This document shows positions 1 through 64,000 of a stretch of DNA of 64,000 nt, one piece after another; the first letter of the stretch is position 1, and the number at the start of each line of letters is the position of its first letter. The notes under the pieces are model-generated. The model was not told where the DNA came from and ran no database searches. It saw only the letters and a program-made list of their open reading frames with translations. The position numbers and the translations under genes are program-made. The stretch comes from Maritalea mediterranea. GTDB lineage: Bacteria > Pseudomonadota > Alphaproteobacteria > Rhizobiales > Devosiaceae. The stretch is taken from positions 124,001 through 188,000 of the forward strand of contig NZ_JAKGTI010000002.1 of the NCBI RefSeq assembly GCF_021568695.1. The letters are read 5' to 3'.

Positions 1-99
1 TTCAAAGCCGATAAATCGATTTTCGACCATTTGCCGACGAATGTCGTAGAAACGACATGGAAAAACGGCTTAGTCTGGCCCAGCAAATGGAGTGCACCT

Positions 100-1443
100 A
101 TGAAAATCGCAGTTATTGGCGTGGGATATGTGGGTCTGGTGTCCGGGGTTTGCCTCGCTGAGGTGGGTCATGAGATCACCTGTGTGGATCTGGATCAGGC
201 AAAGATCGATAAACTGAACCAAAATCACGTCCCCATCTATGAGCGTGGGCTTGAAGACATGGTCGCCGCAAACCGAGCCGCCGGTCATCTGCATTTCACG
301 ACCGACCTGGCCGCCGCGCTTAAAGATGCCGAAGCGGCCTTTATCGCCGTGGGTACCCCGTCGCGTGAAAGCGACGGTCACGCCGATTTGAGCTATATCT
401 ATGCCGCCGCCAAAAACATTGCCGAACAGGCCACCGACCCATTGGTGATCATCAACAAATCCACAGTTCCTGTGGGCACTGGCGATGAGGTGGAAAACAT
501 CGTCAAAACAACGCGGCCCGATCTGCAATTCGACATTGTCTCCAACCCGGAATTTTTGCGCGAAGGCGCGGCCATCGAGGACTTTATGGCCCCGGATCGA
601 ATCGTGATCGGCGTGGAAACCGACCATGCCAGAAAGGTGATGGCCGAAATCTATGCGCCATTCGCTGCGCAAGGCTACCCGATCCTTTACGTCAACCGCC
701 GCACAAGCGAACTCACCAAATATGCCGCCAATTCCTTTCTGGCGCTCAAACTTGCTTACATCAACGAAGTCGCCGAGCTGTGCGAAGTGGTTGGCGCCGA
801 CATTAAAGGCGTCTCAAAGGGCATCGGTCTGGACCCACGCATTGGTGAAAAGTTCCTCAATGCCGGTCCCGGCTATGGCGGCTCCTGCTTTCCAAAAGAC
901 ACGCTGGCGCTGGTGCGCACAGCGCAGGACCATGAGCGCCCGCTACGCCTGATCGAAATGATCGTCTCCATCAACGAATATCGCAAACGCGCCATGTCCC
1001 GCAAAATCGCACAAATGTGTGAGAATGAGGTCAAAGGCAAAAAAATCGCCATATTGGGCCTCACCTTCAAACCCAACACCGACGATATGCGCGAAGCCCC
1101 CTCCATCGCGATCATACAAGGTCTGCAGGATATGGGCACCACCATCCACGCCTACGATCCGGAAGGCATGGAGAACGCAAAGCGCTATCTCAACAACATC
1201 ACCTATTGCGACAGCGCCCTCGCCTGCGTTGACAGCGCCGATGCCGCAGTGATCGTCACCGAATGGGATGAATTCCGCACCCTGCCCTTTGCTGAGATCA
1301 AAACCAGGATGCGGAAACCGGTCCTTGTAGACCTGCGTAACCTCTATGATGGGCAGAGCTTAAAGGCCGTGGGATTTGACTATCAGTGCGTGGGCCGACC
1401 GCAGGAAACGGTGATCAATTCAATGCCTGTTAGTGACGACTAA
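100..1443 (+). CDS. ugd: UDP-glucose 6-dehydrogenase
   Basis: Cytosolic NAD-dependent enzyme that oxidises UDP-glucose to UDP-glucuronate, a precursor of surface polysaccharides. The 447-residue protein has the usual family length. It opens with a Rossmann motif GVGYVG at residues 7-12, and the catalytic cysteine lies in GYGGSCFPKDT (Cys263). The central NPEFLREG motif and the C-terminal GLTFKPNTDDMREAPS motif are also typical. I chose ATG 100 because GGAG lies 7 bases upstream and the Rossmann strand starts directly there; the in-frame reading farther upstream has no family similarity. It appears to stand alone. Bases 1-99 hold no other recognisable gene. Confidence 0.96.
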   Translation: MKIAVIGVGYVGLVSGVCLAEVGHEITCVDLDQAKIDKLNQNHVPIYERGLEDMVAANRAAGHLHFTTDLAAALKDAEAAFIAVGTPSRESDGHADLSYIYAAAKNIAEQATDPLVIINKSTVPVGTGDEVENIVKTTRPDLQFDIVSNPEFLREGAAIEDFMAPDRIVIGVETDHARKVMAEIYAPFAAQGYPILYVNRRTSELTKYAANSFLALKLAYINEVAELCEVVGADIKGVSKGIGLDPRIGEKFLNAGPGYGGSCFPKDTLALVRTAQDHERPLRLIEMIVSINEYRKRAMSRKIAQMCENEVKGKKIAILGLTFKPNTDDMREAPSIAIIQGLQDMGTTIHAYDPEGMENAKRYLNNITYCDSALACVDSADAAVIVTEWDEFRTLPFAEIKTRMRKPVLVDLRNLYDGQSLKAVGFDYQCVGRPQETVINSMPVSDD

Positions 1444-1584
1444 GATGATTATTTTCGAATAATCTCAAAGTCCTATCACATATGCGTACCCGTCCAACCC
1501 TGCCAACATGACCAATTCCACTATCGGGCCGATTCCCATTTGCAATGCGCTAAAATTTTGATTATGAAAACCACACTCTTCAGT

Positions 1585-1671
1585 GCGGACGTGGTGAAAT
1601 TGGTAAACACAAGGGACTTAAAATCCCTCGCCCTAACCGGCTTACGGGTTCAAGTCCCGTCGTCCGCACCA
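1585..1671 (+). tRNA. tRNA-Leu (anticodon TAA)
   Basis: An 87-base cloverleaf can be folded by eye. The acceptor arms GCGGACG (1585-1591) and CGTCCGC (1661-1667) pair perfectly. The anticodon stem AGGGA/TCCCT holds loop CTTAAAA with anticodon TAA at 1619-1621. A variable arm and a T arm with GGTTCAA follow, and the CCA end is encoded (1669-1671). The long variable arm fits a class II leucine tRNA. It reads UUA/UUG codons. Confidence 0.97.
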
Positions 1672-1707
1672 AAAATCTTCAGCTTCACCTCATTATACCG
1701 GCAACGC

Positions 1708-2118
1708 TCACTTCCGCGCCTTGAGCAGATTGTTGCGCTCGCTCGCCGCTGTTAGTTCCAGCAGGAACAGCGCCAGCGACACGGTAAGCAACAGCATGGC
1801 AAGAATGAAGCTGAAGGCGATCAGGCCGGACAGGTCCGGGGCCACATAGTCGCCGAGGAAAATAAACACCACCACCAGGCAAATCAAAATGCCCGCGGCC
1901 ACGCTGAGGCGGCTGGACCATAGAATATAGGCGATGCGCCGCAGATTGCGGATGCGCTCCTTTGTGCCGCCTTCATGCTCATCCAGACGATCAACGATTC
2001 TATTGAGTCGCCCAGCCAACACATTGAGCAAACCACCAATGGCGGTGAGCAAAAAGACCGGGGCTACAGAAAGCTGAATTTCTTCGGCAATGCTCGAAGT
2101 TGATAAAATACTTTCCAT
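1708..2118 (-). CDS. DUF2721 family membrane protein
   Basis: A 136-residue integral membrane protein matching the DUF2721 pattern: a first hydrophobic segment (about residues 18-38), a charged loop rich in Arg/Glu (about 40-70), then two more membrane segments (about 70-92 and 98-122). The function of the family is unknown. I start at ATG 2118 (MESILSTSS) because the preceding codons form a polar, unrelated stretch that overlaps the start of the next gene's end region. It lies 20 bases downstream of gpt on the same strand and may be the last gene of that operon. It converges on the tRNA-Leu gene. Confidence 0.75.
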   Translation of the reverse strand: MESILSTSSIAEEIQLSVAPVFLLTAIGGLLNVLAGRLNRIVDRLDEHEGGTKERIRNLRRIAYILWSSRLSVAAGILICLVVVFIFLGDYVAPDLSGLIAFSFILAMLLLTVSLALFLLELTAASERNNLLKARK

Positions 2119-2138
2119 CGTGCACCGCCTTTTTCTGC

Positions 2139-2639
2139 TTAATCTTGCGCCCCGTCGCGGATCGGCGGTGCGTAGGACACATCCATATCCCATGGGAAAT
2201 AGATCCAGGTGTCTTGCGAAACCTCAGTGACAAAACTGTTCACCAGATCGCGGGCTAAGGGTTTGGCGTAGACGGTAGAGAAATGCGCATTGGGCAACAT
2301 GGCGCGCACGGCACGACCGGTTTTGCCCGTATCCACCAGATCATCGATAATCAGAATGCGACCATTTTTGTCGAGATCAATAATATCTTGACAGATAGGC
2401 TTTACCACATTCAGCTCACCTTGCTTTTGGTAGTCATGGTAGGAGCTGATCGACACGCTCTCAATCACGCGAATGCCCAGCTCGCGGGCGATGATCGCAG
2501 CCGGCACCAGCCCGCCCCGTGTGATGCACACAATGGCGTCAAACGGCTCTTCATTCATCAGGCGCCAGGCCAAAGCGCGGCTGTCGCGGTGGAATTGATC
2601 CCAGGATACCGGAAAGGATTTGTTCTGCGGAGCGGTCAT
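2139..2639 (-). CDS. gpt: Xanthine (guanine) phosphoribosyltransferase
   Basis: Purine salvage enzyme that transfers phosphoribose from PRPP to xanthine or guanine (and hypoxanthine weakly) to give the nucleotide; it acts at or near the inner membrane. The 166 residues match the Gpt family length. The PRPP-binding loop IIDDLVDTG is at residues 97-105, and the N-terminal [10 protein letters not shown] segment (38-47) is typical. The start overlaps the stop of the upstream molybdopterin-domain gene by 4 bases (ATGA), so the two are translationally coupled. A second, hypoxanthine-type enzyme (hpt) lies at 38349-38888, so the cell has both salvage branches. Confidence 0.93.
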
Positions 2640-3412
2640 ATTGTGGATCCCTGTCCCTTTTTCGCTTTTTCAAACAGGTCGTCCACAATGGCCTGGGCTT
2701 CATGGCGCACCTGTTCCAATATTTTCTCATCGCTTGAGCGCATCACAATCTGGGTCATATATTCATCCGACCCCAATTGCGGATAAGACCCGATTTTTAC
2801 CGTTTGGTATGAAGATTGCAATGCCGCAAGGGGGGCAGAAAGCACGCCTTCCCCAACTTGTGAGTTCACAAACACCGAATATTGCGGCACTCCGGTCTTC
2901 AATTTAGGCGCAATGCTCTCCAGCATGGCTTGCAATATTTTAGGCACCCCCGCCATCACAAACACATTTTCAATGTGAATGCCCGGCGCGCCGGAAACAG
3001 GATTGTCGATCAATTCCCCGCCTTCAGGAATCCGCGCCATGCGCAGCCGTCCTTCGGTCATTTCATAATTTACAAACCGCGCTTGCATCGCCTCAATGGC
3101 GCGCTGGTCTACATTCAGCTCCACGCCGAAAGCCTTGGCCACTGCGTCGGCTGTGATGTCATCATGGGTGGGGCCAATCCCGCCGCTGGTGAACACATAA
3201 TCATATTTCGCCCGCAGTGCATTAAGCGCGTCAACGATCTCGTCGATCTCATCGGCCACGATCCGCGCTTCGCTGAGATCAATGCTCAGATCTGCGCAAA
3301 AATCGGCGATGGTGCCAATATTCTTGTCCTTGGTGCGGCCGGAGAGAATTTCATCGCCCACCACCAGCATGGCAGCTGTTACAGCTTGGGATTGGTCTTG
3401 TTTTGTCATCAT
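2636..3412 (-). CDS. Molybdopterin-binding domain protein (CinA N-terminal-like)
   Basis: A 258-residue protein related to the MoaB/Mog fold and to the N-terminal half of CinA. The signature [11 protein letters not shown] is at residues 75-85, and the N-terminal [15 protein letters not shown] is the CinA-type opening. It lacks the C-terminal CinA deamidase domain. Related stand-alone proteins are annotated as competence/damage-inducible or molybdopterin-binding proteins; CinA N-terminal domains have been linked to ADP-ribose pyrophosphatase activity, so a nucleotide substrate is possible. ATG 3412 or the adjacent ATG 3409 could be the start; longer versions extend into the sfsA promoter gap. 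It is divergent from sfsA. Confidence 0.85.
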
Positions 3413-3472
3413 CACTTTGAAATAAAGGATCGGTTTTGAATTGCAACCTATTTCAACGTTTGGACCGCCTGA

Positions 3473-4183
3473 ATGGATTTCCCTTCGCCGCTGCTGCGCG
3501 GCACTTTGATCAAACGCTACAAACGCTTTCTGGCTGATATTCGCCTGGATGATGGTGAGATTATCACCGCCCATTGCGCCAATCCCGGTGCCATGCTGGG
3601 GTTGAAAGAGCCCGGCCTGCCCGTCTGGCTCTCTAAATCCGACAATCCCAAGCGCAAATTGCAATATTCATGGGAGCTCACCGAAGTGGATGGGCATCTG
3701 GTGGGCATCAACACCGCCCTGCCCAACCGGATCGTGGCCGAAGCGCTGCTAAACAAGCAAATCAAAGAACTCGCCGCCTACGAACACATCCGGCCGGAGG
3801 TCAAATATGGTGAAAAATCCCGGATTGATTTTCTCCTTACCGGCGACGGCTTGCCGGATTGCTATCTCGAGGTGAAAAATGTGCACCTTCTGCGCGGCGA
3901 TGCTCTCGCCGAATTCCCGGACAGCAAAACCGCCCGCGGCGCCAAACATCTGGCCGAGCTGAGCAATATGGTCGCCGCGGGCCATCGCGCTGTAAATCTC
4001 TATCTGGTGCAGCGCACCGATTGCAGCCATTTCAGCTTCGCGGCAGACCTCGACCCCACCTATGCCGAGGCGGCAGAATTGGCCTTGAATGCGGGGGTTG
4101 AATTTCTATGTTATGATTGCACCATTGATCAGAACCAAATATGCCTCAACCATCCCCTTCCCATTTTGCCGGTGAAGCGGTAG
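3473..4183 (+). CDS. sfsA: SfsA family protein (sugar fermentation stimulation protein A)
   Basis: A 236-residue SfsA-family protein. The family has an N-terminal OB-like nucleic-acid-binding fold and a C-terminal nuclease-like fold; in Escherichia coli extra copies raise maltose gene expression, but the molecular role is not settled. The opening FPSPLLRGTLIKRYKRFLAD, the TAHCANPGAM motif (about residues 32-41) and the SRIDFLL...YLEVKNV block (about 110-135; the acidic and lysine residues resemble a PD-(D/E)XK nuclease core) are characteristic. It is followed after 33 bases by map, so the two are probably cotranscribed. Confidence 0.93.
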   Translation: MDFPSPLLRGTLIKRYKRFLADIRLDDGEIITAHCANPGAMLGLKEPGLPVWLSKSDNPKRKLQYSWELTEVDGHLVGINTALPNRIVAEALLNKQIKELAAYEHIRPEVKYGEKSRIDFLLTGDGLPDCYLEVKNVHLLRGDALAEFPDSKTARGAKHLAELSNMVAAGHRAVNLYLVQRTDCSHFSFAADLDPTYAEAAELALNAGVEFLCYDCTIDQNQICLNHPLPILPVKR

Positions 4184-4216
4184 GTTCAGCGCAAAACGAA
4201 CATTTAAGAGCACTTC

Positions 4217-5047
4217 ATGGTCACCTATACCCAAGCCAAACCCAACCAAAAACGCACCCCCGGCATCATTCCCCTGCACGGGGAAGAAGGCTTTGAAGGC
4301 ATGCGAAAAGCCGGTGCTTTGGCCGCACAGGCCCTCGACATGCTTTATGAATTTGCCCAACCGGGTGTCACCACAGCCGAGCTGGACCGGCGCGCCTTGG
4401 AATTTGCTCTGGATAATAATGCGGTGCCCGCCACGCTCAACTATCGCGGCTATCGCCACTCAATCTGCACCAGCATCAACCATGTGGTGTGCCACGGTAT
4501 TCCAAACGAAAAGCCACTAAAAAATGGCGACATCGTCAATATCGATATCACGCTGATCGTGGATGGCTGGCATGGCGACACCTCGCGCATGTTCCCCATT
4601 GGTGACATTTCCCGGAAGGCCGAGCGACTGATAGAAGTGACCTATGAAAGCCTGGCGCGCGCCATTGAAGTGGCCAAACCGGGCAACACCACCGGCGATA
4701 TTGGCCACGCCATCCAAAGCTTTGCCGAAAGCGAGCGCTGCGGCGTGGTGCGCGATTTTGTCGGCCACGGTCTGGGGCGTCTGTTCCACGACGAGCCGAA
4801 CATCTTGCACTTTGGGGATCCTGGCACCGGCCCGGAGCTGAAACAGGGCATGATTTTCACCATCGAGCCGATGATCAATTTGGGTCGCCCGGATGTAAAG
4901 GTGTTAGGCGACGGCTGGACCGCGGTCACCCGTGACCGCACCCTTTCAGCCCAGTGCGAACACTCCATCGGCATTACCGAACATGGCTGCGAAATTTTCA
5001 CCCAATCGCCCAACGGATTGTTCAACCCTCTTGAAGCGCGGCGGTAA
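4217..5047 (+). CDS. map: Type I methionine aminopeptidase
   Basis: Cytosolic dinuclear metalloprotease that removes the initiator methionine from nascent proteins. The 276-residue sequence carries all expected ligands: His93 in VCHGIP, Asp110 and Asp121 in NIDITLIVDGWHGDTS, His184 in VGHGLG, Glu217 in TIEPMI and Glu248 in QCEHS. The first 20 residues are a short variable extension common in alphaproteobacterial homologues. It sits between sfsA and radC on the same strand with short gaps (33 and 9 bases), consistent with a single sfsA-map-radC transcript. Confidence 0.96.
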   Translation: MVTYTQAKPNQKRTPGIIPLHGEEGFEGMRKAGALAAQALDMLYEFAQPGVTTAELDRRALEFALDNNAVPATLNYRGYRHSICTSINHVVCHGIPNEKPLKNGDIVNIDITLIVDGWHGDTSRMFPIGDISRKAERLIEVTYESLARAIEVAKPGNTTGDIGHAIQSFAESERCGVVRDFVGHGLGRLFHDEPNILHFGDPGTGPELKQGMIFTIEPMINLGRPDVKVLGDGWTAVTRDRTLSAQCEHSIGITEHGCEIFTQSPNGLFNPLEARR

Positions 5048-5056
5048 GCACGGCAC

Positions 5057-5782
5057 ATGAGCGACGCGGACGAGTCCCAAGCCGATCAGCCAGCTCCGGG
5101 CAAAAAGCCCAAGCTGCATTATCACGGCCACCGCGACCGTCTGCGCCAGCGTTTTGAACGTGATCTCGGCGCATCGTTTGAAGATTATGAATTGCTGGAG
5201 CTGTTGCTGTTCCGCCTCCTGCCGCGCCGCGACACCAAGCCCATCGCCAAGCAAATGATCGCCCGGTTCGGCAGCTTCTCGCAAGCCCTCGCGGCCCCGG
5301 CCCACCTGCTGCAAGAGATTGATGGCATCGGCCCCACAGCGGCAATGGATCTCAAGATCATGCACGCCGCCGCCAAGCGCTATGCGAAAGATGCGCTGCC
5401 CGAACGCCCCATCCTCAACTCATGGGATGCGCTGCTGGATTATTGCAAGTCGGAAATGGCGTTTGAGGATAAAGAACAATTCCGCCTGCTCTTCCTAGAC
5501 AAGCGCAACAAGCTGATCGCCGACGAAGTGCAGCAAATCGGCACGGTGGACCACACCCCGGTCTATCCCCGCGAAGTCATCAAACGCTGCCTGGAACTCT
5601 CCGCCACTGCCATGATTTTGGTGCACAACCACCCCTCTGGCGATCCAACCCCGTCCAATGCCGACATTCAGATGACCCGCGCCATCGCCGACATCGCCAA
5701 ACCCCTCGGCATCACCTTGCATGACCACATCATCATCGCCAAAGACGGCCACAGCTCCCTACGCGCGCTGAAACTGTTTTAG
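5057..5782 (+). CDS. radC: RadC family JAB-domain protein
   Basis: A 241-residue RadC-type protein with an N-terminal helix-hairpin-helix region (about residues 20-105, including [14 protein letters not shown]) and a C-terminal JAB/MPN metalloprotease-like domain. The zinc-ligand pattern [14 protein letters not shown] is intact (His190, His192, Asp203). The historical DNA-repair role of RadC has been disputed, and the true substrate is unknown. It starts 9 bases after map and ends before a repeat-rich intergenic stretch, so it is probably the last gene of the operon. Confidence 0.93.
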
Positions 5783-5811
5783 GATACATCGCAACTCGCC
5801 CCACTCCTCGT

Positions 5812-5867
5812 GGCCATCCCGGCCCTGAGCCGGGATCAAACCGGCCCCGGATCACGTCCGGGGCGGC
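5812..5867 (+). repeat. Dispersed palindromic repeat, first type
   Basis: Two adjacent hairpins of the kind scattered between genes in many alphaproteobacteria. The first is CCCGGC/GCCGGG around 5818-5834 and the second is GCCCCGGA...TCCGGGGC around 5844-5864. The sequence is non-coding despite an open frame across it. It lies just downstream of radC and could help transcript ending or mRNA stability. Confidence 0.6.
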
Positions 5868-5900
5868 CACGTAACGGCAAACAACCAATAAAACCCACCC

Positions 5901-6007
5901 GTCATTCCCGCGCAGACGGGAATCCAGGTCGGAGCGTCAACCCGCACATCACCGGCGGATTACAACTCGCTCAATCACAACTGGATCCCCGCCTGCGCGG
6001 GGATGAC
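5901..6007 (+). repeat. Dispersed inverted repeat, second type (two hairpins)
   Basis: Arm one (5901-5927) begins GTCATTCCCGCG and ends GGGAATCCAG. Arm two (5981-6007) begins CTGGATCCCCGC and ends GGGGATGAC, and is nearly the reverse complement of arm one; each arm also folds on itself. This is a widespread proteobacterial intergenic element whose translated shadow reads like RHSRADGNP and DPRLRGDDD. The whole gene-free stretch 5783-6139 contains this element, the repeat at 5812-5867 and no credible gene. Confidence 0.75.
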
Positions 6008-6139
6008 GACTTTAGAGCGCGTTGGCCTCTGTTCGTTAGTCACCAATGCGCAAAGCAATGCTAGGCGATGGGCGCAGCCCCTATTCAATATAGGGGCAAG
6101 GCCATCAACGCCGCAGTGCGCAGCGCATTTTTGACTAAA

Positions 6140-6877
6140 TTAGCCGAAGTTTTGGAGGACGGGGAACGTCTCCAACAACCAGAAACTGATCCGCGTGAAA
6201 TCGCCGGTCAGGAACAAAATGCCGGTGATGATCAGGAACACGCCCATCACCTTCTCAACGGTGCCAAGGTGTTTTTTGAAATTCTGGAAGAAGTTCATAA
6301 AGGGCCGAATGGCCAGCGCTGCCGCCAAAAACGGCAGGCCGAGCCCCGCAGAATAAACCGCCAAAAGCCCCGCGCCCTGCCAGGCTGTCTCCGACGTCCC
6401 GGCAATCGGTAAAATCGCCGCCAGAATGGGGCCGATACATGGGGTCCAGCCCAGCGCGAAGGCCAGGCCCAACCCATAGCCACCCAGCGGCCCGGTGGCC
6501 GTTGTTGGCCCGCTCATGCGCGCTTGACGATAAAGCAAGTTGATCCGCAACAGCCCCAAAAAATGCAGGCCCATCACGATGATCACAATCCCCGCCAAGG
6601 GCACCAGCCAATCCAGCGCCGAGCGCAAGGCACTGCCCAAAAAGGTTGCAGATGCGCCCATCAGAACAAAGATGGTCGAAAAGCCAAGGATAAAGAACAG
6701 CGACGTGATGACCGTACGCCACCAGACTTTGGTGCCGGTATTGCCCTCATCCTGCAACTGCTCAAAGGTGGTGCCGGCCATATAAGAGAGATAGGGCGGT
6801 ACCAACGGCAAAACGCAGGGCGACAGGAAACTCAAAATGCCCGCACCAAACACAACGGGGAGGCTGACCGAAATCAT
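6140..6877 (-). CDS. ccdA: Cytochrome c biogenesis protein CcdA
   Basis: Inner-membrane thiol-disulfide reductant carrier that passes electrons from cytosolic thioredoxin to periplasmic partners used in cytochrome c maturation. The 245-residue protein has about six membrane segments. The two conserved cysteines lie in SFLSPCVLPLVPPYLSY (Cys21) and in GWTPCIGPIL (near residue 146), as in CcdA/short DsbD homologues. ATG 6877 has AAAGGA 8 bases upstream. No partner thioredoxin gene is visible nearby. Confidence 0.93.
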   Translation of the reverse strand: MISVSLPVVFGAGILSFLSPCVLPLVPPYLSYMAGTTFEQLQDEGNTGTKVWWRTVITSLFFILGFSTIFVLMGASATFLGSALRSALDWLVPLAGIVIIVMGLHFLGLLRINLLYRQARMSGPTTATGPLGGYGLGLAFALGWTPCIGPILAAILPIAGTSETAWQGAGLLAVYSAGLGLPFLAAALAIRPFMNFFQNFKKHLGTVEKVMGVFLIITGILFLTGDFTRISFWLLETFPVLQNFG

Positions 6878-7079
6878 CGCAAAATCCTTTGGCGAGATCT
6901 AAAACTATCACCTTTTGAACCTGTTATATCATGAATGCAAGCGACCGAATGTCGCCCTAACGGGATTGTGACAAGAGGTGAAGATTCACCCTTTGGGCAA
7001 TTGGCATTTGTCAACCTTCATGGTAACAGGTGCGCACATTCCCAAAATCAAGGCTGCATCTACCCAGGGGAGCCCCCAA

Positions 7080-7757
7080 ATGAGCCAATTGCCAATTAAA
7101 ATTGCACCTTCAATTCTTTCTGCTGATTTTGCCCGCTTGGGCGACGAAGTCCGCGCCATTGATGAAGGCGGCGCCGAATGGGTGCATGTGGATGTGATGG
7201 ACGGTCACTTTGTACCTAACATCACCATTGGCCCTATGATTGTGGAGGCCATTCGCCCCGTCACCAAGAAAATCTTGGATGTTCATCTGATGATCGCGCC
7301 AGCTGATCCGTTTCTTGAAGCTTTTGCCAAGGCTGGGTCTGACATTATCACGGTGCATGCCGAAGCTGGCCCGCATCTTGATCGTTCCCTTCAGGCCATC
7401 AAGTCCATGGGCAAAAAAGCCGGTGTCTCGCTCAATCCATCCACCCCTGTCTCTGCGATTGAGAATGTGATTGACCGGTTAGACCTCATTCTGATTATGA
7501 GCGTAAACCCGGGCTTTGGAGGACAGAGTTTTATCCCCCAAGCCATTGAAAAAATTAAACAAGCCAAAGCATTGATCGGCGATCGCCCCATCGACCTTGA
7601 GGTTGATGGCGGGGTTACAGCAAACAATGCTGAGGACATTGCACGCGCCGGGGCAAACGCGCTGGTTGCTGGGTCAGCAATTTATAAAGGTAACGATCCT
7701 GCCACCTATGCCCCCCGCATAAGCGATATTCGAAAGGCCGCCGAAAGGGGGCAGTAA
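7080..7757 (+). CDS. rpe: Ribulose-phosphate 3-epimerase
   Basis: Interconverts ribulose 5-phosphate and xylulose 5-phosphate in the pentose phosphate pathway. The 225-residue TIM barrel shows the metal and substrate motifs [13 protein letters not shown] (residues 9-21), [11 protein letters not shown] (about 36-46), [16 protein letters not shown] and EVDGGV. I chose ATG 7080, which follows AGGGGAG (7066-7072); an open frame continues 34 codons upstream but has no family similarity. It is followed after 40 bases by an MFS gene on the same strand. Confidence 0.95.
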
Positions 7758-7797
7758 ACCCGCCGAACTTAACTGCACATCATAAAGGTCCCTATTT

Positions 7798-8970
7798 ATG
7801 TCTATGCGCAATTGGCTCTTCTTTGTTTTCTTCTCTCAGCCGGTCGCGCTTGGCGCCTGGCTACCCCGCATTCCTGAGGTGCAAGAAAAACTTGCCCTCA
7901 GCCCTGCTGAACTTGCAATCGCCCTTATCGGCGCGCCCATCGGCACGTTGTCGTCCCTGTTGGTGGCCGGTCGCATTGGCGATTGGCTCGGCGCGCAAAA
8001 AACAATGATGATTTTCTATCCATTGTTCTTTTTGGCGATGACGCTGCCTTTCTTGGCCAATTCTCAGCTCACCCTGATGCTTTCTTTGGCCGTAATGGGG
8101 TCCACCTTGTCCCTGCTGGAACTCGGCATGAATGTATCGGCTGACCTTTATGAGAAACAGCGTAAAAAACTGGTCATGAGCCGCGCACACGGCCTTTGGA
8201 GTCTTGGCTTGATGACCGGCACAATCGTCGGTTCTGCCGCAGCGGCCATCCGTTTCGATGCATTCCTGATGGAAGTGGCCATTTTTGCAGTGCTGATCCT
8301 GCCCAGCCTATACGCGGTCAAACAGGTCAAACTTGATCAACCGGTGCTTGAGCCATCCACCATTACGTCTGGCAAGTCAGGCTTCACCATGCCCCATATG
8401 CTGCTGCTCGGCATTTGCTTGTTCACGTTCGGCACCACATTGACCGAAGGCGCTGTCGCCGATTGGGCGGCCATCTTTATGCGTGATGTGCATAGCGCCG
8501 AGCCCGGCTTTGCCGGCCTGTCGCTCACCGTCTTCACCATGGCCGCCGCGCTCACCCGACTAACGGGCGACAAATTGCGCGAGCATTTTGCCACATCCGA
8601 TTTGGCCCGCACCCTTGCCATTGTGGGTGTCATTGGACTGGGGGTGATTTATTTCGCACCCAACGCCTTTGTCGCCTTATTCGGCTTTGCCTTACTGGGC
8701 TGCGGCATCGCGCTTGGCTTCCCGCTGGCGGTCACCGCCGCCGCAAATGCCCCCGGTAAAAGCTCAGCCAGCAACGTGGCTGTCCTCACCTTCTTAGCCC
8801 TCAGCGGCTTTTTGGTCGGCCCGATTTCCATCGGCTTTGTCGCTGAAGCCACCAACATTAAGATCGGCTTGATGATCATCACGCCGATGTTGGTGATTAG
8901 TGCCGTGCTCGCCAGCACGCTTAAACCCAAATCCAACCAACTTGAAACCCACGAAAGTCAAACCACATGA
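7798..8970 (+). CDS. MFS transporter (YbjJ-like)
   Basis: A 390-residue major facilitator with twelve predicted membrane segments. The first loop motif is LLVAGRIGDWLGAQKTM (about residues 55-71), a variant of the MFS motif A. The opening WLFFVFFSQPVALGAWLPRIPEVQEKLALSPAEL resembles the YbjJ-type subgroup of sugar-transporter-like proteins with no fixed substrate. Its last codon overlaps the purB start by 4 bases (ATGA), so it is translationally coupled to purB. Linking it to nucleoside or base transport would be guesswork based on that coupling. Confidence 0.85.
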   Translation: MSMRNWLFFVFFSQPVALGAWLPRIPEVQEKLALSPAELAIALIGAPIGTLSSLLVAGRIGDWLGAQKTMMIFYPLFFLAMTLPFLANSQLTLMLSLAVMGSTLSLLELGMNVSADLYEKQRKKLVMSRAHGLWSLGLMTGTIVGSAAAAIRFDAFLMEVAIFAVLILPSLYAVKQVKLDQPVLEPSTITSGKSGFTMPHMLLLGICLFTFGTTLTEGAVADWAAIFMRDVHSAEPGFAGLSLTVFTMAAALTRLTGDKLREHFATSDLARTLAIVGVIGLGVIYFAPNAFVALFGFALLGCGIALGFPLAVTAAANAPGKSSASNVAVLTFLALSGFLVGPISIGFVAEATNIKIGLMIITPMLVISAVLASTLKPKSNQLETHESQTT

Positions 8971-10271
8971 TCCCCCGTTATTCACGCGATGAAATGGTGT
9001 CCATCTGGTCACCAGAATCCAAATTTCGCATCTGGTTCGAAATCGAAGCCCACGCCGCCTCAGCCCAGGCCAAACTCGGGATTGTGCCCGAAGAGGCTGC
9101 TAAAATCGTTTGGGAAAAAGGCGAAAACGCCCAGTTCGATGTGGATCGGATCGATGAAATCGAGCGCGAAGTAAAACATGATGTGATCGCATTTCTCACC
9201 CATTTGGCCGAAATCGTTGGCCCCGAAGCCCGTTTCGTGCACCAGGGCATGACCTCGTCAGATGTGTTGGACACTTGCCTGAATGTGCAATTGACCCGCG
9301 CAGCAGATCTGCTGCTGGCTGATATGGACAAGCTGCTCGCCGCCCTCAAAAAGCGTGCGCTCGAGCACAAGGACACCATCACCATTGGCCGTTCCCACGG
9401 CATTCACGCTGAGCCAACCACTTTCGGCGTCAAGTTGGCTCAGGCCTATGCCGAGTTCGACCGCTGCAAAAAGCGCCTTGAAATCGCTCGCGAAGAAATC
9501 GCCACTTGTGCTATTTCCGGCGCCGTGGGCACCTTCGCCAATATCGACCCTTCCGTTGAGCAATATGTGGCGGAAAAACTCGGCTTGGCTGTAGAGCCTG
9601 TATCCACGCAGGTCATCCCACGCGACCGTCATGCGATGTTCTTTGCTGTTTTGGGCGTGGTGGCGTCATCCATCGAGCGTTTGGCCACCGAAGTCCGCCA
9701 TTTGCAGCGCACCGAAGTGCTGGAAGCCGAAGAATTCTTCTCCAAGGGCCAAAAAGGCTCCTCCGCCATGCCGCACAAACGCAATCCTGTGCTGACGGAA
9801 AACCTCACCGGTCTCGCCCGCATCGTGCGCGGCATGGTCACGCCAGCGCTGGAAAACGTTGCCCTGTGGCACGAGCGCGATATCTCGCACTCTTCTGTTG
9901 AGCGCATGATCGGCCCAGACGCCACCGTGACCCTCGATTTCGCTTTGGCACGTTTGACCAATGTGGTGGAAAATCTGGTGGTCTATCCCGAGAACATGAA
10001 AGCCAATATGGATAAGCTGGGCGGCCTGCACAATTCGCAACGTGTGTTGCTGGCCCTCACCCAAGCTGGTCTGTCCCGTGAAGATAGCTACCGCGCCGTT
10101 CAGCGCAACGCCATGAAGGTTTGGCGCGGCGAAGGCGAGTTTGAGGCCTTCTTGAAAGCAGACGAAGAAGTATCCAACGCCCTGAGTGATGCCCAAATCG
10201 ACGACATGTTTGACGACGGCTACCACCTCAAACATGTGGACACCATTTTCGCCCGCGTCTTTGGCGAATAA
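8967..10271 (+). CDS. purB: Adenylosuccinate lyase
   Basis: Cleaves fumarate from SAICAR and from adenylosuccinate, acting twice in purine synthesis. The 434-residue protein carries the fumarase/aspartase-superfamily signature GSSAMPHKRNP (residues 264-274), the TSSDVLDT motif (about 93-100) and the GRSHGIHAEPTTFG catalytic histidine region (about 138-151). It is coupled by a 4-base overlap to the upstream MFS gene and followed by a strong terminator, so it ends a transcript separate from purCSQL 4 kb downstream. Confidence 0.97.
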   Translation: MIPRYSRDEMVSIWSPESKFRIWFEIEAHAASAQAKLGIVPEEAAKIVWEKGENAQFDVDRIDEIEREVKHDVIAFLTHLAEIVGPEARFVHQGMTSSDVLDTCLNVQLTRAADLLLADMDKLLAALKKRALEHKDTITIGRSHGIHAEPTTFGVKLAQAYAEFDRCKKRLEIAREEIATCAISGAVGTFANIDPSVEQYVAEKLGLAVEPVSTQVIPRDRHAMFFAVLGVVASSIERLATEVRHLQRTEVLEAEEFFSKGQKGSSAMPHKRNPVLTENLTGLARIVRGMVTPALENVALWHERDISHSSVERMIGPDATVTLDFALARLTNVVENLVVYPENMKANMDKLGGLHNSQRVLLALTQAGLSREDSYRAVQRNAMKVWRGEGEFEAFLKADEEVSNALSDAQIDDMFDDGYHLKHVDTIFARVFGE

Positions 10272-10280
10272 GCCCCTTAA

Positions 10281-10309
10281 AAAAGCCCGGCATTTCTGCC
10301 GGGCTTTTT
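10281..10309 (+). terminator. Rho-independent terminator after purB
   Basis: Arms AAAAGCCCGGCA (10281-10292) and TGCCGGGCTTTTT (10297-10309) pair around a 4-base loop and end in a T run, 9 bases after the purB stop. Confidence 0.92.
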
Positions 10310-10348
10310 GTTGATCAGCACTTTTGATCTTGCCATCTCAAATAATGA

Positions 10349-10365
10349 TATGCGCTTCACGCATA
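10349..10365. promoter_or_regulatory. Inverted repeat upstream of EamA-family gene
   Basis: TATGCG and CGCATA flank a 5-base spacer (CTTCA). It sits 11 bases before the 21-base palindrome at 10377 in the 258-base gap between purB and the EamA-family gene. It could be an operator half of the same control region or a small hairpin. Confidence 0.35.
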
Positions 10366-10376
10366 AATCTAAACAT

Positions 10377-10397
10377 CTGAAATATAGTATATTTCAG
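10377..10397. promoter_or_regulatory. Perfect 21-base palindrome, candidate operator
   Basis: Ten-base arms CTGAAATATA (10377-10386) and TATATTTCAG (10388-10397) are perfect reverse complements around a single G. It lies about 130 bases before the EamA-family start and shows no T run, so it looks like a protein-binding site and not a terminator. The left arm, with seven upstream bases, recurs exactly at 50878-50894 upstream of recA. Confidence 0.5.
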
Positions 10398-10529
10398 CTT
10401 CTATACACATTCAGAAACGTGAAATGGTCGGACATCTTGCAGGTTTGGAAATAAACGCCAGCTTGACCAAAGTCAGCAGTCCTGTCCTAATCGCCCCGAC
10501 TTGCTAACTCGATCACTGGATCTGCCCCA

Positions 10530-11420
10530 ATGCCCTTGAAAGATTTATTTCTCGCCCTACTGGTCGTCGCCATATGGGGCTTCAACTTTGTGGTGATCAA
10601 AGTCGGGGTCGAGGATGTGCCTCCACTGCTATTGAATGGCATTCGATTCTCGCTCGTGGTACTGCCCTGGATATTTATCTTCAAGAAGCCCAACGTAAGC
10701 TGGCCGCTGATTATCGGGTTTGGCATGTTCCTCGGCGTGATCCAGTTCGGATTGTTGTTCACCGCTATGAAATGGGGCGTCAGCGCGTCGCTGGCCTCTA
10801 TTGTGCTGCAGTTGCAGGCATTTTTCACAATCCTGTTTGCATTTCTGCTGTTGGGCGAAAAACCCAAAAGTTGGCAGATCATGGGAGCCTTTATCGCCTT
10901 TTCCGGCATCGGCATTATTGCCGCCGAGCGGTATAATGGCGGTGCCCTGGTGCCCTTCCTGATGTGCGTTGCAGCTGCCGCGTCATGGGGTTTGGCCAAC
11001 ATCATGACCAAAAAAGCAGGACAAGTAGACATGCTGAATTTCGTGATCTGGGGCAGCCTCGTGCCGCCCATCCCGCTGTTCATCTTGTCCTTTATCCTAG
11101 AGGATCATGCGGCGATCTGGGCCACCTTCAACGAACCTAAGCTCACTGCAATGGGCGCAGCTCTCTATCTGGCCTATCCCTCAACTATTCTGGGATTTGG
11201 CATCTGGAACCAATTGTTGAAAAAGCATCCAGCGAGTTTGGTTGCCCCGTTCTCGCTTATGGTGCCGGTATTTGGCGTACTTTCCGGGGCGATCGTATTG
11301 GGCGAAGGCATGAGCAGGGCTGCCATTATTGGCGGCACCATCATTCTACTCGGATTGCTGCTCAACGTATTTGGCGGCCGATTGGTGGCTAGATGGCCAA
11401 CAACGGACAGTCAGATTTGA
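10530..11420 (+). CDS. EamA family (DMT superfamily) metabolite exporter
   Basis: A 296-residue inner-membrane protein with ten predicted membrane helices arranged as two EamA repeats, the typical length for this family. The opening LLVVAIWGFNFVVIKVGVEDVPP and the second repeat beginning CVAAAASWGLANIMTKKAG resemble O-acetylserine/cysteine exporters and related amino acid exporters. The substrate cannot be read from sequence. It stands apart from purB (terminator between) and has two inverted repeats upstream that may be operators. It is followed after 55 bases by a hydrolase gene on the same strand. Confidence 0.87.
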   Translation: MPLKDLFLALLVVAIWGFNFVVIKVGVEDVPPLLLNGIRFSLVVLPWIFIFKKPNVSWPLIIGFGMFLGVIQFGLLFTAMKWGVSASLASIVLQLQAFFTILFAFLLLGEKPKSWQIMGAFIAFSGIGIIAAERYNGGALVPFLMCVAAAASWGLANIMTKKAGQVDMLNFVIWGSLVPPIPLFILSFILEDHAAIWATFNEPKLTAMGAALYLAYPSTILGFGIWNQLLKKHPASLVAPFSLMVPVFGVLSGAIVLGEGMSRAAIIGGTIILLGLLLNVFGGRLVARWPTTDSQI

Positions 11421-11475
11421 GCGCAGCAAGAGTTTTCCCTTGCGTCCCGATGTAAAAATCGGGCATCAAAGTCCT

Positions 11476-12027
11476 ATGAAAATCGCCGAAGCAGACATAT
11501 TGATTGTACCCGGTTTGGGCGGCGCCAGTGCGGATCATTGGCAAACCAACTGGGTTAACAAAATGCCCACCGCCCGATTGGTGGAGCAGGAAAATTGGAC
11601 GAATCCGGACCCCGAGAAATGGGCAAACAAGCTGCATCATGCCATCATGATGTGTACCCGACCGGTGGTGCTTGTGGGCCATTCACTGGGCGTGCACACG
11701 ATCTCGCGCACCGCCCAAAAGCTGACCGATAGCAAGGTGGCTGGCGCATTTCTGGTGACCCCGCCGGACGTTGAAAACAATAAAAATGTTTCAAAAAAAT
11801 CGAAACGCTTTGCCCCGATTGTGCAAGAGCCGCTGCCGTTCCCCTCAATCATGATCGGGTCCAGCAACGATCCATTTTGTGATGTGGAAGCTGCGGCACA
11901 AATGGCGGCCGCCTGGGGCGCTAACTTCAACAATGCAGGCGAGATCGGCCACGTCAATCCAAAAGCAGGCTTTGGTCCCTGGCCCGAAGGCTTAATGGCG
12001 TTTGCCAATTTGATGCGCCGGATTTAA
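11476..12027 (+). CDS. RBBP9/YdeN family serine hydrolase
   Basis: A 183-residue alpha/beta hydrolase of the short RBBP9/YdeN type. The nucleophile elbow VGHSLG has Ser70, the N-terminal VPGLGGASADHWQTNW is the family signature, and the likely acid and base are in SSNDPFC (about residue 133) and GHVN (about residue 160). Substrates of the family are mostly unknown; ester or peptide hydrolysis is expected. ATG 11476 fits the family start; upstream codons overlap the EamA-family gene in another frame. It converges on the His-rich MFS gene with a 7-base gap. Confidence 0.85.
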   Translation: MKIAEADILIVPGLGGASADHWQTNWVNKMPTARLVEQENWTNPDPEKWANKLHHAIMMCTRPVVLVGHSLGVHTISRTAQKLTDSKVAGAFLVTPPDVENNKNVSKKSKRFAPIVQEPLPFPSIMIGSSNDPFCDVEAAAQMAAAWGANFNNAGEIGHVNPKAGFGPWPEGLMAFANLMRRI

Positions 12028-12034
12028 CCGCCGA

Positions 12035-13435
12035 CTATCCCGCCTTGGAAGTCGGCCACACCGGGTGGTGCCGATCAATCCTGATCTTGTGCCGATGTAC
12101 AATTTCCTCGTGCTTATGCGGATGGGCATGTGGCTCTGGCCCTTCCCATCCCTCATGGTCATGCTGGTGATGGTCGCCATGGAAATGCACATGGTCATGA
12201 TAAATCGCTTCATGCTTATGGGTCAGCGGCACCTCGCTTTCGCGCGTCCATAGCCGCAAGGCCGCCAACAATGCCAGCGAACAAAAAGTGGCGATCAGCA
12301 TTAATGTCGTCCCCATGCCGACCAGCTCAGGCAAAAAGCCAGCCATAGGATAAGCCAACAACCAACACGAATGGGAAAGCGCAAACTGTGCTGACAGCAG
12401 TTTGGGTAGATCCTCTTCGTTGGCTGAACGCCTAAATACACGCCCGGCAGGCGTCTGCACCAGGCTGGACCCCAGCCCCAAGAGAGGCCAGATCAGTATC
12501 AGGGCTATGTAGGTAAGGCTTTCGACCAGCAGGGCCAGCAACGCGACACCGGTCAACAACACCAATGCGCCAGAAACCATTACGGCCCGGTCGCCCCACC
12601 GCGCCGTCAATTTCGGCACCAAAATGGCGGCCAGCAGCGATCCGCTGCCAAAAGCGGCCATAGCCCAAGCCAAAGCGCTTTCGCCCAGGCTCAATTTCTC
12701 CCGCACCAGCACAACGCTATTCACAATCACCATCGCTCCGGCAAAGGCCACCAGAAAATAAAGGGCGAACACGCCACGCAAGCGCGGCGTCTTGGCGTAA
12801 ATCTGAAAACCTTGTGTCAATTTGCGTTTCAGCGGATCCGCCACATTGTCCAGCGCCAAATGCGGCACATGCGCCCGCGCCACCAACCCGGCCGAAATCA
12901 GAAAGGCAATGCCATTGGCGATAAAAAAGCTCTCAAAGCTCACAAACAGCAACAAAAGGGCCGCGATGGTCGGACTGAGCAAGTTCTCCAGATCATAGGC
13001 CACCCGCGACAGGCTGAGCGCCTTGGTATAGTCAGCATCCTGTTCAAACAATTGCGGAATGATGGATTGAAAGGTGGGAGTGAACCCGGCCGAAGCAGCA
13101 TTAAGCACAAACATCAGCACATAAATCTGCCAGATCTCAGTCACGAAGGGCAGCGCCAACACGCACAGCGCCCGCACCCCATCCAGCGCAATCAATACCT
13201 GTTTGCGCTTATCGCCCGGAATGATGGCGCTGATCACAGGCGCGATGAAAATATATGCGATCATTTTCAGCGTCAGCGCTATGCCCAGCACTTGCCCCGC
13301 CGCCTCGCCGGCCAACTCAAAGGCCAAAAGTGCCAATGCGATTGTGGTCAGCCCGGTCCCGGCCAGCGCGATCACTTGAGCCGCGTAAAGCTTTCGATAG
13401 TCCGGATGCTTGAGCACGCCAAATGAAAATTGCAT
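12035..13435 (-). CDS. MFS transporter with histidine-rich C-terminal tail
   Basis: A 466-residue major facilitator. About the first 400 residues hold roughly twelve membrane segments of the MFS_3 / enterobactin-exporter (EntS)-like type. The last 61 residues (about 402-462) form a hydrophilic tail with 18 histidines in runs such as HDHVHFHGDHHQHDH, which is unusual for this family and resembles metal-binding loops of Zn, Ni or Co transporters. ATG 13435 has GGAGGG 4 bases upstream. Inference: export of a metal or metal chelate, or metal sensing by the tail. It shares no operon with its neighbours. Confidence 0.85.
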   Translation of the reverse strand: MQFSFGVLKHPDYRKLYAAQVIALAGTGLTTIALALLAFELAGEAAGQVLGIALTLKMIAYIFIAPVISAIIPGDKRKQVLIALDGVRALCVLALPFVTEIWQIYVLMFVLNAASAGFTPTFQSIIPQLFEQDADYTKALSLSRVAYDLENLLSPTIAALLLLFVSFESFFIANGIAFLISAGLVARAHVPHLALDNVADPLKRKLTQGFQIYAKTPRLRGVFALYFLVAFAGAMVIVNSVVLVREKLSLGESALAWAMAAFGSGSLLAAILVPKLTARWGDRAVMVSGALVLLTGVALLALLVESLTYIALILIWPLLGLGSSLVQTPAGRVFRRSANEEDLPKLLSAQFALSHSCWLLAYPMAGFLPELVGMGTTLMLIATFCSLALLAALRLWTRESEVPLTHKHEAIYHDHVHFHGDHHQHDHEGWEGPEPHAHPHKHEEIVHRHKIRIDRHHPVWPTSKAG

Positions 13436-13476
13436 AAACCCTCCAAGGATTCAGATTTTCATGTTCCCCCGCAAAA

Positions 13477-13508
13477 GAAAAGGCCCGCGCAAAGCACGGG
13501 CCCTTTAA
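13477..13508 (-). terminator. Terminator after the zeta-subunit gene
   Basis: Read on the minus strand, GGGCCCGTG and CGCGGGCC pair around a short TTTG loop and are followed by TTTTCTTTT. It lies just downstream of the DUF1476 gene and before the His-rich MFS gene. Confidence 0.75.
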
Positions 13509-13526
13509 TCGAACAATGCGCAAAGC

Positions 13527-13853
13527 TTATTTGGCTTCTTGCACCTGCATTTCAGCTTTCAAATAAAGCGTGCGCATTTTTTCGCGCAATTCTTCTTCCG
13601 AGACATTCACGCCAGCGGCTTTGAAGTCGCCGCTTACTTTGCGATACACATCTTCATCACCAGCCTCTTCAAAGTCAGATGCCACCACTTCAGTTACATA
13701 GGTGTTTACGTCTGCTTCATCTGTTTTGCCCAAAAGGCCAGCCGCCCAAAGGCCCAACAATTTATTGCGCCGCGCTTCAATTTTGAACTTCAACGCCTGA
13801 TCATGCGCATATTTAGCTTCTTCCGCCTTTTCGCGATCGTCAAATCCGGCCAT
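13527..13853 (-). CDS. DUF1476 protein, F1-ATPase inhibitor zeta subunit
   Basis: A 108-residue soluble helical protein matching DUF1476. The Paracoccus member is the zeta subunit that blocks ATP hydrolysis by the alphaproteobacterial F1Fo-ATP synthase. The N-terminal AGFDDREKAEEAKYAHDQ is the inhibitory helix region and is nearly invariant in the family. ATG 13853 has GGAG upstream; upstream codons in frame belong to the untranslated leader. It is a monocistronic unit with its own terminator, away from any ATP synthase genes in this window. Confidence 0.88.
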   Translation of the reverse strand: MAGFDDREKAEEAKYAHDQALKFKIEARRNKLLGLWAAGLLGKTDEADVNTYVTEVVASDFEEAGDEDVYRKVSGDFKAAGVNVSEEELREKMRTLYLKAEMQVQEAK

Positions 13854-13994
13854 TTTTTTCTCCGTGCATAAAGATAGGGTTCGCCCTATTACGTAACTCA
13901 CGCTTGGAGATAATGCCAAACACAAAGAAAATCAACGATTCTGCGTCCTGAAGCCGTCGGAAAGTTCAGATTCGCGGCAATTGGGCATCCAAAG

Positions 13995-14025
13995 TTGACA
14001 ACATCGGTTAAAACCCACAAAGAAT
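13995..14025 (+). promoter_or_regulatory. purC: Candidate promoter of purC
   Basis: TTGACA at 13995-14000 is a perfect -35 box. The best -10 match is AAGAAT at 14020-14025 with a long 19-base spacer, so the pair is only moderately convincing. It lies about 90 bases before the purC ATG. Confidence 0.35.
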
Positions 14026-14116
14026 GCAGTGAAAATTGATTAAACACTTGCATTTTGCCCCCAAAAGGGGACATGAAGCTGCCATACAGACATTTCAGGA
14101 ATCGCAGGATTTGAAC

Positions 14117-14881
14117 ATGAGCCGTCGGCGTCGCCTCTATGAAGGCAAAGCGAAAGTTCTCTATGAAGGTCCCGAACCCGGCACATTGGTGCAGCATTTC
14201 AAAGATGATGCCACCGCCGGCAATGGCGAGAAGCACGAAGTGATTGACGGCAAAGGCGTGCTCAACAATCGCATTTCAGAATTCATCTTCACACAGCTGA
14301 ACGATCTGGGCATCCCGACCCACTTTATCAAACGCCTCAATATGCGCGAGCAACTGATCCGCGAAGTTGAAATCATCCCGCTGGAAGTGGTGGTGCGCAA
14401 CGTAGCGGCCGGTTCTATTTGCAAACGATTGGGTTTGGAAAGCGGCACCCGCCTGCCTCGGTCGATCATCGAGTTCTATTACAAGGACGACAAGCTGGGC
14501 GATCCCATTGTGGCCGAAGAGCATATCACGGCTTTTGGCTGGGCCAACCCGCAAGAGCTGGACGACATCATGTCGATGGCCGTCCGCATCAACGACTTCT
14601 TGTGCGGCATGTTTTTGGGCGCCGGCATTCAGTTGGTGGATTTCAAGATTGAGCTCGGCCGTCTTTATGAAGACGACACGATGCGCATCGTTTTGGCAGA
14701 CGAGATTTCACCGGACAGTTGCCGACTATGGGATGTAAAAACCCAAAACAAACTGGATAAAGACCGGTTCCGCCAGGATTTGGGCGGACTGGTTGACGCT
14801 TATCGCGAAGTGGCCCAGCGCCTGGGCATTTTGTCAGAAGCAGATAACGCGCTGGCCACCGGCCCGCGTCTGGTACAATAA
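14117..14881 (+). CDS. purC: Phosphoribosylaminoimidazolesuccinocarboxamide synthase
   Basis: ATP-dependent ligase that joins aspartate to CAIR to form SAICAR in purine synthesis. The 254-residue protein starts [16 protein letters not shown], the family's ATP-binding strand, and contains [18 protein letters not shown] and the [12 protein letters not shown] motif near the C terminus. ATG 14117 has AGGA 7 bases upstream; 27 in-frame codons upstream have no similarity. purS follows after 22 bases. Confidence 0.96.
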
Positions 14882-14903
14882 TCAAAGATTGAGACTTGGA
14901 TAA

Positions 14904-15146
14904 ATGCACGCACGCATATTTGTGACACTGAAAAACGGCGTTCTGGACCCTCAAGGTCAGGCTATCGAAGGCTCCCTCTCCAGCTTGGGTTTTGAAGGCG
15001 TGGACGCGGTTCGCCAGGGCAAAATCTTTGATGTGAAGCTCGATGAGACCGATCATGAAGTGGCCAAGGAAAAACTGGCCCAAATGTGTGAAAAGCTGTT
15101 GGCCAACACAGTGATCGAGAATTATTCGATCGAGATCGTCGACTAA
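14904..15146 (+). CDS. purS: FGAM synthase subunit PurS
   Basis: The 80-residue small subunit of the three-part formylglycinamidine ribonucleotide synthase (PurS/PurQ/PurL), which forms a dimer that bridges the glutaminase and synthase. The motifs VTLKNGVLDPQGQAIEGSL and GFEGVDAVRQGKIFDV are typical. It lies 22 bases after purC. Its partner purQ is not adjacent: a 415-base gap and an acyltransferase gene come between. Confidence 0.95.
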   Translation: MHARIFVTLKNGVLDPQGQAIEGSLSSLGFEGVDAVRQGKIFDVKLDETDHEVAKEKLAQMCEKLLANTVIENYSIEIVD

Positions 15147-15246
15147 GCATCCATAATTTGTTTACCAGTTGTCGCCACTTTGTTCGCGTGGAACATGTGG
15201 GGCGCGCTGAATTCTAATAAAATCGTCACAACCACATGATAGGGAT

Positions 15247-15267
15247 GGTGATAAGTGATTTATCACC
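15247..15267. promoter_or_regulatory. Perfect inverted repeat before a 28-codon reading frame
   Basis: GGTGATAA (15247-15254) and TTATCACC (15260-15267) flank a 5-base spacer. No T run follows, so it is more likely an operator or leader hairpin than a terminator. It lies 16 bases before the small reading frame at 15283. Confidence 0.4.
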
Positions 15268-15282
15268 GGATGGGTAACCAGT

Positions 15283-15369
15283 ATGATTAAACGGCTCTCG
15301 CTCACCGCAGCATTTTTCCTTGCTTTGGCCATTATGGCCGGTGCGTACAGCACTGTGCCTCTGGCCTAG
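15283..15369 (+). CDS. Possible 28-residue signal-peptide-like protein
   Basis: A tentative small reading frame. It begins MIKRLSLT, has a hydrophobic core AAFFLALAIMAGA and ends STVPLA before TAG, so it resembles a bare signal peptide or a single-span membrane peptide. GGATGGG lies about 8 bases upstream of the ATG. It may be a real small membrane protein, the remains of a secreted protein, or chance. Apart from it and the inverted repeat at 15247, the stretch 15147-15561 shows nothing I recognise. Confidence 0.3.
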   Translation: MIKRLSLTAAFFLALAIMAGAYSTVPLA

Positions 15370-15561
15370 GCACCTCATCGGCTTGCTGAAACCGCTGCAC
15401 AATTGATGATTTTCATCCGTTTCAAAATTAAGTAAAATTTTACGATTTAAACAAAAGCATTAACCTCACTGGTAATTTTCCCAGCAAAAACAACGTTAGT
15501 GCATTCTTATATTCACAGTTTCGCGATATAAACGGCCATCTTACTTTGCGAGGGTGGACAA

Positions 15562-16641
15562 ATGGCGAATGCAAAACGTTTGGACTGGGTAGACGCTGCC
15601 AAGGGGATCTCAATACTCCTTGTAGTGATGATGCATTCAACTCTTGGTGTGGGTCAGGATGCAGGTGATATCGGCTTTATGCATTATGCCGTAACTTACT
15701 CTGCGCCCTTCCGCATGCCTGAATTCTTTTTGATTTCCGGGCTTTTCCTATCTTATGTCATAGGACGCAGCTGGGGCCGCTATGCCGACCGTCGGGTGGT
15801 GCATTATTTGTACTTCTACGCGCTGTGGGCCATCATTTTGTTGTTCTTTAAAACAGTGATCGCCTCTGGCGATGTGGCCAGCTTTGTGTCCGGTATTTTC
15901 TTTGCCGTCTTCGAACCCTATTCCATCTTGTGGTTCATCTACATGCTGGCATTTTTCTCAGCCGCCACAAAGCTGCTGCACAACAATCATGTGCCGCACT
16001 GGTTGGTTTTGTCGGTCACCGCAATCTTACAAATGCTGCCCTCGGCAAGCGGCGGCACACTTATCGGCTATTTCGCTGACTATTTCGTGTTCTTCTATGC
16101 CGGTTATGCCTTTGCACCCCAGATTTTCAAGATCACCCGATGGGCACAAGAAAACATTATCCTGGCTGTTCTCGGCTTGTTGGTGTGGGCTGGCGTCAAT
16201 GTCGGTTTAGTATTTTGGCCGAGTGTCGACATGCAACCCGATCACGTTTCAACCGGCTACGCCTCTTTGCCTGGTGTTCACTTGATCCTGGCCTTTGCTG
16301 GCGCCACGGCCATCTGCGTGTTCTCTGCCCTTTTGGCGCGGTTTAACCTCTCAGGCCCGTTGGCCTATATCGGCGAACGCTCACTGGCCGTTTATGTGGC
16401 GTTCGTTATTCCCATGGCAATCTTCCGTACCGTCATGTTCAAACTTGGCATCATCACAGATGTAGGTGCCATCAGCCTGTTGGTGATGATCGTCGCCGCA
16501 ACCGCTTCTTTGATCGTTTACGAGATCATCCAAAAGGTCGGCTATGGCAAGTTTTTGTATGAACGCCCTGAATGGGCAAAACTTGAAGCCGCGCGGGAAA
16601 AACCTGACCAACGAGTCAAAAACGGCACCCCGGCTGAATAG
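15562..16641 (+). CDS. Acyltransferase 3 family membrane protein
   Basis: A 359-residue multi-pass inner-membrane protein of the acyltransferase 3 (OafA/OpgC/WecH-like) family, which transfers acyl groups to sugars of surface glycans. The opening LDWVDAAKGISILLVVMMHS has the family pattern with the conserved His25. About ten membrane segments follow, including the extended PEFFLISGLFLSY. GAGGGTGG precedes ATG 15562. It separates purS from purQ, is followed by a terminator-like hairpin, and has no obvious link to purine synthesis. Confidence 0.88.
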   Translation: MANAKRLDWVDAAKGISILLVVMMHSTLGVGQDAGDIGFMHYAVTYSAPFRMPEFFLISGLFLSYVIGRSWGRYADRRVVHYLYFYALWAIILLFFKTVIASGDVASFVSGIFFAVFEPYSILWFIYMLAFFSAATKLLHNNHVPHWLVLSVTAILQMLPSASGGTLIGYFADYFVFFYAGYAFAPQIFKITRWAQENIILAVLGLLVWAGVNVGLVFWPSVDMQPDHVSTGYASLPGVHLILAFAGATAICVFSALLARFNLSGPLAYIGERSLAVYVAFVIPMAIFRTVMFKLGIITDVGAISLLVMIVAATASLIVYEIIQKVGYGKFLYERPEWAKLEAAREKPDQRVKNGTPAE

Positions 16642-16668
16642 TTTTCCAAAAAAACTCGGATTTCTTTG

Positions 16669-16707
16669 AAAAAAGCGGCGCGAGACCTCTCGCGCCTCTT
16701 GCTTTTT
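16669..16707 (+). terminator. Terminator after the acyltransferase gene
   Basis: An imperfect hairpin with core arms GCGCGAGA and TCTCGCGC, outer A-rich and T-rich arms (AAAAAGC/GCTTTTT), ending in a T run. It lies about 30 bases after the acyltransferase stop and before purQ, implying that purQ-purL has its own promoter. Confidence 0.6.
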
Positions 16708-16810
16708 GGGGGCTTTTTGAACCATTAAGAGCCAAACCCAACCGCATCTTTTCAGCGCCCAGAGCGCGGATGCAAATTGTGCCTTTGCACACCGAAAAGG
16801 AATCACGCTC

Positions 16811-17500
16811 ATGAAGTCTGCAGTGATTGTCTTCCCCGGCCTCAACCGCGACAGAGACATGATCGCCGCACTTGAAAAAGTGACGGGAGAAAAACCACAT
16901 CTAGCTTGGCACGGCGATAGCGACCTGCCAGACGTTGATTTGGTTGTGGTCCCCGGCGGTTTCTCCTATGGCGACTATTTGCGTGCTGGCGCCATTGCCG
17001 CGCGCTCGCCCATGCTGAAGCGGGTGAAGGAACATGCAGATCGCGGCGGGCTGACCTTGGGCGTGTGCAACGGCTTCCAAATCCTCACTGAAACAGGCCT
17101 CCTGCCCGGCGCATTGATGCGGAATCGGGATTTGAAGTTTTTGTGCAAAGTGATTCATTTAAAAGCAGAAAACACAACTTCACCGTTCACCTCAGCCTAT
17201 AAGGGCCACGAGGCATTCCCATGCCCCATCGCTCACCATGATGGCAATTATTTCATCGATCCGGACGGCCTGAAAGCCCTTGAAGACAACAACCAGATCG
17301 CTTTCCGCTATTGCGATGAAAACGGCAATGTCACCCTTGAAGCCAACCCGAATGGCTCCATTGAAAACATCGCCGGCATCACCAACAAGCAGGGCAATGT
17401 GTTGGGCATGATGCCCCACCCGGAAAACCTTATCGAAGCAGCTCATGGCGGCATTGAAGGCCGCTACATCTTTGACAGCCTAGTGGCAGCGGTGGCGTAA
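16811..17500 (+). CDS. purQ: FGAM synthase subunit PurQ (glutaminase)
   Basis: Class I glutamine amidotransferase that feeds ammonia to PurL. The 229-residue protein has the nucleophile Cys86 in GVCNGFQIL and the His203/Glu205 pair in [22 protein letters not shown] (about 48-63) is the family's signature. AAGGA precedes ATG 16811. It abuts purL with no gap (stop at 17498-17500, purL ATG at 17501), so the two are coupled. Confidence 0.96.
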
Positions 17501-19708
17501 ATGTTGAAAAATCAGAATATCGAAATCACCCCTGAATTGATCGCCAGCCATGGCCTCAATGAAGAAGAATACGCCAAAATCCTTGAGCTGATTGGCCGCG
17601 AACCCACTTACACTGAGTTGGGCATTTTCTCAGCCATGTGGAACGAGCACTGCTCTTACAAATCCTCAAAGAAATGGCTGAAAACCCTGCCAACAACAGG
17701 CGACCGTGTAATCCACGGGCCGGGCGAAAATGCGGGCGTTGTGGATATTGATGATGGCCAGGCCGTGGTGTTCAAAATGGAAAGCCACAACCACCCGTCA
17801 TACATTGAGCCTTATCAAGGCGCAGCCACAGGCGTTGGCGGCATTTTGCGTGATGTGTTCACCATGGGCGCCCGCCCGATCGCAGCGATGAACGCCCTAC
17901 GCTTTGGCGCACCCGATCACGAAAAAACCCGTCACCTTGTGTCGGGCGTTGTGGCTGGCGTTGGCGGCTATGGCAACTCCTTCGGCGTACCCACCGTTGG
18001 TGGCGAGGTTGAGTTCGACCCACGCTACAATGGCAACATCTTGGTCAATGCGTTCGCCGCGGGCCTTGCCGATGCCGATAAAATCTTCCTTTGCGCCGCC
18101 AAAGGTGTTGGCCTGCCCATCGTTTATCTTGGCGCCAAAACCGGACGCGATGGCGTTGGTGGCGCGACGATGGCGTCTGCCGAATTCGGCGATGACATTG
18201 ATGAAAAGCGCCCCACCGTACAGGTGGGTGACCCGTTCACCGAAAAATGCCTGCTCGAAGCCTGCTTGGAGCTGATGCAAACGGGTGCGGTGATCGCCAT
18301 TCAAGATATGGGTGCCGCTGGCCTCACCTGTTCTGCTGTGGAAATGGGCGCGCAAGGCAATCTCGGCGTTGAGCTTTATCTGGATGATGTCCCCACCCGC
18401 GAAGAAGCGATGACAGCCTATGAAATGATGTTGTCTGAAAGCCAAGAGCGCATGCTCATGGTGCTTGATCCTGAAAAAGAAGATGTGGCCAAGGCCATCT
18501 TCCACAAATGGGATCTCGACTTCGCCATCGTTGGCAAAACCACCGACGATCTGCGTTTCCGCGTGATCCATGAAGGCGCCGAAGTCGCCAACTTGCCGAT
18601 TAAAGATTTGGGCGACGAAGCCCCCGAATATGATCGGCCGCGTGCAGCCTATCCCGCCCCCTCAACACTTGGCGAAATCGACAGCAATATCGATATCGCC
18701 CAAGCGTTGCTGACTCTTGTGGGCAATGCAAACGGCGCGTCACGCCGCTGGGTTTGGGAGCAATATGATACGCTGATTCAAGGCAATTCTGTGCAAGTGC
18801 CGGGCGGTGACGCCGGTGTGGTGCGTGTGGAAGGGGCAGACGGCAAAAAAGCCCTCGCCTTCTCCGTCGACGTAACCCCACGCTATTGCGAAGCCAACCC
18901 GCGAGAAGGTGGCAAGCAGGCTGTCGCCGAATGCTGGCGCAACCTCTCTGCTGTTGGCGCACTGCCCTTGGCCGCAACTGACAATTTGAATTTCGGCAAT
19001 CCCGAAAAGCCAGAAATCATGGAGCAGTTCTCACAAGCCATTCTCGGCATTGGCGATGCCTGCCGCGCGCTTGAGTTCCCAATCGTCTCTGGCAACGTGT
19101 CGCTTTACAACGAAACCAACGGTATTGGCATTTTACCAACTCCAGCCATTGGCGGCGTTGGCCTGCTGAAAGACTGGGCAAAAATGATGACTCTTTCCTT
19201 CAAAGAAGAAGGCGAAGTGATTCTTTTGATTGGCGAAAAAGGCACCCACCTTGGCCAATCCGCCCTACTGCGCGATTGCTTCAACCGCATTGAAGGCGAT
19301 GCGCCAACGGTTGATCTGGAAAAAGAAGCCAAGCATGGCGCACTGATCCGTGATCTCATTGATCAGCAACAGCTCACCGCCTGCCACGATCTCTCGGATG
19401 GCGGCCTAGTGGTGGCATTGGCAGAGATGGCGATGAAGGGCAAAATCGGCGCGCAGCTAGAGCTTTCAAATGATCTGGGTGAATTGTTCGGTGAAGATCA
19501 AGCCCGCTATATCGTGACGGTAAAATCTGATAATCTTGAGTCGGTTCTGGCCGCTGCCAAGGTACAAAATGTGCCGGTGACCCAATTGGGCACCGTAGGT
19601 GGCGATAAGCTGGAAGCAAAAGATATATTTGCCGTATCGGTTGCGGAACTCAGCGATTTCCATGAAAGTTGGTTCCCAGACTATATGGCAGCAGAAGCGG
19701 CGCAATAG
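17501..19708 (+). CDS. purL: FGAM synthase subunit PurL (synthase)
   Basis: The 735-residue ATP-dependent synthase subunit, small-type PurL, which makes formylglycinamidine ribonucleotide from FGAR and ammonia. Key features: [11 protein letters not shown] (about 44-54), the ATP/metal-binding [23 protein letters not shown], the HDLSDGGL block near residue 630, and the two AIRS-type halves. It directly follows purQ, and bolA follows after a 24-base gap. Confidence 0.97.
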
Positions 19709-19732
19709 CCGCCTGATTGGAGATTGTTGTTT

Positions 19733-19963
19733 ATGTCTATTGGTACCGCTGAAATCGAACGTTTGATCACCGAAGCCATTCCCGGCGCAGAAGTGAATGC
19801 GGATACAGATGACGGCCATCACTATACCGCTGTTGTTGTGGCAGAAGCCTTCCGCGGCAAATCCCGCGTGCAACAGCACCAAATGGTCAATGCTGCACTG
19901 AAACAAGTGCTCGATAGCGGCGAACTTCACGCCCTTGCCCTGAAAACAAACGCACCGGAATAA
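19733..19963 (+). CDS. BolA family protein
   Basis: A 76-residue BolA-type protein with the class II KH-like fold. BolA proteins pair with monothiol CGFS glutaredoxins to carry or sense Fe-S clusters. The SVALKQ-like core here reads AFRGKSRVQQHQMVNAALK, and the helix ending in GELHALALKT is typical. I chose ATG 19733 because GGAGA (19719-19723) lies 9 bases upstream; an in-frame TTG at 19724 would add three residues. A glutaredoxin of the partner class lies at 22612, separated from bolA by a HAD-GNAT module. Confidence 0.9.
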   Translation: MSIGTAEIERLITEAIPGAEVNADTDDGHHYTAVVVAEAFRGKSRVQQHQMVNAALKQVLDSGELHALALKTNAPE

Positions 19964-19968
19964 TTCCG

Positions 19969-20595
19969 GTGCGGTCCATTCTTTTTGATGTGGATGGCGT
20001 GGTCATCCACTCCATTTTTCATCAAGACCCCGGGCGGATTCGCAGCTGGAAGCAGCACCTTCACATGGATTTCGGAATTGAAGTGGAAACCTTCAAATCC
20101 TTCTTCCGCGATCATTACAGTGGGGTCGTGACAGGCGAACGATCGATTGTTTCTGCCCTTGATGAATTTTTGCCAAGCATCGGCGCAGACCATATCAACA
20201 GCCTCGACCTGCTTGAATATTGGTTCAAAAACGACATGGCCATAAACCGTCAATTGCTCGACGGCATCAAAAAACTCAAGCAAAAAGCAGACGTCAAAAT
20301 CTACCTCGCCACCAATCAGGAGCACCTCCGCGCCTTTTATATGTGGCATGATTTAAAGCTCAGCCATATTTTCGATGATATGTTTTACGCCGCTCGCCTC
20401 GGCGTTGCGAAACCTGACCCATCCTTTTTCCAAAAAGTAGATCAACTGCTTGGTCCTCAAAGCGAGGCGCCACTATTTTTTGACGATGGCCAAAGAAACG
20501 TGGATGCTGGGAACCAGCAAGGCTGGGATTCGGCCCTGTTTGTCACTAAAAATGATTTTTTTGAGCACCCTTGGGTGAATAAATTTTTGAAATGA
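19969..20595 (+). CDS. HAD superfamily hydrolase
   Basis: A 208-residue haloacid-dehalogenase-like phosphatase. Motif I is FDVDG (nucleophile Asp7, Asp9), motif II Thr115 in LATNQ, motif III Lys148 in GVAKPDPSFF, motif IV Asp172-Asp173 in FFDDGQRNVDAGNQQG. The cap lies between residues 13 and 100. The only start available is GTG 19969, 5 bases after bolA. Its stop overlaps the next ATG (ATGA), coupling it to the GNAT gene. Its C-terminal 42 residues have a homologous relic at 21522-21665. Substrate unknown. Confidence 0.87.
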   Translation: MRSILFDVDGVVIHSIFHQDPGRIRSWKQHLHMDFGIEVETFKSFFRDHYSGVVTGERSIVSALDEFLPSIGADHINSLDLLEYWFKNDMAINRQLLDGIKKLKQKADVKIYLATNQEHLRAFYMWHDLKLSHIFDDMFYAARLGVAKPDPSFFQKVDQLLGPQSEAPLFFDDGQRNVDAGNQQGWDSALFVTKNDFFEHPWVNKFLK

Positions 20596-21509
20596 AACAT
20601 ACTTTATACCCCTGGGACCGCGGCTTTACTCTGCGATCCTGGCGTGAAGAAGATAGCCATGCAATGGCCGATCTGCACCGCCGGTCCATTTTTGCATCTG
20701 GTGAGGACCATTACACCAAAGAGCAACAAGAGAGTTGGGCCCACGGCTTAACTGCAAATGGCTATACAGAATGCGCAAAAGATGGCGAAGTCTACATAGT
20801 CGCCGTCGACGAGACTGACACCCCTATCGCCTTTTGCGGCTACAAGAATAGTGAGATATGCGGCCTCTATGTCGATCCGGCACACCAGGGCCGAGATATC
20901 GGACGGCGACTTTTGTTTCGCGCGTTTATAAATATTTCTCAAATAAAACCAGATAAAATCACTCTGTCGGCAAGCGCTCCGGCCAAAACATTTTATGAGA
21001 AATATGGATACAAATCAGTTGGCGAACGCACCTACAAAACCCGTGGCGGCATTGGCATAAATGTCTACGACATGGAAACTGACCAAATTAAATATTCCGA
21101 TCAATTGGGTCCACACAATGGTCGCGAACTTTCATTAATGCTGGCAGGGCAAAAACGGGTGGCATTTTTTGACGAGCTCAATCCGGTTGAGGCTTTCGAA
21201 CCTCACATAAGTGAAGGTAAAATTTGCTGCCACAACTTTCCGGAAATTTCGCAAGACCTTTATGACCTCATCAAAATTCGTGAATCACAACTGATGTCAT
21301 TCGACACCGCCGCTCTTTACTATTTGCCCGGCGAAGAAGCGCGCATGTTAGAGCTAAAAGCTGCCCTACTCGAACTAACCCAAAGAAATACCCGAGAGCG
21401 GTTTTTCCAATTACACCGCCGCGTTGGCAAACTCTTGGATTATCCCGACGAAGCGATTAATTATTACATTGAACGGCGACGGCAACGACTGGAAGAAAAA
21501 CATGGGTAA
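20592..21509 (+). CDS. Two-domain GNAT acetyltransferase, copy 1
   Basis: A 305-residue protein. The first ~165 residues are a GNAT acetyltransferase domain with the acetyl-CoA loop in GLYVDPAHQGRDIGRRLL (about 93-110) and the ASAPAKTFYEKYGYKSVG block. The last ~130 residues form a domain I do not recognise, opening GRELSLMLAGQKRVAFF and containing ALYYLPGEEARM and GKLLDYPDEAINYYIER. Copy 2 at 21632 has the same architecture. It is coupled to the HAD gene by ATGA, so the pair is expected to act together, perhaps on a phosphorylated, acetylated small molecule. This role is a guess. Confidence 0.87.
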   Translation: MKHTLYPWDRGFTLRSWREEDSHAMADLHRRSIFASGEDHYTKEQQESWAHGLTANGYTECAKDGEVYIVAVDETDTPIAFCGYKNSEICGLYVDPAHQGRDIGRRLLFRAFINISQIKPDKITLSASAPAKTFYEKYGYKSVGERTYKTRGGIGINVYDMETDQIKYSDQLGPHNGRELSLMLAGQKRVAFFDELNPVEAFEPHISEGKICCHNFPEISQDLYDLIKIRESQLMSFDTAALYYLPGEEARMLELKAALLELTQRNTRERFFQLHRRVGKLLDYPDEAINYYIERRRQRLEEKHG

Positions 21510-21521
21510 GCTGCACAATCG

Positions 21522-21665
21522 ATGCCAGCCCCATTATCCTTTGACGCTGGGCAAAAAAAAGTAGATGCTGAACAGACGCGAGGGCGACAAGCTGCTGCAA
21601 AATTTGAAAGAGAAGATTTTTTCGAGCGCCTATGGGTGAAAAACCAATTGGAGCCACAAAGGTAA
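21522..21665 (+). pseudogene. Relic of a second HAD gene (C-terminal end only)
   Basis: A 47-codon open stretch between the two GNAT genes. From its third residue it aligns without gaps to the last 42 residues of the HAD protein at 19969-20595, with 19 identities by my count. Shared blocks are APL-F-D, VDA, DFFE and WV; the motif IV Asp173 is Ala here. Nothing equivalent to the first 165 residues remains. It overlaps the start of the copy 2 GNAT gene by 34 bases. It most likely remains from duplication of the HAD-GNAT pair followed by loss of most of the second HAD gene. Confidence 0.75.
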
Positions 21666-22516
21666 AAATCGTCCCCATCGCCGATGAGCATTGGGACCAA
21701 CTCCCTGACATTCACAGGGCGGCCATTCTGGCTGTGCCGAACAAGTTTCATGATCGTACCGCCCGCGAAAGCTGGGCACATGGCCTCATTCCCGAAGGCT
21801 ATAAACAGTCTGCACAGGATGGCGAGGTCTTTTTTGTGGCCTTAGATGAAAACGATTGCCCGATCGGCTTTAGCGGCCACCGCGGCTATGAAATGACTGC
21901 GCTGTTCGTTGCGCCCGAGCATCAGCACAAAGGCGTTGCCACAGCGCTTTATAACCGCACGATCAGCGAAATATTAAAGGGCCGCCCGGAAAAGATCGTC
22001 CTCACCTCATCCCATCCGGCCCTCGGTTTTTATGAGAAACAGGGCTTTATTGCCGTGCAAGAACGCGAAGAGATCACACGCGGCGGCGCGTTCATCCTTG
22101 TGTTCGATATGGAAGCGCCAGTCAATCGCCCGCCCCATGAGGGCCGCGAACTTGATTTGATGCTGGGTGGACGCAAAAAAATCGCTTATTTCGGCGACAA
22201 TGATCCAGAAGAGACTTTCCGTCCATATGTGATCTCCGAACAGATCAAGCGCTATGTCTGGCAGGAACGTGCCGACTATTTGCAGCAATTGTTCAAGGAA
22301 AGCGGCCAATTGGACATCGTGCCCGTGGCTCCCGTGATCTATTATCTGCCACAATATGAAGCAGAAAAAGACCGGCTCGTCACCCTTTTGCGCAAGCATA
22401 TGATTGAAGGTGAGCATGATCTGCGCGAGGAGTTGGAAATGAGCGAGTTGCTCGGCTATCCCTCCTATGCGGTCAAGGCCTTCCTCGAGCGCATGCGCGC
22501 CATGCGACAAAATTGA
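21632..22516 (+). CDS. Two-domain GNAT acetyltransferase, copy 2
   Basis: A 294-residue paralogue of the protein at 20592-21509. The GNAT domain (about residues 10-160) has ALFVAPEHQHKGVATALYNR as its acetyl-CoA loop and shares ESWAHGL, DGEV and FYEKQGF with copy 1. The C-terminal domain shares GREL-LML-G-K-A-F, YYLP and ELLGYPSYAVKAFLER. ATG 21632 lies inside the HAD relic. The divergence is substantial, so the duplication is old and both copies appear intact. Substrate unknown. Confidence 0.87.
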   Translation: MGEKPIGATKVKIVPIADEHWDQLPDIHRAAILAVPNKFHDRTARESWAHGLIPEGYKQSAQDGEVFFVALDENDCPIGFSGHRGYEMTALFVAPEHQHKGVATALYNRTISEILKGRPEKIVLTSSHPALGFYEKQGFIAVQEREEITRGGAFILVFDMEAPVNRPPHEGRELDLMLGGRKKIAYFGDNDPEETFRPYVISEQIKRYVWQERADYLQQLFKESGQLDIVPVAPVIYYLPQYEAEKDRLVTLLRKHMIEGEHDLREELEMSELLGYPSYAVKAFLERMRAMRQN

Positions 22517-22611
22517 TGAGCATCATCCTCGACATTTAGGTCTGTCTATCCTATTTAGGGCCTAATTGGTCACCTTGTCGGGCCTTAACCCCGAATATAA
22601 AGGAAAGCATT

Positions 22612-22947
22612 ATGAGCGACATCAACGCATTTATCGACGAACAAGTAAAAAACAATGACGTGTTTCTGTTTATGAAAGGCACGCCGGATTTCCCCCAGTG
22701 CGGTTTCTCCGGCCAAGTGGCTCAGATCTTGAACTATCTTGAAGTCGAATATGCCAGCGCCAATGTGCTGGAAAGCAACGAGCTGCGCGAAGGCATCAAG
22801 CAATATTCAAACTGGCCCACCATTCCCCAGCTTTATGTGAAGGGCGAATTTGTTGGCGGTTGCGACATTATCCGCGAGATGGCGCAAGAAGGCGAATTGC
22901 AGCAGCTTTTTGCTGATAAAGGCATCAAAGCCAAACAGGCCAGCTAA
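22612..22947 (+). CDS. grxD: Monothiol glutaredoxin, Grx4 family
   Basis: A 111-residue CGFS-type glutaredoxin that binds a glutathione-ligated [2Fe-2S] cluster and hands clusters on, usually with a BolA partner. The active site is PQCGFSG (Cys30). KGTPDFPQCGFS, WPTIPQLYVKGEFVGGCDI and the C-terminal helix are typical. AGGAAAG precedes ATG 22612. bolA and grxD are often adjacent in alphaproteobacteria; here about 2.6 kb of HAD and GNAT genes separate them. Its stop overlaps the next start by one base. Confidence 0.95.
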   Translation: MSDINAFIDEQVKNNDVFLFMKGTPDFPQCGFSGQVAQILNYLEVEYASANVLESNELREGIKQYSNWPTIPQLYVKGEFVGGCDIIREMAQEGELQQLFADKGIKAKQAS

Positions 22948-23408
22948 TGACCCGCATTTGGAACGTCTATCTTTCTGGCGAAATCCACACCGATTGGCGC
23001 GAGGAAATCGAAAAGGGCTGTGAAGCTGCAGGCTTGCCGGTCGAATTTTCCGCACCCGTCACCGATCATGGCGCGTCCGATGATTGCGGCGTCGCCATTA
23101 TGGGCGAAGAGCCAAACAAGTTCTGGCACGACCATAAGGGCGCCAAGTTGAACGCCATCCGCACCCGCACCCTCTTGGGCGAAGCCGACATTGTGGTGGT
23201 GCGTTTTGGCGACAAATATAAGCAGTGGAACGCCGCTTTCGACGCCGGATTCGCTGCGGCCCTTGGCTTACCATTGATCGTGATGCATGGCGCTGACCAT
23301 CAACACGCGCTCAAGGAAGTGGATGCCTCAGCCCTCGCGGTGATCGAAACACCGGAGCAGGTGGTGCACATCCTTGAATATGTGATCAACGGTAAACTGC
23401 CCGGATAG
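22947..23408 (+). CDS. YtoQ family protein
   Basis: A 153-residue cytosolic protein of the YtoQ family (nucleoside 2-deoxyribosyltransferase-like fold), function unknown. The opening WNVYLSGEIHTDWREEI and the DCGVAIMGEEPNKFWHDHKGAKLNAIRTRTLL block are family hallmarks. It overlaps the grxD stop by one base (TAATG), so it is in the same transcript. A hairpin follows 10 bases after its stop. Confidence 0.88.
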   Translation: MTRIWNVYLSGEIHTDWREEIEKGCEAAGLPVEFSAPVTDHGASDDCGVAIMGEEPNKFWHDHKGAKLNAIRTRTLLGEADIVVVRFGDKYKQWNAAFDAGFAAALGLPLIVMHGADHQHALKEVDASALAVIETPEQVVHILEYVINGKLPG

Positions 23409-23417
23409 AAAACTTTA

Positions 23418-23446
23418 GCCCTGACGGAAACCTTCTGTCAGGGCTT
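23418..23446 (+). terminator. Probable terminator after the ytoQ-like gene
   Basis: Arms GCCCTGAC (23418-23425) and GTCAGGGC (23437-23444) pair around an 11-base loop. The T run is very short, so termination may be weak. Confidence 0.5.
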
Positions 23447-23447
23447 G

Positions 23448-23463
23448 CCAATTGGTCAAACCT
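23448..23463 (+). promoter_or_regulatory. Shared 16-base motif upstream of Bcr/CflA gene 1
   Basis: The 16 bases CCAATTGGTCAAACCT occur here, 42 bases before the MFS ATG at 23505, and again at 25717-25732 before the second Bcr/CflA gene. The core CCAATTGG is an 8-base palindrome. Read on the minus strand it contains TTGACC. Confidence 0.4.
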
Positions 23464-23504
23464 CCCGCATCAATAGCGCACTTCATTTTTTTGCGACTAA
23501 TCCG

Positions 23505-24740
23505 ATGCGTTTAAAGCTTAATCCCAACACCAACTATATCGAATTCGTGCTGCTGGCCGCCACCCTGATGGCGCTCAATGCGGTGGCCATTGATATAATG
23601 TTGCCCGCCCTGCCGGAAATCGCGACCTCCCTGGGCGCAATCGGCGACAATCAGCAGCAATTGGTGATCACCTATTACTTGGTGGGGTTTGGCCTGAGCC
23701 AACTTTTCTACGGCCCGCTATCTGACGCCATCGGCCGTCGCAACACAGCCTTTATCGGCATTTTGATTTTCTTTGTGCCCGTCGCCCTTGCCGCGTTCGT
23801 CACCGATTTCAACTCCCTGCTCGTGCTGCGGCTGGTGCAAGGCCTCGGCGCGGGCGCGTCCCGCGTGATCGCTTTTGCCGTGGTGCGCGATGTGTTTGAG
23901 GGTAAAAAGCTGGCCAAAACCATGTCACTGATTGTGATGGTGTTTATGGCCATGCCCATCATCGCGCCCAGCCTGGGCCAATTGCTGATCACCTTTTTGC
24001 CCTGGCAAAGCACTTTTGCCTTTATGGCCATCATGGCGGTGATCGCACTGGTCTGGGTGTTTCTGCGCCTGCCGGAAACATTGTCTATCGAAAACACCCG
24101 AGCCTTTCGCCCCAAAATCATATTGGAAGGCTTTCGCATCGTTTTCACCACGCCGTCATCGCTCTTATTCGGCTGGGCCCAGGCGCTGCTGCTGGGCGCC
24201 ATTATCGGCTTTTTGGGCACCTCCCCCCAAATATATCTTGAGATTTATGACCTTGGCCCCATCTATCCTTTGATGATTGCCCTTACAGCGTCCAATCTAG
24301 CGGTCGCTTCCTTTATCAATTCTCGTCTGGTGGATCGATTTTCAGTTGAAAAGGTCGCCTTCGTGGCCAGCGCCACCTTTGCCCTGTTGGGCGCAATTTG
24401 GCTGACCTTCTCGCTCGTCATGGGCGTGCTGCCGCTCTGGCTGCTGGTGTTGCTGCACCAACCGCTCAATTTCTGCTTCGGGCTGGCCGGGGTTAATCAG
24501 AATAGCCTCGCCATGATCCCCATGAAGCGGGTGGCTGGCACAGCGGCATCCGTGCTCGGCTTCATTTCCAGCGCCGGCGGCGCCGTGGTCGGTGCCATTA
24601 TTGGCAGCTTCTATAATGATACGATTGCCCCCATCGCCGCAGGCTTTATGGTGGTGGGCATTTTGTCCTGCTGTGCCAGCTTGCTCGGTGCGCGCTTGCA
24701 GCCCACTATGCCCCTACCCACCAGCGCGCCAGCAAAATAA
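23505..24740 (+). CDS. Bcr/CflA family MFS drug-efflux protein, copy 1
   Basis: A 411-residue twelve-segment MFS antiporter of the Bcr/CflA family (proton-driven export of drugs such as bicyclomycin or of small metabolites). Family motifs: the first-helix DIMLPALPEIATSLG, the loop LFYGPLSDAIGRRNT, and GLGAGASRVIAFAVVRDVFEG. I chose ATG 23505 over an upstream TTG because it precedes the conserved LNPNTNYIEFVLL opening. Its 3' end overlaps the convergent AEC gene by 35 bases. A paralogue lies at 25852. Confidence 0.9.
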   Translation: MRLKLNPNTNYIEFVLLAATLMALNAVAIDIMLPALPEIATSLGAIGDNQQQLVITYYLVGFGLSQLFYGPLSDAIGRRNTAFIGILIFFVPVALAAFVTDFNSLLVLRLVQGLGAGASRVIAFAVVRDVFEGKKLAKTMSLIVMVFMAMPIIAPSLGQLLITFLPWQSTFAFMAIMAVIALVWVFLRLPETLSIENTRAFRPKIILEGFRIVFTTPSSLLFGWAQALLLGAIIGFLGTSPQIYLEIYDLGPIYPLMIALTASNLAVASFINSRLVDRFSVEKVAFVASATFALLGAIWLTFSLVMGVLPLWLLVLLHQPLNFCFGLAGVNQNSLAMIPMKRVAGTAASVLGFISSAGGAVVGAIIGSFYNDTIAPIAAGFMVVGILSCCASLLGARLQPTMPLPTSAPAK

Positions 24741-25647
24741 TCACCGGCAGGGTGAAGAAGGAAAGTGCAGTCTGGATGGTCGCGATAGAGGCATAAAGCT
24801 CAGCATCACCGCCCATCTTCTTGGCCAACACATAGCCATTCATGGCGGTGGGCACCCCGGCACTAATCATCAAAATGATAAAGGCATCACCGGTGACGCC
24901 GAACAGCACCGAAAAGCCGAACATCACAATCGGCACAAGGATCAGCTTGCTGACGACGGCCACGCCGACCACCGGACTAGGCTTCAGCGCCGCGCGCAAG
25001 CTCAACCCCGCCCCCAGCGCCAGCAGCGAAATGCCAAGTGCTGCCCGGCCCAGCAAATCAAGAAAGGTCAACACCGGGTCCCAAACGGGCATACCTGTGA
25101 AGTTGACCACAATGCCCACAATACAGCCCCACAGAATCGGATTGCGAGAAATCTGCTTTAACACATTGAAATAGCTAAATTTATGCTCTTCCGAAAATAC
25201 GGACAGCACTGTCACATTCAGCAATTGCAAAACCGGCACCAGCGCCACAAACGCAACGGCAATCACCGCCAGCCCCGGATCGCCGAAAAATTTCAGCACC
25301 AGCGCCATAGCAATAAAACCATGCCAGCGCGTCACGGATTGAAACAAAGTTGTATATTGCGGGCGCCGCAATTGCATCACCTTGCGAAAGAAGGGATAGA
25401 GCGCCAGAAAGATCACCGCCATGGTGGTGATCATGCCCATCAACACCAACAGGATTTTGTCAAACTCGATGGTGCCCAAATCGGTGTTGATCAGCGTGCT
25501 GGCCAAGAGCGCGGGAAACAATATCCAAAAGCACAGCTCATCCACCACCTGCCATTTGCTGGCCTCCACAAAGTTAAAGCGCCGCAGCAAAAAGCCCAGC
25601 ACAATAATGGCAAAGACCGGCAAAATACTCTCAAACACACCCAGCAT
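24706..25647 (-). CDS. AEC family transporter
   Basis: A 313-residue inner-membrane protein of the auxin efflux carrier (AEC) family with about ten membrane segments in two inverted halves. Bacterial members move malonate, malate or other organic acids. The opening LGVFESILPVFAIIVLGFLLRRF and the SAGVPTAMNGYVLAKKMGGD motif near the end are typical. ATG 25647 has AAGGAG 5 bases upstream. It overlaps the 3' end of the convergent MFS gene, so antisense transcripts are likely at 24706-24740. Confidence 0.9.
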   Translation of the reverse strand: MLGVFESILPVFAIIVLGFLLRRFNFVEASKWQVVDELCFWILFPALLASTLINTDLGTIEFDKILLVLMGMITTMAVIFLALYPFFRKVMQLRRPQYTTLFQSVTRWHGFIAMALVLKFFGDPGLAVIAVAFVALVPVLQLLNVTVLSVFSEEHKFSYFNVLKQISRNPILWGCIVGIVVNFTGMPVWDPVLTFLDLLGRAALGISLLALGAGLSLRAALKPSPVVGVAVVSKLILVPIVMFGFSVLFGVTGDAFIILMISAGVPTAMNGYVLAKKMGGDAELYASIATIQTALSFFTLPVIILLARWWVGA

Positions 25648-25716
25648 AGGCACTCCTTCACCCCGCATGGGGCCATCAACTGCACGTCACCTAGGCCGGT
25701 TTCTGCCCCCGGTCAA

Positions 25717-25732
25717 CCAATTGGTCAAACCT
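25717..25732 (+). promoter_or_regulatory. Shared 16-base motif upstream of Bcr/CflA gene 2
   Basis: The second copy of CCAATTGGTCAAACCT (first at 23448-23463). It lies between the divergent AEC gene (start 25647) and the second Bcr/CflA gene (start 25852). A TTGACC on the minus strand here could also be a -35 box for the AEC gene. Confidence 0.4.
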
Positions 25733-25851
25733 ATTGCGCTTTTTTGCCTTAGCTGGCATGATTGTCTGACATATCGACCTGGCTGTTTCGCGATTCCTCC
25801 CAGATCTTCGCGCAGCCTGGGGGTTAGTCGACAACCTCACTCAGGTGACCC

Positions 25852-27081
25852 ATGAAAATTGCAAAATTGAATCCGTCCGTAAACCGGATTGAGTTTATCG
25901 GACTGGCTGCGCTGATTATGGCGCTCAATGCTTTGGCCATTGATGTGATGCTGCCTGCCCTGCCCATGATTGGCGAGGCCATGCAGGTGGAAGCGGAAAA
26001 TCACCGGCAATTCATCGTCACCTTCTTTTTGATCGGCTTTGGCTTCTCCCAGCTGTTCTTCGGCCCGCTTTGCGATGCCATTGGGCGCCGAAACACTTTT
26101 CTGATCGGGGTCACCATTTACATCCTTGCCGCTGTAGGTGGGGCCATGACCACAGACTTAAACGCCATGCTGGTGATGCGCGTCATTCAGGGCTTGGGCG
26201 CTGGCGCATCCCGCGTGGTGGCGCTGTCTATGGTGCGCGATTGCTTTGGCGGCCGCGCCATGGCTGAAGTGATGTCACTGATCATGATGGTCTTTATGAT
26301 CATGCCCGTGCTGGCCCCCACCTTTGGGCAGTTGATCATTCTGTTCGGTCCCTGGCAGTTTATCTATTATGCCATGGCGCTAATTGCCATTTTTGCCGCC
26401 ATCTGGACCATCACGCGCCTGCCCGAAACACTGGCACCCGAAAACCGGCGCGCCTTCCGCCCCAAAATCATTATAGAGGGCTTTGCCATTGTGTTCTCAA
26501 ACCGCATGGCGCTGTCCTACGGCTTGGCCAATATGGTCGCCTTGGGCGCGCTGTTCGGCTTTCTGGCCCCATCGCAGCAAATCTATGGCGAATTGTATGG
26601 CCTTGGCCCCTGGTTCCCCGCCGCCTTTGCCTTTATCGCCACGGTTATGTCGCTGGCCTCCTTCATCAATTCGCGACTTGTGGGCCGGTTCGGCATGCGC
26701 AAATTATCCCATAGCGCCCTGATCGGCTTTATTTCTCTAAGCCTGTTGTGGTCTATCCTCGCTTATTTGGGCGCCTTACCTTTATGGGCCTTTATGGCGA
26801 TCCAAGCCCCGGTCATGTTCCTGTTCGGCCTCATGGGCACCAATTTCAACTCACTCTCGATGGAGCCATTGGGCCGCGTGGCCGGCACCGCTGCCTCCGT
26901 TTTTGGTTTTATGCAAACCGTCGGCGGTGCCCTGCTCGGCACGTTTATTGGCCAGGCTTATAATGGCTCTGTGCTGCCCATTGCCCTGGGCTATGTGGTA
27001 TTGGGCAGCGTCAGCATGTGCTTCGTGTTGATTGCCGAAAACGGTAGATTGTTCAAACCGCAATTTGATCCAATATCCTGA
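25852..27081 (+). CDS. Bcr/CflA family MFS drug-efflux protein, copy 2
   Basis: A 409-residue paralogue of the protein at 23505-24740, sharing the opening LNPS/PNxNxIEF, DVMLPALPMIGEAM, QLFFGPLCDAIGRRNT and GLGAGASRVVALSMVRDCFGG. The two are close enough to suggest duplication, with the AEC gene in reverse orientation between them. GGTGACCC precedes ATG 25852. Substrate unknown; Bcr-type drug or metabolite export is expected. Confidence 0.9.
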   Translation: MKIAKLNPSVNRIEFIGLAALIMALNALAIDVMLPALPMIGEAMQVEAENHRQFIVTFFLIGFGFSQLFFGPLCDAIGRRNTFLIGVTIYILAAVGGAMTTDLNAMLVMRVIQGLGAGASRVVALSMVRDCFGGRAMAEVMSLIMMVFMIMPVLAPTFGQLIILFGPWQFIYYAMALIAIFAAIWTITRLPETLAPENRRAFRPKIIIEGFAIVFSNRMALSYGLANMVALGALFGFLAPSQQIYGELYGLGPWFPAAFAFIATVMSLASFINSRLVGRFGMRKLSHSALIGFISLSLLWSILAYLGALPLWAFMAIQAPVMFLFGLMGTNFNSLSMEPLGRVAGTAASVFGFMQTVGGALLGTFIGQAYNGSVLPIALGYVVLGSVSMCFVLIAENGRLFKPQFDPIS

Positions 27082-27186
27082 GTTTTGGCCGGGCTAAACT
27101 CGATTGCAGTATTGTTGATCAAAAAATTTGATTTGCCCATTTGAAGTGATCAGGGCAATTTATGTGCCTGAACCTTGCGAGAGCCT

Positions 27187-28425
27187 ATGAGCACCACCGC
27201 AACCACCCCACTCGCGCCCGTGCGCGTTCCGTTGACCTTCATCATCATTGCTGGTTGTTTAATCGCGATGATGTCCTTTGGCGTGCGCTCCACCGCGGGG
27301 CTGTTTACTGTGCCCGTCACGGCTGAATTTGGCTGGTCACGCGAAACATGGGGCCTCGCGTTTGCTGTCCAAAACCTGATCTGGGGCCTGATCCAGCCGA
27401 TCGCAGGTGGCTTTGCCGATAAGCATGGCACCGCCAAAACCCTTGTCATCGGCACCATCGTCTATGCGTTGGGCGTGCTGCTGCTCGCCTATGGGGGCAC
27501 AGAATGGACGCTATTTTTGGGCGCAGGCCTGTTGATGGGCTTAGGCATCGGCACCGCGTCGTTCGCCGTGGTGATGGCCGCCTTCGGCCGTGCCGTTCCG
27601 GCGGAAAAGCGCAGCTTTGTTTTTGGCATCGCCACCGCCGCCTCTTCTGCCGGTCAGTTTGTATTTGCGCCGGTGGGTCAACAATTGATCAATGGCTTTG
27701 GCTGGCAAAACGCGTTGCTGATTTTTGCCATCACCTTGCTGGCGATTATCCCGCTTTCCTTCTTTTTGCGCGGCAAATCCGAACACCAGGCCGACGATGG
27801 CCGCGACATGCCAGTGTTTGAAACCCTGCGCGAGGCCTTCAAACACCGCTCCTATGTACTGCTGGTGATTGGCTTTTTCGTCTGTGGTTTCCATTTGGCC
27901 TTCGTTACCGTGCATATGCCCGCCTATCTGGTGCAGTGTGGGCTCAGCCCCACCGTGGGCAGCTGGGCGTTGGCACTGATCGGTCTGTTCAACATTGTCG
28001 GATCGTTGGGTGCGGGCTATCTGGCCGGACGCTTGCCCAAACAGTTCCTGCTGGCCAGCATCTATCTCAGCCGTGTGGTGATCACCGGCCTGTTCCTGCT
28101 GCTGCCGATTTCAGAATGGACCACCTATATCTTTGCCGCCATCACCGGCCTACTGTGGCTGGCCACTGTGCCGCCCACCGCCGCGCTGGTCACAGACTTC
28201 TTTGGCCCCAAATATATGGGCATGCTTTATGGCTTTGCGTTCCTGTCCCACCAGATCGGCTCCTTCTTCGGCGTCTGGTTGGGCGGCGTCAGCTTTGATC
28301 TGACCGGCAATTATGATCTGGTGTGGTATCTGGGCATGATGATCGGCCTGCTTTCTGCAGCACTGCATTTGCCCATCAAGCAAAACCGTGCACCTCACTT
28401 TGCCGTGGTCGCGCCGGGCGAATAA
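27187..28425 (+). CDS. MFS transporter (monocarboxylate/oxalate-formate type)
   Basis: A 412-residue MFS protein of the OFA/monocarboxylate porter type. The first segments carry GVRSTAGLFTVPVTAEFGWSRETW, a hallmark of this subgroup, then PIAGGFADKHGTAKTL and PPTAALVTDFFGPKYMGMLYG. It probably carries a small organic acid. I chose ATG 27187 (GAGAG just upstream). Its stop directly abuts the stop of the convergent ttcA gene with no spacer. It is the fourth transporter in a row. Confidence 0.87.
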   Translation: MSTTATTPLAPVRVPLTFIIIAGCLIAMMSFGVRSTAGLFTVPVTAEFGWSRETWGLAFAVQNLIWGLIQPIAGGFADKHGTAKTLVIGTIVYALGVLLLAYGGTEWTLFLGAGLLMGLGIGTASFAVVMAAFGRAVPAEKRSFVFGIATAASSAGQFVFAPVGQQLINGFGWQNALLIFAITLLAIIPLSFFLRGKSEHQADDGRDMPVFETLREAFKHRSYVLLVIGFFVCGFHLAFVTVHMPAYLVQCGLSPTVGSWALALIGLFNIVGSLGAGYLAGRLPKQFLLASIYLSRVVITGLFLLLPISEWTTYIFAAITGLLWLATVPPTAALVTDFFGPKYMGMLYGFAFLSHQIGSFFGVWLGGVSFDLTGNYDLVWYLGMMIGLLSAALHLPIKQNRAPHFAVVAPGE

Positions 28426-29262
28426 TCAGGCGGGCGCGTCACCACCAAAATCAAATAGCTCGGGGTCCAGCAAATGGCTGGCTTTGACATTCTGCAGGGC
28501 CGCAAACATGCGGTCCTTGCGTCCCGGTGATTTGCGCTCCATATCCGCCAGCATCTGCTTCATCATTTGCCGTTGCAATCCATCCTGAGACCCGCAAAGG
28601 TCGCACGGTATGATCGGGAATTGCATTCCGTCGGCAAATTTTTGCAAATCCTGCTCTTCACACAGGGCCAGTGGGCGCAACACCGCCAAGTCCCCCTCAT
28701 CATTGGTGAGTTTGGGCGGCATGGTGGCCATTTTGCCGCCAAAGAACATGTTGAGCAAAAAAGTCTCCAGCATATCGTCGCGATGGTGCCCCAACACCAC
28801 GGCGGAACATCCTTCTTCCCGGGCGATGCGATAGAGGTGCCCGCGCCGCAACCGTGAGCAAAGCGAGCAATAGGTATTTCCCTCCGGCACCTTGTCTTTC
28901 ACGATGGAATAGGTGTCGCGATATTCAATGCGATGGGCGATGCCAAGACTGTCCAGATAGTTCGGCAGCACCTCTTTAGGGAAATGAGGCTGGCCCTGAT
29001 CCAGATTGCAAGCGAGAATATCCTGTTTCAGCACACCACGCGATTGCAGTTCCAGCAGCAGCGCCAGCAAACCATAAGAATCCTTGCCGCCCGAGAGCGC
29101 CACCAGCCAACGGCCCTCTACTTGATGCATATGATAGGTGTTCAGCGCTGTTTCCACCTGCCGCAGCAGGCGCTTGCGCAACTTGCCGAACTCCACTGAT
29201 TTGGGCATGTCGGCAAAAAGGTTCTGAATGGGCAAAACGGCTCGATCCATGGGCGCACTCAT
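28426..29262 (-). CDS. ttcA: tRNA 2-thiocytidine(32) synthetase TtcA
   Basis: ATP-dependent enzyme that thiolates cytidine 32 of several tRNAs using a [4Fe-4S] cluster. The 278-residue protein has the PP-loop SGGKDS (residues 57-62) and two CXXC pairs: Cys132/Cys135 in CSLC and Cys220/Cys223 in [18 protein letters not shown] is the conserved N-type ATP pyrophosphatase motif. The start at ATG 29262 is conventional; ATG 29250 is four codons later. It is convergent with an MFS gene. Confidence 0.95.
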
Positions 29263-29313
29263 TGATTAATCAAGGCCCCGGCATAACGGTTTTTGCATCA
29301 ACAATAAAGGGAT

Positions 29314-29703
29314 TTACGCGTTTTCCTGCGCTTTGCGCCGGGCTGCCGCTTTGGCCTTTTCGCGTTCCTTAATCTGCGCCAACGAGCGCCAAAACACCAC
29401 ATAAACCGCAAAATCGCTGGTAAAGCTGACAAACTCGTGTGGCACATCTGCCTCTACGGGCACCACATCCCCAATCTGCATATCGTGTCTTTGGCCCGCA
29501 ATCGAGATATCAGCGCGTCCACGAATGGCCATATAAATGATATTTACACCTGGCGGGGTCGGATAGGTGCCCGTCTTGGGCGTATAGAGTTGCACGGAAA
29601 GGGTGTCTGAGGAGAACGCAGGCGCAAACCAAACCCCATTCGGCCACTTGCGCGTGGCCGGTCCAGGAAGTTTTTCCAGCAAGTCGTCAAATCTGACACG
29701 CAT
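29314..29703 (-). CDS. Small cupin-domain protein
   Basis: A 129-residue protein with a single cupin barrel. The second cupin motif is visible as IGDVVPVEADVPHEFVSF (about residues 77-94); the first motif is degenerate, so metal binding is uncertain. The C terminus is a charged tail (KEREKAKAAARRKAQ). Cupins of this sort bind small ligands or sugars; no specific role can be assigned. It lies 51 bases upstream of ttcA on the same strand and could be cotranscribed. GGGTGG precedes ATG 29703. Confidence 0.75.
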   Translation of the reverse strand: MRVRFDDLLEKLPGPATRKWPNGVWFAPAFSSDTLSVQLYTPKTGTYPTPPGVNIIYMAIRGRADISIAGQRHDMQIGDVVPVEADVPHEFVSFTSDFAVYVVFWRSLAQIKEREKAKAAARRKAQENA

Positions 29704-29898
29704 AGTCCACCCATAAATATGCTAAAGCGAAAAGGCTTTCGCCTAAAATGACAAAAAAACGAAAATATGGTGTTAATAATACACTATTTAGCCAAAGATT
29801 ACACAAATGCCGTTAATAAATTGATGTCTTGAAGAAATTTGATTTACACACCTTCCAAATTTTGCATCTATTGATTGAAAATCTTGGGAGGCATTTAT

Positions 29899-31122
29899 AT
29901 GTTTCGTTCGTTCTTTCCGGCACCAAAGCTGTTCTTCGGCAGCGCCGTGGTGTGGGCCGCCCTTTGCTTCTTGATCTGGTTCACCATTGGTCCGGCACTT
30001 CAAAGCGTCATCAGTCTTGATCCAATACTTACGCCAAATCCCGGTGATGATCCAACCCCCTTCCTCACCAACCAGAAGGTCTGGCTCTATCAATTTGTGA
30101 TCATGGGCGTTTATTTGTTTTGTGTGCCTTGGTATTTTGTCCAACGTCATCGCTGGTATTGGTGGTCCGTTGTGGGTTCCGCAACGATCATTCTGATGCT
30201 GTTTGCAAACGTACAGGTGCAGGCTTGGTTGAACGACTGGTATGGCGATTTCTTCAATATTGTTCAAACCGCACTGACCAACCCTGGCAGCATCGCGCCG
30301 GAAGACTATTGGGGCAATTTGATTTTTGTGGCCTATGTTGCTGCGCCCAATATCCTGCTTATCGTACTGATTAACTTCTTCACCAGCCATTATGTCTTCC
30401 GCTGGAGAACGGCGATGAACTTCTATTATATGAGTTTTTGGCCACATTTGCGACATGTAGAGGGTGCCTCCCAGCGTATTCAGGAAGATGCGATGCGATT
30501 TGCTGATGGCTTGGAATCATTGGGCGTGAATTTTGTTTACGCCTTGATGACCTTGGCTGTGTTCCTGCCAATTTTGTGGGGCCTCTCTCAGCAAATCACA
30601 GCCCTTCCATTGATCGGCGAAGTACCCGGCTCGCTAATCTGGGTTGCGCTGCTCTCTGCCGCATTCGGTACAGTGGTGTTGGCCGCTGTGGGTATTAAGC
30701 TGCCGGGCTTGGAGTTTAACAACCAAAAAGTAGAAGCGGCATATCGCAAGGAATTGGTGTATGCGGAAGATCATGAAGAGCGGGCACAGCCCCAAACGGT
30801 GAAAGAGCTCTATTTGGATGTGCAGAAAAACTATTTTCGCCTGTTCTTCCACTACCTCTATTTCAATCTGGTTCGCTCTGCTTACAATCAGGCGTCAAAC
30901 TTTATCCCGCTTATTGCGCTTGGCCCTTCGATTCTGGCTGGAGCCATCACGCTTGGCGTTTACCAACAGGTGGCCAACGCCTTTGGTCGCGTGGAAAGTT
31001 CCTTGCAATATCTGGTGGATTCATGGCCGGCCATCATCAAGCTGATGTCGGTCTATAAACGTTTGCGCAAATTTGAGGCAGAAATTCCTGAAGGCTCACC
31101 ATTGCCCGAATCTCCTGTTTGA
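29899..31122 (+). CDS. SbmA/BacA family peptide uptake protein
   Basis: A 407-residue inner-membrane protein of the SbmA/BacA family, which imports proline-rich antimicrobial peptides, bleomycin and thiazole peptides using the proton gradient; BacA in rhizobia is needed for chronic host infection. Family features include FFPAPKLFF at the start, WYWWSVVGSA, the LNDWYGDFFNIVQ and RWRTAMNFYYMSFWPHLRHVEGASQRIQEDAMRF regions, and the absence of an ATP-binding domain. I chose ATG 29899 because GGGAGG (29886-29891) precedes it. It ends at a strong bidirectional terminator shared with rpsD. Confidence 0.92.
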   Translation: MFRSFFPAPKLFFGSAVVWAALCFLIWFTIGPALQSVISLDPILTPNPGDDPTPFLTNQKVWLYQFVIMGVYLFCVPWYFVQRHRWYWWSVVGSATIILMLFANVQVQAWLNDWYGDFFNIVQTALTNPGSIAPEDYWGNLIFVAYVAAPNILLIVLINFFTSHYVFRWRTAMNFYYMSFWPHLRHVEGASQRIQEDAMRFADGLESLGVNFVYALMTLAVFLPILWGLSQQITALPLIGEVPGSLIWVALLSAAFGTVVLAAVGIKLPGLEFNNQKVEAAYRKELVYAEDHEERAQPQTVKELYLDVQKNYFRLFFHYLYFNLVRSAYNQASNFIPLIALGPSILAGAITLGVYQQVANAFGRVESSLQYLVDSWPAIIKLMSVYKRLRKFEAEIPEGSPLPESPV

Positions 31123-31144
31123 TCGGACAGGCGTTTTCCCAAAC

Positions 31145-31178
31145 AAAAAAGGCCGCCCAAACGGGCGGCCTTTTCTTT
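31145..31178. terminator. Bidirectional terminator between the SbmA-like gene and rpsD
   Basis: Arms AAAAAAGGCCGCCC and GGGCGGCCTTTTCTTT pair around AAAC. A- and T-runs flank both sides, so it can stop transcripts from both genes. Confidence 0.92.
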
Positions 31179-31193
31179 GATCTTCGTCTCGAC

Positions 31194-31811
31194 TTAACGA
31201 GAGTAAAATTCAACAACCAAGTTTGGTTCCATTTGAACCGGATATGGCACATCGGACAACTGGGGGATGCGGGTCAATGAAGCTGTCATTTTAGAATGAT
31301 CAACGTCTACATAGTCAGGCACATCGCGCTCGGCCAATTGTGTCGCTTCCAGAACCAATGCCAGCTGCTTTGATTTTTCACGGATCTCAACCACATCGCC
31401 AACATTGAGGCGGTAGGATGGAATGTTCACGCGCTGGCCGTTCACCAACACATGGCCGTGGTTGACGAACTGACGGGCCGCAAAAACGGTCGGCACAAAC
31501 TTGGCGCGGTAAACAACAGCGTCCAAACGTTGCTCAAGCAAACCGATCAACAATTCACCGGTGTCGCCTTTTTGACGTGTCGCTTCATTATATACGCGCT
31601 TGAATGATTTCTCAGTCAGGTTGCCGTAATAGCCTTTAAGCTTTTGCTTGGCGCGCAACTGCAAACCAAAGTCAGAAAGCTTGCCGCGACGACGCTGGCC
31701 GTGCTGGCCTGGGCCATATTCACGACGGTTTACAGGGCTTTTCGGACGGCCCCAGATATTTTCGCCCAAGCGGCGGTCAATTTTATATTTCTCAGAATGG
31801 CGTTTAGACAT
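31194..31811 (-). CDS. rpsD: 30S ribosomal protein S4
   Basis: The 205-residue primary-binding protein of the small subunit, which also helps translational accuracy. The opening [37 protein letters not shown] is the alphaproteobacterial form, and the S4 RNA-binding domain (about residues 94-155) includes [31 protein letters not shown]. It is monocistronic here, away from the main ribosomal operons, as is usual in this class. The 165-base leader is discussed under its promoter. Confidence 0.97.
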
Positions 31812-31983
31812 CGCTCGTCCTTCTTAAATCGTAATGAATGACTGCGCCCTCCTCTGCTCCGCCTCTATAAATAGAGTCGAAACCGACAGATCTTGCGAAA
31901 AACACGCTTGCTGCGGGTAAACCGCGCATGAAAACCGAAGATCCCGGGTGCACAATTGATTGAAACAACCAATTGATCGCGCT

Positions 31984-32012
31984 GAATTAGATCAGCCCTT
32001 ACAAAAAGTCAA
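31984..32012 (-). promoter_or_regulatory. rpsD: Promoter of rpsD
   Basis: Read on the minus strand: -35 TTGACT (32012-32007), 17-base spacer, -10 TAATTC (31989-31984). Transcription would start near 31977, leaving a leader of about 165 bases before rpsD. The gap 31812-32141 holds this promoter, the divergent gntR promoter/operator and no gene. No leader structure typical of S4 autoregulation was recognised. Confidence 0.6.
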
Positions 32013-32086
32013 CCGCAAAACCCGCCAAATTCCGGGCTTCTGACGATTAACTGTAAGTTTTTTGCCCCTGCCTCTTTAAAAAGCAC

Positions 32087-32126
32087 TTGCATCTCCCATT
32101 TAGTGTGTTACAACTCTAATACACTA
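32087..32126 (+). promoter_or_regulatory. Promoter and operator of the GntR-ABC operon
   Basis: A candidate -35 TTGCAT (32087-32092) and -10 TACAAC (32109-32114) are covered by the inverted repeat TAGTGT (32101-32106) / ACACTA (32121-32126) with 14 bases between. The repeat ends 15 bases before the gntR ATG. An operator over the promoter is what is expected for an autorepressing YtrA-type regulator. Confidence 0.6.
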
Positions 32127-32141
32127 GATGAGTGAGACACA

Positions 32142-32495
32142 ATGAACAATTGGAATGAAACACAGCCGATATTTGTTCAGATCAGAGAGCGATTGACCGA
32201 CATGATTATCACAGGTTCGGTTAATGAAGGCGAAGCGTTACCCTCGGTGCGGCATATTGCGACAGACTTGTCAGTCAACCCGCTCACGGTCACCAAAGCC
32301 TACCAGTCACTTGTTGATCTGGGCGTCATCGAAAAAAGAAGAGGCTTAGGCATGTTTGTTGCTGAAGGCGCGCGCAAGGAGCTTTTGGCGCATGAACGCG
32401 AGGCATTTTTGAAAAATGAATGGCCGCGCATTGTGAAACAAATCAAAGCATTAGATCTCGATATGAACGAGCTGATGCGCCACGCTGAAAAATAG
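32142..32495 (+). CDS. GntR family regulator, YtrA subfamily
   Basis: A 117-residue repressor of the YtrA subfamily: an N-terminal winged helix-turn-helix (about residues 10-75, with ITGSVNEGEALPSVRHIATDLSVNPLTVTKAYQSL) and a short helical dimerisation tail instead of a large ligand domain. YtrA-type proteins typically repress their own operon, which includes an ABC exporter. The next two genes are exactly such an ABC ATPase and permease. An inverted repeat overlaps the promoter. Confidence 0.9.
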   Translation: MNNWNETQPIFVQIRERLTDMIITGSVNEGEALPSVRHIATDLSVNPLTVTKAYQSLVDLGVIEKRRGLGMFVAEGARKELLAHEREAFLKNEWPRIVKQIKALDLDMNELMRHAEK

Positions 32496-32504
32496 AGGCG
32501 AGTT

Positions 32505-33392
32505 ATGAACGAGACAGCTAAGCCCCTGATTGAAGCCCGCAATTTGCGCAAGAGCTTCAACAAAAAAGAGATTTTGCACGGGCTGAATTTCACCATTCCC
32601 AAGGGGCGCATTGTGGGCCTGGTGGGGCACAATGGTGCCGGCAAAACCACCACTTTGAATGCGATTTTGGGCCTGACCGACTGCGAGGGCGACATAACCG
32701 TCCTCGGCCAGAATCCATATCAACACCGCGCAAACTTGATGAATGACATTGCATTCATCTCCGACGTCGCCAGCTTGCCGCGCTTTCTCAAGGTGCGTGA
32801 ACTGTTTGATTTGATTGAAGATATACACCCCAACTTTTCCAGGGAGAAGGCAAATGGATTTCTTGAGGGCACAGACATCCGCGCTAATGCAAAGATCAAA
32901 GCTTTATCAAAAGGTATGGTCGCTCAGCTGCACCTTGCTATCGTCATGGCGATCGATGCTTCGCTTCTAGTTTTGGACGAGCCAACCCTTGGCTTGGACA
33001 TTACCTACCGCAAGCGCTTCTATAAGCGATTGTTGGAAGATTATATGCATGAAGAGCGCACCCTGCTGATCACCACCCATCAGGTGGATGAGATCGAATT
33101 TATGCTTTCCGACATTATGTTCATCAAAGATGGCGAATTGGTTCTGGATTGCCCGATGGAAGATGTGGGCACCCGCTATCACCAGCTTGTCACCGATGAG
33201 AAGGAACTGGACGCCCTGCACGCGCTCAAGCCCATCTATGTCGAGCAGAAATTCGGCCAGACCATTATGGTGTTCGATGGCGTGGCTGCCGATCAATTGG
33301 CACCATTTGGCAAGGTCAGCACCCCAACCATTTCAGATTTGTTTGTCGCGCTGATGCAGCGTGAAGATACCCGTCAGGGAGAGATAATATGA
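32505..33392 (+). CDS. ABC transporter ATP-binding protein
   Basis: A 295-residue ABC ATPase. Walker A is GHNGAGKTT (41-49), the signature is LSKGM (134-138, a variant of LSGGQ) and Walker B is LVLDEP (155-160). The C-terminal 70 residues are an extra domain common in bacitracin/multidrug-export ATPases. It follows gntR by 9 bases and overlaps the permease start by 4 bases (ATGA). With the permease it probably forms a homodimer-type ABC-2 exporter; the substrate (cell-envelope-active peptide or lipid) is a guess. Confidence 0.92.
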   Translation: MNETAKPLIEARNLRKSFNKKEILHGLNFTIPKGRIVGLVGHNGAGKTTTLNAILGLTDCEGDITVLGQNPYQHRANLMNDIAFISDVASLPRFLKVRELFDLIEDIHPNFSREKANGFLEGTDIRANAKIKALSKGMVAQLHLAIVMAIDASLLVLDEPTLGLDITYRKRFYKRLLEDYMHEERTLLITTHQVDEIEFMLSDIMFIKDGELVLDCPMEDVGTRYHQLVTDEKELDALHALKPIYVEQKFGQTIMVFDGVAADQLAPFGKVSTPTISDLFVALMQREDTRQGEII

Positions 33393-34288
33393 AACCCTAT
33401 ATCGCGCTCGTAAAACGGGAATTTTTGGAACATCGCGGTGCGTTTTTGATTGCACCGGCCGTTATCACGCTCATCATTATCACTGTGTTTGCCTCGGCCA
33501 TCTTGCTGGGCCACAGCGAAATTGAAAGCGAAATCCGGGCGGAATTCACGACCATGGATTCCAAAGCAACTTTGTTCACCGCCTTTTATGGCATTTCCAT
33601 TGTGCTATGGACCATCTATTTGATGATCGCACTGTTCTTCTATTATGCGGATTCCTTCAGTGCCGACCGGAAGAATAACGGGCTATTGTTCTGGAAAAGC
33701 ATGCCGCAATCAGACCTGAAAATTCTGGGCTCAAAAGTGTTGGCAGGCGGAACGGTCTTCCCGCTGGCCATTGGCGTATGGATTTTGATTGCCGGTGTGA
33801 TGGCCTATTTGTTCTCCATCTGGATTTCAAGCCTTGTGCCTGGTGTCAGCACCGCAGATCCAATCAGCTTTGTCAGCACCTATATTCAGATGAGCATCTC
33901 AGCCGCTGTCATGGTTTTGCTTGCCCTGTTGTGGTACGCTCCCTTCTTTGCCTGGGTGGCGCTGCTGTCCACCGTATTTAAGCGCTGGAGCATTCCGTTG
34001 GCGTTCGTGGTGCCGGGGTTGCTGGTTTTGGCCGAACGCATCTTTTATTTCAGCGTGGACAATTTTGAGAGCCGGATCGGCAATTTCATTTCCTATCGAC
34101 TGGAAAGCATGTTCGCCAATGAAAATTTGCTGGAAGAAACGGTCATTCAAGAAGGCTTCAACGCCGCCACTTTTATCTTTACGATGCTCAACCAATATAA
34201 CTGGTTTCACATGTTCATCGGCTTGGCGATCACCGCAGGTTTTGTTTATGGCGCAAGCGAATATCGTCGCCGCCTGATCGAAGCCTAG
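33389..34288 (+). CDS. ABC-2 type transporter permease
   Basis: A 299-residue membrane protein with about six segments and an external loop between the first two. It opens MKPYIALVKREFLEHRGAFLIAP, a pattern typical of ABC-2 permeases, and has YYADSFSADRKNNGLLFWKSMPQSD, a cytosolic coupling segment. It is coupled to the ATPase by a 4-base overlap and ends at a terminator, so the operon is gntR-ATPase-permease only. Confidence 0.88.
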   Translation: MKPYIALVKREFLEHRGAFLIAPAVITLIIITVFASAILLGHSEIESEIRAEFTTMDSKATLFTAFYGISIVLWTIYLMIALFFYYADSFSADRKNNGLLFWKSMPQSDLKILGSKVLAGGTVFPLAIGVWILIAGVMAYLFSIWISSLVPGVSTADPISFVSTYIQMSISAAVMVLLALLWYAPFFAWVALLSTVFKRWSIPLAFVVPGLLVLAERIFYFSVDNFESRIGNFISYRLESMFANENLLEETVIQEGFNAATFIFTMLNQYNWFHMFIGLAITAGFVYGASEYRRRLIEA

Positions 34289-34318
34289 GCTCAGGCCTGC
34301 AAAAATACCTTCAAAACT

Positions 34319-34348
34319 GAAAGGACGCCTATTCGGCGTCCTTTTTTT
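34319..34348 (+). terminator. Terminator after the ABC operon
   Basis: Arms AAAGGACGCC (34320-34329) and GGCGTCCTTTTTTT (34335-34348) form a hairpin with a T run. It overlaps the last codons of trmJ on the minus strand, so it serves the plus-strand operon and possibly both. Confidence 0.85.
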
Positions 34349-35150
34349 GTTGCTGGCGCTGTTTTTCCCGGTGAGGGTTCGGCCGCTCATGCCGCCGGTC
34401 AAGTGCGGCGACAATACCACGAAAGGTCCGCACCTCCTGCACATTGAACTTGGCCCGCCCCAGCATCGAGCGAATATTATTCACCATGGAGGGGCGCTTG
34501 TGCGCCACCTTGAAATAGTTCGACCGATCCAGCGCATCTTCCAAATGTTCGTAAAGCCCCACCAGCTGTTCGCGCGGCGCAGGTTCGCCCAAATCGCCGG
34601 CAAAGGGCAAATCCTTGGCCCCATTCACCGCCCGCCGCCATTCATAAGCCAGCACCAGCACCGCCTGTGCGATGTTGAGCGAGGCAAAGGCAGGTTCCAC
34701 CGGCAGGGTTACGATGGAGTCGCAAAGCGCCACTTCTTCATTGTTCAACCCCCAGCGCTCACGACCAAACAAGACGCCCGCCTTCTGGCCGGAATGAATA
34801 TGCGGCACCATCTGGTTTGCCGCCTCGTCCGGCCCGATCACCGGCTTAAACATATCGCGCGACCGTGCCGTGGTGGCATAGACGAGATTGAGATCGGCGA
34901 TGGCGTCTTCCACCCGATCAAACACCTGCACCCGGTCAATCACATGATCCGCCTTGGCCGCAGCGCCCCGCGCCCGCTCGCTTGGCCACCCATCCCGCGG
35001 ATTGACGATGCGCAGATCCCACAGACCAAAATTGGCCATGGCCCGCGCGGCCGTGCCGATATTTTCCCCCAATTGAGGTTCACACAAAATCACCGCCGGG
35101 GTGGGTTTCAGCTCAAACCCTTTGGAGCTATCCGTGCCTGCCATGGTCAT
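34329..35150 (-). CDS. trmJ: tRNA/rRNA methyltransferase TrmJ family
   Basis: A 273-residue SPOUT-fold methyltransferase; TrmJ places 2'-O-methyl groups at tRNA position 32, so it may act with ttcA, which thiolates the same position. Motifs: VILCEPQLGENIGTAARAMANFGLWDLRIV (about residues 20-49), GVLFGRERWGLNNEEV (about 125-140) and LPVEPAFASLNIAQAVLVLAYE (about 149-170) forming the trefoil knot. AAGGA precedes ATG 35150. The C terminus is a charged tail rich in Gln and Lys. Confidence 0.92.
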   Translation of the reverse strand: MTMAGTDSSKGFELKPTPAVILCEPQLGENIGTAARAMANFGLWDLRIVNPRDGWPSERARGAAAKADHVIDRVQVFDRVEDAIADLNLVYATTARSRDMFKPVIGPDEAANQMVPHIHSGQKAGVLFGRERWGLNNEEVALCDSIVTLPVEPAFASLNIAQAVLVLAYEWRRAVNGAKDLPFAGDLGEPAPREQLVGLYEHLEDALDRSNYFKVAHKRPSMVNNIRSMLGRAKFNVQEVRTFRGIVAALDRRHERPNPHREKQRQQQKKDAE

Positions 35151-35198
35151 CGTCCTTCACATAAGTCGCAGACACATAGAGCGGAAGGCCTACAAAAA

Positions 35199-35762
35199 TC
35201 AAGACCTATGCGCCCGCCACTCATCTTCCAAAATGGCATAGATATACATATGATCCCACTCGCCCTTGAAAAGCCCATGCTCTCTTAAATCCGCCTCTCG
35301 CCGCATATTCAGCTTTTCCATCAACCGCCAGGACGCATCATTGGCGGCAGAGCAGCGCGCGCAAATGCGGTGCAGATTAAACGCGTCAAAACAGACATCC
35401 ATAAAGGCGTTGGTCGCTTCATAAGCATAGCCTTTGCCCTGAAATTCGGGCGAAAACACATAGCCAACTTCACCCTGCCGCGCTTCTTCATTGAGATAAA
35501 ACAGCAGCACCTCGCCAATCACTTCGCCCGTCTCTTTCAGCTCCACGGCCAGAAACAGTGCATCGCCGCCGGGCTCCAGCTCCGCCAGCGCCACCCGCTT
35601 GTTCAGCGCCTCTTTCATGCCTGCCTCGTCCCTCGGTTCATAGGGCAGATAGCGGCATACATCCGGGTCGGAATGGATGGGAAACAGCGCATCAAAATCA
35701 TCATGGCGCACCCGGCGCAATCGCAGCCGGTCCGTTTCAATCGGCAAATCAAAGATTTTCAT
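35199..35762 (-). CDS. GNAT acetyltransferase (RimJ/RimL type)
   Basis: A 187-residue GNAT protein of the RimJ/RimL subfamily. It opens IETDRLRLRRVRHDDFDALFPIHSDPDVCRYLP, and the acetyl-CoA loop is VFSPEFQGKGYAYEA (about 102-116), followed by LHRICARCSAANDASWRLMEKLNMRRE. Such proteins acetylate protein N termini or small molecules; the target is unknown. It lies 48 bases upstream of trmJ on the same strand. The longer frame on the opposite strand is a shadow. Confidence 0.87.
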   Translation of the reverse strand: MKIFDLPIETDRLRLRRVRHDDFDALFPIHSDPDVCRYLPYEPRDEAGMKEALNKRVALAELEPGGDALFLAVELKETGEVIGEVLLFYLNEEARQGEVGYVFSPEFQGKGYAYEATNAFMDVCFDAFNLHRICARCSAANDASWRLMEKLNMRREADLREHGLFKGEWDHMYIYAILEDEWRAHRS

Positions 35763-35825
35763 TGGTAAAGGTCGATACTCGCAATTTAGTGAATTGATTC
35801 AACGCGGGAAACGCGCAAAACTCGA

Positions 35826-36248
35826 ATGATGAAAGAAGCAGATATTCGCGCGGAATGTGCATGCGGTCAAGCAAAGTTGACACTTTCAGGTCCGCCCAAA
35901 ACAACGATGCTGTGCGCCTGTAAGGATTGCCAAAAATCCACCGGCACCGACCATGCAGCGCTGGCCATTTGGCCAGAGGATCGGTTGCAGTTTGAAGGCG
36001 AAACGACTCATTTTGATACCACGGCAGATAGTGGCGCCACGGTGCATCGCCACCGCTGCACCCGCTGCGGCACGCCTGTCTATGGCATCTCCACGCGCCT
36101 GAAGGGGCACCGGTTGATTCCGCTTGGCCTGTTGGGCGAGGCAGCAAACCAATTCGCGCCAAAATCAATGATTTTCGCCCGTTCCAAATATGAATGGGAC
36201 CACACCAGCGATGGGTTGGCGCAATATGCCACCTATCGCGACAGCTAA
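35826..36248 (+). CDS. GFA family (glutathione-dependent formaldehyde-activating-like) protein, 1
   Basis: A 140-residue zinc-binding GFA/CENP-V-fold protein. Zinc ligands are visible as CACG (Cys11, Cys13), CACKDC (Cys30, Cys32, Cys35) and CTRCG (Cys78, Cys81). The family founder Gfa was reported to help form S-hydroxymethylglutathione, but most members have no proven activity. It is the first of two adjacent GFA genes, with a third at 39045. ATG 35826 and the next codon, also ATG, are both possible starts. Confidence 0.87.
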   Translation: MMKEADIRAECACGQAKLTLSGPPKTTMLCACKDCQKSTGTDHAALAIWPEDRLQFEGETTHFDTTADSGATVHRHRCTRCGTPVYGISTRLKGHRLIPLGLLGEAANQFAPKSMIFARSKYEWDHTSDGLAQYATYRDS

Positions 36249-36268
36249 TTTTCATTTGGGGGGAAAGA

Positions 36269-36670
36269 ATGCAGCAAAAAGGGCAATGCCATTGCGGCCA
36301 GGTCACATTTACCGTCACCGGTGAGCCATTGCGGATGGCCTCTTGCCACTGCGGCGCCTGCCGCCGTCTCTCGGGCACCGGGCATATGTCGCAAGCCTTT
36401 TATAAAAAGGATCAAGTGGACATTAGGGGCGAAACAAAAACCTATCGCTCGGCCGCGGATTCAGGAGAGATGCGCACCCGTCATTTCTGCCCCAATTGCG
36501 GCTCTCGCCTATTTGCAGAACATGACAAACGGCCCGACACCGTTGGCATCGCGGTAGGTACATTTGACAATTCTGACTGGTTCAAGCCACAAGTTGCCCT
36601 TTATACGGCCGAGCGTCCAGCCTGGGACTATATGGACCCCGATTTGAAAAAAGCGGACCACATGACATGA
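36269..36670 (+). CDS. GFA family protein, 2
   Basis: A 133-residue GFA-fold protein with zinc-binding CHCG (about Cys7/Cys9), CHCGAC (about 26-31) and CPNCG (about 74-78). I chose ATG 36269, just after GGGGGGAAAG; the longer frame starting at 36194 overlaps the previous gene. It follows GFA 1 by 20 bases and overlaps the TfoX-domain start by 4 bases (ATGA), so the three are cotranscribed. Function not known beyond the family. Confidence 0.88.
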   Translation: MQQKGQCHCGQVTFTVTGEPLRMASCHCGACRRLSGTGHMSQAFYKKDQVDIRGETKTYRSAADSGEMRTRHFCPNCGSRLFAEHDKRPDTVGIAVGTFDNSDWFKPQVALYTAERPAWDYMDPDLKKADHMT

Positions 36671-37002
36671 GTGAAGAACGCGAAACATTGGCAAATCGCA
36701 TCCGCAACATCATCGGCGATGATCCTAACATTGAAGAAAAGAAAATGTTCGGCGGCATCGCCTTTATGCTCAACGGCAACATGCTGGTGGGCACCCATAA
36801 AGATGGCACGCTGATGGCGCGGGTCGGGCCAGAGCTTTATGAAGAAGCCCTCTCCCGCCCCGGCGCCAAGGTAATGGATTTTACGGGCAAAACGATGAAG
36901 GGCTTCATTCATGTGCACCCAGACAAAATTACCGACGACAAGGCCTTACGCACATGGATCGCCCTGGCCACAGAATTTGTCGGCGCATTGCCCCCGAAAT
37001 AG
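36667..37002 (+). CDS. TfoX/Sxy N-terminal domain protein
   Basis: A 111-residue single-domain TfoX_N protein, with KKMFGGIAFMLNGNMLVGTHKDGTLMARVG (about residues 25-54) as the family hallmark. Full-length Sxy/TfoX is a competence regulator; stand-alone N-terminal domains are common in alphaproteobacteria and have no proven role. It is coupled to GFA 2 by a 4-base overlap and ends facing the peroxiredoxin gene with no spacer. Confidence 0.87.
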   Translation: MSEERETLANRIRNIIGDDPNIEEKKMFGGIAFMLNGNMLVGTHKDGTLMARVGPELYEEALSRPGAKVMDFTGKTMKGFIHVHPDKITDDKALRTWIALATEFVGALPPK

Positions 37003-37539
37003 CTAAACTTCGCCGCGATATTCGCCACGGGCGGGGTAATTTTTCTCAATAACAAAGTCCAGAGCACCCAACATCTCTCTAAAGCTGGGGCGTACAAATG
37101 GCATGGTCTGCACTGAGCTGAAATAAAGGCTTCGATCGGGCGAGATCAAAAACAAGCCGGGTTCGGCAAAAAGGTCCGGTTCTTCAACACCCACTGAAGT
37201 TTTTCCGTTCGATGTCGAAATAAAAAGTCCCCAATCCCGCGCTTCCGTCAGCGGAAGGCCATAACCAAAGCGCAGATTTTTTGCGTCGACTTTGTCCCGC
37301 ATCAGTTCAGCTCTATCCTTGGCATCAGAGCTGACCGCGATCACATTTATGCCGCGCTTTTCAAACTCGGGTACCAAGCGATCAAGTTCCGTCAAATACT
37401 TAATACAAAGTGGACAGTGATAGCCGCGATAAAAGCAAATCAAGGTGCCGCGTTGTGACTGTTCGTTCGAGAGTTTAAACTCGCCATGATCCAATGTGGC
37501 CAGTTCAAGATCTGGTGTTTTTTGTCGTGGAAATAGCAT
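37003..37539 (-). CDS. Peroxiredoxin-like (AhpC/TSA) protein
   Basis: A 178-residue thioredoxin-fold protein of the AhpC/TSA redoxin type. The active-site region reads FYRGYHCPLCIKYLTEL with Cys42 and Cys45, so it has a CPLC pair instead of the single peroxidatic cysteine in the usual PxxxTxxC context. It may be a peroxidase or a thiol oxidoreductase. I chose ATG 37539, with AGGAG 6 bases upstream. The divergent AraC-family gene starts 82 bases away and is the likely regulator. Confidence 0.85.
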   Translation of the reverse strand: MLFPRQKTPDLELATLDHGEFKLSNEQSQRGTLICFYRGYHCPLCIKYLTELDRLVPEFEKRGINVIAVSSDAKDRAELMRDKVDAKNLRFGYGLPLTEARDWGLFISTSNGKTSVGVEEPDLFAEPGLFLISPDRSLYFSSVQTMPFVRPSFREMLGALDFVIEKNYPARGEYRGEV

Positions 37540-37621
37540 TTGAGCTCCTATCAATTGACTAACCCCACATATAGCAGTACTTTTGATTGTATTGGTATCA
37601 ATTTTCCGACTTTTTGGACTA

Positions 37622-38359
37622 ATGGCAAAACATGATCGTTTAACAGCGCTCTTTGACAGATTTCGCTTTTCAGTGCGTTCAACATACATTTGCGACGCAA
37701 ATTTGGTGGCTTATCAAGGCAACAGCTCAACGCAGTTGGTGTTTCAACCCGGCCAATGTATTTCAGAAATTGGTGGCGCCAAACCGCTCTTCACCCTCTA
37801 TGTGGACTTTGGGCAATTAACCCGTTCCCTCGCCTCTGCGCTGCCAAACGGCTTGCAGGAAACCGTCAAACCCAACAGCGATCTGGCGATGCTTGTTGAA
37901 TTGATCACCGCCGAGACGAACCAACAAAGATGTGGCGCAAAAGCCGTGATTGAGCGACTAGGCGAGATTTTGATTGTGCGCATTTTGCGCATGCAACTGG
38001 ACAAGGGTGTTGCGACACCAGGCCTATTGGCAGGCTTGTCGGATGATCGGATTAGCCGCGCGCTTGTGTCCATCCACGAACAACCGGAGCAATTTTGGCG
38101 CACGGCTGATCTGGCAGATGTCGCGGGGCTTTCACAGAGCCGTTTTAAAACTCTTTTTGCCGATTTGGTCGGTGAATCTCCAGGCACTTATCTACGCCGC
38201 TGGCGGTTGATGCTGGCCAAAGCGGACATCGAGAGTGGGGAACGGGTCGACAAAATCTCGAGAAAATATGGATATAAGGCGCCGGACGCCTTCTCTCGTG
38301 CCTATCTTAAGGAATATGGCCAGCGTCCGAAAAAAGCGTCTCTTGAAGCTACTCGATAA
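37622..38359 (+). CDS. AraC family transcriptional regulator
   Basis: A 245-residue regulator with an N-terminal cupin_6-type sensor domain (about 1-140) and a C-terminal AraC double helix-turn-helix (about 150-240, including [33 protein letters not shown] and [11 protein letters not shown]). Cupin_6 regulators often control an adjacent oxidoreductase or redoxin. The gap to the peroxiredoxin gene contains TTGAT/ATCAA (37582-37600, 9-base spacer), a possible site. The start ATG 37622 precedes [13 protein letters not shown]; the 3' end overlaps convergent hpt by 11 bases. Confidence 0.9.
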
Positions 38360-38888
38360 ACCGCACCTTGCCGATATAGGGCAGATTGCGGTTGCGTTGA
38401 GCATAATCGATGCCATAACCCACCACAAACTCATCCGGAATTTCAAACCCGGTCCAGGTGGCGCTGATGTCCACTTCGCGCCGCGATGGCTTATCCAGAA
38501 GTGCGCACACCTCAAGCCGCTTGGGCTCGCGCGATTGTAGCATATGCAGCACATGGTTGAGCGTGTGGCCCGTATCCACAATATCTTCCACCACCAAAAC
38601 ATCACGCCCTTCAATCTCGCCGCGCAAATCCTTTAATATCCGCACTTCGCGCGAGGAATGCATGCTGTCGCCATAGGAGGACGTTTCCAGAAAATCCACT
38701 TCCACCGGCAGATCAAGCTCACGCACCAGATCGGAAATAAACACAAAAGAGCCGCGCAACAGGCCGACCACAATCAGCTTATTGGTGTCTGCAAAATTGG
38801 CCGAAATCTCTTCCGCCAGCGCTTCCACCCGCGCCGCAATGGATTTGGCGGAAATCATCTGGTCGATCACATAGTTAGAATGGTCCAT
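38349..38888 (-). CDS. hpt: Hypoxanthine phosphoribosyltransferase
   Basis: Purine salvage enzyme that makes IMP (and GMP) from the base and PRPP. The 179-residue protein has the PRPP loop VVEDIVDTG at residues 99-107, the [18 protein letters not shown] segment (about 41-58) and the C-terminal [22 protein letters not shown], all typical of Hpt. AAGGTGAGGG precedes ATG 38888. It complements gpt at 2139 and the de novo purine genes. Confidence 0.94.
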
Positions 38889-39044
38889 AAGCCCTCACCT
38901 TCAGGCGCAATTTAAACAGGCGGAACGCCCCTGTCATCTACACATTACGCTGATCCACAAGCTGAACACCATCTGCCGCATCAACTTAGCTTGTGCGGAC
39001 ATCAGATTTGGCTAATCTGCTCAAAGAGTTGCAAAGAGACCAAA

Positions 39045-39473
39045 ATGAGAGATCAACACATTAAAGCCGGAAAATGCGCCTGCGGCGCCGTCACCTTTAA
39101 AGTCAAGGCACCCTACACCTATGGGGCCTGCCATTGTGAAATGTGCCGCCGCTGGTGTGGCGGCCTTTGGATGGGCCTGGTGTGCGATGAGATTGTCGAA
39201 CTCAATGGCCCGGTACAGGAATGGAACTCCTCTAACATCGCCAGCCGCGCCTTTTGCGCTCAATGCGGCGCGTCCGTCTGGCACAAGCCGAAACAATCGG
39301 AAAAGTTCACTTTCGGCCAAGGCTTGTTTGACGACCAGAATGGCTGGACACTCACCCGCGAAATCTGCGCCGACGATCAACCAGATCACTATGCCCTTGC
39401 GGACAAAGGGCAAAAATCCTTCACCGGTTGGGGCACGCTCATGGCCGTTCTCACCGGCCGCTTGCCTAAATAG
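39045..39473 (+). CDS. GFA family protein, 3
   Basis: A 142-residue GFA-fold protein. Zinc-binding groups are KCACGAV (about Cys11/Cys13), CHCEMCRRW (about 30-36) and CAQCG (about 70-74). It is a third, stand-alone copy about 2.4 kb from the other two and not closely alike in sequence, so it is a divergent paralogue and not a recent duplicate. I chose ATG 39045, followed by RDQHIKAGKCACG; the longer upstream frame lacks similarity. Confidence 0.86.
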   Translation: MRDQHIKAGKCACGAVTFKVKAPYTYGACHCEMCRRWCGGLWMGLVCDEIVELNGPVQEWNSSNIASRAFCAQCGASVWHKPKQSEKFTFGQGLFDDQNGWTLTREICADDQPDHYALADKGQKSFTGWGTLMAVLTGRLPK

Positions 39474-39704
39474 CGTTCTAAGCACCCCGAATCTGGCTCC
39501 CAAAAGACTGGCCGAACCGATCAATCTGATCGTCTAAACATTGGCGCCCCTCAAGCAGTGTTCCTCCCACGTAGAAGTTTTACCGCAAGCAAATCTCTAT
39601 CCCCGCACCCATCAAGACCTCCCCCTTCAAAACAACAAACTGCTCACCCCACATTAAAATAACTTACTCGTCAGTTATAGATTGTTTAAGTTTAGGAGGC
39701 AGCA

Positions 39705-40558
39705 ATGACGATGGACAGTCTATATTATGAAGCCTATGGCGACCCAGCGGGTACCCGCTGATCTATTGCCATGGCAGCCCCGGCAGCCATCTGGAAGCCC
39801 GTTGGCTGCACCAAACAGCCCTCGATCACAAAATACGCATTATCGCCTTTGATCGGCCCGGTCTGGGTAAAAGCCCGTTCCAAAAATTGACGAATGTGCA
39901 CAGTGAAGCGGGACTGGTTGAAGCATTGGCCAACAGGTTGCAACTGAAAAAGTTCAGCATTATCGGCCTGTCCGGTGGTGGGGCCACCGCGCTCGCCACG
40001 GCATTTCATATGCCAAAACGGCTGCACTTTTGCGCCAGCATGGTAGGCTGGGCTCCCGTTCATGACAATCCGCAATTGCACCAACACCTCGCGCCGGCAG
40101 ACCGCCTCTTTCTGCGTCTAGCCCGCTATATGCCGTGGCTGTTCCGCTTCGGCTGTGCCTATCTCGGGCACCACCTTCAACGTGATAAAGAGTCTATTCT
40201 CAAGCTCATAGCAGGCTCGCTTAGCGCAACGGATAAGGAAGCGCTCAATACCGCCGAATTCAGCGACTTCTTTTTAGAAGACCTCCGCCTCGCCTTCGCA
40301 CAAGGGGCAAAGGGCCCCGCGCAAGACGCTTATTTACGCTATCAACCGTGGGGCTTTGAACTGTCAGACATCGCCTGCCCGGTGCACCTTTATGCCGCCG
40401 AGCAGGACAAGTTTGTGCCCCTTGCCTTTGTCCAAACGCTGCACACGCAAATACCGGAGAGCAAACTGTATATATTTGAACAGGCTGGCCACCTCACCGC
40501 CATTCAGCATTTCGATCAGGTGGCCAAAGACTTAAGTGCTATGCACGCCCGAAAATAA
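39705..40558 (+). pseudogene. Alpha/beta hydrolase, broken by one-base frameshift
   Basis: ATG 39705 follows a strong AGGAGG site and encodes MTMDSLYYEAYGDPAGTR before a TGA at 39759-39761. One base off in frame, the expected continuation PLIYCHGSPGSHLEARWL, RIIAFDRPGLGKSP and the nucleophile elbow GLSGGG follow without further damage to the stop at 40558. Adding one C in the run at 39754-39756 would restore GDPAGTPLIYCHG, the normal family sequence. It is therefore a recent pseudogene, a sequencing error or, less likely, a frameshift-expressed gene. The last ~20 bases overlap fabF on the other strand. Confidence 0.8.
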
Positions 40559-41816
40559 GCGTGGCATTCACCCCACCAAAGCCAAACCCGTTCGACAACA
40601 CATAATCAATATCCCTTTTCACCGGCCTATCCTTGGCCAGCTCATATTGCGCCGCGGGCTCAATCGGATTGTCGATATTGATGCCGGGCGGCACCGTTTG
40701 CTCCCGCAGGGCCAGCAGCGAATAGACAGCCTCAATTGCCCCGGCGGCGCCCAACAAATGGCCCACAGACGCTTTGGTCGAGTTCACCGCCAATGAGGTT
40801 CCGCGATCGCCAAACACCGTATTGATCGCCGCAATCTCGGCCTCATCTCCCACTGGCGTGGACGTGCTGTGGGCGTTCACATAATCGATCTGGTCCGGCA
40901 CCATGCCAGCATCCTCAAAGGCCAGTTTCATGGCCCGCACGCCGCCCGCGCCGCCGGGGGCCAACGCCGTCAAATGATAGGCATCAGCACAAGTGCCATA
41001 ACCCAACACCGTACCCAGAATCTTCGCCCCACGCGCCCGCGCATGGCTCTCGCGCTCCAAAACCAGCGTGGCTGCCCCTTCCGAAAGCACAAACCCCGCA
41101 TGGTCCTCATCAAAGGGCCGTGAGGCTTTCGCTGGCTCATCATTATATTTGGTGCAAAGCGCCCGCGCCGCGCCAAACCCGCCAATCGAGACAGGATCAA
41201 CGCAGGCATCCGAACCACCGCACACAGCCACATCCGCCTCACCGGATCGCAACAGGCGCACCCCGTCACCAATCGCCTGGGCCGAGGCAGCGCACGCCGT
41301 GATCGGCGAACCAATCGTGCCTTTAAACCCATAGCGGATGGAAATATGACCTGCCGCCATGTTGCCCAAGAAGGACGGTACCGTGAACGGTGACAGGCGG
41401 CGCGGCCCCTTCTCGCGGATCACTTCGGTGGCTTTTGTAATGGCCGGAAAACCGCCAACCCCGGTGGCGATCACCGTGGCGGTGCGCTCTTGCTGTTCCA
41501 CGGTTTCGGCCACCCAGTTCGCCTGTTTCAACGCTTCAACCGTTGCGGCCATGGCATATTGAATAAACAAATCCATCTTCTTTTGATCTTTGGGATCAAT
41601 AAAATCATTGGCATCAAACCCTTGTGGATCATTTTCTTTGCTGGGCACCAGCCCGGCCACTTTTGCGCTATAGTCGCTCACGTCAAACCGGTCATTTTTC
41701 ACAATGCCGCTCTGCCCCGCCAACAATCGCGTCCAGTTGGTCTCAACACCCACACCCAGCGGCGACACAGCACCCATGCCGGTCACCACAATCGGATCTT
41801 CAAATTTTGGTCGCAT
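40539..41816 (-). CDS. fabF: Beta-ketoacyl-ACP synthase II
   Basis: Condensing enzyme of fatty acid elongation, KAS II type. With the ATG at 41816 (GGAGAG 5 bases upstream) it is 425 residues; ATG 41828 would add four. The Cys-His-His triad is Cys175 in TACAASAQ, His316 in NAHSTSTPVGD and His353 in KASVGHLLGAAG, with Lys348. It lies alone, not with fabD/fabG/acpP, so it is probably a second, regulated FabF. A GTGTATATACAC palindrome sits 17 bases upstream, matching two more sites around the neighbouring marR gene. Confidence 0.93.
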   Translation of the reverse strand: MRPKFEDPIVVTGMGAVSPLGVGVETNWTRLLAGQSGIVKNDRFDVSDYSAKVAGLVPSKENDPQGFDANDFIDPKDQKKMDLFIQYAMAATVEALKQANWVAETVEQQERTATVIATGVGGFPAITKATEVIREKGPRRLSPFTVPSFLGNMAAGHISIRYGFKGTIGSPITACAASAQAIGDGVRLLRSGEADVAVCGGSDACVDPVSIGGFGAARALCTKYNDEPAKASRPFDEDHAGFVLSEGAATLVLERESHARARGAKILGTVLGYGTCADAYHLTALAPGGAGGVRAMKLAFEDAGMVPDQIDYVNAHSTSTPVGDEAEIAAINTVFGDRGTSLAVNSTKASVGHLLGAAGAIEAVYSLLALREQTVPPGINIDNPIEPAAQYELAKDRPVKRDIDYVLSNGFGFGGVNATLIFGRA

Positions 41817-41832
41817 ATCGCTCTCCATTCTC

Positions 41833-41844
41833 GTGTATATACAC
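41833..41844. promoter_or_regulatory. MarR-type operator site 1 (fabF promoter)
   Basis: Perfect 12-base palindrome GTGTATATACAC, 17 bases upstream of the fabF ATG on the minus strand. Same sequence at 42065-42076, and one-base variant at 42571-42582. Confidence 0.6.
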
Positions 41845-42064
41845 TAAGTTACACCCATTAAGGCGCACCATCCCGGGCTGCCCCTCAGGTCAACCGCATT
41901 CACCAAACGCCTTCGCGTCTACATCATTCCATACTCACCGGGCGCTACAGCTCACTGACACTCATCGCACCAAGCTGCTGAATACATGGCCAATAACCAA
42001 ATCCATTGCCAATCACCGAATACAACGTGCCATCACGCCCCTAAGACAACATATTCCACTCTTT

Positions 42065-42076
42065 GTGTATATACAC
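42065..42076. promoter_or_regulatory. MarR-type operator site 2 (marR-fabF gap)
   Basis: GTGTATATACAC again, 22 bases downstream of the marR stop and about 250 bases upstream of fabF. Flanking TTT/AAA extends the symmetry to 18 bases. Apart from sites 1 and 2, the gap 41845-42097 shows no gene. Confidence 0.6.
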
Positions 42077-42097
42077 AAAATTAGGCAAATAATAGGC

Positions 42098-42556
42098 TCA
42101 GCATTTGGCCACCCGCCGCAGCACATTCAGCGCCGCATCCAGTTCTTCCCGGCTCACCACCTGCAAAATCGCCTCCTGCGCTGCCCGCCAATGGGGCACC
42201 ATCTCTTCAAACAGCGCCTGCCCTTTCGGCGTCAGGCTATAAACCACGCCATTGCCCTTGTCGGCCCGGCGCTTCTGCACCACGCCTTTCCGCTCCAGCA
42301 ACGCCAAATTGCGCGACAGGGTGGAACGCTCAATCGCCAGATAGTCCGCCAGCGCCGACACGGAATCATGCTCCGCCCCGGCCAGCGAGGCGATCAGCGA
42401 GAACTGCTCTGTCGTGATCTCAAATCGGCCCAACCGCTTGGCAAAGCTGCGTGTCATCATGCGCGATGCCGCGCGCGTGTTGCGCAACACGCATCTTTCC
42501 AATTCTTTTTGCGCTTCCTGGCTTTGCGCATCCCAATTTTTGACGTTTTTATTCAT
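42098..42556 (-). CDS. MarR family transcriptional regulator
   Basis: A 152-residue winged-helix regulator with the MarR layout. The recognition helix lies in ALADYLAIERSTLSRNLALLERKGVVQKRRADKGNGVVYSLTPKG (about residues 66-110). It lies upstream of fabF on the same strand, with a 282-base gap to the fabF start, and three matching palindromes (41833, 42065, 42571) flank the two genes. Inference: it represses itself and fabF in response to a lipid or phenolic ligand, a logic like the MarR-family FabT repressors of Gram-positive bacteria. Confidence 0.87.
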   Translation of the reverse strand: MNKNVKNWDAQSQEAQKELERCVLRNTRAASRMMTRSFAKRLGRFEITTEQFSLIASLAGAEHDSVSALADYLAIERSTLSRNLALLERKGVVQKRRADKGNGVVYSLTPKGQALFEEMVPHWRAAQEAILQVVSREELDAALNVLRRVAKC

Positions 42557-42570
42557 ACCGCCCTTTTGCC

Positions 42571-42582
42571 GTGTATTTACAC
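42571..42582. promoter_or_regulatory. MarR-type operator site 3 (marR promoter)
   Basis: GTGTATTTACAC, one base different from sites 1 and 2, starting 15 bases upstream of the marR ATG on the minus strand. The position fits autorepression. Confidence 0.55.
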
Positions 42583-42628
42583 ATACGTCAAGCGCATTTG
42601 ATCATGTCATTTGTGCACCAATCAGCCT

Positions 42629-42656
42629 TTGCCTTTTTCGCCACAAATGCTATAGG
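42629..42656 (+). promoter_or_regulatory. icd: Promoter of icd
   Basis: TTGCCT (-35, 42629-42634), 16-base spacer and TATAGG (-10, 42651-42656). A CCCGCC/GGCGGG hairpin (42669-42688) follows in the leader, about 30 bases before the icd ATG. Confidence 0.5.
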
Positions 42657-42719
42657 GGCGGACGAACTCCCGCCTCACTTATGGCGGGCCTCCCAACATT
42701 TTAGCTTTGCGGAGTTCTC

Positions 42720-43934
42720 ATGAGCAAAATTAAGGTTACCAATCCGGTCGTCGAACTCGATGGCGACGAGATGACACGGATCATCTGGCAATTCATTAAA
42801 GATAAGCTGATCCACCCCTATCTCGATATTGATCTTGAATATTACGACTTGGGCATTGAGGCGCGGGACGCGACCGATGACCAGATCACTGTAGACGCAG
42901 CAAACGCCATCAAAAAACACGGCGTAGGCGTTAAATGTGCCACAATCACCCCGGATGAAGACCGCGTTGAAGAGTTTGGCTTGAAGCGCATGTATCGCTC
43001 GCCAAACGGCACCATCCGCAACATTTTGGGCGGCGTTATTTTCCGCGAGCCCATCATTTGTCGCAACGTGCCGCGCTTGGTTCCCGGCTGGACCCAGCCG
43101 ATCATCGTTGGCCGTCACGCTTTTGGTGACCAATATCGCGCGACAGACTTCAAATTCCCCGGCAAAGGCAAATTGTCCATCAAATTTGTTGGTGAAGATG
43201 GCCAGGAAATCGAGCACGAAGTGTACGATGCGCCAAGTTCAGGCGTGGCGATGGCCATGTACAATCTGGACGATTCCATCCGTGATTTCGCCCGCGCCAG
43301 CATGAACTATGCGCTGAACCGCAAAGTGCCGTGCTACTTGTCCACCAAAAACACCATTTTGAAAGCTTATGATGGCCGCTTCAAAGACCTCTTCCAGGAA
43401 GTCTATGAAGCTGAGTTTAAAGACAAGTTCGAAGAAGCCAAAATCTGGTACGAGCACCGCTTGATCGACGATATGGTGGCCTCTGCCCTTAAATGGTCAG
43501 GCGGCTATGTTTGGGCCTGTAAAAACTATGATGGCGACGTGCAGTCTGACACCGTGGCCCAGGGCTTTGGCTCACTCGGCCTGATGACCTCTGTGTTGAT
43601 GTCACCTGATGGCAAGACTGTTGAAGCCGAAGCGGCGCACGGCACTGTGACACGCCACTACCGTCAACACCAAAAAGGCGAAGCCACATCAACCAACTCT
43701 ACAGCGTCAATCTTTGCTTGGTCACGTGGTCTTGCCCACCGCGCCAAGCTGGACGACAATGAAGAACTGGCCAATTTCGCTGCCACTTTGGAAAAAACCG
43801 TCATCGACACCATCGAAGGCGGCCAAATGACCAAAGATTTGGCGCTGTTGGTTGGCCCGGATCAGGAATGGCTCTCCACCATCGGCTTCTTGGAAGCGAT
43901 TGACCAGAACCTGCAAAAAGCCCTGAGCAAATAA
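42720..43934 (+). CDS. icd: Isocitrate dehydrogenase (NADP-dependent)
   Basis: Citric-acid-cycle enzyme that decarboxylates isocitrate to 2-oxoglutarate with NADP. The 404-residue length and the opening [18 protein letters not shown] are those of the eukaryote-like (type II) dimeric enzyme common in alphaproteobacteria. [19 protein letters not shown], the substrate-loop [15 protein letters not shown] and the C-terminal [16 protein letters not shown] are conserved. It is monocistronic with its own promoter and terminator. Starts at ATG 42720. Confidence 0.97.
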
Positions 43935-43953
43935 GCTAAGAGTTTGAGTCAAG

Positions 43954-43987
43954 AAAAGCCGCGAAGATATTGTCTTCGCGGCTTTTT
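43954..43987 (+). terminator. Terminator after icd
   Basis: Arms AAAAGCCGCGAAGA and TCTTCGCGGCTTTTT pair around a 5-base loop and end in a T run. Confidence 0.92.
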
Positions 43988-44121
43988 CTGTTTGAAGCAC
44001 ACTGATTGAACAATCATAACTTTGCAACGCCCCCTGCATCGCTTATTTCATCACCAATATGTGTCTTAGCAACAACAAATGGTGACTTTATGCGAATTAC
44101 CCCGCCAAAGCCGTCGCGGCT

Positions 44122-44313
44122 GTGAAACAGACCACCAGCTTGACGCAATTTGCAAAATTCAGCGCTGTTGGACTGGCGCTCGGTGCCATATTGGTCAGCG
44201 CTAATCCGGGCTGGGCTGACGAGAGTCAGGTTTATGATTTCTCCGGCTTCACTAAAATCGAAATTTCGGAGTCAATTGATGGGTTTGTGACGCAAGACGA
44301 TCGATATCCATAA
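44122..44313 (+). pseudogene. Truncated secreted DUF2807-like (GIN domain) gene
   Basis: A 63-codon frame from GTG 44122. It has a signal peptide (hydrophobic VGLALGAILVS, ending ANPGWA) followed by VYDFSGFTKIEISESIDGFVTQDDRY, which resembles the start of DUF2807 head GIN domains (FDKIEVSGGIDVEITQGDEY pattern), then stops early. A reading one base off continues SISMGYPAH before another stop. There is no ATG start in frame. It therefore looks like the 5' remnant of a broken gene. A full-length domain is missing. Confidence 0.5.
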
Positions 44314-44421
44314 GTATGGGATACCCTGCTCACTAGGCAGTTCAGCAGATTAAAAATATCATATTTGCACATGCGACGTTGCGAGCTATGATAAGCCTGT
44401 TTTCTCACGTGGCGGCAAATC

Positions 44422-45669
44422 ATGTTCGTATCCAAGTTTTTCTTTCTGCTAAAACAACTCTTGTCTGAAATTTGGGTGCGTCTGACAGCCTTCTCATTAT
44501 TGGCCGTCATGACCGCGCTGGCCGCCATCGCTTTGCGGCCCTTTCTGCCTGAATCGTGGTTGTGGGGACTCAGTGGCCAATCGGTGGAAACCATCTTGAA
44601 CATTATCGCATCCTCAATGCTGGCGGTTTCAACCTTTTCATTGGGCATAATGGCAAACGCAATGACTGGCGCAGCCCAATCGACCACGCCACGAGCTACC
44701 CAGCTACTACTGGGCGACAAAACCTCGCAAAACGTACTCACTACGTTTCTTGGGGCTTTTATATTTGCTTTGGTCGGTATTATCGCTTTGCATATGGGCG
44801 TTTATGACGAAGGGGGCCGTATGGTCCTGCTGGTCACCACGATCATCATTTTGGTGATTATTTTGGCCTCGTTTATTCGTTGGATTGACTTGCTACGTGT
44901 ATTTGGCCGAATTCCGGATACGCTCGACCGGGTGGAAAAAGCCACGCTTACAACCCTGGAAAATTGGCAAGTCGATCCTCATTTGGGGTGCAATCCTTAT
45001 CGCGAAGGTGAACTGAAAACCGCGGATTGGACTCCAATTCACGCACCCAACTCCCAATTTGTGCAGCATGTCGATCTCAAGGCGTTGAATGAATTCGCCC
45101 AAGAACATAATGCACGCATTCTGGTTGCCGCCCAGCCCGGTGCCTTTGCTTGCCCCACAATGCCGCTTGCTTGGAGTTCAAAAAAGCTGGAAAACGACGA
45201 GGTCGATAAGATCCTGAGCCGTTTTCATTTGGCCAATGAACGCACATTTGCACAGGACCCAGAGTTGGGGTTCATCATCTTAGCAGAGACAGGTGCCCGC
45301 GCCCTTTCAGCTGCGATCAATGACCCAGGGACCGCAATTGATTGCCTCAATCGTGGTCAGCGTATTTTGCTTCAATTTGAGCCCGAGGGCTTTGATTCGC
45401 CTGACTACGAACATCTCTGGATTTCTCCGGTGCCCTTGGAAAAGATATTGAAATCGCTTTTTACCGCAATCATGCGCGATGGTGCTGAAGTATTTGAGGT
45501 CCAGGCCACCATCGTGCGCTGCATCGAAGATTTATTGGCGGCCAACAAACATTTGTTCTTTGAGCCGCTTCAACCGCTTATTCGCAAACATATTGACTAT
45601 ATTGAAGCCGGATCGTTATTGAATGACGAAAAGCAGGACCTTTTGGCGCGGCTAAAAAAGCTGCAATGA
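44422..45669 (+). CDS. DUF2254 family membrane protein
   Basis: A 415-residue inner-membrane protein of the DUF2254 family. About four membrane segments occupy residues 8-155, including SMLAVSTFSLGIMANAMTGAAQSTTPRATQLLLGD, the family's conserved block, followed by a ~260-residue soluble domain with GFIILAETGARALSAAINDPGTAIDCLNRG. Function unknown. It is not closely linked to the truncated gene upstream or the small convergent gene downstream. Confidence 0.87.
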   Translation: MFVSKFFFLLKQLLSEIWVRLTAFSLLAVMTALAAIALRPFLPESWLWGLSGQSVETILNIIASSMLAVSTFSLGIMANAMTGAAQSTTPRATQLLLGDKTSQNVLTTFLGAFIFALVGIIALHMGVYDEGGRMVLLVTTIIILVIILASFIRWIDLLRVFGRIPDTLDRVEKATLTTLENWQVDPHLGCNPYREGELKTADWTPIHAPNSQFVQHVDLKALNEFAQEHNARILVAAQPGAFACPTMPLAWSSKKLENDEVDKILSRFHLANERTFAQDPELGFIILAETGARALSAAINDPGTAIDCLNRGQRILLQFEPEGFDSPDYEHLWISPVPLEKILKSLFTAIMRDGAEVFEVQATIVRCIEDLLAANKHLFFEPLQPLIRKHIDYIEAGSLLNDEKQDLLARLKKLQ

Positions 45670-45710
45670 TTGCCCAATTGCAGATATTTTCGTCGCACCA
45701 CTCTGCCTGC

Positions 45711-46001
45711 CTACGAAACTAACTCAACCATCTGCCCACCCGCTTTGCGGTTACAAATCACCTCCCCGCGCGCTTCCAAATCCAGCTTGACTGTAGTGAG
45801 ATACCAGCTTACTGACCCGTCAAATTTGCCCTGCAACTGGTCCTTCACCGCCACTGTCAACTCTTTAAACCGCAGCGGCCCCCGCGCCCGCAAAGTCTCG
45901 AGAATAGCGGTGCGCATGGCCTCATATTTGTGCTGCTCAATGTTTCCCCCCGCGCGCCCTTCCGGGTGCTGCGTCAGGATACGCCCTGTCTGTCCCATCA
46001 T
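45711..46001 (-). CDS. Small winged-helix-like protein (DUF6958-like)
   Basis: A 96-residue protein. The region KYEAMRTAILETLRARGPLRFKELTVAVKDQL followed by SVSWYLTTVKLDLEARGEVI is a winged-helix pattern seen in a small uncharacterised family (I associate it with DUF6958, not verified). DNA binding is plausible but not shown. It may start at 46001 or 45998. It is divergent from the DUF1761-ArsR operon, with the ATGTGAC/GTCACAT repeat between them. Confidence 0.7.
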   Translation of the reverse strand: MMGQTGRILTQHPEGRAGGNIEQHKYEAMRTAILETLRARGPLRFKELTVAVKDQLQGKFDGSVSWYLTTVKLDLEARGEVICNRKAGGQMVELVS

Positions 46002-46022
46002 TCGCTCCTTGCCAACTCATGT

Positions 46023-46058
46023 ATGTGACGATATGATCACGTTACTATTTAGTCACAT
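46023..46058. promoter_or_regulatory. Inverted repeat between divergent genes
   Basis: ATGTGAC (46023-46029) and GTCACAT (46052-46058) flank a 22-base spacer, between the small winged-helix gene and the DUF1761-ArsR operon. It could be a binding site for either regulator. Confidence 0.45.
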
Positions 46059-46085
46059 GTTAAATTACAGGTCAAGGAGATGATA

Positions 46086-46493
46086 ATGGATTTGAACTGG
46101 ATTGCGATTATCGGCGCTGCCATCGGCATGCAGATATTGGGCGCCTTGTGGTGGATGCCCTTTATGTTCGGCAAGCCATGGATGCGGGCCATGGGTGTCA
46201 CCCAGCATGATCTGTCGCTCAGCGGTGTGCCCACCGGATTGGCCTATGCGGGAGCGTTTAACGCGAACCTGCTGATCGCCATCGGCCTGGCGGTTCTGTT
46301 TGCTCTTGTGTCCCCTGCTGGGCTGATCATGGCGCTCCTGTGGGCTGCGGGCACGTGGCTTGCCTTTGCGCTTAGCGTTAAAACCAAGACCAGCCTGTTT
46401 GAAGGACGGACGCTGCCCATTTTCTTGATCAGTGAAGGCCAAGAATTGGCCGCGTTTCTGCTGGCCGGAGGCATTCTCAGTGTCTTCACCTAG
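46086..46493 (+). CDS. DUF1761 family membrane protein
   Basis: A 135-residue protein with four predicted membrane segments, fitting DUF1761: ALWWMPFMFGKPWMRAMG early and SLFEGRTLPIFLISEGQELAAFLLAGGILSVF at the end. Function unknown. I chose ATG 46086 because AGGAG (46075-46079) is 6 bases upstream; ATG 46080 is too close to that site. The next gene starts inside its 3' end. Confidence 0.82.
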   Translation: MDLNWIAIIGAAIGMQILGALWWMPFMFGKPWMRAMGVTQHDLSLSGVPTGLAYAGAFNANLLIAIGLAVLFALVSPAGLIMALLWAAGTWLAFALSVKTKTSLFEGRTLPIFLISEGQELAAFLLAGGILSVFT

Positions 46494-46794
46494 ATTTGAC
46501 GCCGCCAATCTGTCCCCAGAGGAGCTGAAATGCGACTTGCTGTTCAAGGCATTGGCCGACTATAACCGCCGCATGATTTTGCAAGCTGTAGTGGATCAGC
46601 CTGAGATCAATCTCACCGATCTTTGCAGCTTTTTCCCCATGTCGCGCTTCGCGATTATGAAACATATCAGTGTGCTGGTCAGCGCGGAATTGCTGACTGT
46701 GGAAAGCGATGGCAAATTCAAGCGCTATCGGGCGCAGCTCGCACCGCTCGAAAGCCATCTGATGCCCTGGCTGCACCAGTTAAACAGCACATAA
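46480..46794 (+). CDS. ArsR family transcriptional regulator
   Basis: A 104-residue winged-helix protein of the ArsR type: LLFKALADYNRRMILQAVVDQPEINLTDLCSFFPMSRFAIMKHISVLVSAELLTVESDGKFKRYRAQ. No cysteine pair for metal binding is seen, so it probably senses something other than As or Zn. The likely start is GTG 46480, with GGAGG (46467-46471) upstream, overlapping the DUF1761 stop by 14 bases. Family pattern suggests control of its own operon. Confidence 0.85.
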   Translation: MSSPRFDAANLSPEELKCDLLFKALADYNRRMILQAVVDQPEINLTDLCSFFPMSRFAIMKHISVLVSAELLTVESDGKFKRYRAQLAPLESHLMPWLHQLNST

Positions 46795-46821
46795 AAAAGG
46801 CCGCCCACAAGGCGGCCTTTC
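46794..46821. terminator. Terminator shared by the ArsR gene and alaS
   Basis: Arms AAAAAAGGCCGCC and GGCGGCCTTT pair around CACAA. It lies just after the ArsR stop and 20 bases from the alaS stop on the other strand. Confidence 0.85.
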
Positions 46822-46842
46822 TCAATCAATGATAAACGCGCG

Positions 46843-49497
46843 TTACTCCGCGAGTTTCGCCCGCACAGCGTCAATCGCGTCTTGTGCCTTGTCCGCATTC
46901 GGGCCGCCGCCTTGCGCCATATCGGGCCGGCCACCGCCGCCCTTGCCGCCCAGCTTTTCAACGGCGAGCTTCACAAAGTCCACAGCGCTCAGCTTGTCGG
47001 TCAAATCATCGGTGACCCCGACAGCAACGCCAACTTTGCCATCATCGCCAATGCCCACAATGGCCACCACGCCGGATTTGATCTGGTCTTTGCCCTGATC
47101 CACCAGCCCGCGTAATTCCTTGCTCGGCAGGCCCTCGGCCACGCGACCCATAAAACTGATCTCGCCGACTTTTTCCACTTCGCTGCCGCCCCCGGCACCG
47201 CCGCCCATGGCCAATTTTTGCCGCGCATCGGCCAATTGTTTTTCAAGCTGCTTGCGCTCTTCAATCAGCGCGTCCACGCGGCTCACCACATCTTTGGGCG
47301 ACACTTTCAGCCGGTCGGCCAGCTGCCGCACCCGGGCTTCCTGCTCGGCAAAATAAGCGCGCGCCGCGTCACCGGTCAGCGCCTCAATCCGGCGCACACC
47401 GGAGGCCACGGCACTTTCGCCCACAACGGCCACCACGCCAATTTCGCCAGTGGCTTTCACATGGGTGCCACCACACAATTCCATAGAATAAGGCTTGTTG
47501 CCCTTATTGTCGTTCAGCGGCTTGCCCATGGAAACCACGCGCACTTCGTCGCCATATTTTTCGCCAAACAGCGCCATGGCCCCGGCCTCAATGGCGTCAT
47601 CCACTTCCATCAGGCGGGTCTCAACTGGGCTGTTCTGCAGCACCACTGCATTGGCCATTTGCTCAATTTTTTGCATTTCAGCCTGCCCCACCGCTTTGGT
47701 GTGGGAAAAGTCAAAGCGCAACCGATCCGGCGCCACCAGCGAGCCTTTTTGTGCCACATGGTCGCCCAATGTCTCGCGCAGCGCTTCGTGCAGAAGGTGC
47801 GTTGCAGAGTGGTTGGCCCGAATGGCTTGCCGACGGGAGGCATCCACGCTCAAATGCAGCGCATCGCCCACCTTCACGGTGCCATTTGCCACTTTCGCAT
47901 GATGGGCAAAAACACCAGCCATTTTGGTGGTATTGGAAATCTCCACAGCCACATCTTCTTCATGTGCCCGACCAGTATCACCCACCTGGCCGCCGCTTTC
48001 CCCATAAAACGGGGTCTGGTTGAACACCAGAATGCCGCTCTCACCCGCGCTCAGCTGATCGACTTCGGCGCCATCTTTGACAATGGCCACCAACTCGCCA
48101 TCCGCCTGCTCGGTTTCATAGCCTAAAAACTCTGTCGTGCCCTTCTCATCGGCAATCTTGAACCAGATGGCTTCAGATGCAGCGTCGCCAGACCCGGACC
48201 AGTTTTTGCGGGCTTCGGCCTTTTGGGCCGCCATGGCTTCATCAAAGCCCTTCTGGTCGACCTCAATGCCCCGCTGGCGCAATGCATCCTGGGTTAAATC
48301 AAGCGGGAAACCATAGGTATCATAAAGCTTGAATGCGGTGGCACCGTCCAGCGTCGCCCCTTTGCTCAAATTTTCGGTTTCGTCCTCAAGGATCTGCAAG
48401 CCGCGGCTCAAGGTTTTAAGGAAGCGCTCTTCCTCAAGCTTGATGGTTTCCTTGATCATCGCTTCACCGCGCGACAGTTCCGGATAGGCTTGGCCCATCT
48501 CTCGCACCAAGCTGCCCACCAGCTTGTTGATCACCGGCTCATTAGTGCCCAGCAAAGTCGCGTGACGCATGGCGCGGCGCATGATCCGGCGCAGCACATA
48601 GCCCCGGCCCTCATTGGAGGGCAGCACGCCCTCAGAAATCAGGAAAGACATAGACCTCAAATGGTCGGCAATCACACGGCGGCTCTGGTCGCCCTTATCG
48701 CCAATATCGGTGTTGGTGACATCGGCGACGCCGGCCAACAGTGATTTGAACATGTCGGTTTCATAATTGTCATGGGTGCCTTGCAACACCGCGGCGATGC
48801 GCTCCAAACCCATGCCCGTATCGATGGACGGACGGGGCAGATTTGTACGGTCACCATTGGCGTGCTGTTCATATTGCATGAACACCAGGTTCCAAATCTC
48901 AATGAAACGATCGCCATCTTCTTCGGGACTGCCTGGAGGCCCACCCCAAATATGCTCCCCATGATCGTAAAAGATTTCAGACGACGGACCGCACGGGCCG
49001 GTATCGCCCATCATCCAGAAATTGTCATTGGTGGCGATACGGATGATTTTGTCATCGTTCAAGCCAGCGATCTTTTTCCAAAGGTCAAACGCCTCATCAT
49101 CCTCGTGATAGACAGTGACCAGCAGCTTGTCTTTGGGCAGGCCAAGCTCCTTATTGACCATCTCCCAGGCATGTTCGATCGCCTGCTCCTTGAAATAGTC
49201 GCCGAACGAGAAATTGCCCAACATTTCAAAAAATGTGTGGTGACGCGCTGTGAAACCTACATTGTCCAAATCATTGTGCTTGCCCCCGGCGCGCACACAT
49301 TTTTGGGCACTGGTGGCGCGGCTATAGTCGCGTTTTTCCACACCGGTGAACACATTTTTGAATGGCACCATGCCCGAATTCACAAACATCAGGGTTGGAT
49401 CATTGCGCGGCACCAAAGGCGCGCTTTCGACCAATTCGTGATCATGCGAGCTGAAATAATCAAGAAACTTGGAACGAATATCGTTTACGCTGGTCAT
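46843..49497 (-). CDS. alaS: Alanyl-tRNA synthetase
   Basis: The 884-residue class II synthetase with all expected parts: catalytic domain (about 1-240; [18 protein letters not shown]), tRNA-recognition domain, editing domain with zinc motifs [11 protein letters not shown] (about 567-577) and [13 protein letters not shown] (about 672-684), and the C-terminal C-Ala domain with Gly-rich linkers ([28 protein letters not shown]). Recognition of alanine and tRNA is standard. It is followed by a shared terminator and preceded by recA on the same strand. Confidence 0.97.
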
Positions 49498-49603
49498 AAA
49501 TCTCTATTGGCCTTGCACAAATGGTCAGAACTTGAGGCGGTTTTACACGCCACAACCCGCCCTGTCTAGCGCTTCAATCGGGCGCAAAGCCCGTCCTGAC
49601 AAC

Positions 49604-49631
49604 AAAAAGGGCGCCGATCAAATCAGCGCCC
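49604..49631 (-). terminator. Terminator after recA
   Basis: On the minus strand GGGCGC and GCGCCC pair around a 16-base loop and are followed by TTTTTG. It lies about 50 bases after the recA stop and before alaS. The loop is long, so confidence is moderate. Confidence 0.6.
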
Positions 49632-49677
49632 AAATGGTCAGCAAGGATAAAGTCTAAAATCAGACCATGGTGAGGAT

Positions 49678-50763
49678 CTACTTGTCCGACTTATCGTCAA
49701 GCTCCGCCTTCTCTTCTTGCGGCGGCGCAATCATATTGTCGGTCAAAAGCCCGGCACTCTCGCGCACACCACTTTCAATCTCATAGGCGATTTGTGGGTT
49801 ATCTTTAAGGAACTGACGCGCATTCTCACGCCCCTGCCCCAAACGCTGGCTGTCGTAAGAGAACCAGGAGCCTGATTTCTCAACCAGCCCGGCCTTCACC
49901 CCAAGATCCAGCAATTCACCGGTTTTGGAAATGCCTTCGCCATACATAATATCAAATTCAACCTGACGGAATGGTGGGGCAAGCTTGTTCTTCACCACCT
50001 TCACCCGCGTCTGGTTGCCCACCACCTCATCACGGTCCTTGATGGATCCAATCCGGCGAATGTCCAAGCGCACAGACGAGTAGAATTTGAGCGCATTACC
50101 ACCGGTTGTGGTCTCAGGCGAACCAAACATCACACCAATCTTCATCCGGATCTGGTTGATGAAAATCACCATTGTTTTGGAGCGGGAAATAGAGGCGGTC
50201 AGCTTGCGCATAGCTTGGCTCATCAAGCGGGCTTGCAAGCCAGGCAGACTGTCGCCCATCTCACCTTCCAGTTCGGCCTTCGGCGTCAATGCCGCCACCG
50301 AGTCCACCACAAGCAAATCAATCGCCCCGGAACGCACCAGCGTATCCGCAATTTCCAGCGCCTGCTCGCCTGTGTCCGGCTGTGAAATGAGTAAATCATC
50401 AATATTCACGCCAAGTTTGCGGGCGTAGACCGGATCCAGCGCGTGTTCAGCATCCACAAAGGCACAAATACCACCTGCTTTTTGCGCTTCCGCAATCGCG
50501 TGCAGCGTCAGCGTGGTTTTACCGGAACTTTCAGGTCCAAACACTTCCACGATCCGTCCCCGTGGCAAGCCACCGATACCCAGCGCAATGTCCAGGCCCA
50601 AAGACCCTGTCGGCACAGTTTCAACTTCTACGGCGGAGTTCTCGCCCAACCGCATCACAGAGCCCTTGCCGAAATTGCGCTCAATCTGGGAGAGCGCAGC
50701 TTCAAGAGCTTTATTCTTATCCATAGATCCCCCTTCGACCACGCGAAGCTGTGAATTTGCCAT
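49678..50763 (-). CDS. recA: Recombinase RecA
   Basis: The 361-residue strand-exchange ATPase and SOS co-protease. Walker A is GPESSGKT (76-83), and the [23 protein letters not shown] and [22 protein letters not shown] blocks are conserved. The start at ATG 50763 follows AAGGAGAG; an in-frame ATG 13 codons later ([20 protein letters not shown]) matches the shorter E. coli start, so the first 13 residues are an alphaproteobacterial extension. Candidate SOS boxes lie upstream (50834 and 50911). Confidence 0.97.
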
Positions 50764-50833
50764 ATGCCCTCTCCTTATTCCAAAGTCCAAGGGCCCTTGC
50801 AAATTTATTCGGACCCGGGGTGATATATAATTT

Positions 50834-50848
50834 GTACTATATTTGTTC
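50834..50848 (-). promoter_or_regulatory. Candidate SOS (LexA) box upstream of recA
   Basis: GTAC-TATATTT-GTTC (50834-50848) fits the alphaproteobacterial GTTC-N7-GTTC pattern with one mismatch, about 70 bases upstream of the recA start. A second one-mismatch version, GTTC-N7-GATC, is at 50911-50925. Nothing else is evident in the gap 50764-51022. Confidence 0.4.
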
Positions 50849-51022
50849 TCATATTTTCACCCATATGTCAATCCAAATAAACATCTGAAATATATGCGAA
50901 ATTTAAATTTGTTCTTTTTTTGATCCAAAACACATGCAAATTAACCAAGTTCAGCGTCCTGTCCCCGCGCAACTTAGGATTGTCACGCCAAGGGGCCAGT
51001 TGAAGAGAATCAGGCGCGTCGC

Positions 51023-53590
51023 CTAGTCCTGGTCATCCTCGCCGTCAGTTTCCCCAGACAGCACATTTTTCACCTTCGCTGCCAACTGTTTTAGCGAGAA
51101 CGGCTTGGGCAAAAATTCAACACTGACATCGTCTTCTAGACCTTTACGGACATTTTCTTCCGCATAGCCGGAAACAAAGATCACCTTAATGTCTGGATAT
51201 TTTTCACGCATTTCGCCCAACAAGGTCGGGCCGTCCATTTCCGGCATCACCACGTCGGAGATCAGCAAATCGATCTCGCCGTCAATATCCTCGAGCACCT
51301 CAAGAGCTTCCACGCCACTATCCGCTTCATGCACCTCATAACCGGCAGAGGCGAGCGCCCGGGCAGAGAAGGCCCGTACGCTATCCTCATCCTCAACAAT
51401 CAGAATGCGCTCCTTGCCCGTCAAATCGCGCCGCTGGTGGGCCGCACGCTCCGTCACCTCTTTTGTCACCTGGGCATAACGCGGCAGGAATATCCGGAAA
51501 GTAGTGCCTTTGCCCAACTCGCTATCGGCATAAATGAAGCCGCCCGTTTGTTTCACAATCCCATATACTGTAGAGAGCCCCAGCCCAGTGCCCTTGCCAA
51601 TATCTTTGGTGGTAAAGAAGGGTTCAAAGATTTTCTCCATCACCTCTTGGGTCATGCCCGTGCCGGTGTCCTCCACCTCGATCAGCACATAATCTGCCGC
51701 TGGCATACCGCGATAATTGAAGGTAGCGGCTTCGGCTTCACCCACATTGCGGGTACGAATATTCACTGACCCGCCGTCCGGCATCGCATCGCGCGCATTC
51801 ACCACCAGATTGATCACCACCTGCTCAAGCTGCACATGGTCGGCCCGCACCGGCCAGAGCTCGGCCGCATGTTCCACACTCAAACTGATGCTGTCACCAA
51901 TCAGCCGCTTGAACAGAACAGTCAGATCATCCACAAGCAAAGAGACTTCCAACACTTCCAGCCGCAAAGTCTGCCGCCGAGAGAAAGCCAGCAATTGCCG
52001 CACCAAACCGGCAGCGCGGTTGGCGTTCTGCTTGATCTCCATCGTGTCCTTAAAGGACGGGTCGTTGGGCCGCAAATTGAGCAGCAACAGATCAGAAAAA
52101 CCGATGACCGCCGTCAAAATATTGTTCAAATCATGGGCAATGCCGCCGGCCAATTGCCCCACGGCCTGCATTTTCTGGCTCTGCGCAAATTGCTGTTCCA
52201 AAATCCGCTGCTGCGTCGTGTCCAGCGCGTAAACAATGGCACTTTCACCCTGTTCATCAGGGTCCTCAATGCCAGACACATAGAGCCGCACACTGCGCTC
52301 ATTATCGCTCTTAAGCACCGCATCCACCGGATCAATCGAGGATTGGTTGGCATTGGCCTGTTCCAGCGCAGTCAGCAATTTGCCCTTGGCGTCATCAGCC
52401 ACAAAATCGGCTAGCGGCAAGTGATCAGTGGCCCGCTCGCCGCGCTCATTATCAAAAGTGCGCATAAAGGGCGCGTTGGTACGCAAAATCCGGCCCTCAG
52501 AATCCACCGCCGCTATCGCAAACGGCGTATCATTAAAGAAGCGGGAGAATTTGACCTCTGCCGTGCGTAATTCTTCAGACAAGTCTGCGCCTTTTGAGCG
52601 GTCCAACACCAGTGTGCGCGTCTCGCCCAAATCGCCTTCGGCCAGCCGCGCTGCCCGATGCAACAAGCGCACTGGCAAATTGGTGCCGTCACGTTTCACA
52701 AAATCAATATCGATGATTTCGGTTTTGATCTGCCCATCGGCTGAACCGCCTAGCAACAGGCCAGACCCATCACCGCGCACAATTTCTGAAAGATGGATCG
52801 ACCCGGTTTCAAATTCTGCCAAATCATATCCCAACCAATTGGCCAATGTGGCGTTGAGATATTGGATCTGCCCACTGCCATTGGTGGAAAAGAAACCGGC
52901 GGGTGCATGATCGAGATAGTCGATCGCGCGCTGAAGCTCCAAAAAGATATTTTCCTGCTTGGCCCGATCGCGCGAAATATCTTCCACGCTCCACATCACC
53001 AACGGTTTGCCCCCGGCTTGCTCCACAGCAGGTAAAGGTTGCACCCGCACCCGATACCAGATCGGCATATCCGGCGTTTCGCCGGTCAAAGATGTGGTCA
53101 GGCGAATATCCTCGACCCCGCGACGACCTTCCTGCGCCGCCCGCGACAAGCGATAAATCGGCTCGGCCGCTTCAGGCGCGCTCGCGAACAAGCGCGGCAC
53201 ACTGGCCAACGCCGTTCGGTCCAACCCCGCCACCAGCTCGCCATAAGCGGCATTGGCATAAACGATACGCCCATCCCGATCGGCAACCACAGCGCCATAA
53301 TCAAGACTGTCAACAATTGCGTTTTGCAGTGCTGGGCCATCATCACTATGGGCCAATCGAAACAGCCCCGCTGCCATGCCGAATAGGCTGAAAACGCCCA
53401 AAACAGCCAGCAAGCCGAGCACAAGCATCAATATATCAGCGGAAATCTGATCGCCATAAAAGGCATAAACCACCGCAAGGCCAACGAAAAATAAAGTCAG
53501 CACCACCACGCGCCAAAGCCCGGGATTGCCCAGAGACTTTTTCACGGCAGGTTGCGGATATGTGTCCTCTTGAAGCGGGGTCACCGCCAT
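51023..53590 (-). CDS. cckA: Cell cycle hybrid histidine kinase CckA
   Basis: An 855-residue membrane hybrid kinase. It has two N-terminal membrane segments (about 27-72), PAS-like sensor domains (about 85-460), a HisKA domain with phosphoacceptor His486 in GGIAHDLNNILTAVIGF, a HATPase domain (FEPFFTTKDIGKGTGLGLSTVYGI) and a C-terminal receiver domain with Asp779 in DLLISDVVMPEMDG. CckA phosphorylates ChpT, and through it CtrA and CpdR, controlling cell division and flagellar genes. It lies beside the flagellar cluster, a recurrent arrangement in this class. The gap to recA contains the candidate SOS boxes. Confidence 0.94.
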   Translation of the reverse strand: MAVTPLQEDTYPQPAVKKSLGNPGLWRVVVLTLFFVGLAVVYAFYGDQISADILMLVLGLLAVLGVFSLFGMAAGLFRLAHSDDGPALQNAIVDSLDYGAVVADRDGRIVYANAAYGELVAGLDRTALASVPRLFASAPEAAEPIYRLSRAAQEGRRGVEDIRLTTSLTGETPDMPIWYRVRVQPLPAVEQAGGKPLVMWSVEDISRDRAKQENIFLELQRAIDYLDHAPAGFFSTNGSGQIQYLNATLANWLGYDLAEFETGSIHLSEIVRGDGSGLLLGGSADGQIKTEIIDIDFVKRDGTNLPVRLLHRAARLAEGDLGETRTLVLDRSKGADLSEELRTAEVKFSRFFNDTPFAIAAVDSEGRILRTNAPFMRTFDNERGERATDHLPLADFVADDAKGKLLTALEQANANQSSIDPVDAVLKSDNERSVRLYVSGIEDPDEQGESAIVYALDTTQQRILEQQFAQSQKMQAVGQLAGGIAHDLNNILTAVIGFSDLLLLNLRPNDPSFKDTMEIKQNANRAAGLVRQLLAFSRRQTLRLEVLEVSLLVDDLTVLFKRLIGDSISLSVEHAAELWPVRADHVQLEQVVINLVVNARDAMPDGGSVNIRTRNVGEAEAATFNYRGMPAADYVLIEVEDTGTGMTQEVMEKIFEPFFTTKDIGKGTGLGLSTVYGIVKQTGGFIYADSELGKGTTFRIFLPRYAQVTKEVTERAAHQRRDLTGKERILIVEDEDSVRAFSARALASAGYEVHEADSGVEALEVLEDIDGEIDLLISDVVMPEMDGPTLLGEMREKYPDIKVIFVSGYAEENVRKGLEDDVSVEFLPKPFSLKQLAAKVKNVLSGETDGEDDQD

Positions 53591-53728
53591 AGTCTATGCC
53601 CTCTCACACTACTCTTGATTGGCGTTGAGAATCACCAAAATTAACCCTTCATAAATCTTTGCGCCAATTACGTCCAACCACAAGGGAAAGGGGGAATTAT
53701 TTTCTCTTTTTGCCCGGTCGCCAACAGC

Positions 53729-54814
53729 CTATGAGGATTTTGCACTCCAGGAGCGGACACGACGCAACCGCATCACATAGCCAATCACCTCAGCCACCGC
53801 TTTGAAGTGGGTCGGCGGTATCGGCTCTTCAAGCTCCACTGTAGCATAAAGTGCCCGGGCCAGGGGCGGATTTTCCACAATCGGAATTTCGTGTTCATTC
53901 GCCATTTCACGAATTTTAAGCGCCACCTTGTCAACGCCCTTGGCCAGGCAAACCGGGGCAGACATGCCCGCTTCATATTTCAGCGCCACCGCATAGTGGG
54001 TCGGGTTGGTGATGATCACACTGGCATCAGGCACATTTTGCATCATGCGCTGGCGGCCGCGTTCCGATCGGATTTGCCGCAATTTGGCTTTGACCTTCGG
54101 GTCACCCTCCATCTGCTTATATTCGTCGCGCACTTCCTTGATGGTCATTTTTTGTTTTTCAAACCATTTGTTGCGCTGATACATAAAATCAAGCCCTGCC
54201 ACCACGGTCACAACCGCCAAAGTTGCGAGAATGATCTTGATGCCCATTTCCTGAAAGGTCAGCATCAGGGTGGTGGGATCAGCGGTCACCAACGTGTCCA
54301 GTCGGTCACGTTCGGGCCACATCACCAGAAACATGATGATCGACACGATCGAAAGCTTGGCCAAACCCTTGGCAAAGTTCACCAGCGCATCTTTGGAAAA
54401 CAAGCGCTTCGCACCGCTCAGCGGCGACACTTTTGACCATTTTGGCTTTAGCGGATCCAGCGACCAAACCGGCTTGTGCTGCACCAAATTGGCCGCCAAA
54501 GCAAACCCGGCCAAAATCAGCAAGGGCACCAGCGCCACCAGCAGCACCGTGCCCGCCAATTCATACCAGAAACCGGCAAAGCCGGATTCACCAATTTCAT
54601 ATTGGTCAGCATTGGCCATCACATTTTTCAACATGTCGGTCAGTGACCCGGCCGTAATTGGCGCCATCAATGAGAAAATCAGCGCCGTGCCCAGCATCAT
54701 AAACCAGGTGGTCAGTTCCTGGCTTTTGGCCACGTCCCCTCTTTTGTGCGCATCCTGCAGCTTTTTCTCGGAGGGGTCCTCGGTTTTCTCGGACTTATCC
54801 GGTTCGTCAGCCAT
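53729..54814 (-). CDS. flhB: Flagellar export switch protein FlhB
   Basis: The 361-residue component of the flagellar type III export gate that switches substrate specificity from hook to filament. Four N-terminal membrane segments are followed by a cytosolic domain with the autocleavage motif NPTH (270-273). The C-terminal PIVENPPLARALYATVELEEPIPPTHFKAVAEVIGYVMRL is typical. The ATG overlaps the fliR stop by one base, so the two are coupled. It ends the minus-strand export operon. Confidence 0.95.
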   Translation of the reverse strand: MADEPDKSEKTEDPSEKKLQDAHKRGDVAKSQELTTWFMMLGTALIFSLMAPITAGSLTDMLKNVMANADQYEIGESGFAGFWYELAGTVLLVALVPLLILAGFALAANLVQHKPVWSLDPLKPKWSKVSPLSGAKRLFSKDALVNFAKGLAKLSIVSIIMFLVMWPERDRLDTLVTADPTTLMLTFQEMGIKIILATLAVVTVVAGLDFMYQRNKWFEKQKMTIKEVRDEYKQMEGDPKVKAKLRQIRSERGRQRMMQNVPDASVIITNPTHYAVALKYEAGMSAPVCLAKGVDKVALKIREMANEHEIPIVENPPLARALYATVELEEPIPPTHFKAVAEVIGYVMRLRRVRSWSAKSS

Positions 54815-55587
54815 TATCTCACTCCAACAAGCGCCATAAAGAATGCTTCAAGATGGCCGACATAAAGTGCCATCATTACGCTCAGCAACAAGGCAAACAG
54901 CAATAGCCCCAAAGCAATATTGGCCGGCATGGCGATAAAGAACACCTGCAATTGCGGCATCAGGCGGGCCAAGAGGCCCAAGCCAAAATAAAACACCAGA
55001 CCAAACACAATAAAGGGTGCTGCCATTTGCACGCCCACCACAAAGCTCGAGGAAATTACCTCCAGCGCCATGGTGCCCGCATCTTCCAACATAATCGGCG
55101 CACCGGGGGTGAAAATCTCATAGCTGTGATAAATCCCCGCCAGCACCAGATGATGCAGATCCATCGAGAAGATCAACGTCACCCCAAGCACCGCAATAAA
55201 GTTGCCGAAAATCGCCCCCTGCAAACCGCCCTGTGTCGGGTCAGAGGTTTGCGCAAAGGACAAACCGGTCTGAAACGCGATGGTCGAACCGGCCACCTGC
55301 GCCGCCGATGTCAACAACCTTGCCGTGCCGCCCAACACAAAGCCCACCGCCAGCTCAGAGGCCAACAAGGCAATCACCGGATAAAAGGCCAGATTGCCCT
55401 GCGGGTAAGTCTGCGAGATCAGCGGGTACATGATGAAGGTGAAGGTGAGTGCCAGCGCCAAACGCATGCGCACCGACAATCGGCTGGACGAGAACCCCGG
55501 CATCAACATGATCAGCGTGCCCAAACGGGCAAAGATCAGGAAATAGAGCAACACCGTTTGTGGCAGCCAATTGATGCTTAAGTTCAT
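54814..55587 (-). CDS. fliR: Flagellar export protein FliR
   Basis: The 257-residue export-gate subunit FliR with about six membrane helices, including VLLYFLIFARLGTLIMLMPGFSSSRLSVRMRLALALTFTF at the start and FQTGLSFAQTSDPTQGG in the cytosolic loop. With FliP and FliQ it forms the helical export channel. It lies between fliQ (2-base gap) and flhB (1-base overlap). Confidence 0.94.
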   Translation of the reverse strand: MNLSINWLPQTVLLYFLIFARLGTLIMLMPGFSSSRLSVRMRLALALTFTFIMYPLISQTYPQGNLAFYPVIALLASELAVGFVLGGTARLLTSAAQVAGSTIAFQTGLSFAQTSDPTQGGLQGAIFGNFIAVLGVTLIFSMDLHHLVLAGIYHSYEIFTPGAPIMLEDAGTMALEVISSSFVVGVQMAAPFIVFGLVFYFGLGLLARLMPQLQVFFIAMPANIALGLLLFALLLSVMMALYVGHLEAFFMALVGVR

Positions 55588-55589
55588 GG

Positions 55590-55859
55590 CTAGCCGCCGG
55601 TGATGATCAGATCAACCATCCGGTCCATATAGCCAGCCATTTGCGCGCCCATAAACGGCAGTGTCAGCAGCATGGTGATAAAGATCGCCAAAATCTTGGG
55701 CACAAACACCAAAGTCATTTCCTGAATTTGGGTCAGGGCCTGAAACAGCGCAATCACAACGCCGACCACAAGCCCAACAATCATCAACGGCGCGGATATA
55801 TAAATCAGCGTCCAAATACCATCCTGAGCTACGTCGAGAACTTGTGCGCCGGTCAACAA
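55590..55859 (-). CDS. fliQ: Flagellar export protein FliQ
   Basis: The 89-residue FliQ with two membrane helices: ISAPLMIVGLVVGVVIALFQALTQIQEMTLVFVPKILAIFITMLL. No ATG is present at the 5' end; a TAG lies three codons upstream. It must begin with TTG at 55859 or 55856, preceded by a strong AGGAGG (55862-55867). The second TTG is the better spaced. It is a part of the fliQ-fliR-flhB operon. Confidence 0.93.
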   Translation of the reverse strand: MLTGAQVLDVAQDGIWTLIYISAPLMIVGLVVGVVIALFQALTQIQEMTLVFVPKILAIFITMLLTLPFMGAQMAGYMDRMVDLIITGG

Positions 55860-55881
55860 CGCCTCCTAGTTGTGCCGTTTG

Positions 55882-56202
55882 TTAGATCGGCATCTGCATG
55901 ATTGATTCATAGGCGGTGATCACCCGGTCACGAATCGTCACCACCGTTTCCATCGCAATCTCAGTTTCCGAGATCGCGGTCACAACATCAACCACGTTCG
56001 ACTCGCCATTCACAAGATCCATCGCCTTCTGATCGGCGACACGACCTGTTTCCACCACATCAGTCAGACTTTGGGTCAGCATCTCACCAAAATCTGGACC
56101 AGCGGTTGGCTTTTGGGCCAATTGTGCTCCTTGTTGGCCAACATTGCCCAACTGGGCAGCGCTGGCATAGGCATTGGACGCAGCTGCAAATGGTACGCTC
56201 AT
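55882..56202 (-). CDS. fliE: Flagellar hook-basal body protein FliE
   Basis: The 106-residue FliE, which joins the MS ring to the rod. The C-terminal MDLVNGESNVVDVVTAISETEIAMETVVTIRDRVITAYESIMQMPI is typical, and the first 45 residues are variable. It lies between flgC and fliQ. Confidence 0.93.
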   Translation of the reverse strand: MSVPFAAASNAYASAAQLGNVGQQGAQLAQKPTAGPDFGEMLTQSLTDVVETGRVADQKAMDLVNGESNVVDVVTAISETEIAMETVVTIRDRVITAYESIMQMPI

Positions 56203-56276
56203 AAAAATTCCCCAATTAATTTTGGCCTAGTCCAGCGCGCCATTCCCCAATTTTGCGCTGCACAGCCCTTCCCGAT

Positions 56277-56693
56277 CTATCCGCGTAGAATGTCCAGCGT
56301 GCCGCCCAGCATCTGCCGGGTCACGGTCACCACATTCAAGTTCGCTTCATAAGTGCGCTGGGCTTCGCGCATATCCATGGTTTCCACTAGGCTATTTACG
56401 TTGGGATAAAGCACATAGCCGCGCTCATCCGCTGCCGGGTGACCCGGCTCATAGCGTGATTGAAAATCGCTCTGGTCATAGGCGACGCGGCCAATCTTCA
56501 CTTCATTGGCCATCAGCTCATTGTTATAGACCGCCTCAAATGTCGGCACTTTCCGCCGATATGGGTCGGCCCCTGGCTCTTTCGCAGCTGAACTGGAGTT
56601 CGCCATGTTTTCGGCAATGATCCGCATCCGCGCTGATTGCGCGTGCAGGCCGGTTGCCGCAATTTTCAGCGAATTCATAAAGTCAGAAGACAT
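56277..56693 (-). CDS. flgC: Flagellar basal-body rod protein FlgC
   Basis: The 138-residue proximal rod protein. SLKIAATGLHAQSARMRIIAENMANSSS (about 8-35) is the N-terminal rod motif, and YPNVNSLVETMDMREAQRTYEANLNVVTVTRQMLGGTLDILRG is the C-terminal helix pair. I chose ATG 56693, since the codon before is GTG and the AGGTGA site fits the ATG. It lies between flgB and fliE. Confidence 0.94.
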   Translation of the reverse strand: MSSDFMNSLKIAATGLHAQSARMRIIAENMANSSSAAKEPGADPYRRKVPTFEAVYNNELMANEVKIGRVAYDQSDFQSRYEPGHPAADERGYVLYPNVNSLVETMDMREAQRTYEANLNVVTVTRQMLGGTLDILRG

Positions 56694-56709
56694 CACTCAC
56701 CTCGTCAAA

Positions 56710-57114
56710 TTACTGTTTGCCCAAAGCGGTCCTGATCAACCGCAGGGAGCGTTTGTAAACGGCTGTCGCCGCTTGGTAGTCCATCTGGTTGCTGGAGACC
56801 TTCATCATTTCATCTTCCAGCACCACACCATTGCCTTCTGGCGTAATTTCGAAATTGTTCATTTGGCGCGGCCCGAATCCGTCCGCGCCCTGACCGACCA
56901 CCGAGATGTGCCGAGCGTTCGTCACCCGAGTCGAAACGGTGCTCATTTTCAAATCTCTTTGATGCTGGGCAAAGTCGAACTGCTTCAAATCCCGCCCGCG
57001 ATAGTCTGGGGTATCAGCGTTGGCGATATTCTCCGCCAGCAAGGTTTGCCGTGTCTGGTGCCACTTCATTTTTTGCGTTAACGCGTCAAAAAGCGGCAAC
57101 TTCGCAATCGTCAT
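56710..57114 (-). CDS. flgB: Flagellar basal-body rod protein FlgB
   Basis: The 134-residue proximal rod protein. It opens IAKLPLFDALTQKMKWHQTRQTLLAENIANADTPDYRGRDLKQFDFA, the rod signature, and ends QMDYQAATAVYKRSLRLIRTALGK. It is the first gene of the minus-strand flgB-flgC-fliE-fliQ-fliR-flhB operon, and faces fliO across a 244-base control region containing two inverted repeats. Confidence 0.94.
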   Translation of the reverse strand: MTIAKLPLFDALTQKMKWHQTRQTLLAENIANADTPDYRGRDLKQFDFAQHQRDLKMSTVSTRVTNARHISVVGQGADGFGPRQMNNFEITPEGNGVVLEDEMMKVSSNQMDYQAATAVYKRSLRLIRTALGKQ

Positions 57115-57205
57115 ACCAACCTCATAGCTTCAGTAGGCAGATATTGCCGGGCAAATGGTTAATGCGGCGTTAATAATCTTTGCAATTTTCAATAAATGCC
57201 ATCAG

Positions 57206-57227
57206 TTGGTGTTCCAAAAAGCACCAA
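57206..57227. promoter_or_regulatory. Inverted repeat A in the flagellar divergent promoter region
   Basis: TTGGTG (57206-57211) and CACCAA (57222-57227) flank a 10-base spacer, in the gap between flgB and fliO. Same spacing as repeat B at 57257-57286. Confidence 0.45.
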
Positions 57228-57256
57228 TTTGAAACTGCGGACTTGCACTAGGCATT

Positions 57257-57286
57257 TTTTGCCATCATCATTTTGCGATGGCAAAA
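57257..57286. promoter_or_regulatory. Inverted repeat B in the flagellar divergent promoter region
   Basis: Ten-base arms TTTTGCCATC (57257-57266) and GATGGCAAAA (57277-57286) are perfect reverse complements around a 10-base spacer. Between the divergent flagellar operons; no T run on either side consistent with termination. A binding site for a flagellar regulator is the likely role. The rest of the gap 57115-57358 holds nothing recognised. Confidence 0.5.
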
Positions 57287-57358
57287 CGCGTTCACCACAT
57301 TTTGACCAGATATATTGCATATGCCACACCGAAGTAAGAGACGAACATAGAGGCGATA

Positions 57359-58132
57359 ATGGGTTTTTTAACTGAACTATTGGGCGACGATCTGGGCAAT
57401 ATTGCCATTGTAATTGGCGGGCTATTCATCACGATTTTGGCCATCATTCTGGTGGTCTGGCTTATCAAAATTGCGTTTCGGGCCAGCCGCGATGGGGTGC
57501 GTAATCGCATGCGTCGCCTCGCCGTTTTACAGTCCGCACCGGTAGATAACAAACGCCAGCTCGTGATTATACGTCGAGACAATCAGGAACATTTGCTTAT
57601 GATCGGTGGCCCCAATGATGTGGTGATCGAAACCGGGTTCCAAAACCCGCAAGAGCCCTATCAGCAGGTCCCCGCTGCCAAAACTGAACCGCCACAATCC
57701 GAATCCATGCAGGCCAAAATGGAACCGACGGAGGGCGCCAAACCTTCTGCACCGCTGGTGGCCAAACCCCGCCCCGCGGGCCCATCACGCACCACTCCAG
57801 TGTCCCCTCTGGAAGAGAGGGTTGAACCCAAATTGGGTGAGAGCAACCATAAATCGGAAAGCAACGTCACCCCGATGCCAAATCTTGCCCCGATGGAAAA
57901 ACTTCAGGAACTGGCTCGGTCCAGACCCGATTCTCAGGCCCAAACCTTGAAATATCCGGGCCTGTTGCGCGGCGGCAATAAGCAAAAAGACGTGGATAGC
58001 CCTGTTTCTGCCAACAAAAACGAGGAAGCGAATGCCGACTCAGATAAATTGGCGGGCAAGAATGCTCCAGAAGTTGAGCATCAAGGAGCTGACACGACCG
58101 CACATGGGAAAGACAAAGCCAAACAGGATTAG
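57359..58132 (+). CDS. fliO: FliO-type flagellar biosynthesis protein
   Basis: A 257-residue protein with one membrane helix (about 13-38), then a short basic FliO-type domain (RLAVLQSAPVDNKRQLVIIRRDNQEHLLMIGGPNDVVIETG, about 52-92). The last ~165 residues are a Pro/Lys/Glu-rich, low-complexity tail. FliO helps assemble FliP complexes. Its 3' end overlaps the fliP start at 58104 by 29 bases. Confidence 0.85.
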   Translation: MGFLTELLGDDLGNIAIVIGGLFITILAIILVVWLIKIAFRASRDGVRNRMRRLAVLQSAPVDNKRQLVIIRRDNQEHLLMIGGPNDVVIETGFQNPQEPYQQVPAAKTEPPQSESMQAKMEPTEGAKPSAPLVAKPRPAGPSRTTPVSPLEERVEPKLGESNHKSESNVTPMPNLAPMEKLQELARSRPDSQAQTLKYPGLLRGGNKQKDVDSPVSANKNEEANADSDKLAGKNAPEVEHQGADTTAHGKDKAKQD

Positions 58133-58946
58133 TTTGCGCCATGCGCTGGCGGCGTCGCCGTCAGTGCCCCGGTTTACCTCTGATCGGCTAAAATCAGTTG
58201 CCTGGTTCAGCGTCAAATCATTTAGCTTTTGCTTTGTAATCCTGATGGCGGGGGCGTTACTCGCCTTTCCCGGCTTTGCGCAAGATATTTCAATTGATTT
58301 TGAAGACCAAACCACTTTGACAGAGCGGGCGGTGCAGTTGATCGGGATCATCACGATCCTGTCGCTCGCCCCCTCGATTCTGGTGATGGTGACTTCGTTC
58401 ACGCGCATCGTTGTGGTGCTCTCATTGCTGCGCACAGCCATTGGCTTGCAAACCGCGCCCCCAAACTCGGTCATGATTTCGTTGGCCCTGTTTCTCACCG
58501 CCTTTATCATGGCCCCGACCTTGCAAGATTCCTACGATCAGGGCATTGCGCCGCTTGTCGCAGGCGACTTGCAAATCGAAGAGGCTGTGCCACAAGCCAT
58601 CGCGCCCTTACACGAATTTATGCGCGCCCATGTGCGCGACAAAGATGTTCAACTGTTTCTCGATCTAACTGAAACCCCGATCCCGGAGAATCCCGAAGAG
58701 CTGGACATCACAATCCTTGTTCCGGCCTTTATGATCTCGGAATTACGGCGCGCCTTTGAAATTGGCTTTTTGCTGTTTGTACCGTTCATTGTCATCGATA
58801 TGGTGGTCGCCTCGGTCCTTATGTCGATGGGCATGATGATGCTACCGCCCATCGTGATTTCACTGCCGTTTAAACTGATCTTTTTTGTGCTGGTTGACGG
58901 GTGGAACCTGGTGGCTGGCTCACTGATCCGAAGTTACATCGGATAA
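58104..58946 (+). CDS. fliP: Flagellar export protein FliP
   Basis: The 280-residue export-gate channel subunit. A cleavable signal peptide (about 29-61, ending FPGFAQ) is followed by four membrane helices, including LSLAPSILVMVTSFTRIVVVLSLLRTAIGLQTAPPN and MISLALFLTAFIMAPTL. I start at ATG 58104; longer in-frame versions run into fliO, and an AGGAG at 58084-58088 is rather far (15 bases). The protein pairs with FliQ and FliR encoded on the minus strand. Confidence 0.9.
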   Translation: MGKTKPNRISLRHALAASPSVPRFTSDRLKSVAWFSVKSFSFCFVILMAGALLAFPGFAQDISIDFEDQTTLTERAVQLIGIITILSLAPSILVMVTSFTRIVVVLSLLRTAIGLQTAPPNSVMISLALFLTAFIMAPTLQDSYDQGIAPLVAGDLQIEEAVPQAIAPLHEFMRAHVRDKDVQLFLDLTETPIPENPEELDITILVPAFMISELRRAFEIGFLLFVPFIVIDMVVASVLMSMGMMMLPPIVISLPFKLIFFVLVDGWNLVAGSLIRSYIG

Positions 58947-58955
58947 ACAGGCGAC

Positions 58956-61900
58956 CTATAAGATATCCTGATCTGGCGACAATGCGCCTTGGGTGCCATA
59001 GCGCTCCCGATAGGCGGCCAAGAATGAATTGAGTGAATCCACGTCAGCAATTTGCCGGGCAAGCGCCTTAAACTCTTTTGTACCGAAGGCCGTTTTGCTC
59101 GTCACAAATTCAAAGACGGGCCATTCCGGTGTCGATGCCATGCGGTTCGAAAATTTCGCCCGCAACCGGGTCAGTCCAATCTCATCATTGCCCAACGTGT
59201 ACGCAACCGCAGCTTTCACCAGATCGTTGCGCACGCTGGTGGGCAATGATTCACCCCCGGTATATTGATCGGCATAAATGCGTTCAATCAGCTCTCCAGC
59301 CTCGCGATAGCGGCGACCAGACCAATGCGCATCCACTTCCAACAACCGGGCATCAAACCCTTCAATGTTGCGCAAAATGTCCACGGCCAGCTCGTCACGC
59401 CCTGCATCAATCAACGCTTTGGCCTCCAGAATGCGCCGCTGCCGCTCCAGTTGCGGCACCAAATTGGCCAACCGCGACTTATAGAGCGTTTTCAGCGCAA
59501 GGTCAGGCCGACGATTGGCAATCTGAATCACTGCAAGATCGGCAGCAATCTTCGAACGCGCGACCCCTTCCAAGCGATTTTCAATCTGATAGTCCAACAA
59601 TTCTGCGGCTTGATCCAACAAATCTACCCGCACCAAACGGCGCGCCAGATTGCGGATCATCTCATCGCCCTTAGCGCCTGAAGGTGTCAATTTGCGGAAG
59701 TCGTAGTAAAGCCCAAGTGCCCGCACCGGCTCCAGCCGGTCTGCCTCGCCATTCAGGAACAAGTCTTCGAAAATTTTACGAGCCAATTCGTAATGTCTTG
59801 TTTCTTGTGGTGTATCCTGATGCGCAACTTGCATACGCTGCAATGTCTCAAATCCGCCGCGATAGTCATGATTCTTAAATTGTAGGCGGCCATAGAGTTC
59901 CTGGATGTTGGCACCAAGTTCGCCGCCCCGCCAAGTCAAGGATTGGATCGACAACGTGTCCACCGCTTTGTCGAGATCGATATTGCCCTTCTTTTCTAGA
60001 ACCAGAAGCGTCCGATAAACCGCCTCGGCATAGGTTGGGCGCACATCCATGTTCAGCACGCTGCCATATGTTTCCAGCGCTTCATCATATTGCTCGTCCA
60101 CCTCGTCCACGCGTCCGGCGAGCAGGTCATACCGGCTGAGATCTTCTTTGTTGAGCGACCCAAAATCGATCCCGCCCAAATAGCGAATTGCTGCCGCGGA
60201 ATCGCCCGTCTCCACCGCTGCGCGTGCAGCCGCAAAATAGAATTCATTGGCAACCCAAAGAGGGTAAACCTCCACAGCCTCTTCAGCTAATAATGCATCG
60301 TTGCGCGCAATTTCATACTCACCGCGCCGCGACCGGGAAATTGTGCGCCAGATAATTGCATCTGCCGCCTCCACAAACGGTTCTTCCAGCAATATTTCCA
60401 ACGCATCATCATGGCGGTTGGCCAACACACTGGCCGCTGCCTTGAGCATATTGCCCTCATCAGCCAATTGCGGTCGCTTGGTGTCCTCTTCCCAAACGCG
60501 CAGAACACCCAAGGCTTCGTGCATCAACTTGTTGGCCAGATAATAGCGTGCCAACTCCACCCGCGCGCTCTCGCGGGCCTTGCCTTCAGCCTCTGCAGCA
60601 CGCACCATAATCTCTTCACGTTCGGCGACAAATTCATTCGGGCGAGAAAGGCTGGCCCCCGACAGGTCCAAATAGCCCACGCGCTCACCCACCTCCACTG
60701 GCTCATCGCGGTTGATATCGGTAGAAGAGGACAGCAACAGACCGTCTTTGGCATCAATGACCACTTCTGCCCCTTCAATCCGCAATTCGAGGTCAGAATG
60801 GTGCGGCTGTACGACGAGACCGTGAACCGCCCGCAGTGCTTTGAAATCCACATATTCCAAATCCCGCACAATGGCGCGAGAGGGCGGATAGGCCGTTACC
60901 ACCTGAAGCAAATCCCCCACATTTGGGTCACGCATTTGATGGACGCGGGCCGGACGCAGAATGTCCGCCACCAAAACCGTGCGCCCATCGCTTTGAGCTT
61001 GCTGGGTCAAAGTCATAGGCTCAGTCGGTGCGATCAGAATATCGCCCAAAGACAGCACCCAGGATCGCCCCTCAGACCCTAACGTAGCAAGTCGGTCCGC
61101 ATTCATTTTCATCTCGACAATCTGGGTCTCGCCCGCCCGGTTGACCTTGATGTCGCTGGTGATGCCGCCCAGCAAGTCCATATCAGCAGGGGAATCGATC
61201 GCTACATGGGTATCGAAGACCATCCACACGGTTTCACCGCGCTTGAACACAGCGGCCGGTGTGTCTTGCTCAAACGGAAAAATCAGGCGAACCGTTCCGC
61301 CGATTTTATTCACAAAGGGTGTGATCCGCGTTTGTCGCGATAAGGCAGGCGTTTTGCGCAACAACGGATCAATTTCTTCGACGACATCCTCAACCACTTC
61401 GCGATCGGCAATCTCCTCAGGCAATTGCTCCGGGGCAATCTCGGTAATGGGCACGCCCACATCTTCTCGCGTAGAAAAGTCGAGATCCAGTGTATAGTTG
61501 CGCTTGTCTTCCTTGAAAAAGCGCGGCTCAACATTCTCACTCAATTCAAAGCGCACCATCAACCCGTCTGGTGTCACCTCTTTCTCAACCTTTTCAATCT
61601 CCTCGGGCAACTCAGACTGGATGGCGTAAAGATCAACATCGATCGGCCATTCAAATCGCAACGTGCCGCCTTTTGGCGTCTCTGTCCAACTGGCCTCTGT
61701 ATCAATAGTCCATTGAAACTTAACCCGCGTGAAGGTGGGGTGACGGCCCACGCGTACAATAGCGTTTGGCTTGGATTCCCGGGCGATTCGCTCTTTTCGC
61801 CTTTGTTCAGCCAGCTTTGCCGCCCGCTCAGCGCGCAATGCCAATTCAGCCACCACATCTTCGGGCAAAGCAGGGTCCAGCCCCTGCCAGTCTCGGGGAA

Positions 61901-62312
61901 TAAAATCAACAAACAGCCGTTCACCGGCCTCAATTCGATTGATGCGGTAGTCGCGTTTCAACCCGAAACGGATGCCTTTATAGTCAGGGTCAACCCGCGC
62001 GACCGCCACATACTCGCCCAACTGCTCGGTCACATCCGGCAACTGAACGTCTATCGGCTGAGAAAACTCAATGCTCATAACCCCGCCGCTGGTGGAAATG
62101 GAATAGGATGGCAGATTCAACCGGTCGACAAATGTCAGGATGATCCGGCCAAAACCTTCTTGCCCCTGAGCCACCACCTCCAGGCGCTGACGCTCGGTCT
62201 GATTTTGGGCCACTGCCACTTGCGGTATTGTGGACATCGCAAAGCCAGCCGCGCACGCTGCCATAACCAGCGTGCGGCACAATCCTTTTTGCAGGGCTTT
62301 AAACAACACCAT
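58956..62312 (-). CDS. Very large secreted TPR-like repeat protein in the flagellar cluster
   Basis: A 1118-residue exported protein. A signal peptide (about 1-36, ending ATIPQVAVAQ-like) is followed by three beta-rich, AMIN-like segments (about 45-140, 185-290, 330-430) and, from about residue 560, a tetratricopeptide-like helical half with repeats such as ALEILLEEPFVEAADAIIW. Homologues appear in alphaproteobacterial motility clusters, but I know of no proven function. The 10-base gap to fliP and the position before motE suggest a motility role, such as a periplasmic stator or motor factor. Full length is not verified against homologues. Confidence 0.75.
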   Translation of the reverse strand: MVLFKALQKGLCRTLVMAACAAGFAMSTIPQVAVAQNQTERQRLEVVAQGQEGFGRIILTFVDRLNLPSYSISTSGGVMSIEFSQPIDVQLPDVTEQLGEYVAVARVDPDYKGIRFGLKRDYRINRIEAGERLFVDFIPRDWQGLDPALPEDVVAELALRAERAAKLAEQRRKERIARESKPNAIVRVGRHPTFTRVKFQWTIDTEASWTETPKGGTLRFEWPIDVDLYAIQSELPEEIEKVEKEVTPDGLMVRFELSENVEPRFFKEDKRNYTLDLDFSTREDVGVPITEIAPEQLPEEIADREVVEDVVEEIDPLLRKTPALSRQTRITPFVNKIGGTVRLIFPFEQDTPAAVFKRGETVWMVFDTHVAIDSPADMDLLGGITSDIKVNRAGETQIVEMKMNADRLATLGSEGRSWVLSLGDILIAPTEPMTLTQQAQSDGRTVLVADILRPARVHQMRDPNVGDLLQVVTAYPPSRAIVRDLEYVDFKALRAVHGLVVQPHHSDLELRIEGAEVVIDAKDGLLLSSSTDINRDEPVEVGERVGYLDLSGASLSRPNEFVAEREEIMVRAAEAEGKARESARVELARYYLANKLMHEALGVLRVWEEDTKRPQLADEGNMLKAAASVLANRHDDALEILLEEPFVEAADAIIWRTISRSRRGEYEIARNDALLAEEAVEVYPLWVANEFYFAAARAAVETGDSAAAIRYLGGIDFGSLNKEDLSRYDLLAGRVDEVDEQYDEALETYGSVLNMDVRPTYAEAVYRTLLVLEKKGNIDLDKAVDTLSIQSLTWRGGELGANIQELYGRLQFKNHDYRGGFETLQRMQVAHQDTPQETRHYELARKIFEDLFLNGEADRLEPVRALGLYYDFRKLTPSGAKGDEMIRNLARRLVRVDLLDQAAELLDYQIENRLEGVARSKIAADLAVIQIANRRPDLALKTLYKSRLANLVPQLERQRRILEAKALIDAGRDELAVDILRNIEGFDARLLEVDAHWSGRRYREAGELIERIYADQYTGGESLPTSVRNDLVKAAVAYTLGNDEIGLTRLRAKFSNRMASTPEWPVFEFVTSKTAFGTKEFKALARQIADVDSLNSFLAAYRERYGTQGALSPDQDIL

Positions 62313-62400
62313 TTATGGGTGGGCCTCTTTGCGATCAATCGTTGGGATCAATCTAACGCCTAGCAATTAACACTTTACTTACCACAAGCCGCAAAGCCGC

Positions 62401-63171
62401 TTACTGCCCAACAATTTGCGGCAGGCCGTCTTGTGTCTGCTCGTCAGCGTTCTCATTGTTCTGCAAGTTTGGGTTGGCCAGATTGATGGTCAAGGCTTCT
62501 GCTTTTTCAGCATTCATATCCGCCAGAATCGCCGCCATCTTGCGCGGATTCATTTGCTCCACCATACGCACCAGAACCATCATATCAAGCCGATCAAAGA
62601 TGCGAGCGGCATCTTGGGATTTCATATTCTCATACATGGACACAAGTGATTTGAACTGCTCATCTTCCAGGCCCTGCTTGCGATCTACCAGCTCTTGAAT
62701 ACGCGCTTCAATCTGCTGCAATTCGGCTGCGCGGGTTTCCAGCCGCTTTTCCGCCGCCCGCACAATGTCCTCCTGTACTCTGAGCTGCTCTTCCAGCGCG
62801 TCCAGTTCTTTCCGCCGTTCACTCAGCCGCGCCAAAATCGCCCGTTCGGTATCTGCCAGCTGGCCCTCATCAAGCCCAACAATCTCGCCACTCTTGGTGA
62901 GTTTAATCGGCGAGGCGTCAGTATTTGATTCCTCAGCAGCCATGTCGCCTTCAGATTTTGTCGCACTATCCGCAAGGCTGTTGCCGGTTGGCTTTGGGGT
63001 ATTGTCGACTTGCACCTGCGCGTCCTGCGGCTTGGCTGGTGCCTCTTGCGCACTCACCATTTGTGCCCCGCTCAGGCTGTAGCCCTCGCCAGATACGATT
63101 CCGAGTACTTTAAACAAGAACAGCGCTCCTGCAGCCACCATGACCACCGGCAACAAGCGAACTGAATTCAT
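62401..63171 (-). CDS. motE: MotE family motor-associated protein
   Basis: A 256-residue protein with an N-terminal hydrophobic segment (about 6-29), a Pro/Ala/Asp-rich linker, a coiled coil (about 103-175) and a C-terminal MgtE-N-like domain (about 178-235; YENMKSQDAARIFDRLDMMVLVRMVEQMNPRKMAAILADMNAEKAEALT). This is the layout of MotE, a periplasmic chaperone for MotC in Sinorhizobium. It overlaps the DUF6468 gene stop by 4 bases. Confidence 0.88.
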   Translation of the reverse strand: MNSVRLLPVVMVAAGALFLFKVLGIVSGEGYSLSGAQMVSAQEAPAKPQDAQVQVDNTPKPTGNSLADSATKSEGDMAAEESNTDASPIKLTKSGEIVGLDEGQLADTERAILARLSERRKELDALEEQLRVQEDIVRAAEKRLETRAAELQQIEARIQELVDRKQGLEDEQFKSLVSMYENMKSQDAARIFDRLDMMVLVRMVEQMNPRKMAAILADMNAEKAEALTINLANPNLQNNENADEQTQDGLPQIVGQ

Positions 63172-63641
63172 GCGGCTTCACCTTTAGAACGGGTGTATTT
63201 ATCGAGCTGCGACAAGGCATTGCGCGCCCGGGGCGTGCTTGGTTCAACAGGCCGTTCCGCAGCAGGCGGCACTGGCCGATAGCCCGCACCTCCTTTTTGC
63301 GCTTCAGCGTCACGTGCCGTCTTTGCGATCTGACCAATCTTATGCAGCAGCTCTTGCCCCGCTTGTACTTGTTCATTCATTTCGCGGGAGAAGCCCTCAG
63401 CCTGTTGAAGCCGCGCCCGCAACTGCGCGTCGCTCTCAGCGGCGGTCTGCTTCATACCCTGAATAGCGCCATTGGCCATATCCGTGGCCCGCACCAAATC
63501 GGTGATCATGGCCCGCAGGGCATCGCGATCGGCGTGTAGCCGTTTCAGGCGCACATTGAGCACATAGCAATAGCCAATGGTCAGCATCAACAAGATGGCC
63601 ACAGCCCCTTCAACGATCAATCCAAATGCCAGTCCGCCCAT
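63168..63641 (-). CDS. DUF6468 family protein
   Basis: A 157-residue protein with one membrane helix near its start (FGLIVEGAVAILLMLTIGYCYVLNVRLKRLHADRDALRAMITDLVRATDMANGAIQGMK), followed by a coiled-coil and a Pro-rich tail. It matches the DUF6468 proteins found in alphaproteobacterial flagellar clusters; function unknown. I chose ATG 63641 (GGGGAG upstream); the longer frame overlaps fliM. It is coupled to motE by a 4-base overlap. Confidence 0.83.
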   Translation of the reverse strand: MGGLAFGLIVEGAVAILLMLTIGYCYVLNVRLKRLHADRDALRAMITDLVRATDMANGAIQGMKQTAAESDAQLRARLQQAEGFSREMNEQVQAGQELLHKIGQIAKTARDAEAQKGGAGYRPVPPAAERPVEPSTPRARNALSQLDKYTRSKGEAA

Positions 63642-63642
63642 A

Positions 63643-64000
63643 TTAATCACTCCCCTGCTCGTCCATCGCCTCAAACACCGACATATTCACTTTCGGTGGG
63701 TTGAGCGGACGGGTTACCCTTACAGAAACATATTTGCCGATATGACCCATCTGGGCTTCGGTCAATTTCACATCGCCACAACGCAGGGACACCGGATCAT
63801 TAGGCGTGCGCTCAAACATCAGCGTATCGCCCTGTTCGATATTCATCGCTTGCGAGAGTGGAATTTCCCATTCGTGCAGCACCGCTTCCAGCTCCGTTTC
63901 CGCGGCGTAAATTTCCGAGGCCAAGTGCCCTTCCCAAATCGGGTCACGGCCGAACTTTTCCCCCATGAACATTTGCAGCAATTGTTCACGGATCGGTTCA
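63643..64000 (-). CDS. fliM: Flagellar motor switch protein FliM (3' part, runs off the window)
   Basis: The C-terminal 118 residues of FliM, open to the edge of the window. EPIREQLLQMFMGEKFGRDPIWEGHLASEIYAAETELEAVLHEWEIPLSQAMNIEQGDTLMF matches the SpoA/FliN-like C-terminal domain, which binds FliN and forms the C ring. The N-terminal CheY-binding part lies beyond 64000. It ends one base before the DUF6468 start, so fliM-DUF6468-motE form one operon. Confidence 0.9.
   Translation of the reverse strand, partial: EPIREQLLQMFMGEKFGRDPIWEGHLASEIYAAETELEAVLHEWEIPLSQAMNIEQGDTLMFERTPNDPVSLRCGDVKLTEAQMGHIGKYVSVRVTRPLNPPKVNMSVFEAMDEQGSD

Follow-up and report, generated by a model that had tools for sequence, protein, structure and literature searches.

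A remnant of a second HAD hydrolase gene between two paralogous acetyltransferase genes in Maritalea, and a candidate control element within it

The window analysed here is a stretch of 64,000 nucleotides from Maritalea mediterranea, and all coordinates refer to it unless another sequence is named. Between a gene that we name bolA-like and a gene that we name monothiol glutaredoxin (grx)-like, both from their sequences, it carries a HAD-family hydrolase gene (HAD), two paralogous GNAT acetyltransferase genes (GNAT1 and GNAT2) and a short open frame. All lie on the same strand, in the following order:

19724..19963, plus strand: bolA-like gene, bounding the slot on the left (tblastn synteny)
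19969..20595, plus strand: HAD-IA family hydrolase, complete, 208 residues, GTG start (Pfam, TIGR01509, invariant residues)
20592..21509, plus strand: GNAT1, a GNAT domain and a C-terminal domain, with an ATGA overlap with HAD (Pfam Acetyltransf_10, sequence, model)
21522..21665, plus strand: 47-codon open frame over a remnant of a second HAD C-terminus, from motif IV onward (homology)
21540..21570, plus strand: conserved block TTTGACG-N4-GCAAAAAAA-N2-TAGATGCTG inside the remnant, a candidate cis-element for GNAT2 (conservation; weak promoter matrix score)
21632..21634, plus strand: predicted start codon of GNAT2, inside the HAD remnant (sequence)
21632..22516, plus strand: GNAT2, paralogue of GNAT1, a GNAT domain and a C-terminal domain (Pfam Acetyltransf_10)
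22612..22947, plus strand: monothiol glutaredoxin (grx)-like gene, bounding the slot on the right (tblastn synteny)

An earlier note on this DNA had placed HAD, GNAT1, the 47-codon frame and GNAT2 at coordinates that were all borne out, and the ATGA coupling that it described is present, GNAT1 starting at 20592 and HAD ending at 20595. A 10-pair hairpin (19951-19973) spans the bolA stop and the HAD GTG start.

The HAD protein scores above the cut-offs of PF00702 (Hydrolase; 44.1 bits, cut-off 26.4, E 4e-11) and TIGR01509 (46.7 bits, cut-off 29.4), which it shares with HAD-IA hydrolases, but falls below the equivalog cut-off of YihX-type glucose-1-phosphatases (NF006991, 37.5 of 295 bits), although YihX (8pno) is its best solved relative by sequence (E 1.1e-5, residues 85-195). 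Motifs I to IV are all present: D7, D9, T115, K148, D172 and D173 are invariant in the six Maritalea HADs, and we take D7/D9, T115, K148 and D172/D173 to have the roles of the DxD, T/S, K and DD motifs. Both GNATs match Acetyltransf_10 above its cut-off of 23.6 bits (GNAT1 58.8 bits, E 7.2e-16; GNAT2 55.3 bits, E 8.8e-15) and are 39% identical to each other in the search alignment. Judging from their families, HAD and the GNATs are most likely a small-molecule phosphatase and acetyltransferases.

The description of the GNATs as two-domain proteins holds in the sense that one GNAT domain (model residues 7-170) is followed by a C-terminal domain without a Pfam match over the cut-off. The fold was modelled for GNAT1 only: residues 7-165 adopt the GNAT fold (2fiw, Z 21.8, rmsd 2.5, 156 aligned), and structure matches of the full model cover mainly residues 7-170 and say nothing on the C-terminal domain. 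GNAT1 thus shares its fold with 2fiw and the Acetyltransf_10 acetyltransferases and adds a domain of about 130 residues. This domain (21099-21506 in GNAT1, 22124-22513 in GNAT2) is also matched in 6 of 384 other genomes of the class (L172-L177), in four of the six as an ORF of its own (128-150 residues) and in one within a 207-residue ORF. The four tested gave no Pfam or NCBIfam match over the cut-off; in two, 21-27 residues close to the C-terminus matched NF033830 (NleE-type) below the threshold (E 0.003 and 0.02). Foldseek with the model of the domain returned no match at E <= 0.001, the best being an NleE entry (E 0.043). An assignment to DUF483 was rejected, as the match is below the cut-off in three of four domains (E 0.003 to 0.11).

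An ungapped alignment pairs the 47-codon frame with HAD residues 167-208, 19 of 42 positions being identical, at a Smith-Waterman score of 89 (BLOSUM62); none of 5000 shuffled versions reached this score (mean 24.2, maximum 54). Of all 533 window ORFs between 30 and 80 codons long, it matches HAD best, the runner-up scoring 39. A HAD search of the genome itself recovers the remnant (E 9.7e-5), and tblastn with the 47-codon frame finds the HAD C-termini in all five other genomes of the genus (E 2e-6 to 5e-9). The homology claimed in the earlier note is therefore upheld, including the lack of HAD sequence before motif IV: the frame begins just 5' of this motif, whose DD pair reads DA, and the motif IV region is the only one of the four that it contains. 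Alone, the 47 residues were assigned to no family by Pfam or NCBIfam. With homology, truncation and the frame damage seen in relatives, the stretch qualifies as a HAD pseudogene. On this comparison it is a remnant of a second HAD C-terminus between the GNAT genes, as had been correctly seen.

HAD, GNAT1 and GNAT2 served as queries against 61 genomes, those of 60 relatives and the own genome (G000). The own genome groups with Maritalea records, and six of the genomes belong to this genus: G001 is taken as M. myrionectae, G002 as M. porphyrae strain G21631-S1, G003 as M. porphyrae NBRC 107169 and G004 as an uncultured Maritalea bin, and G005 corresponds to M. mobilis or lies very close to it. 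Briefly, the order is HAD-GNAT1-remnant-GNAT2 in G000 and HAD-remnant-GNAT2-GNAT1 in G003. G005 has the order of G000, but of its GNAT1 only about the initial codons and the final 50 residues persist; the C-terminal piece of about 50 residues (L084, 6575-6724) indicates that here decay has reached the GNAT partner as well. G001 lacks GNAT1, and an ATGA links its complete HAD to GNAT2, the same junction as between HAD and GNAT1 in G000, G002 and G004. G002 contains HAD-GNAT1 only, and G004 contains HAD-GNAT1 in a genome that is 83% complete, with a contig end inside GNAT1. HAD-tail remnants consequently lie just 5' of GNAT2 in three of the six genomes (G000, G005 and G003), and in each of the four genomes in which GNAT2 was found it directly follows a HAD tail, either complete or reduced to a remnant.

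The remnants of the relatives are damaged in different ways. That of G003 has an in-frame stop inside the conserved block, and that of G005 has an in-frame stop six codons 5' of the block and one-base and two-base gaps that jointly keep the frame; in G005 the HAD frame runs open for 43 codons and ends in a TGA overlapping the GNAT2 ATG. The event proposed in the earlier note is not specific to this genome, because the remnant is common to three species: it is old and shared, not the product of a recent loss in M. mediterranea.

The conserved block (about 31 nt) corresponds to the old HAD motif IV codons, and its pattern is found in the remnants of G000, G005 and G003 and in the intact HAD of G001. 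Aligned, the three remnants are identical in 51 of 119 columns, and 27 of these fall within a single stretch of 35 columns (best-window permutation p 0.0002), while no clustering of conserved columns was found in six pairs of intact HADs (p 0.13-0.36). Compared with G003, the spacer holding the remnant reaches 30/35 identities; counting this spacer, two of the 29 intergenic regions attain that value, the median being 23, and shuffles gave 25/35 at most. Synonymous divergence from G003 is high across the window (median pS 0.75), that of GNAT2 being near saturation (pS 0.88). With G005 the identity (31/35) is typical of intergenic regions at that distance (median 32), so the case for a cis-element depends on G003 and on the clustering of identical columns. 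This comparison used only gaps longer than 45 nt, long ones being cut to 400 nt, with gene borders from our own choice of ORFs. Part of the likeness is inherited, because the block derives from HAD codons, and two of the 11 outgroup HADs that lack a GNAT agree with it at 22 of the 25 fixed positions; for the four sequences from which the consensus was drawn, counts against it are circular.

The block starts 92-116 nt 5' of the GNAT2 ATGs considered, and with up to three mismatches it has no other copy in the genome than the remnant and HAD itself. We propose that it is a candidate cis-acting control element for GNAT2. A sigma-70 promoter with -35 and -10 boxes 16-18 nt apart is not supported: TTGACG is present, but the -10 is weak. 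With a matrix built from 30 of 36 tRNA upstream regions, the block scores 4.1, in the top 1.4% of window positions, and a consensus promoter scan did not list it. A housekeeping promoter in the block found no support, as nothing special appeared among 107 intergenic TTGAC sites (about 464 kb) or in the tRNA-matrix score; some other sigma factor or a regulator may act there. A search of 19700-23000 against Rfam gave only a sub-threshold match to SNORD93 (E 0.71). Two other intergenic stretches of the window are strongly conserved to G003, at 32098-32141 (30/35) and at 50831-50870 (29/35), the latter presumably resembling a LexA-type operator.

The remnant of the own genome also bears on translation. 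Positions 21656-21658, which read ATG in G005, G001 and G003, are ACA in the window, and 21632 is the only in-frame ATG, GTG or TTG before GNAT2 residue 35, with a stop nine codons upstream. As 21632 is the sole in-frame start there, the remnant supplies the start and the first eight codons of GNAT2, out of the old HAD frame; read from the DNA itself, the predicted GNAT2 start codon has been captured from the HAD remnant in this genome. The broader proposal is that the HAD motif IV codons double as a cis-element of GNAT2, that selection on this element and not on the protein kept the block in three species, and that the remnant was captured as the GNAT2 start region in one of them; we regard it as plausible, at somewhat less than an even chance.

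The earlier note had explained the locus by a HAD-GNAT-HAD-GNAT array followed by loss of most of the second HAD. The two units are indeed supported, but neither the full array nor a second complete HAD was found in the six genomes of the genus (the assembly of G004, at 83% completeness, breaks off within the locus). Duplication of HAD and GNAT as a unit is favoured because both units have the ATGA junction, and in G005 the TGA/ATG overlap is kept; together with the remnants before GNAT2 in three of six genomes and the ATGA-joined complete HAD-GNAT2 of G001, this makes a unit duplication within Maritalea likely and well supported. The complete second HAD in a relative that had been expected as confirmation has a counterpart in G001, where a complete HAD precedes GNAT2. 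It is not conclusive, because recombination between the HAD tails of a G000-like array also produces this state. Likewise, the simple order of duplication and loss fits G000, but the order of G003 needs an extra rearrangement or exchange.

We lean towards a scenario, evenly balanced in our judgement, in which a complete second HAD was later lost and its tail kept for sequence needed by GNAT2. An ancestor within Maritalea would have duplicated HAD and its ATGA-coupled GNAT as a unit, giving HAD-GNAT1 and HAD-GNAT2; in the GNAT2 lineage of G000, G005 and G003 the second HAD would then have lost its first four fifths. Its tail would have been retained because GNAT2 needed a sequence in it, namely the block that begins 92-116 nt before the GNAT2 start, which would most likely be a transcriptional control site; in the own genome the tail would additionally carry the GNAT2 start codon, as read above. 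In the GNAT2 tree, G001 falls outside the remnant-bearing GNAT2s (93/86), a position that favours the complete HAD-GNAT2 as the older state, although its difference from the species grouping is not significant (AU p 0.068).

The second HAD may instead have been copied already truncated, since recombination between two HAD tails could regenerate the arrangement of G001. The copied segment would have run from about codon 165 of HAD through GNAT, so that the second HAD was never complete, and G001 would have lost GNAT1 by HAD-tail recombination, rejoining its complete HAD to GNAT2. This takes one step fewer than loss of a complete gene. Only 30 nt in G000 and 33 nt in G005 separate the GNAT1 stop from the block, with no room for more HAD, and the 86-nt spacer of G003 has no clear HAD likeness (25 of 300 shuffles were as good against the G001 HAD, and 281 of 300 against the G003 HAD). 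The position of G001 in the GNAT2 tree speaks against it, with the reservation just given, and codons of about 21-70 of the G001 HAD are equally far from the HADs of G000 and G002, which a simple deletion does not give. We consider it rather unlikely, and a poorer account than loss of a complete gene. An origin of the G003 spacer as a leftover of GNAT1 or HAD was rejected, no match to six targets being usefully better than shuffles.

Less probable again is an exchange, in which different Maritalea lineages had either HAD-GNAT1 or HAD-GNAT2 in the bolA-grx slot and homologous recombination then placed the two side by side, with a HAD tail left where they meet. It would suit the presence of HAD-GNAT1 only in G002 and of HAD-GNAT2 only in G001, as well as the order of G003, where the spacer between GNAT1 and grx looks, on visual inspection, like its G002 counterpart. 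The HAD tree places the G003 HAD with those of G000, G005 and G001 (97/97), but species groupings are not rejected (AU p 0.146 and 0.388). Similarly, the differences between the G001 and G000 HADs are clustered (0 of 2000 permutations), but so are those of purL, and a triplet max-chi-square test for a mosaic G001 HAD is not significant (p 0.20). Finally, it is very improbable that the 47-codon frame encodes a small protein that is made, or serves as a leader translationally coupled to GNAT2: the frame is open in G000, and in G005 for the 43 codons up to the TGA that overlaps the GNAT2 start, but the in-frame stops of G003 and G005 described above interrupt it, and pN between the remnant of the window and six HAD tails (0.33-0.39) exceeds that among intact HAD tails (0.13-0.28).

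The duplication had also been taken to support a joint function of HAD and GNAT. This argument is limited, because HAD is kept between bolA and grx without a detected GNAT outside the genus. Thirteen non-genus loci were read (tblastn, E 1e-3), 12 of them chosen for holding HAD, in a set that leaves out HAD matches in G011, G013, G022, G027, G044, G054 and G057 and second matches in G021 and G030. In 11 of the 13, bolA, HAD and grx follow in this order and no GNAT was detected, some gaps of several hundred bases being unread; in G058, HAD occurs with neither bolA nor grx detected within 10 kb. Among the loci read, the HAD-GNAT pairing is seen only in Maritalea. A joint function is thus weakly supported, and HAD is an independent and probably older occupant of the slot. 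In G031, from another genus of the family, a single-domain GNAT lies between bolA and grx without HAD (L100, 5567-6001).

Tandem duplication followed by pseudogene decay is a general phenomenon in operons, and the paralogous GNATs, the truncated HAD copy between them and the gene content varying among species conform to it. The locus differs in that a block of the truncated copy is conserved in three species and that the remnant provides a downstream start codon in one; these two features are unexpected, the rest being ordinary duplication and decay. In the literature listings and opening parts of abstracts consulted, we came across no account of this locus, an absence that carries little weight. 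A single genus here allows a gene pair to be compared in complete, truncated and absent states. If the block is a control element, it would be a coding sequence that turned regulatory and outlived its protein; otherwise the case is one of routine duplication and decay.

A divergence profile along the window was computed from 57 to 65 genes per relative. A recombination hot spot at HAD-GNAT2, first read from a GNAT2 dS to G005 of 1.48 versus 0.40 for purL, was set aside, as the pS of GNAT2 (0.65 to G005, 0.63 to G001) is near the median of 0.59 and the genes that stand out are purQ, purL and bolA. The pN of GNAT2 is high, at 0.147 (G005) and 0.210 (G001) versus medians of 0.052 and 0.048. Upstream of the locus, purQ, purL and bolA (16811-19963) have pS values to G005 and G001 of 0.11-0.31 versus the window median of 0.59, which suggests recent exchange or strong codon constraint.
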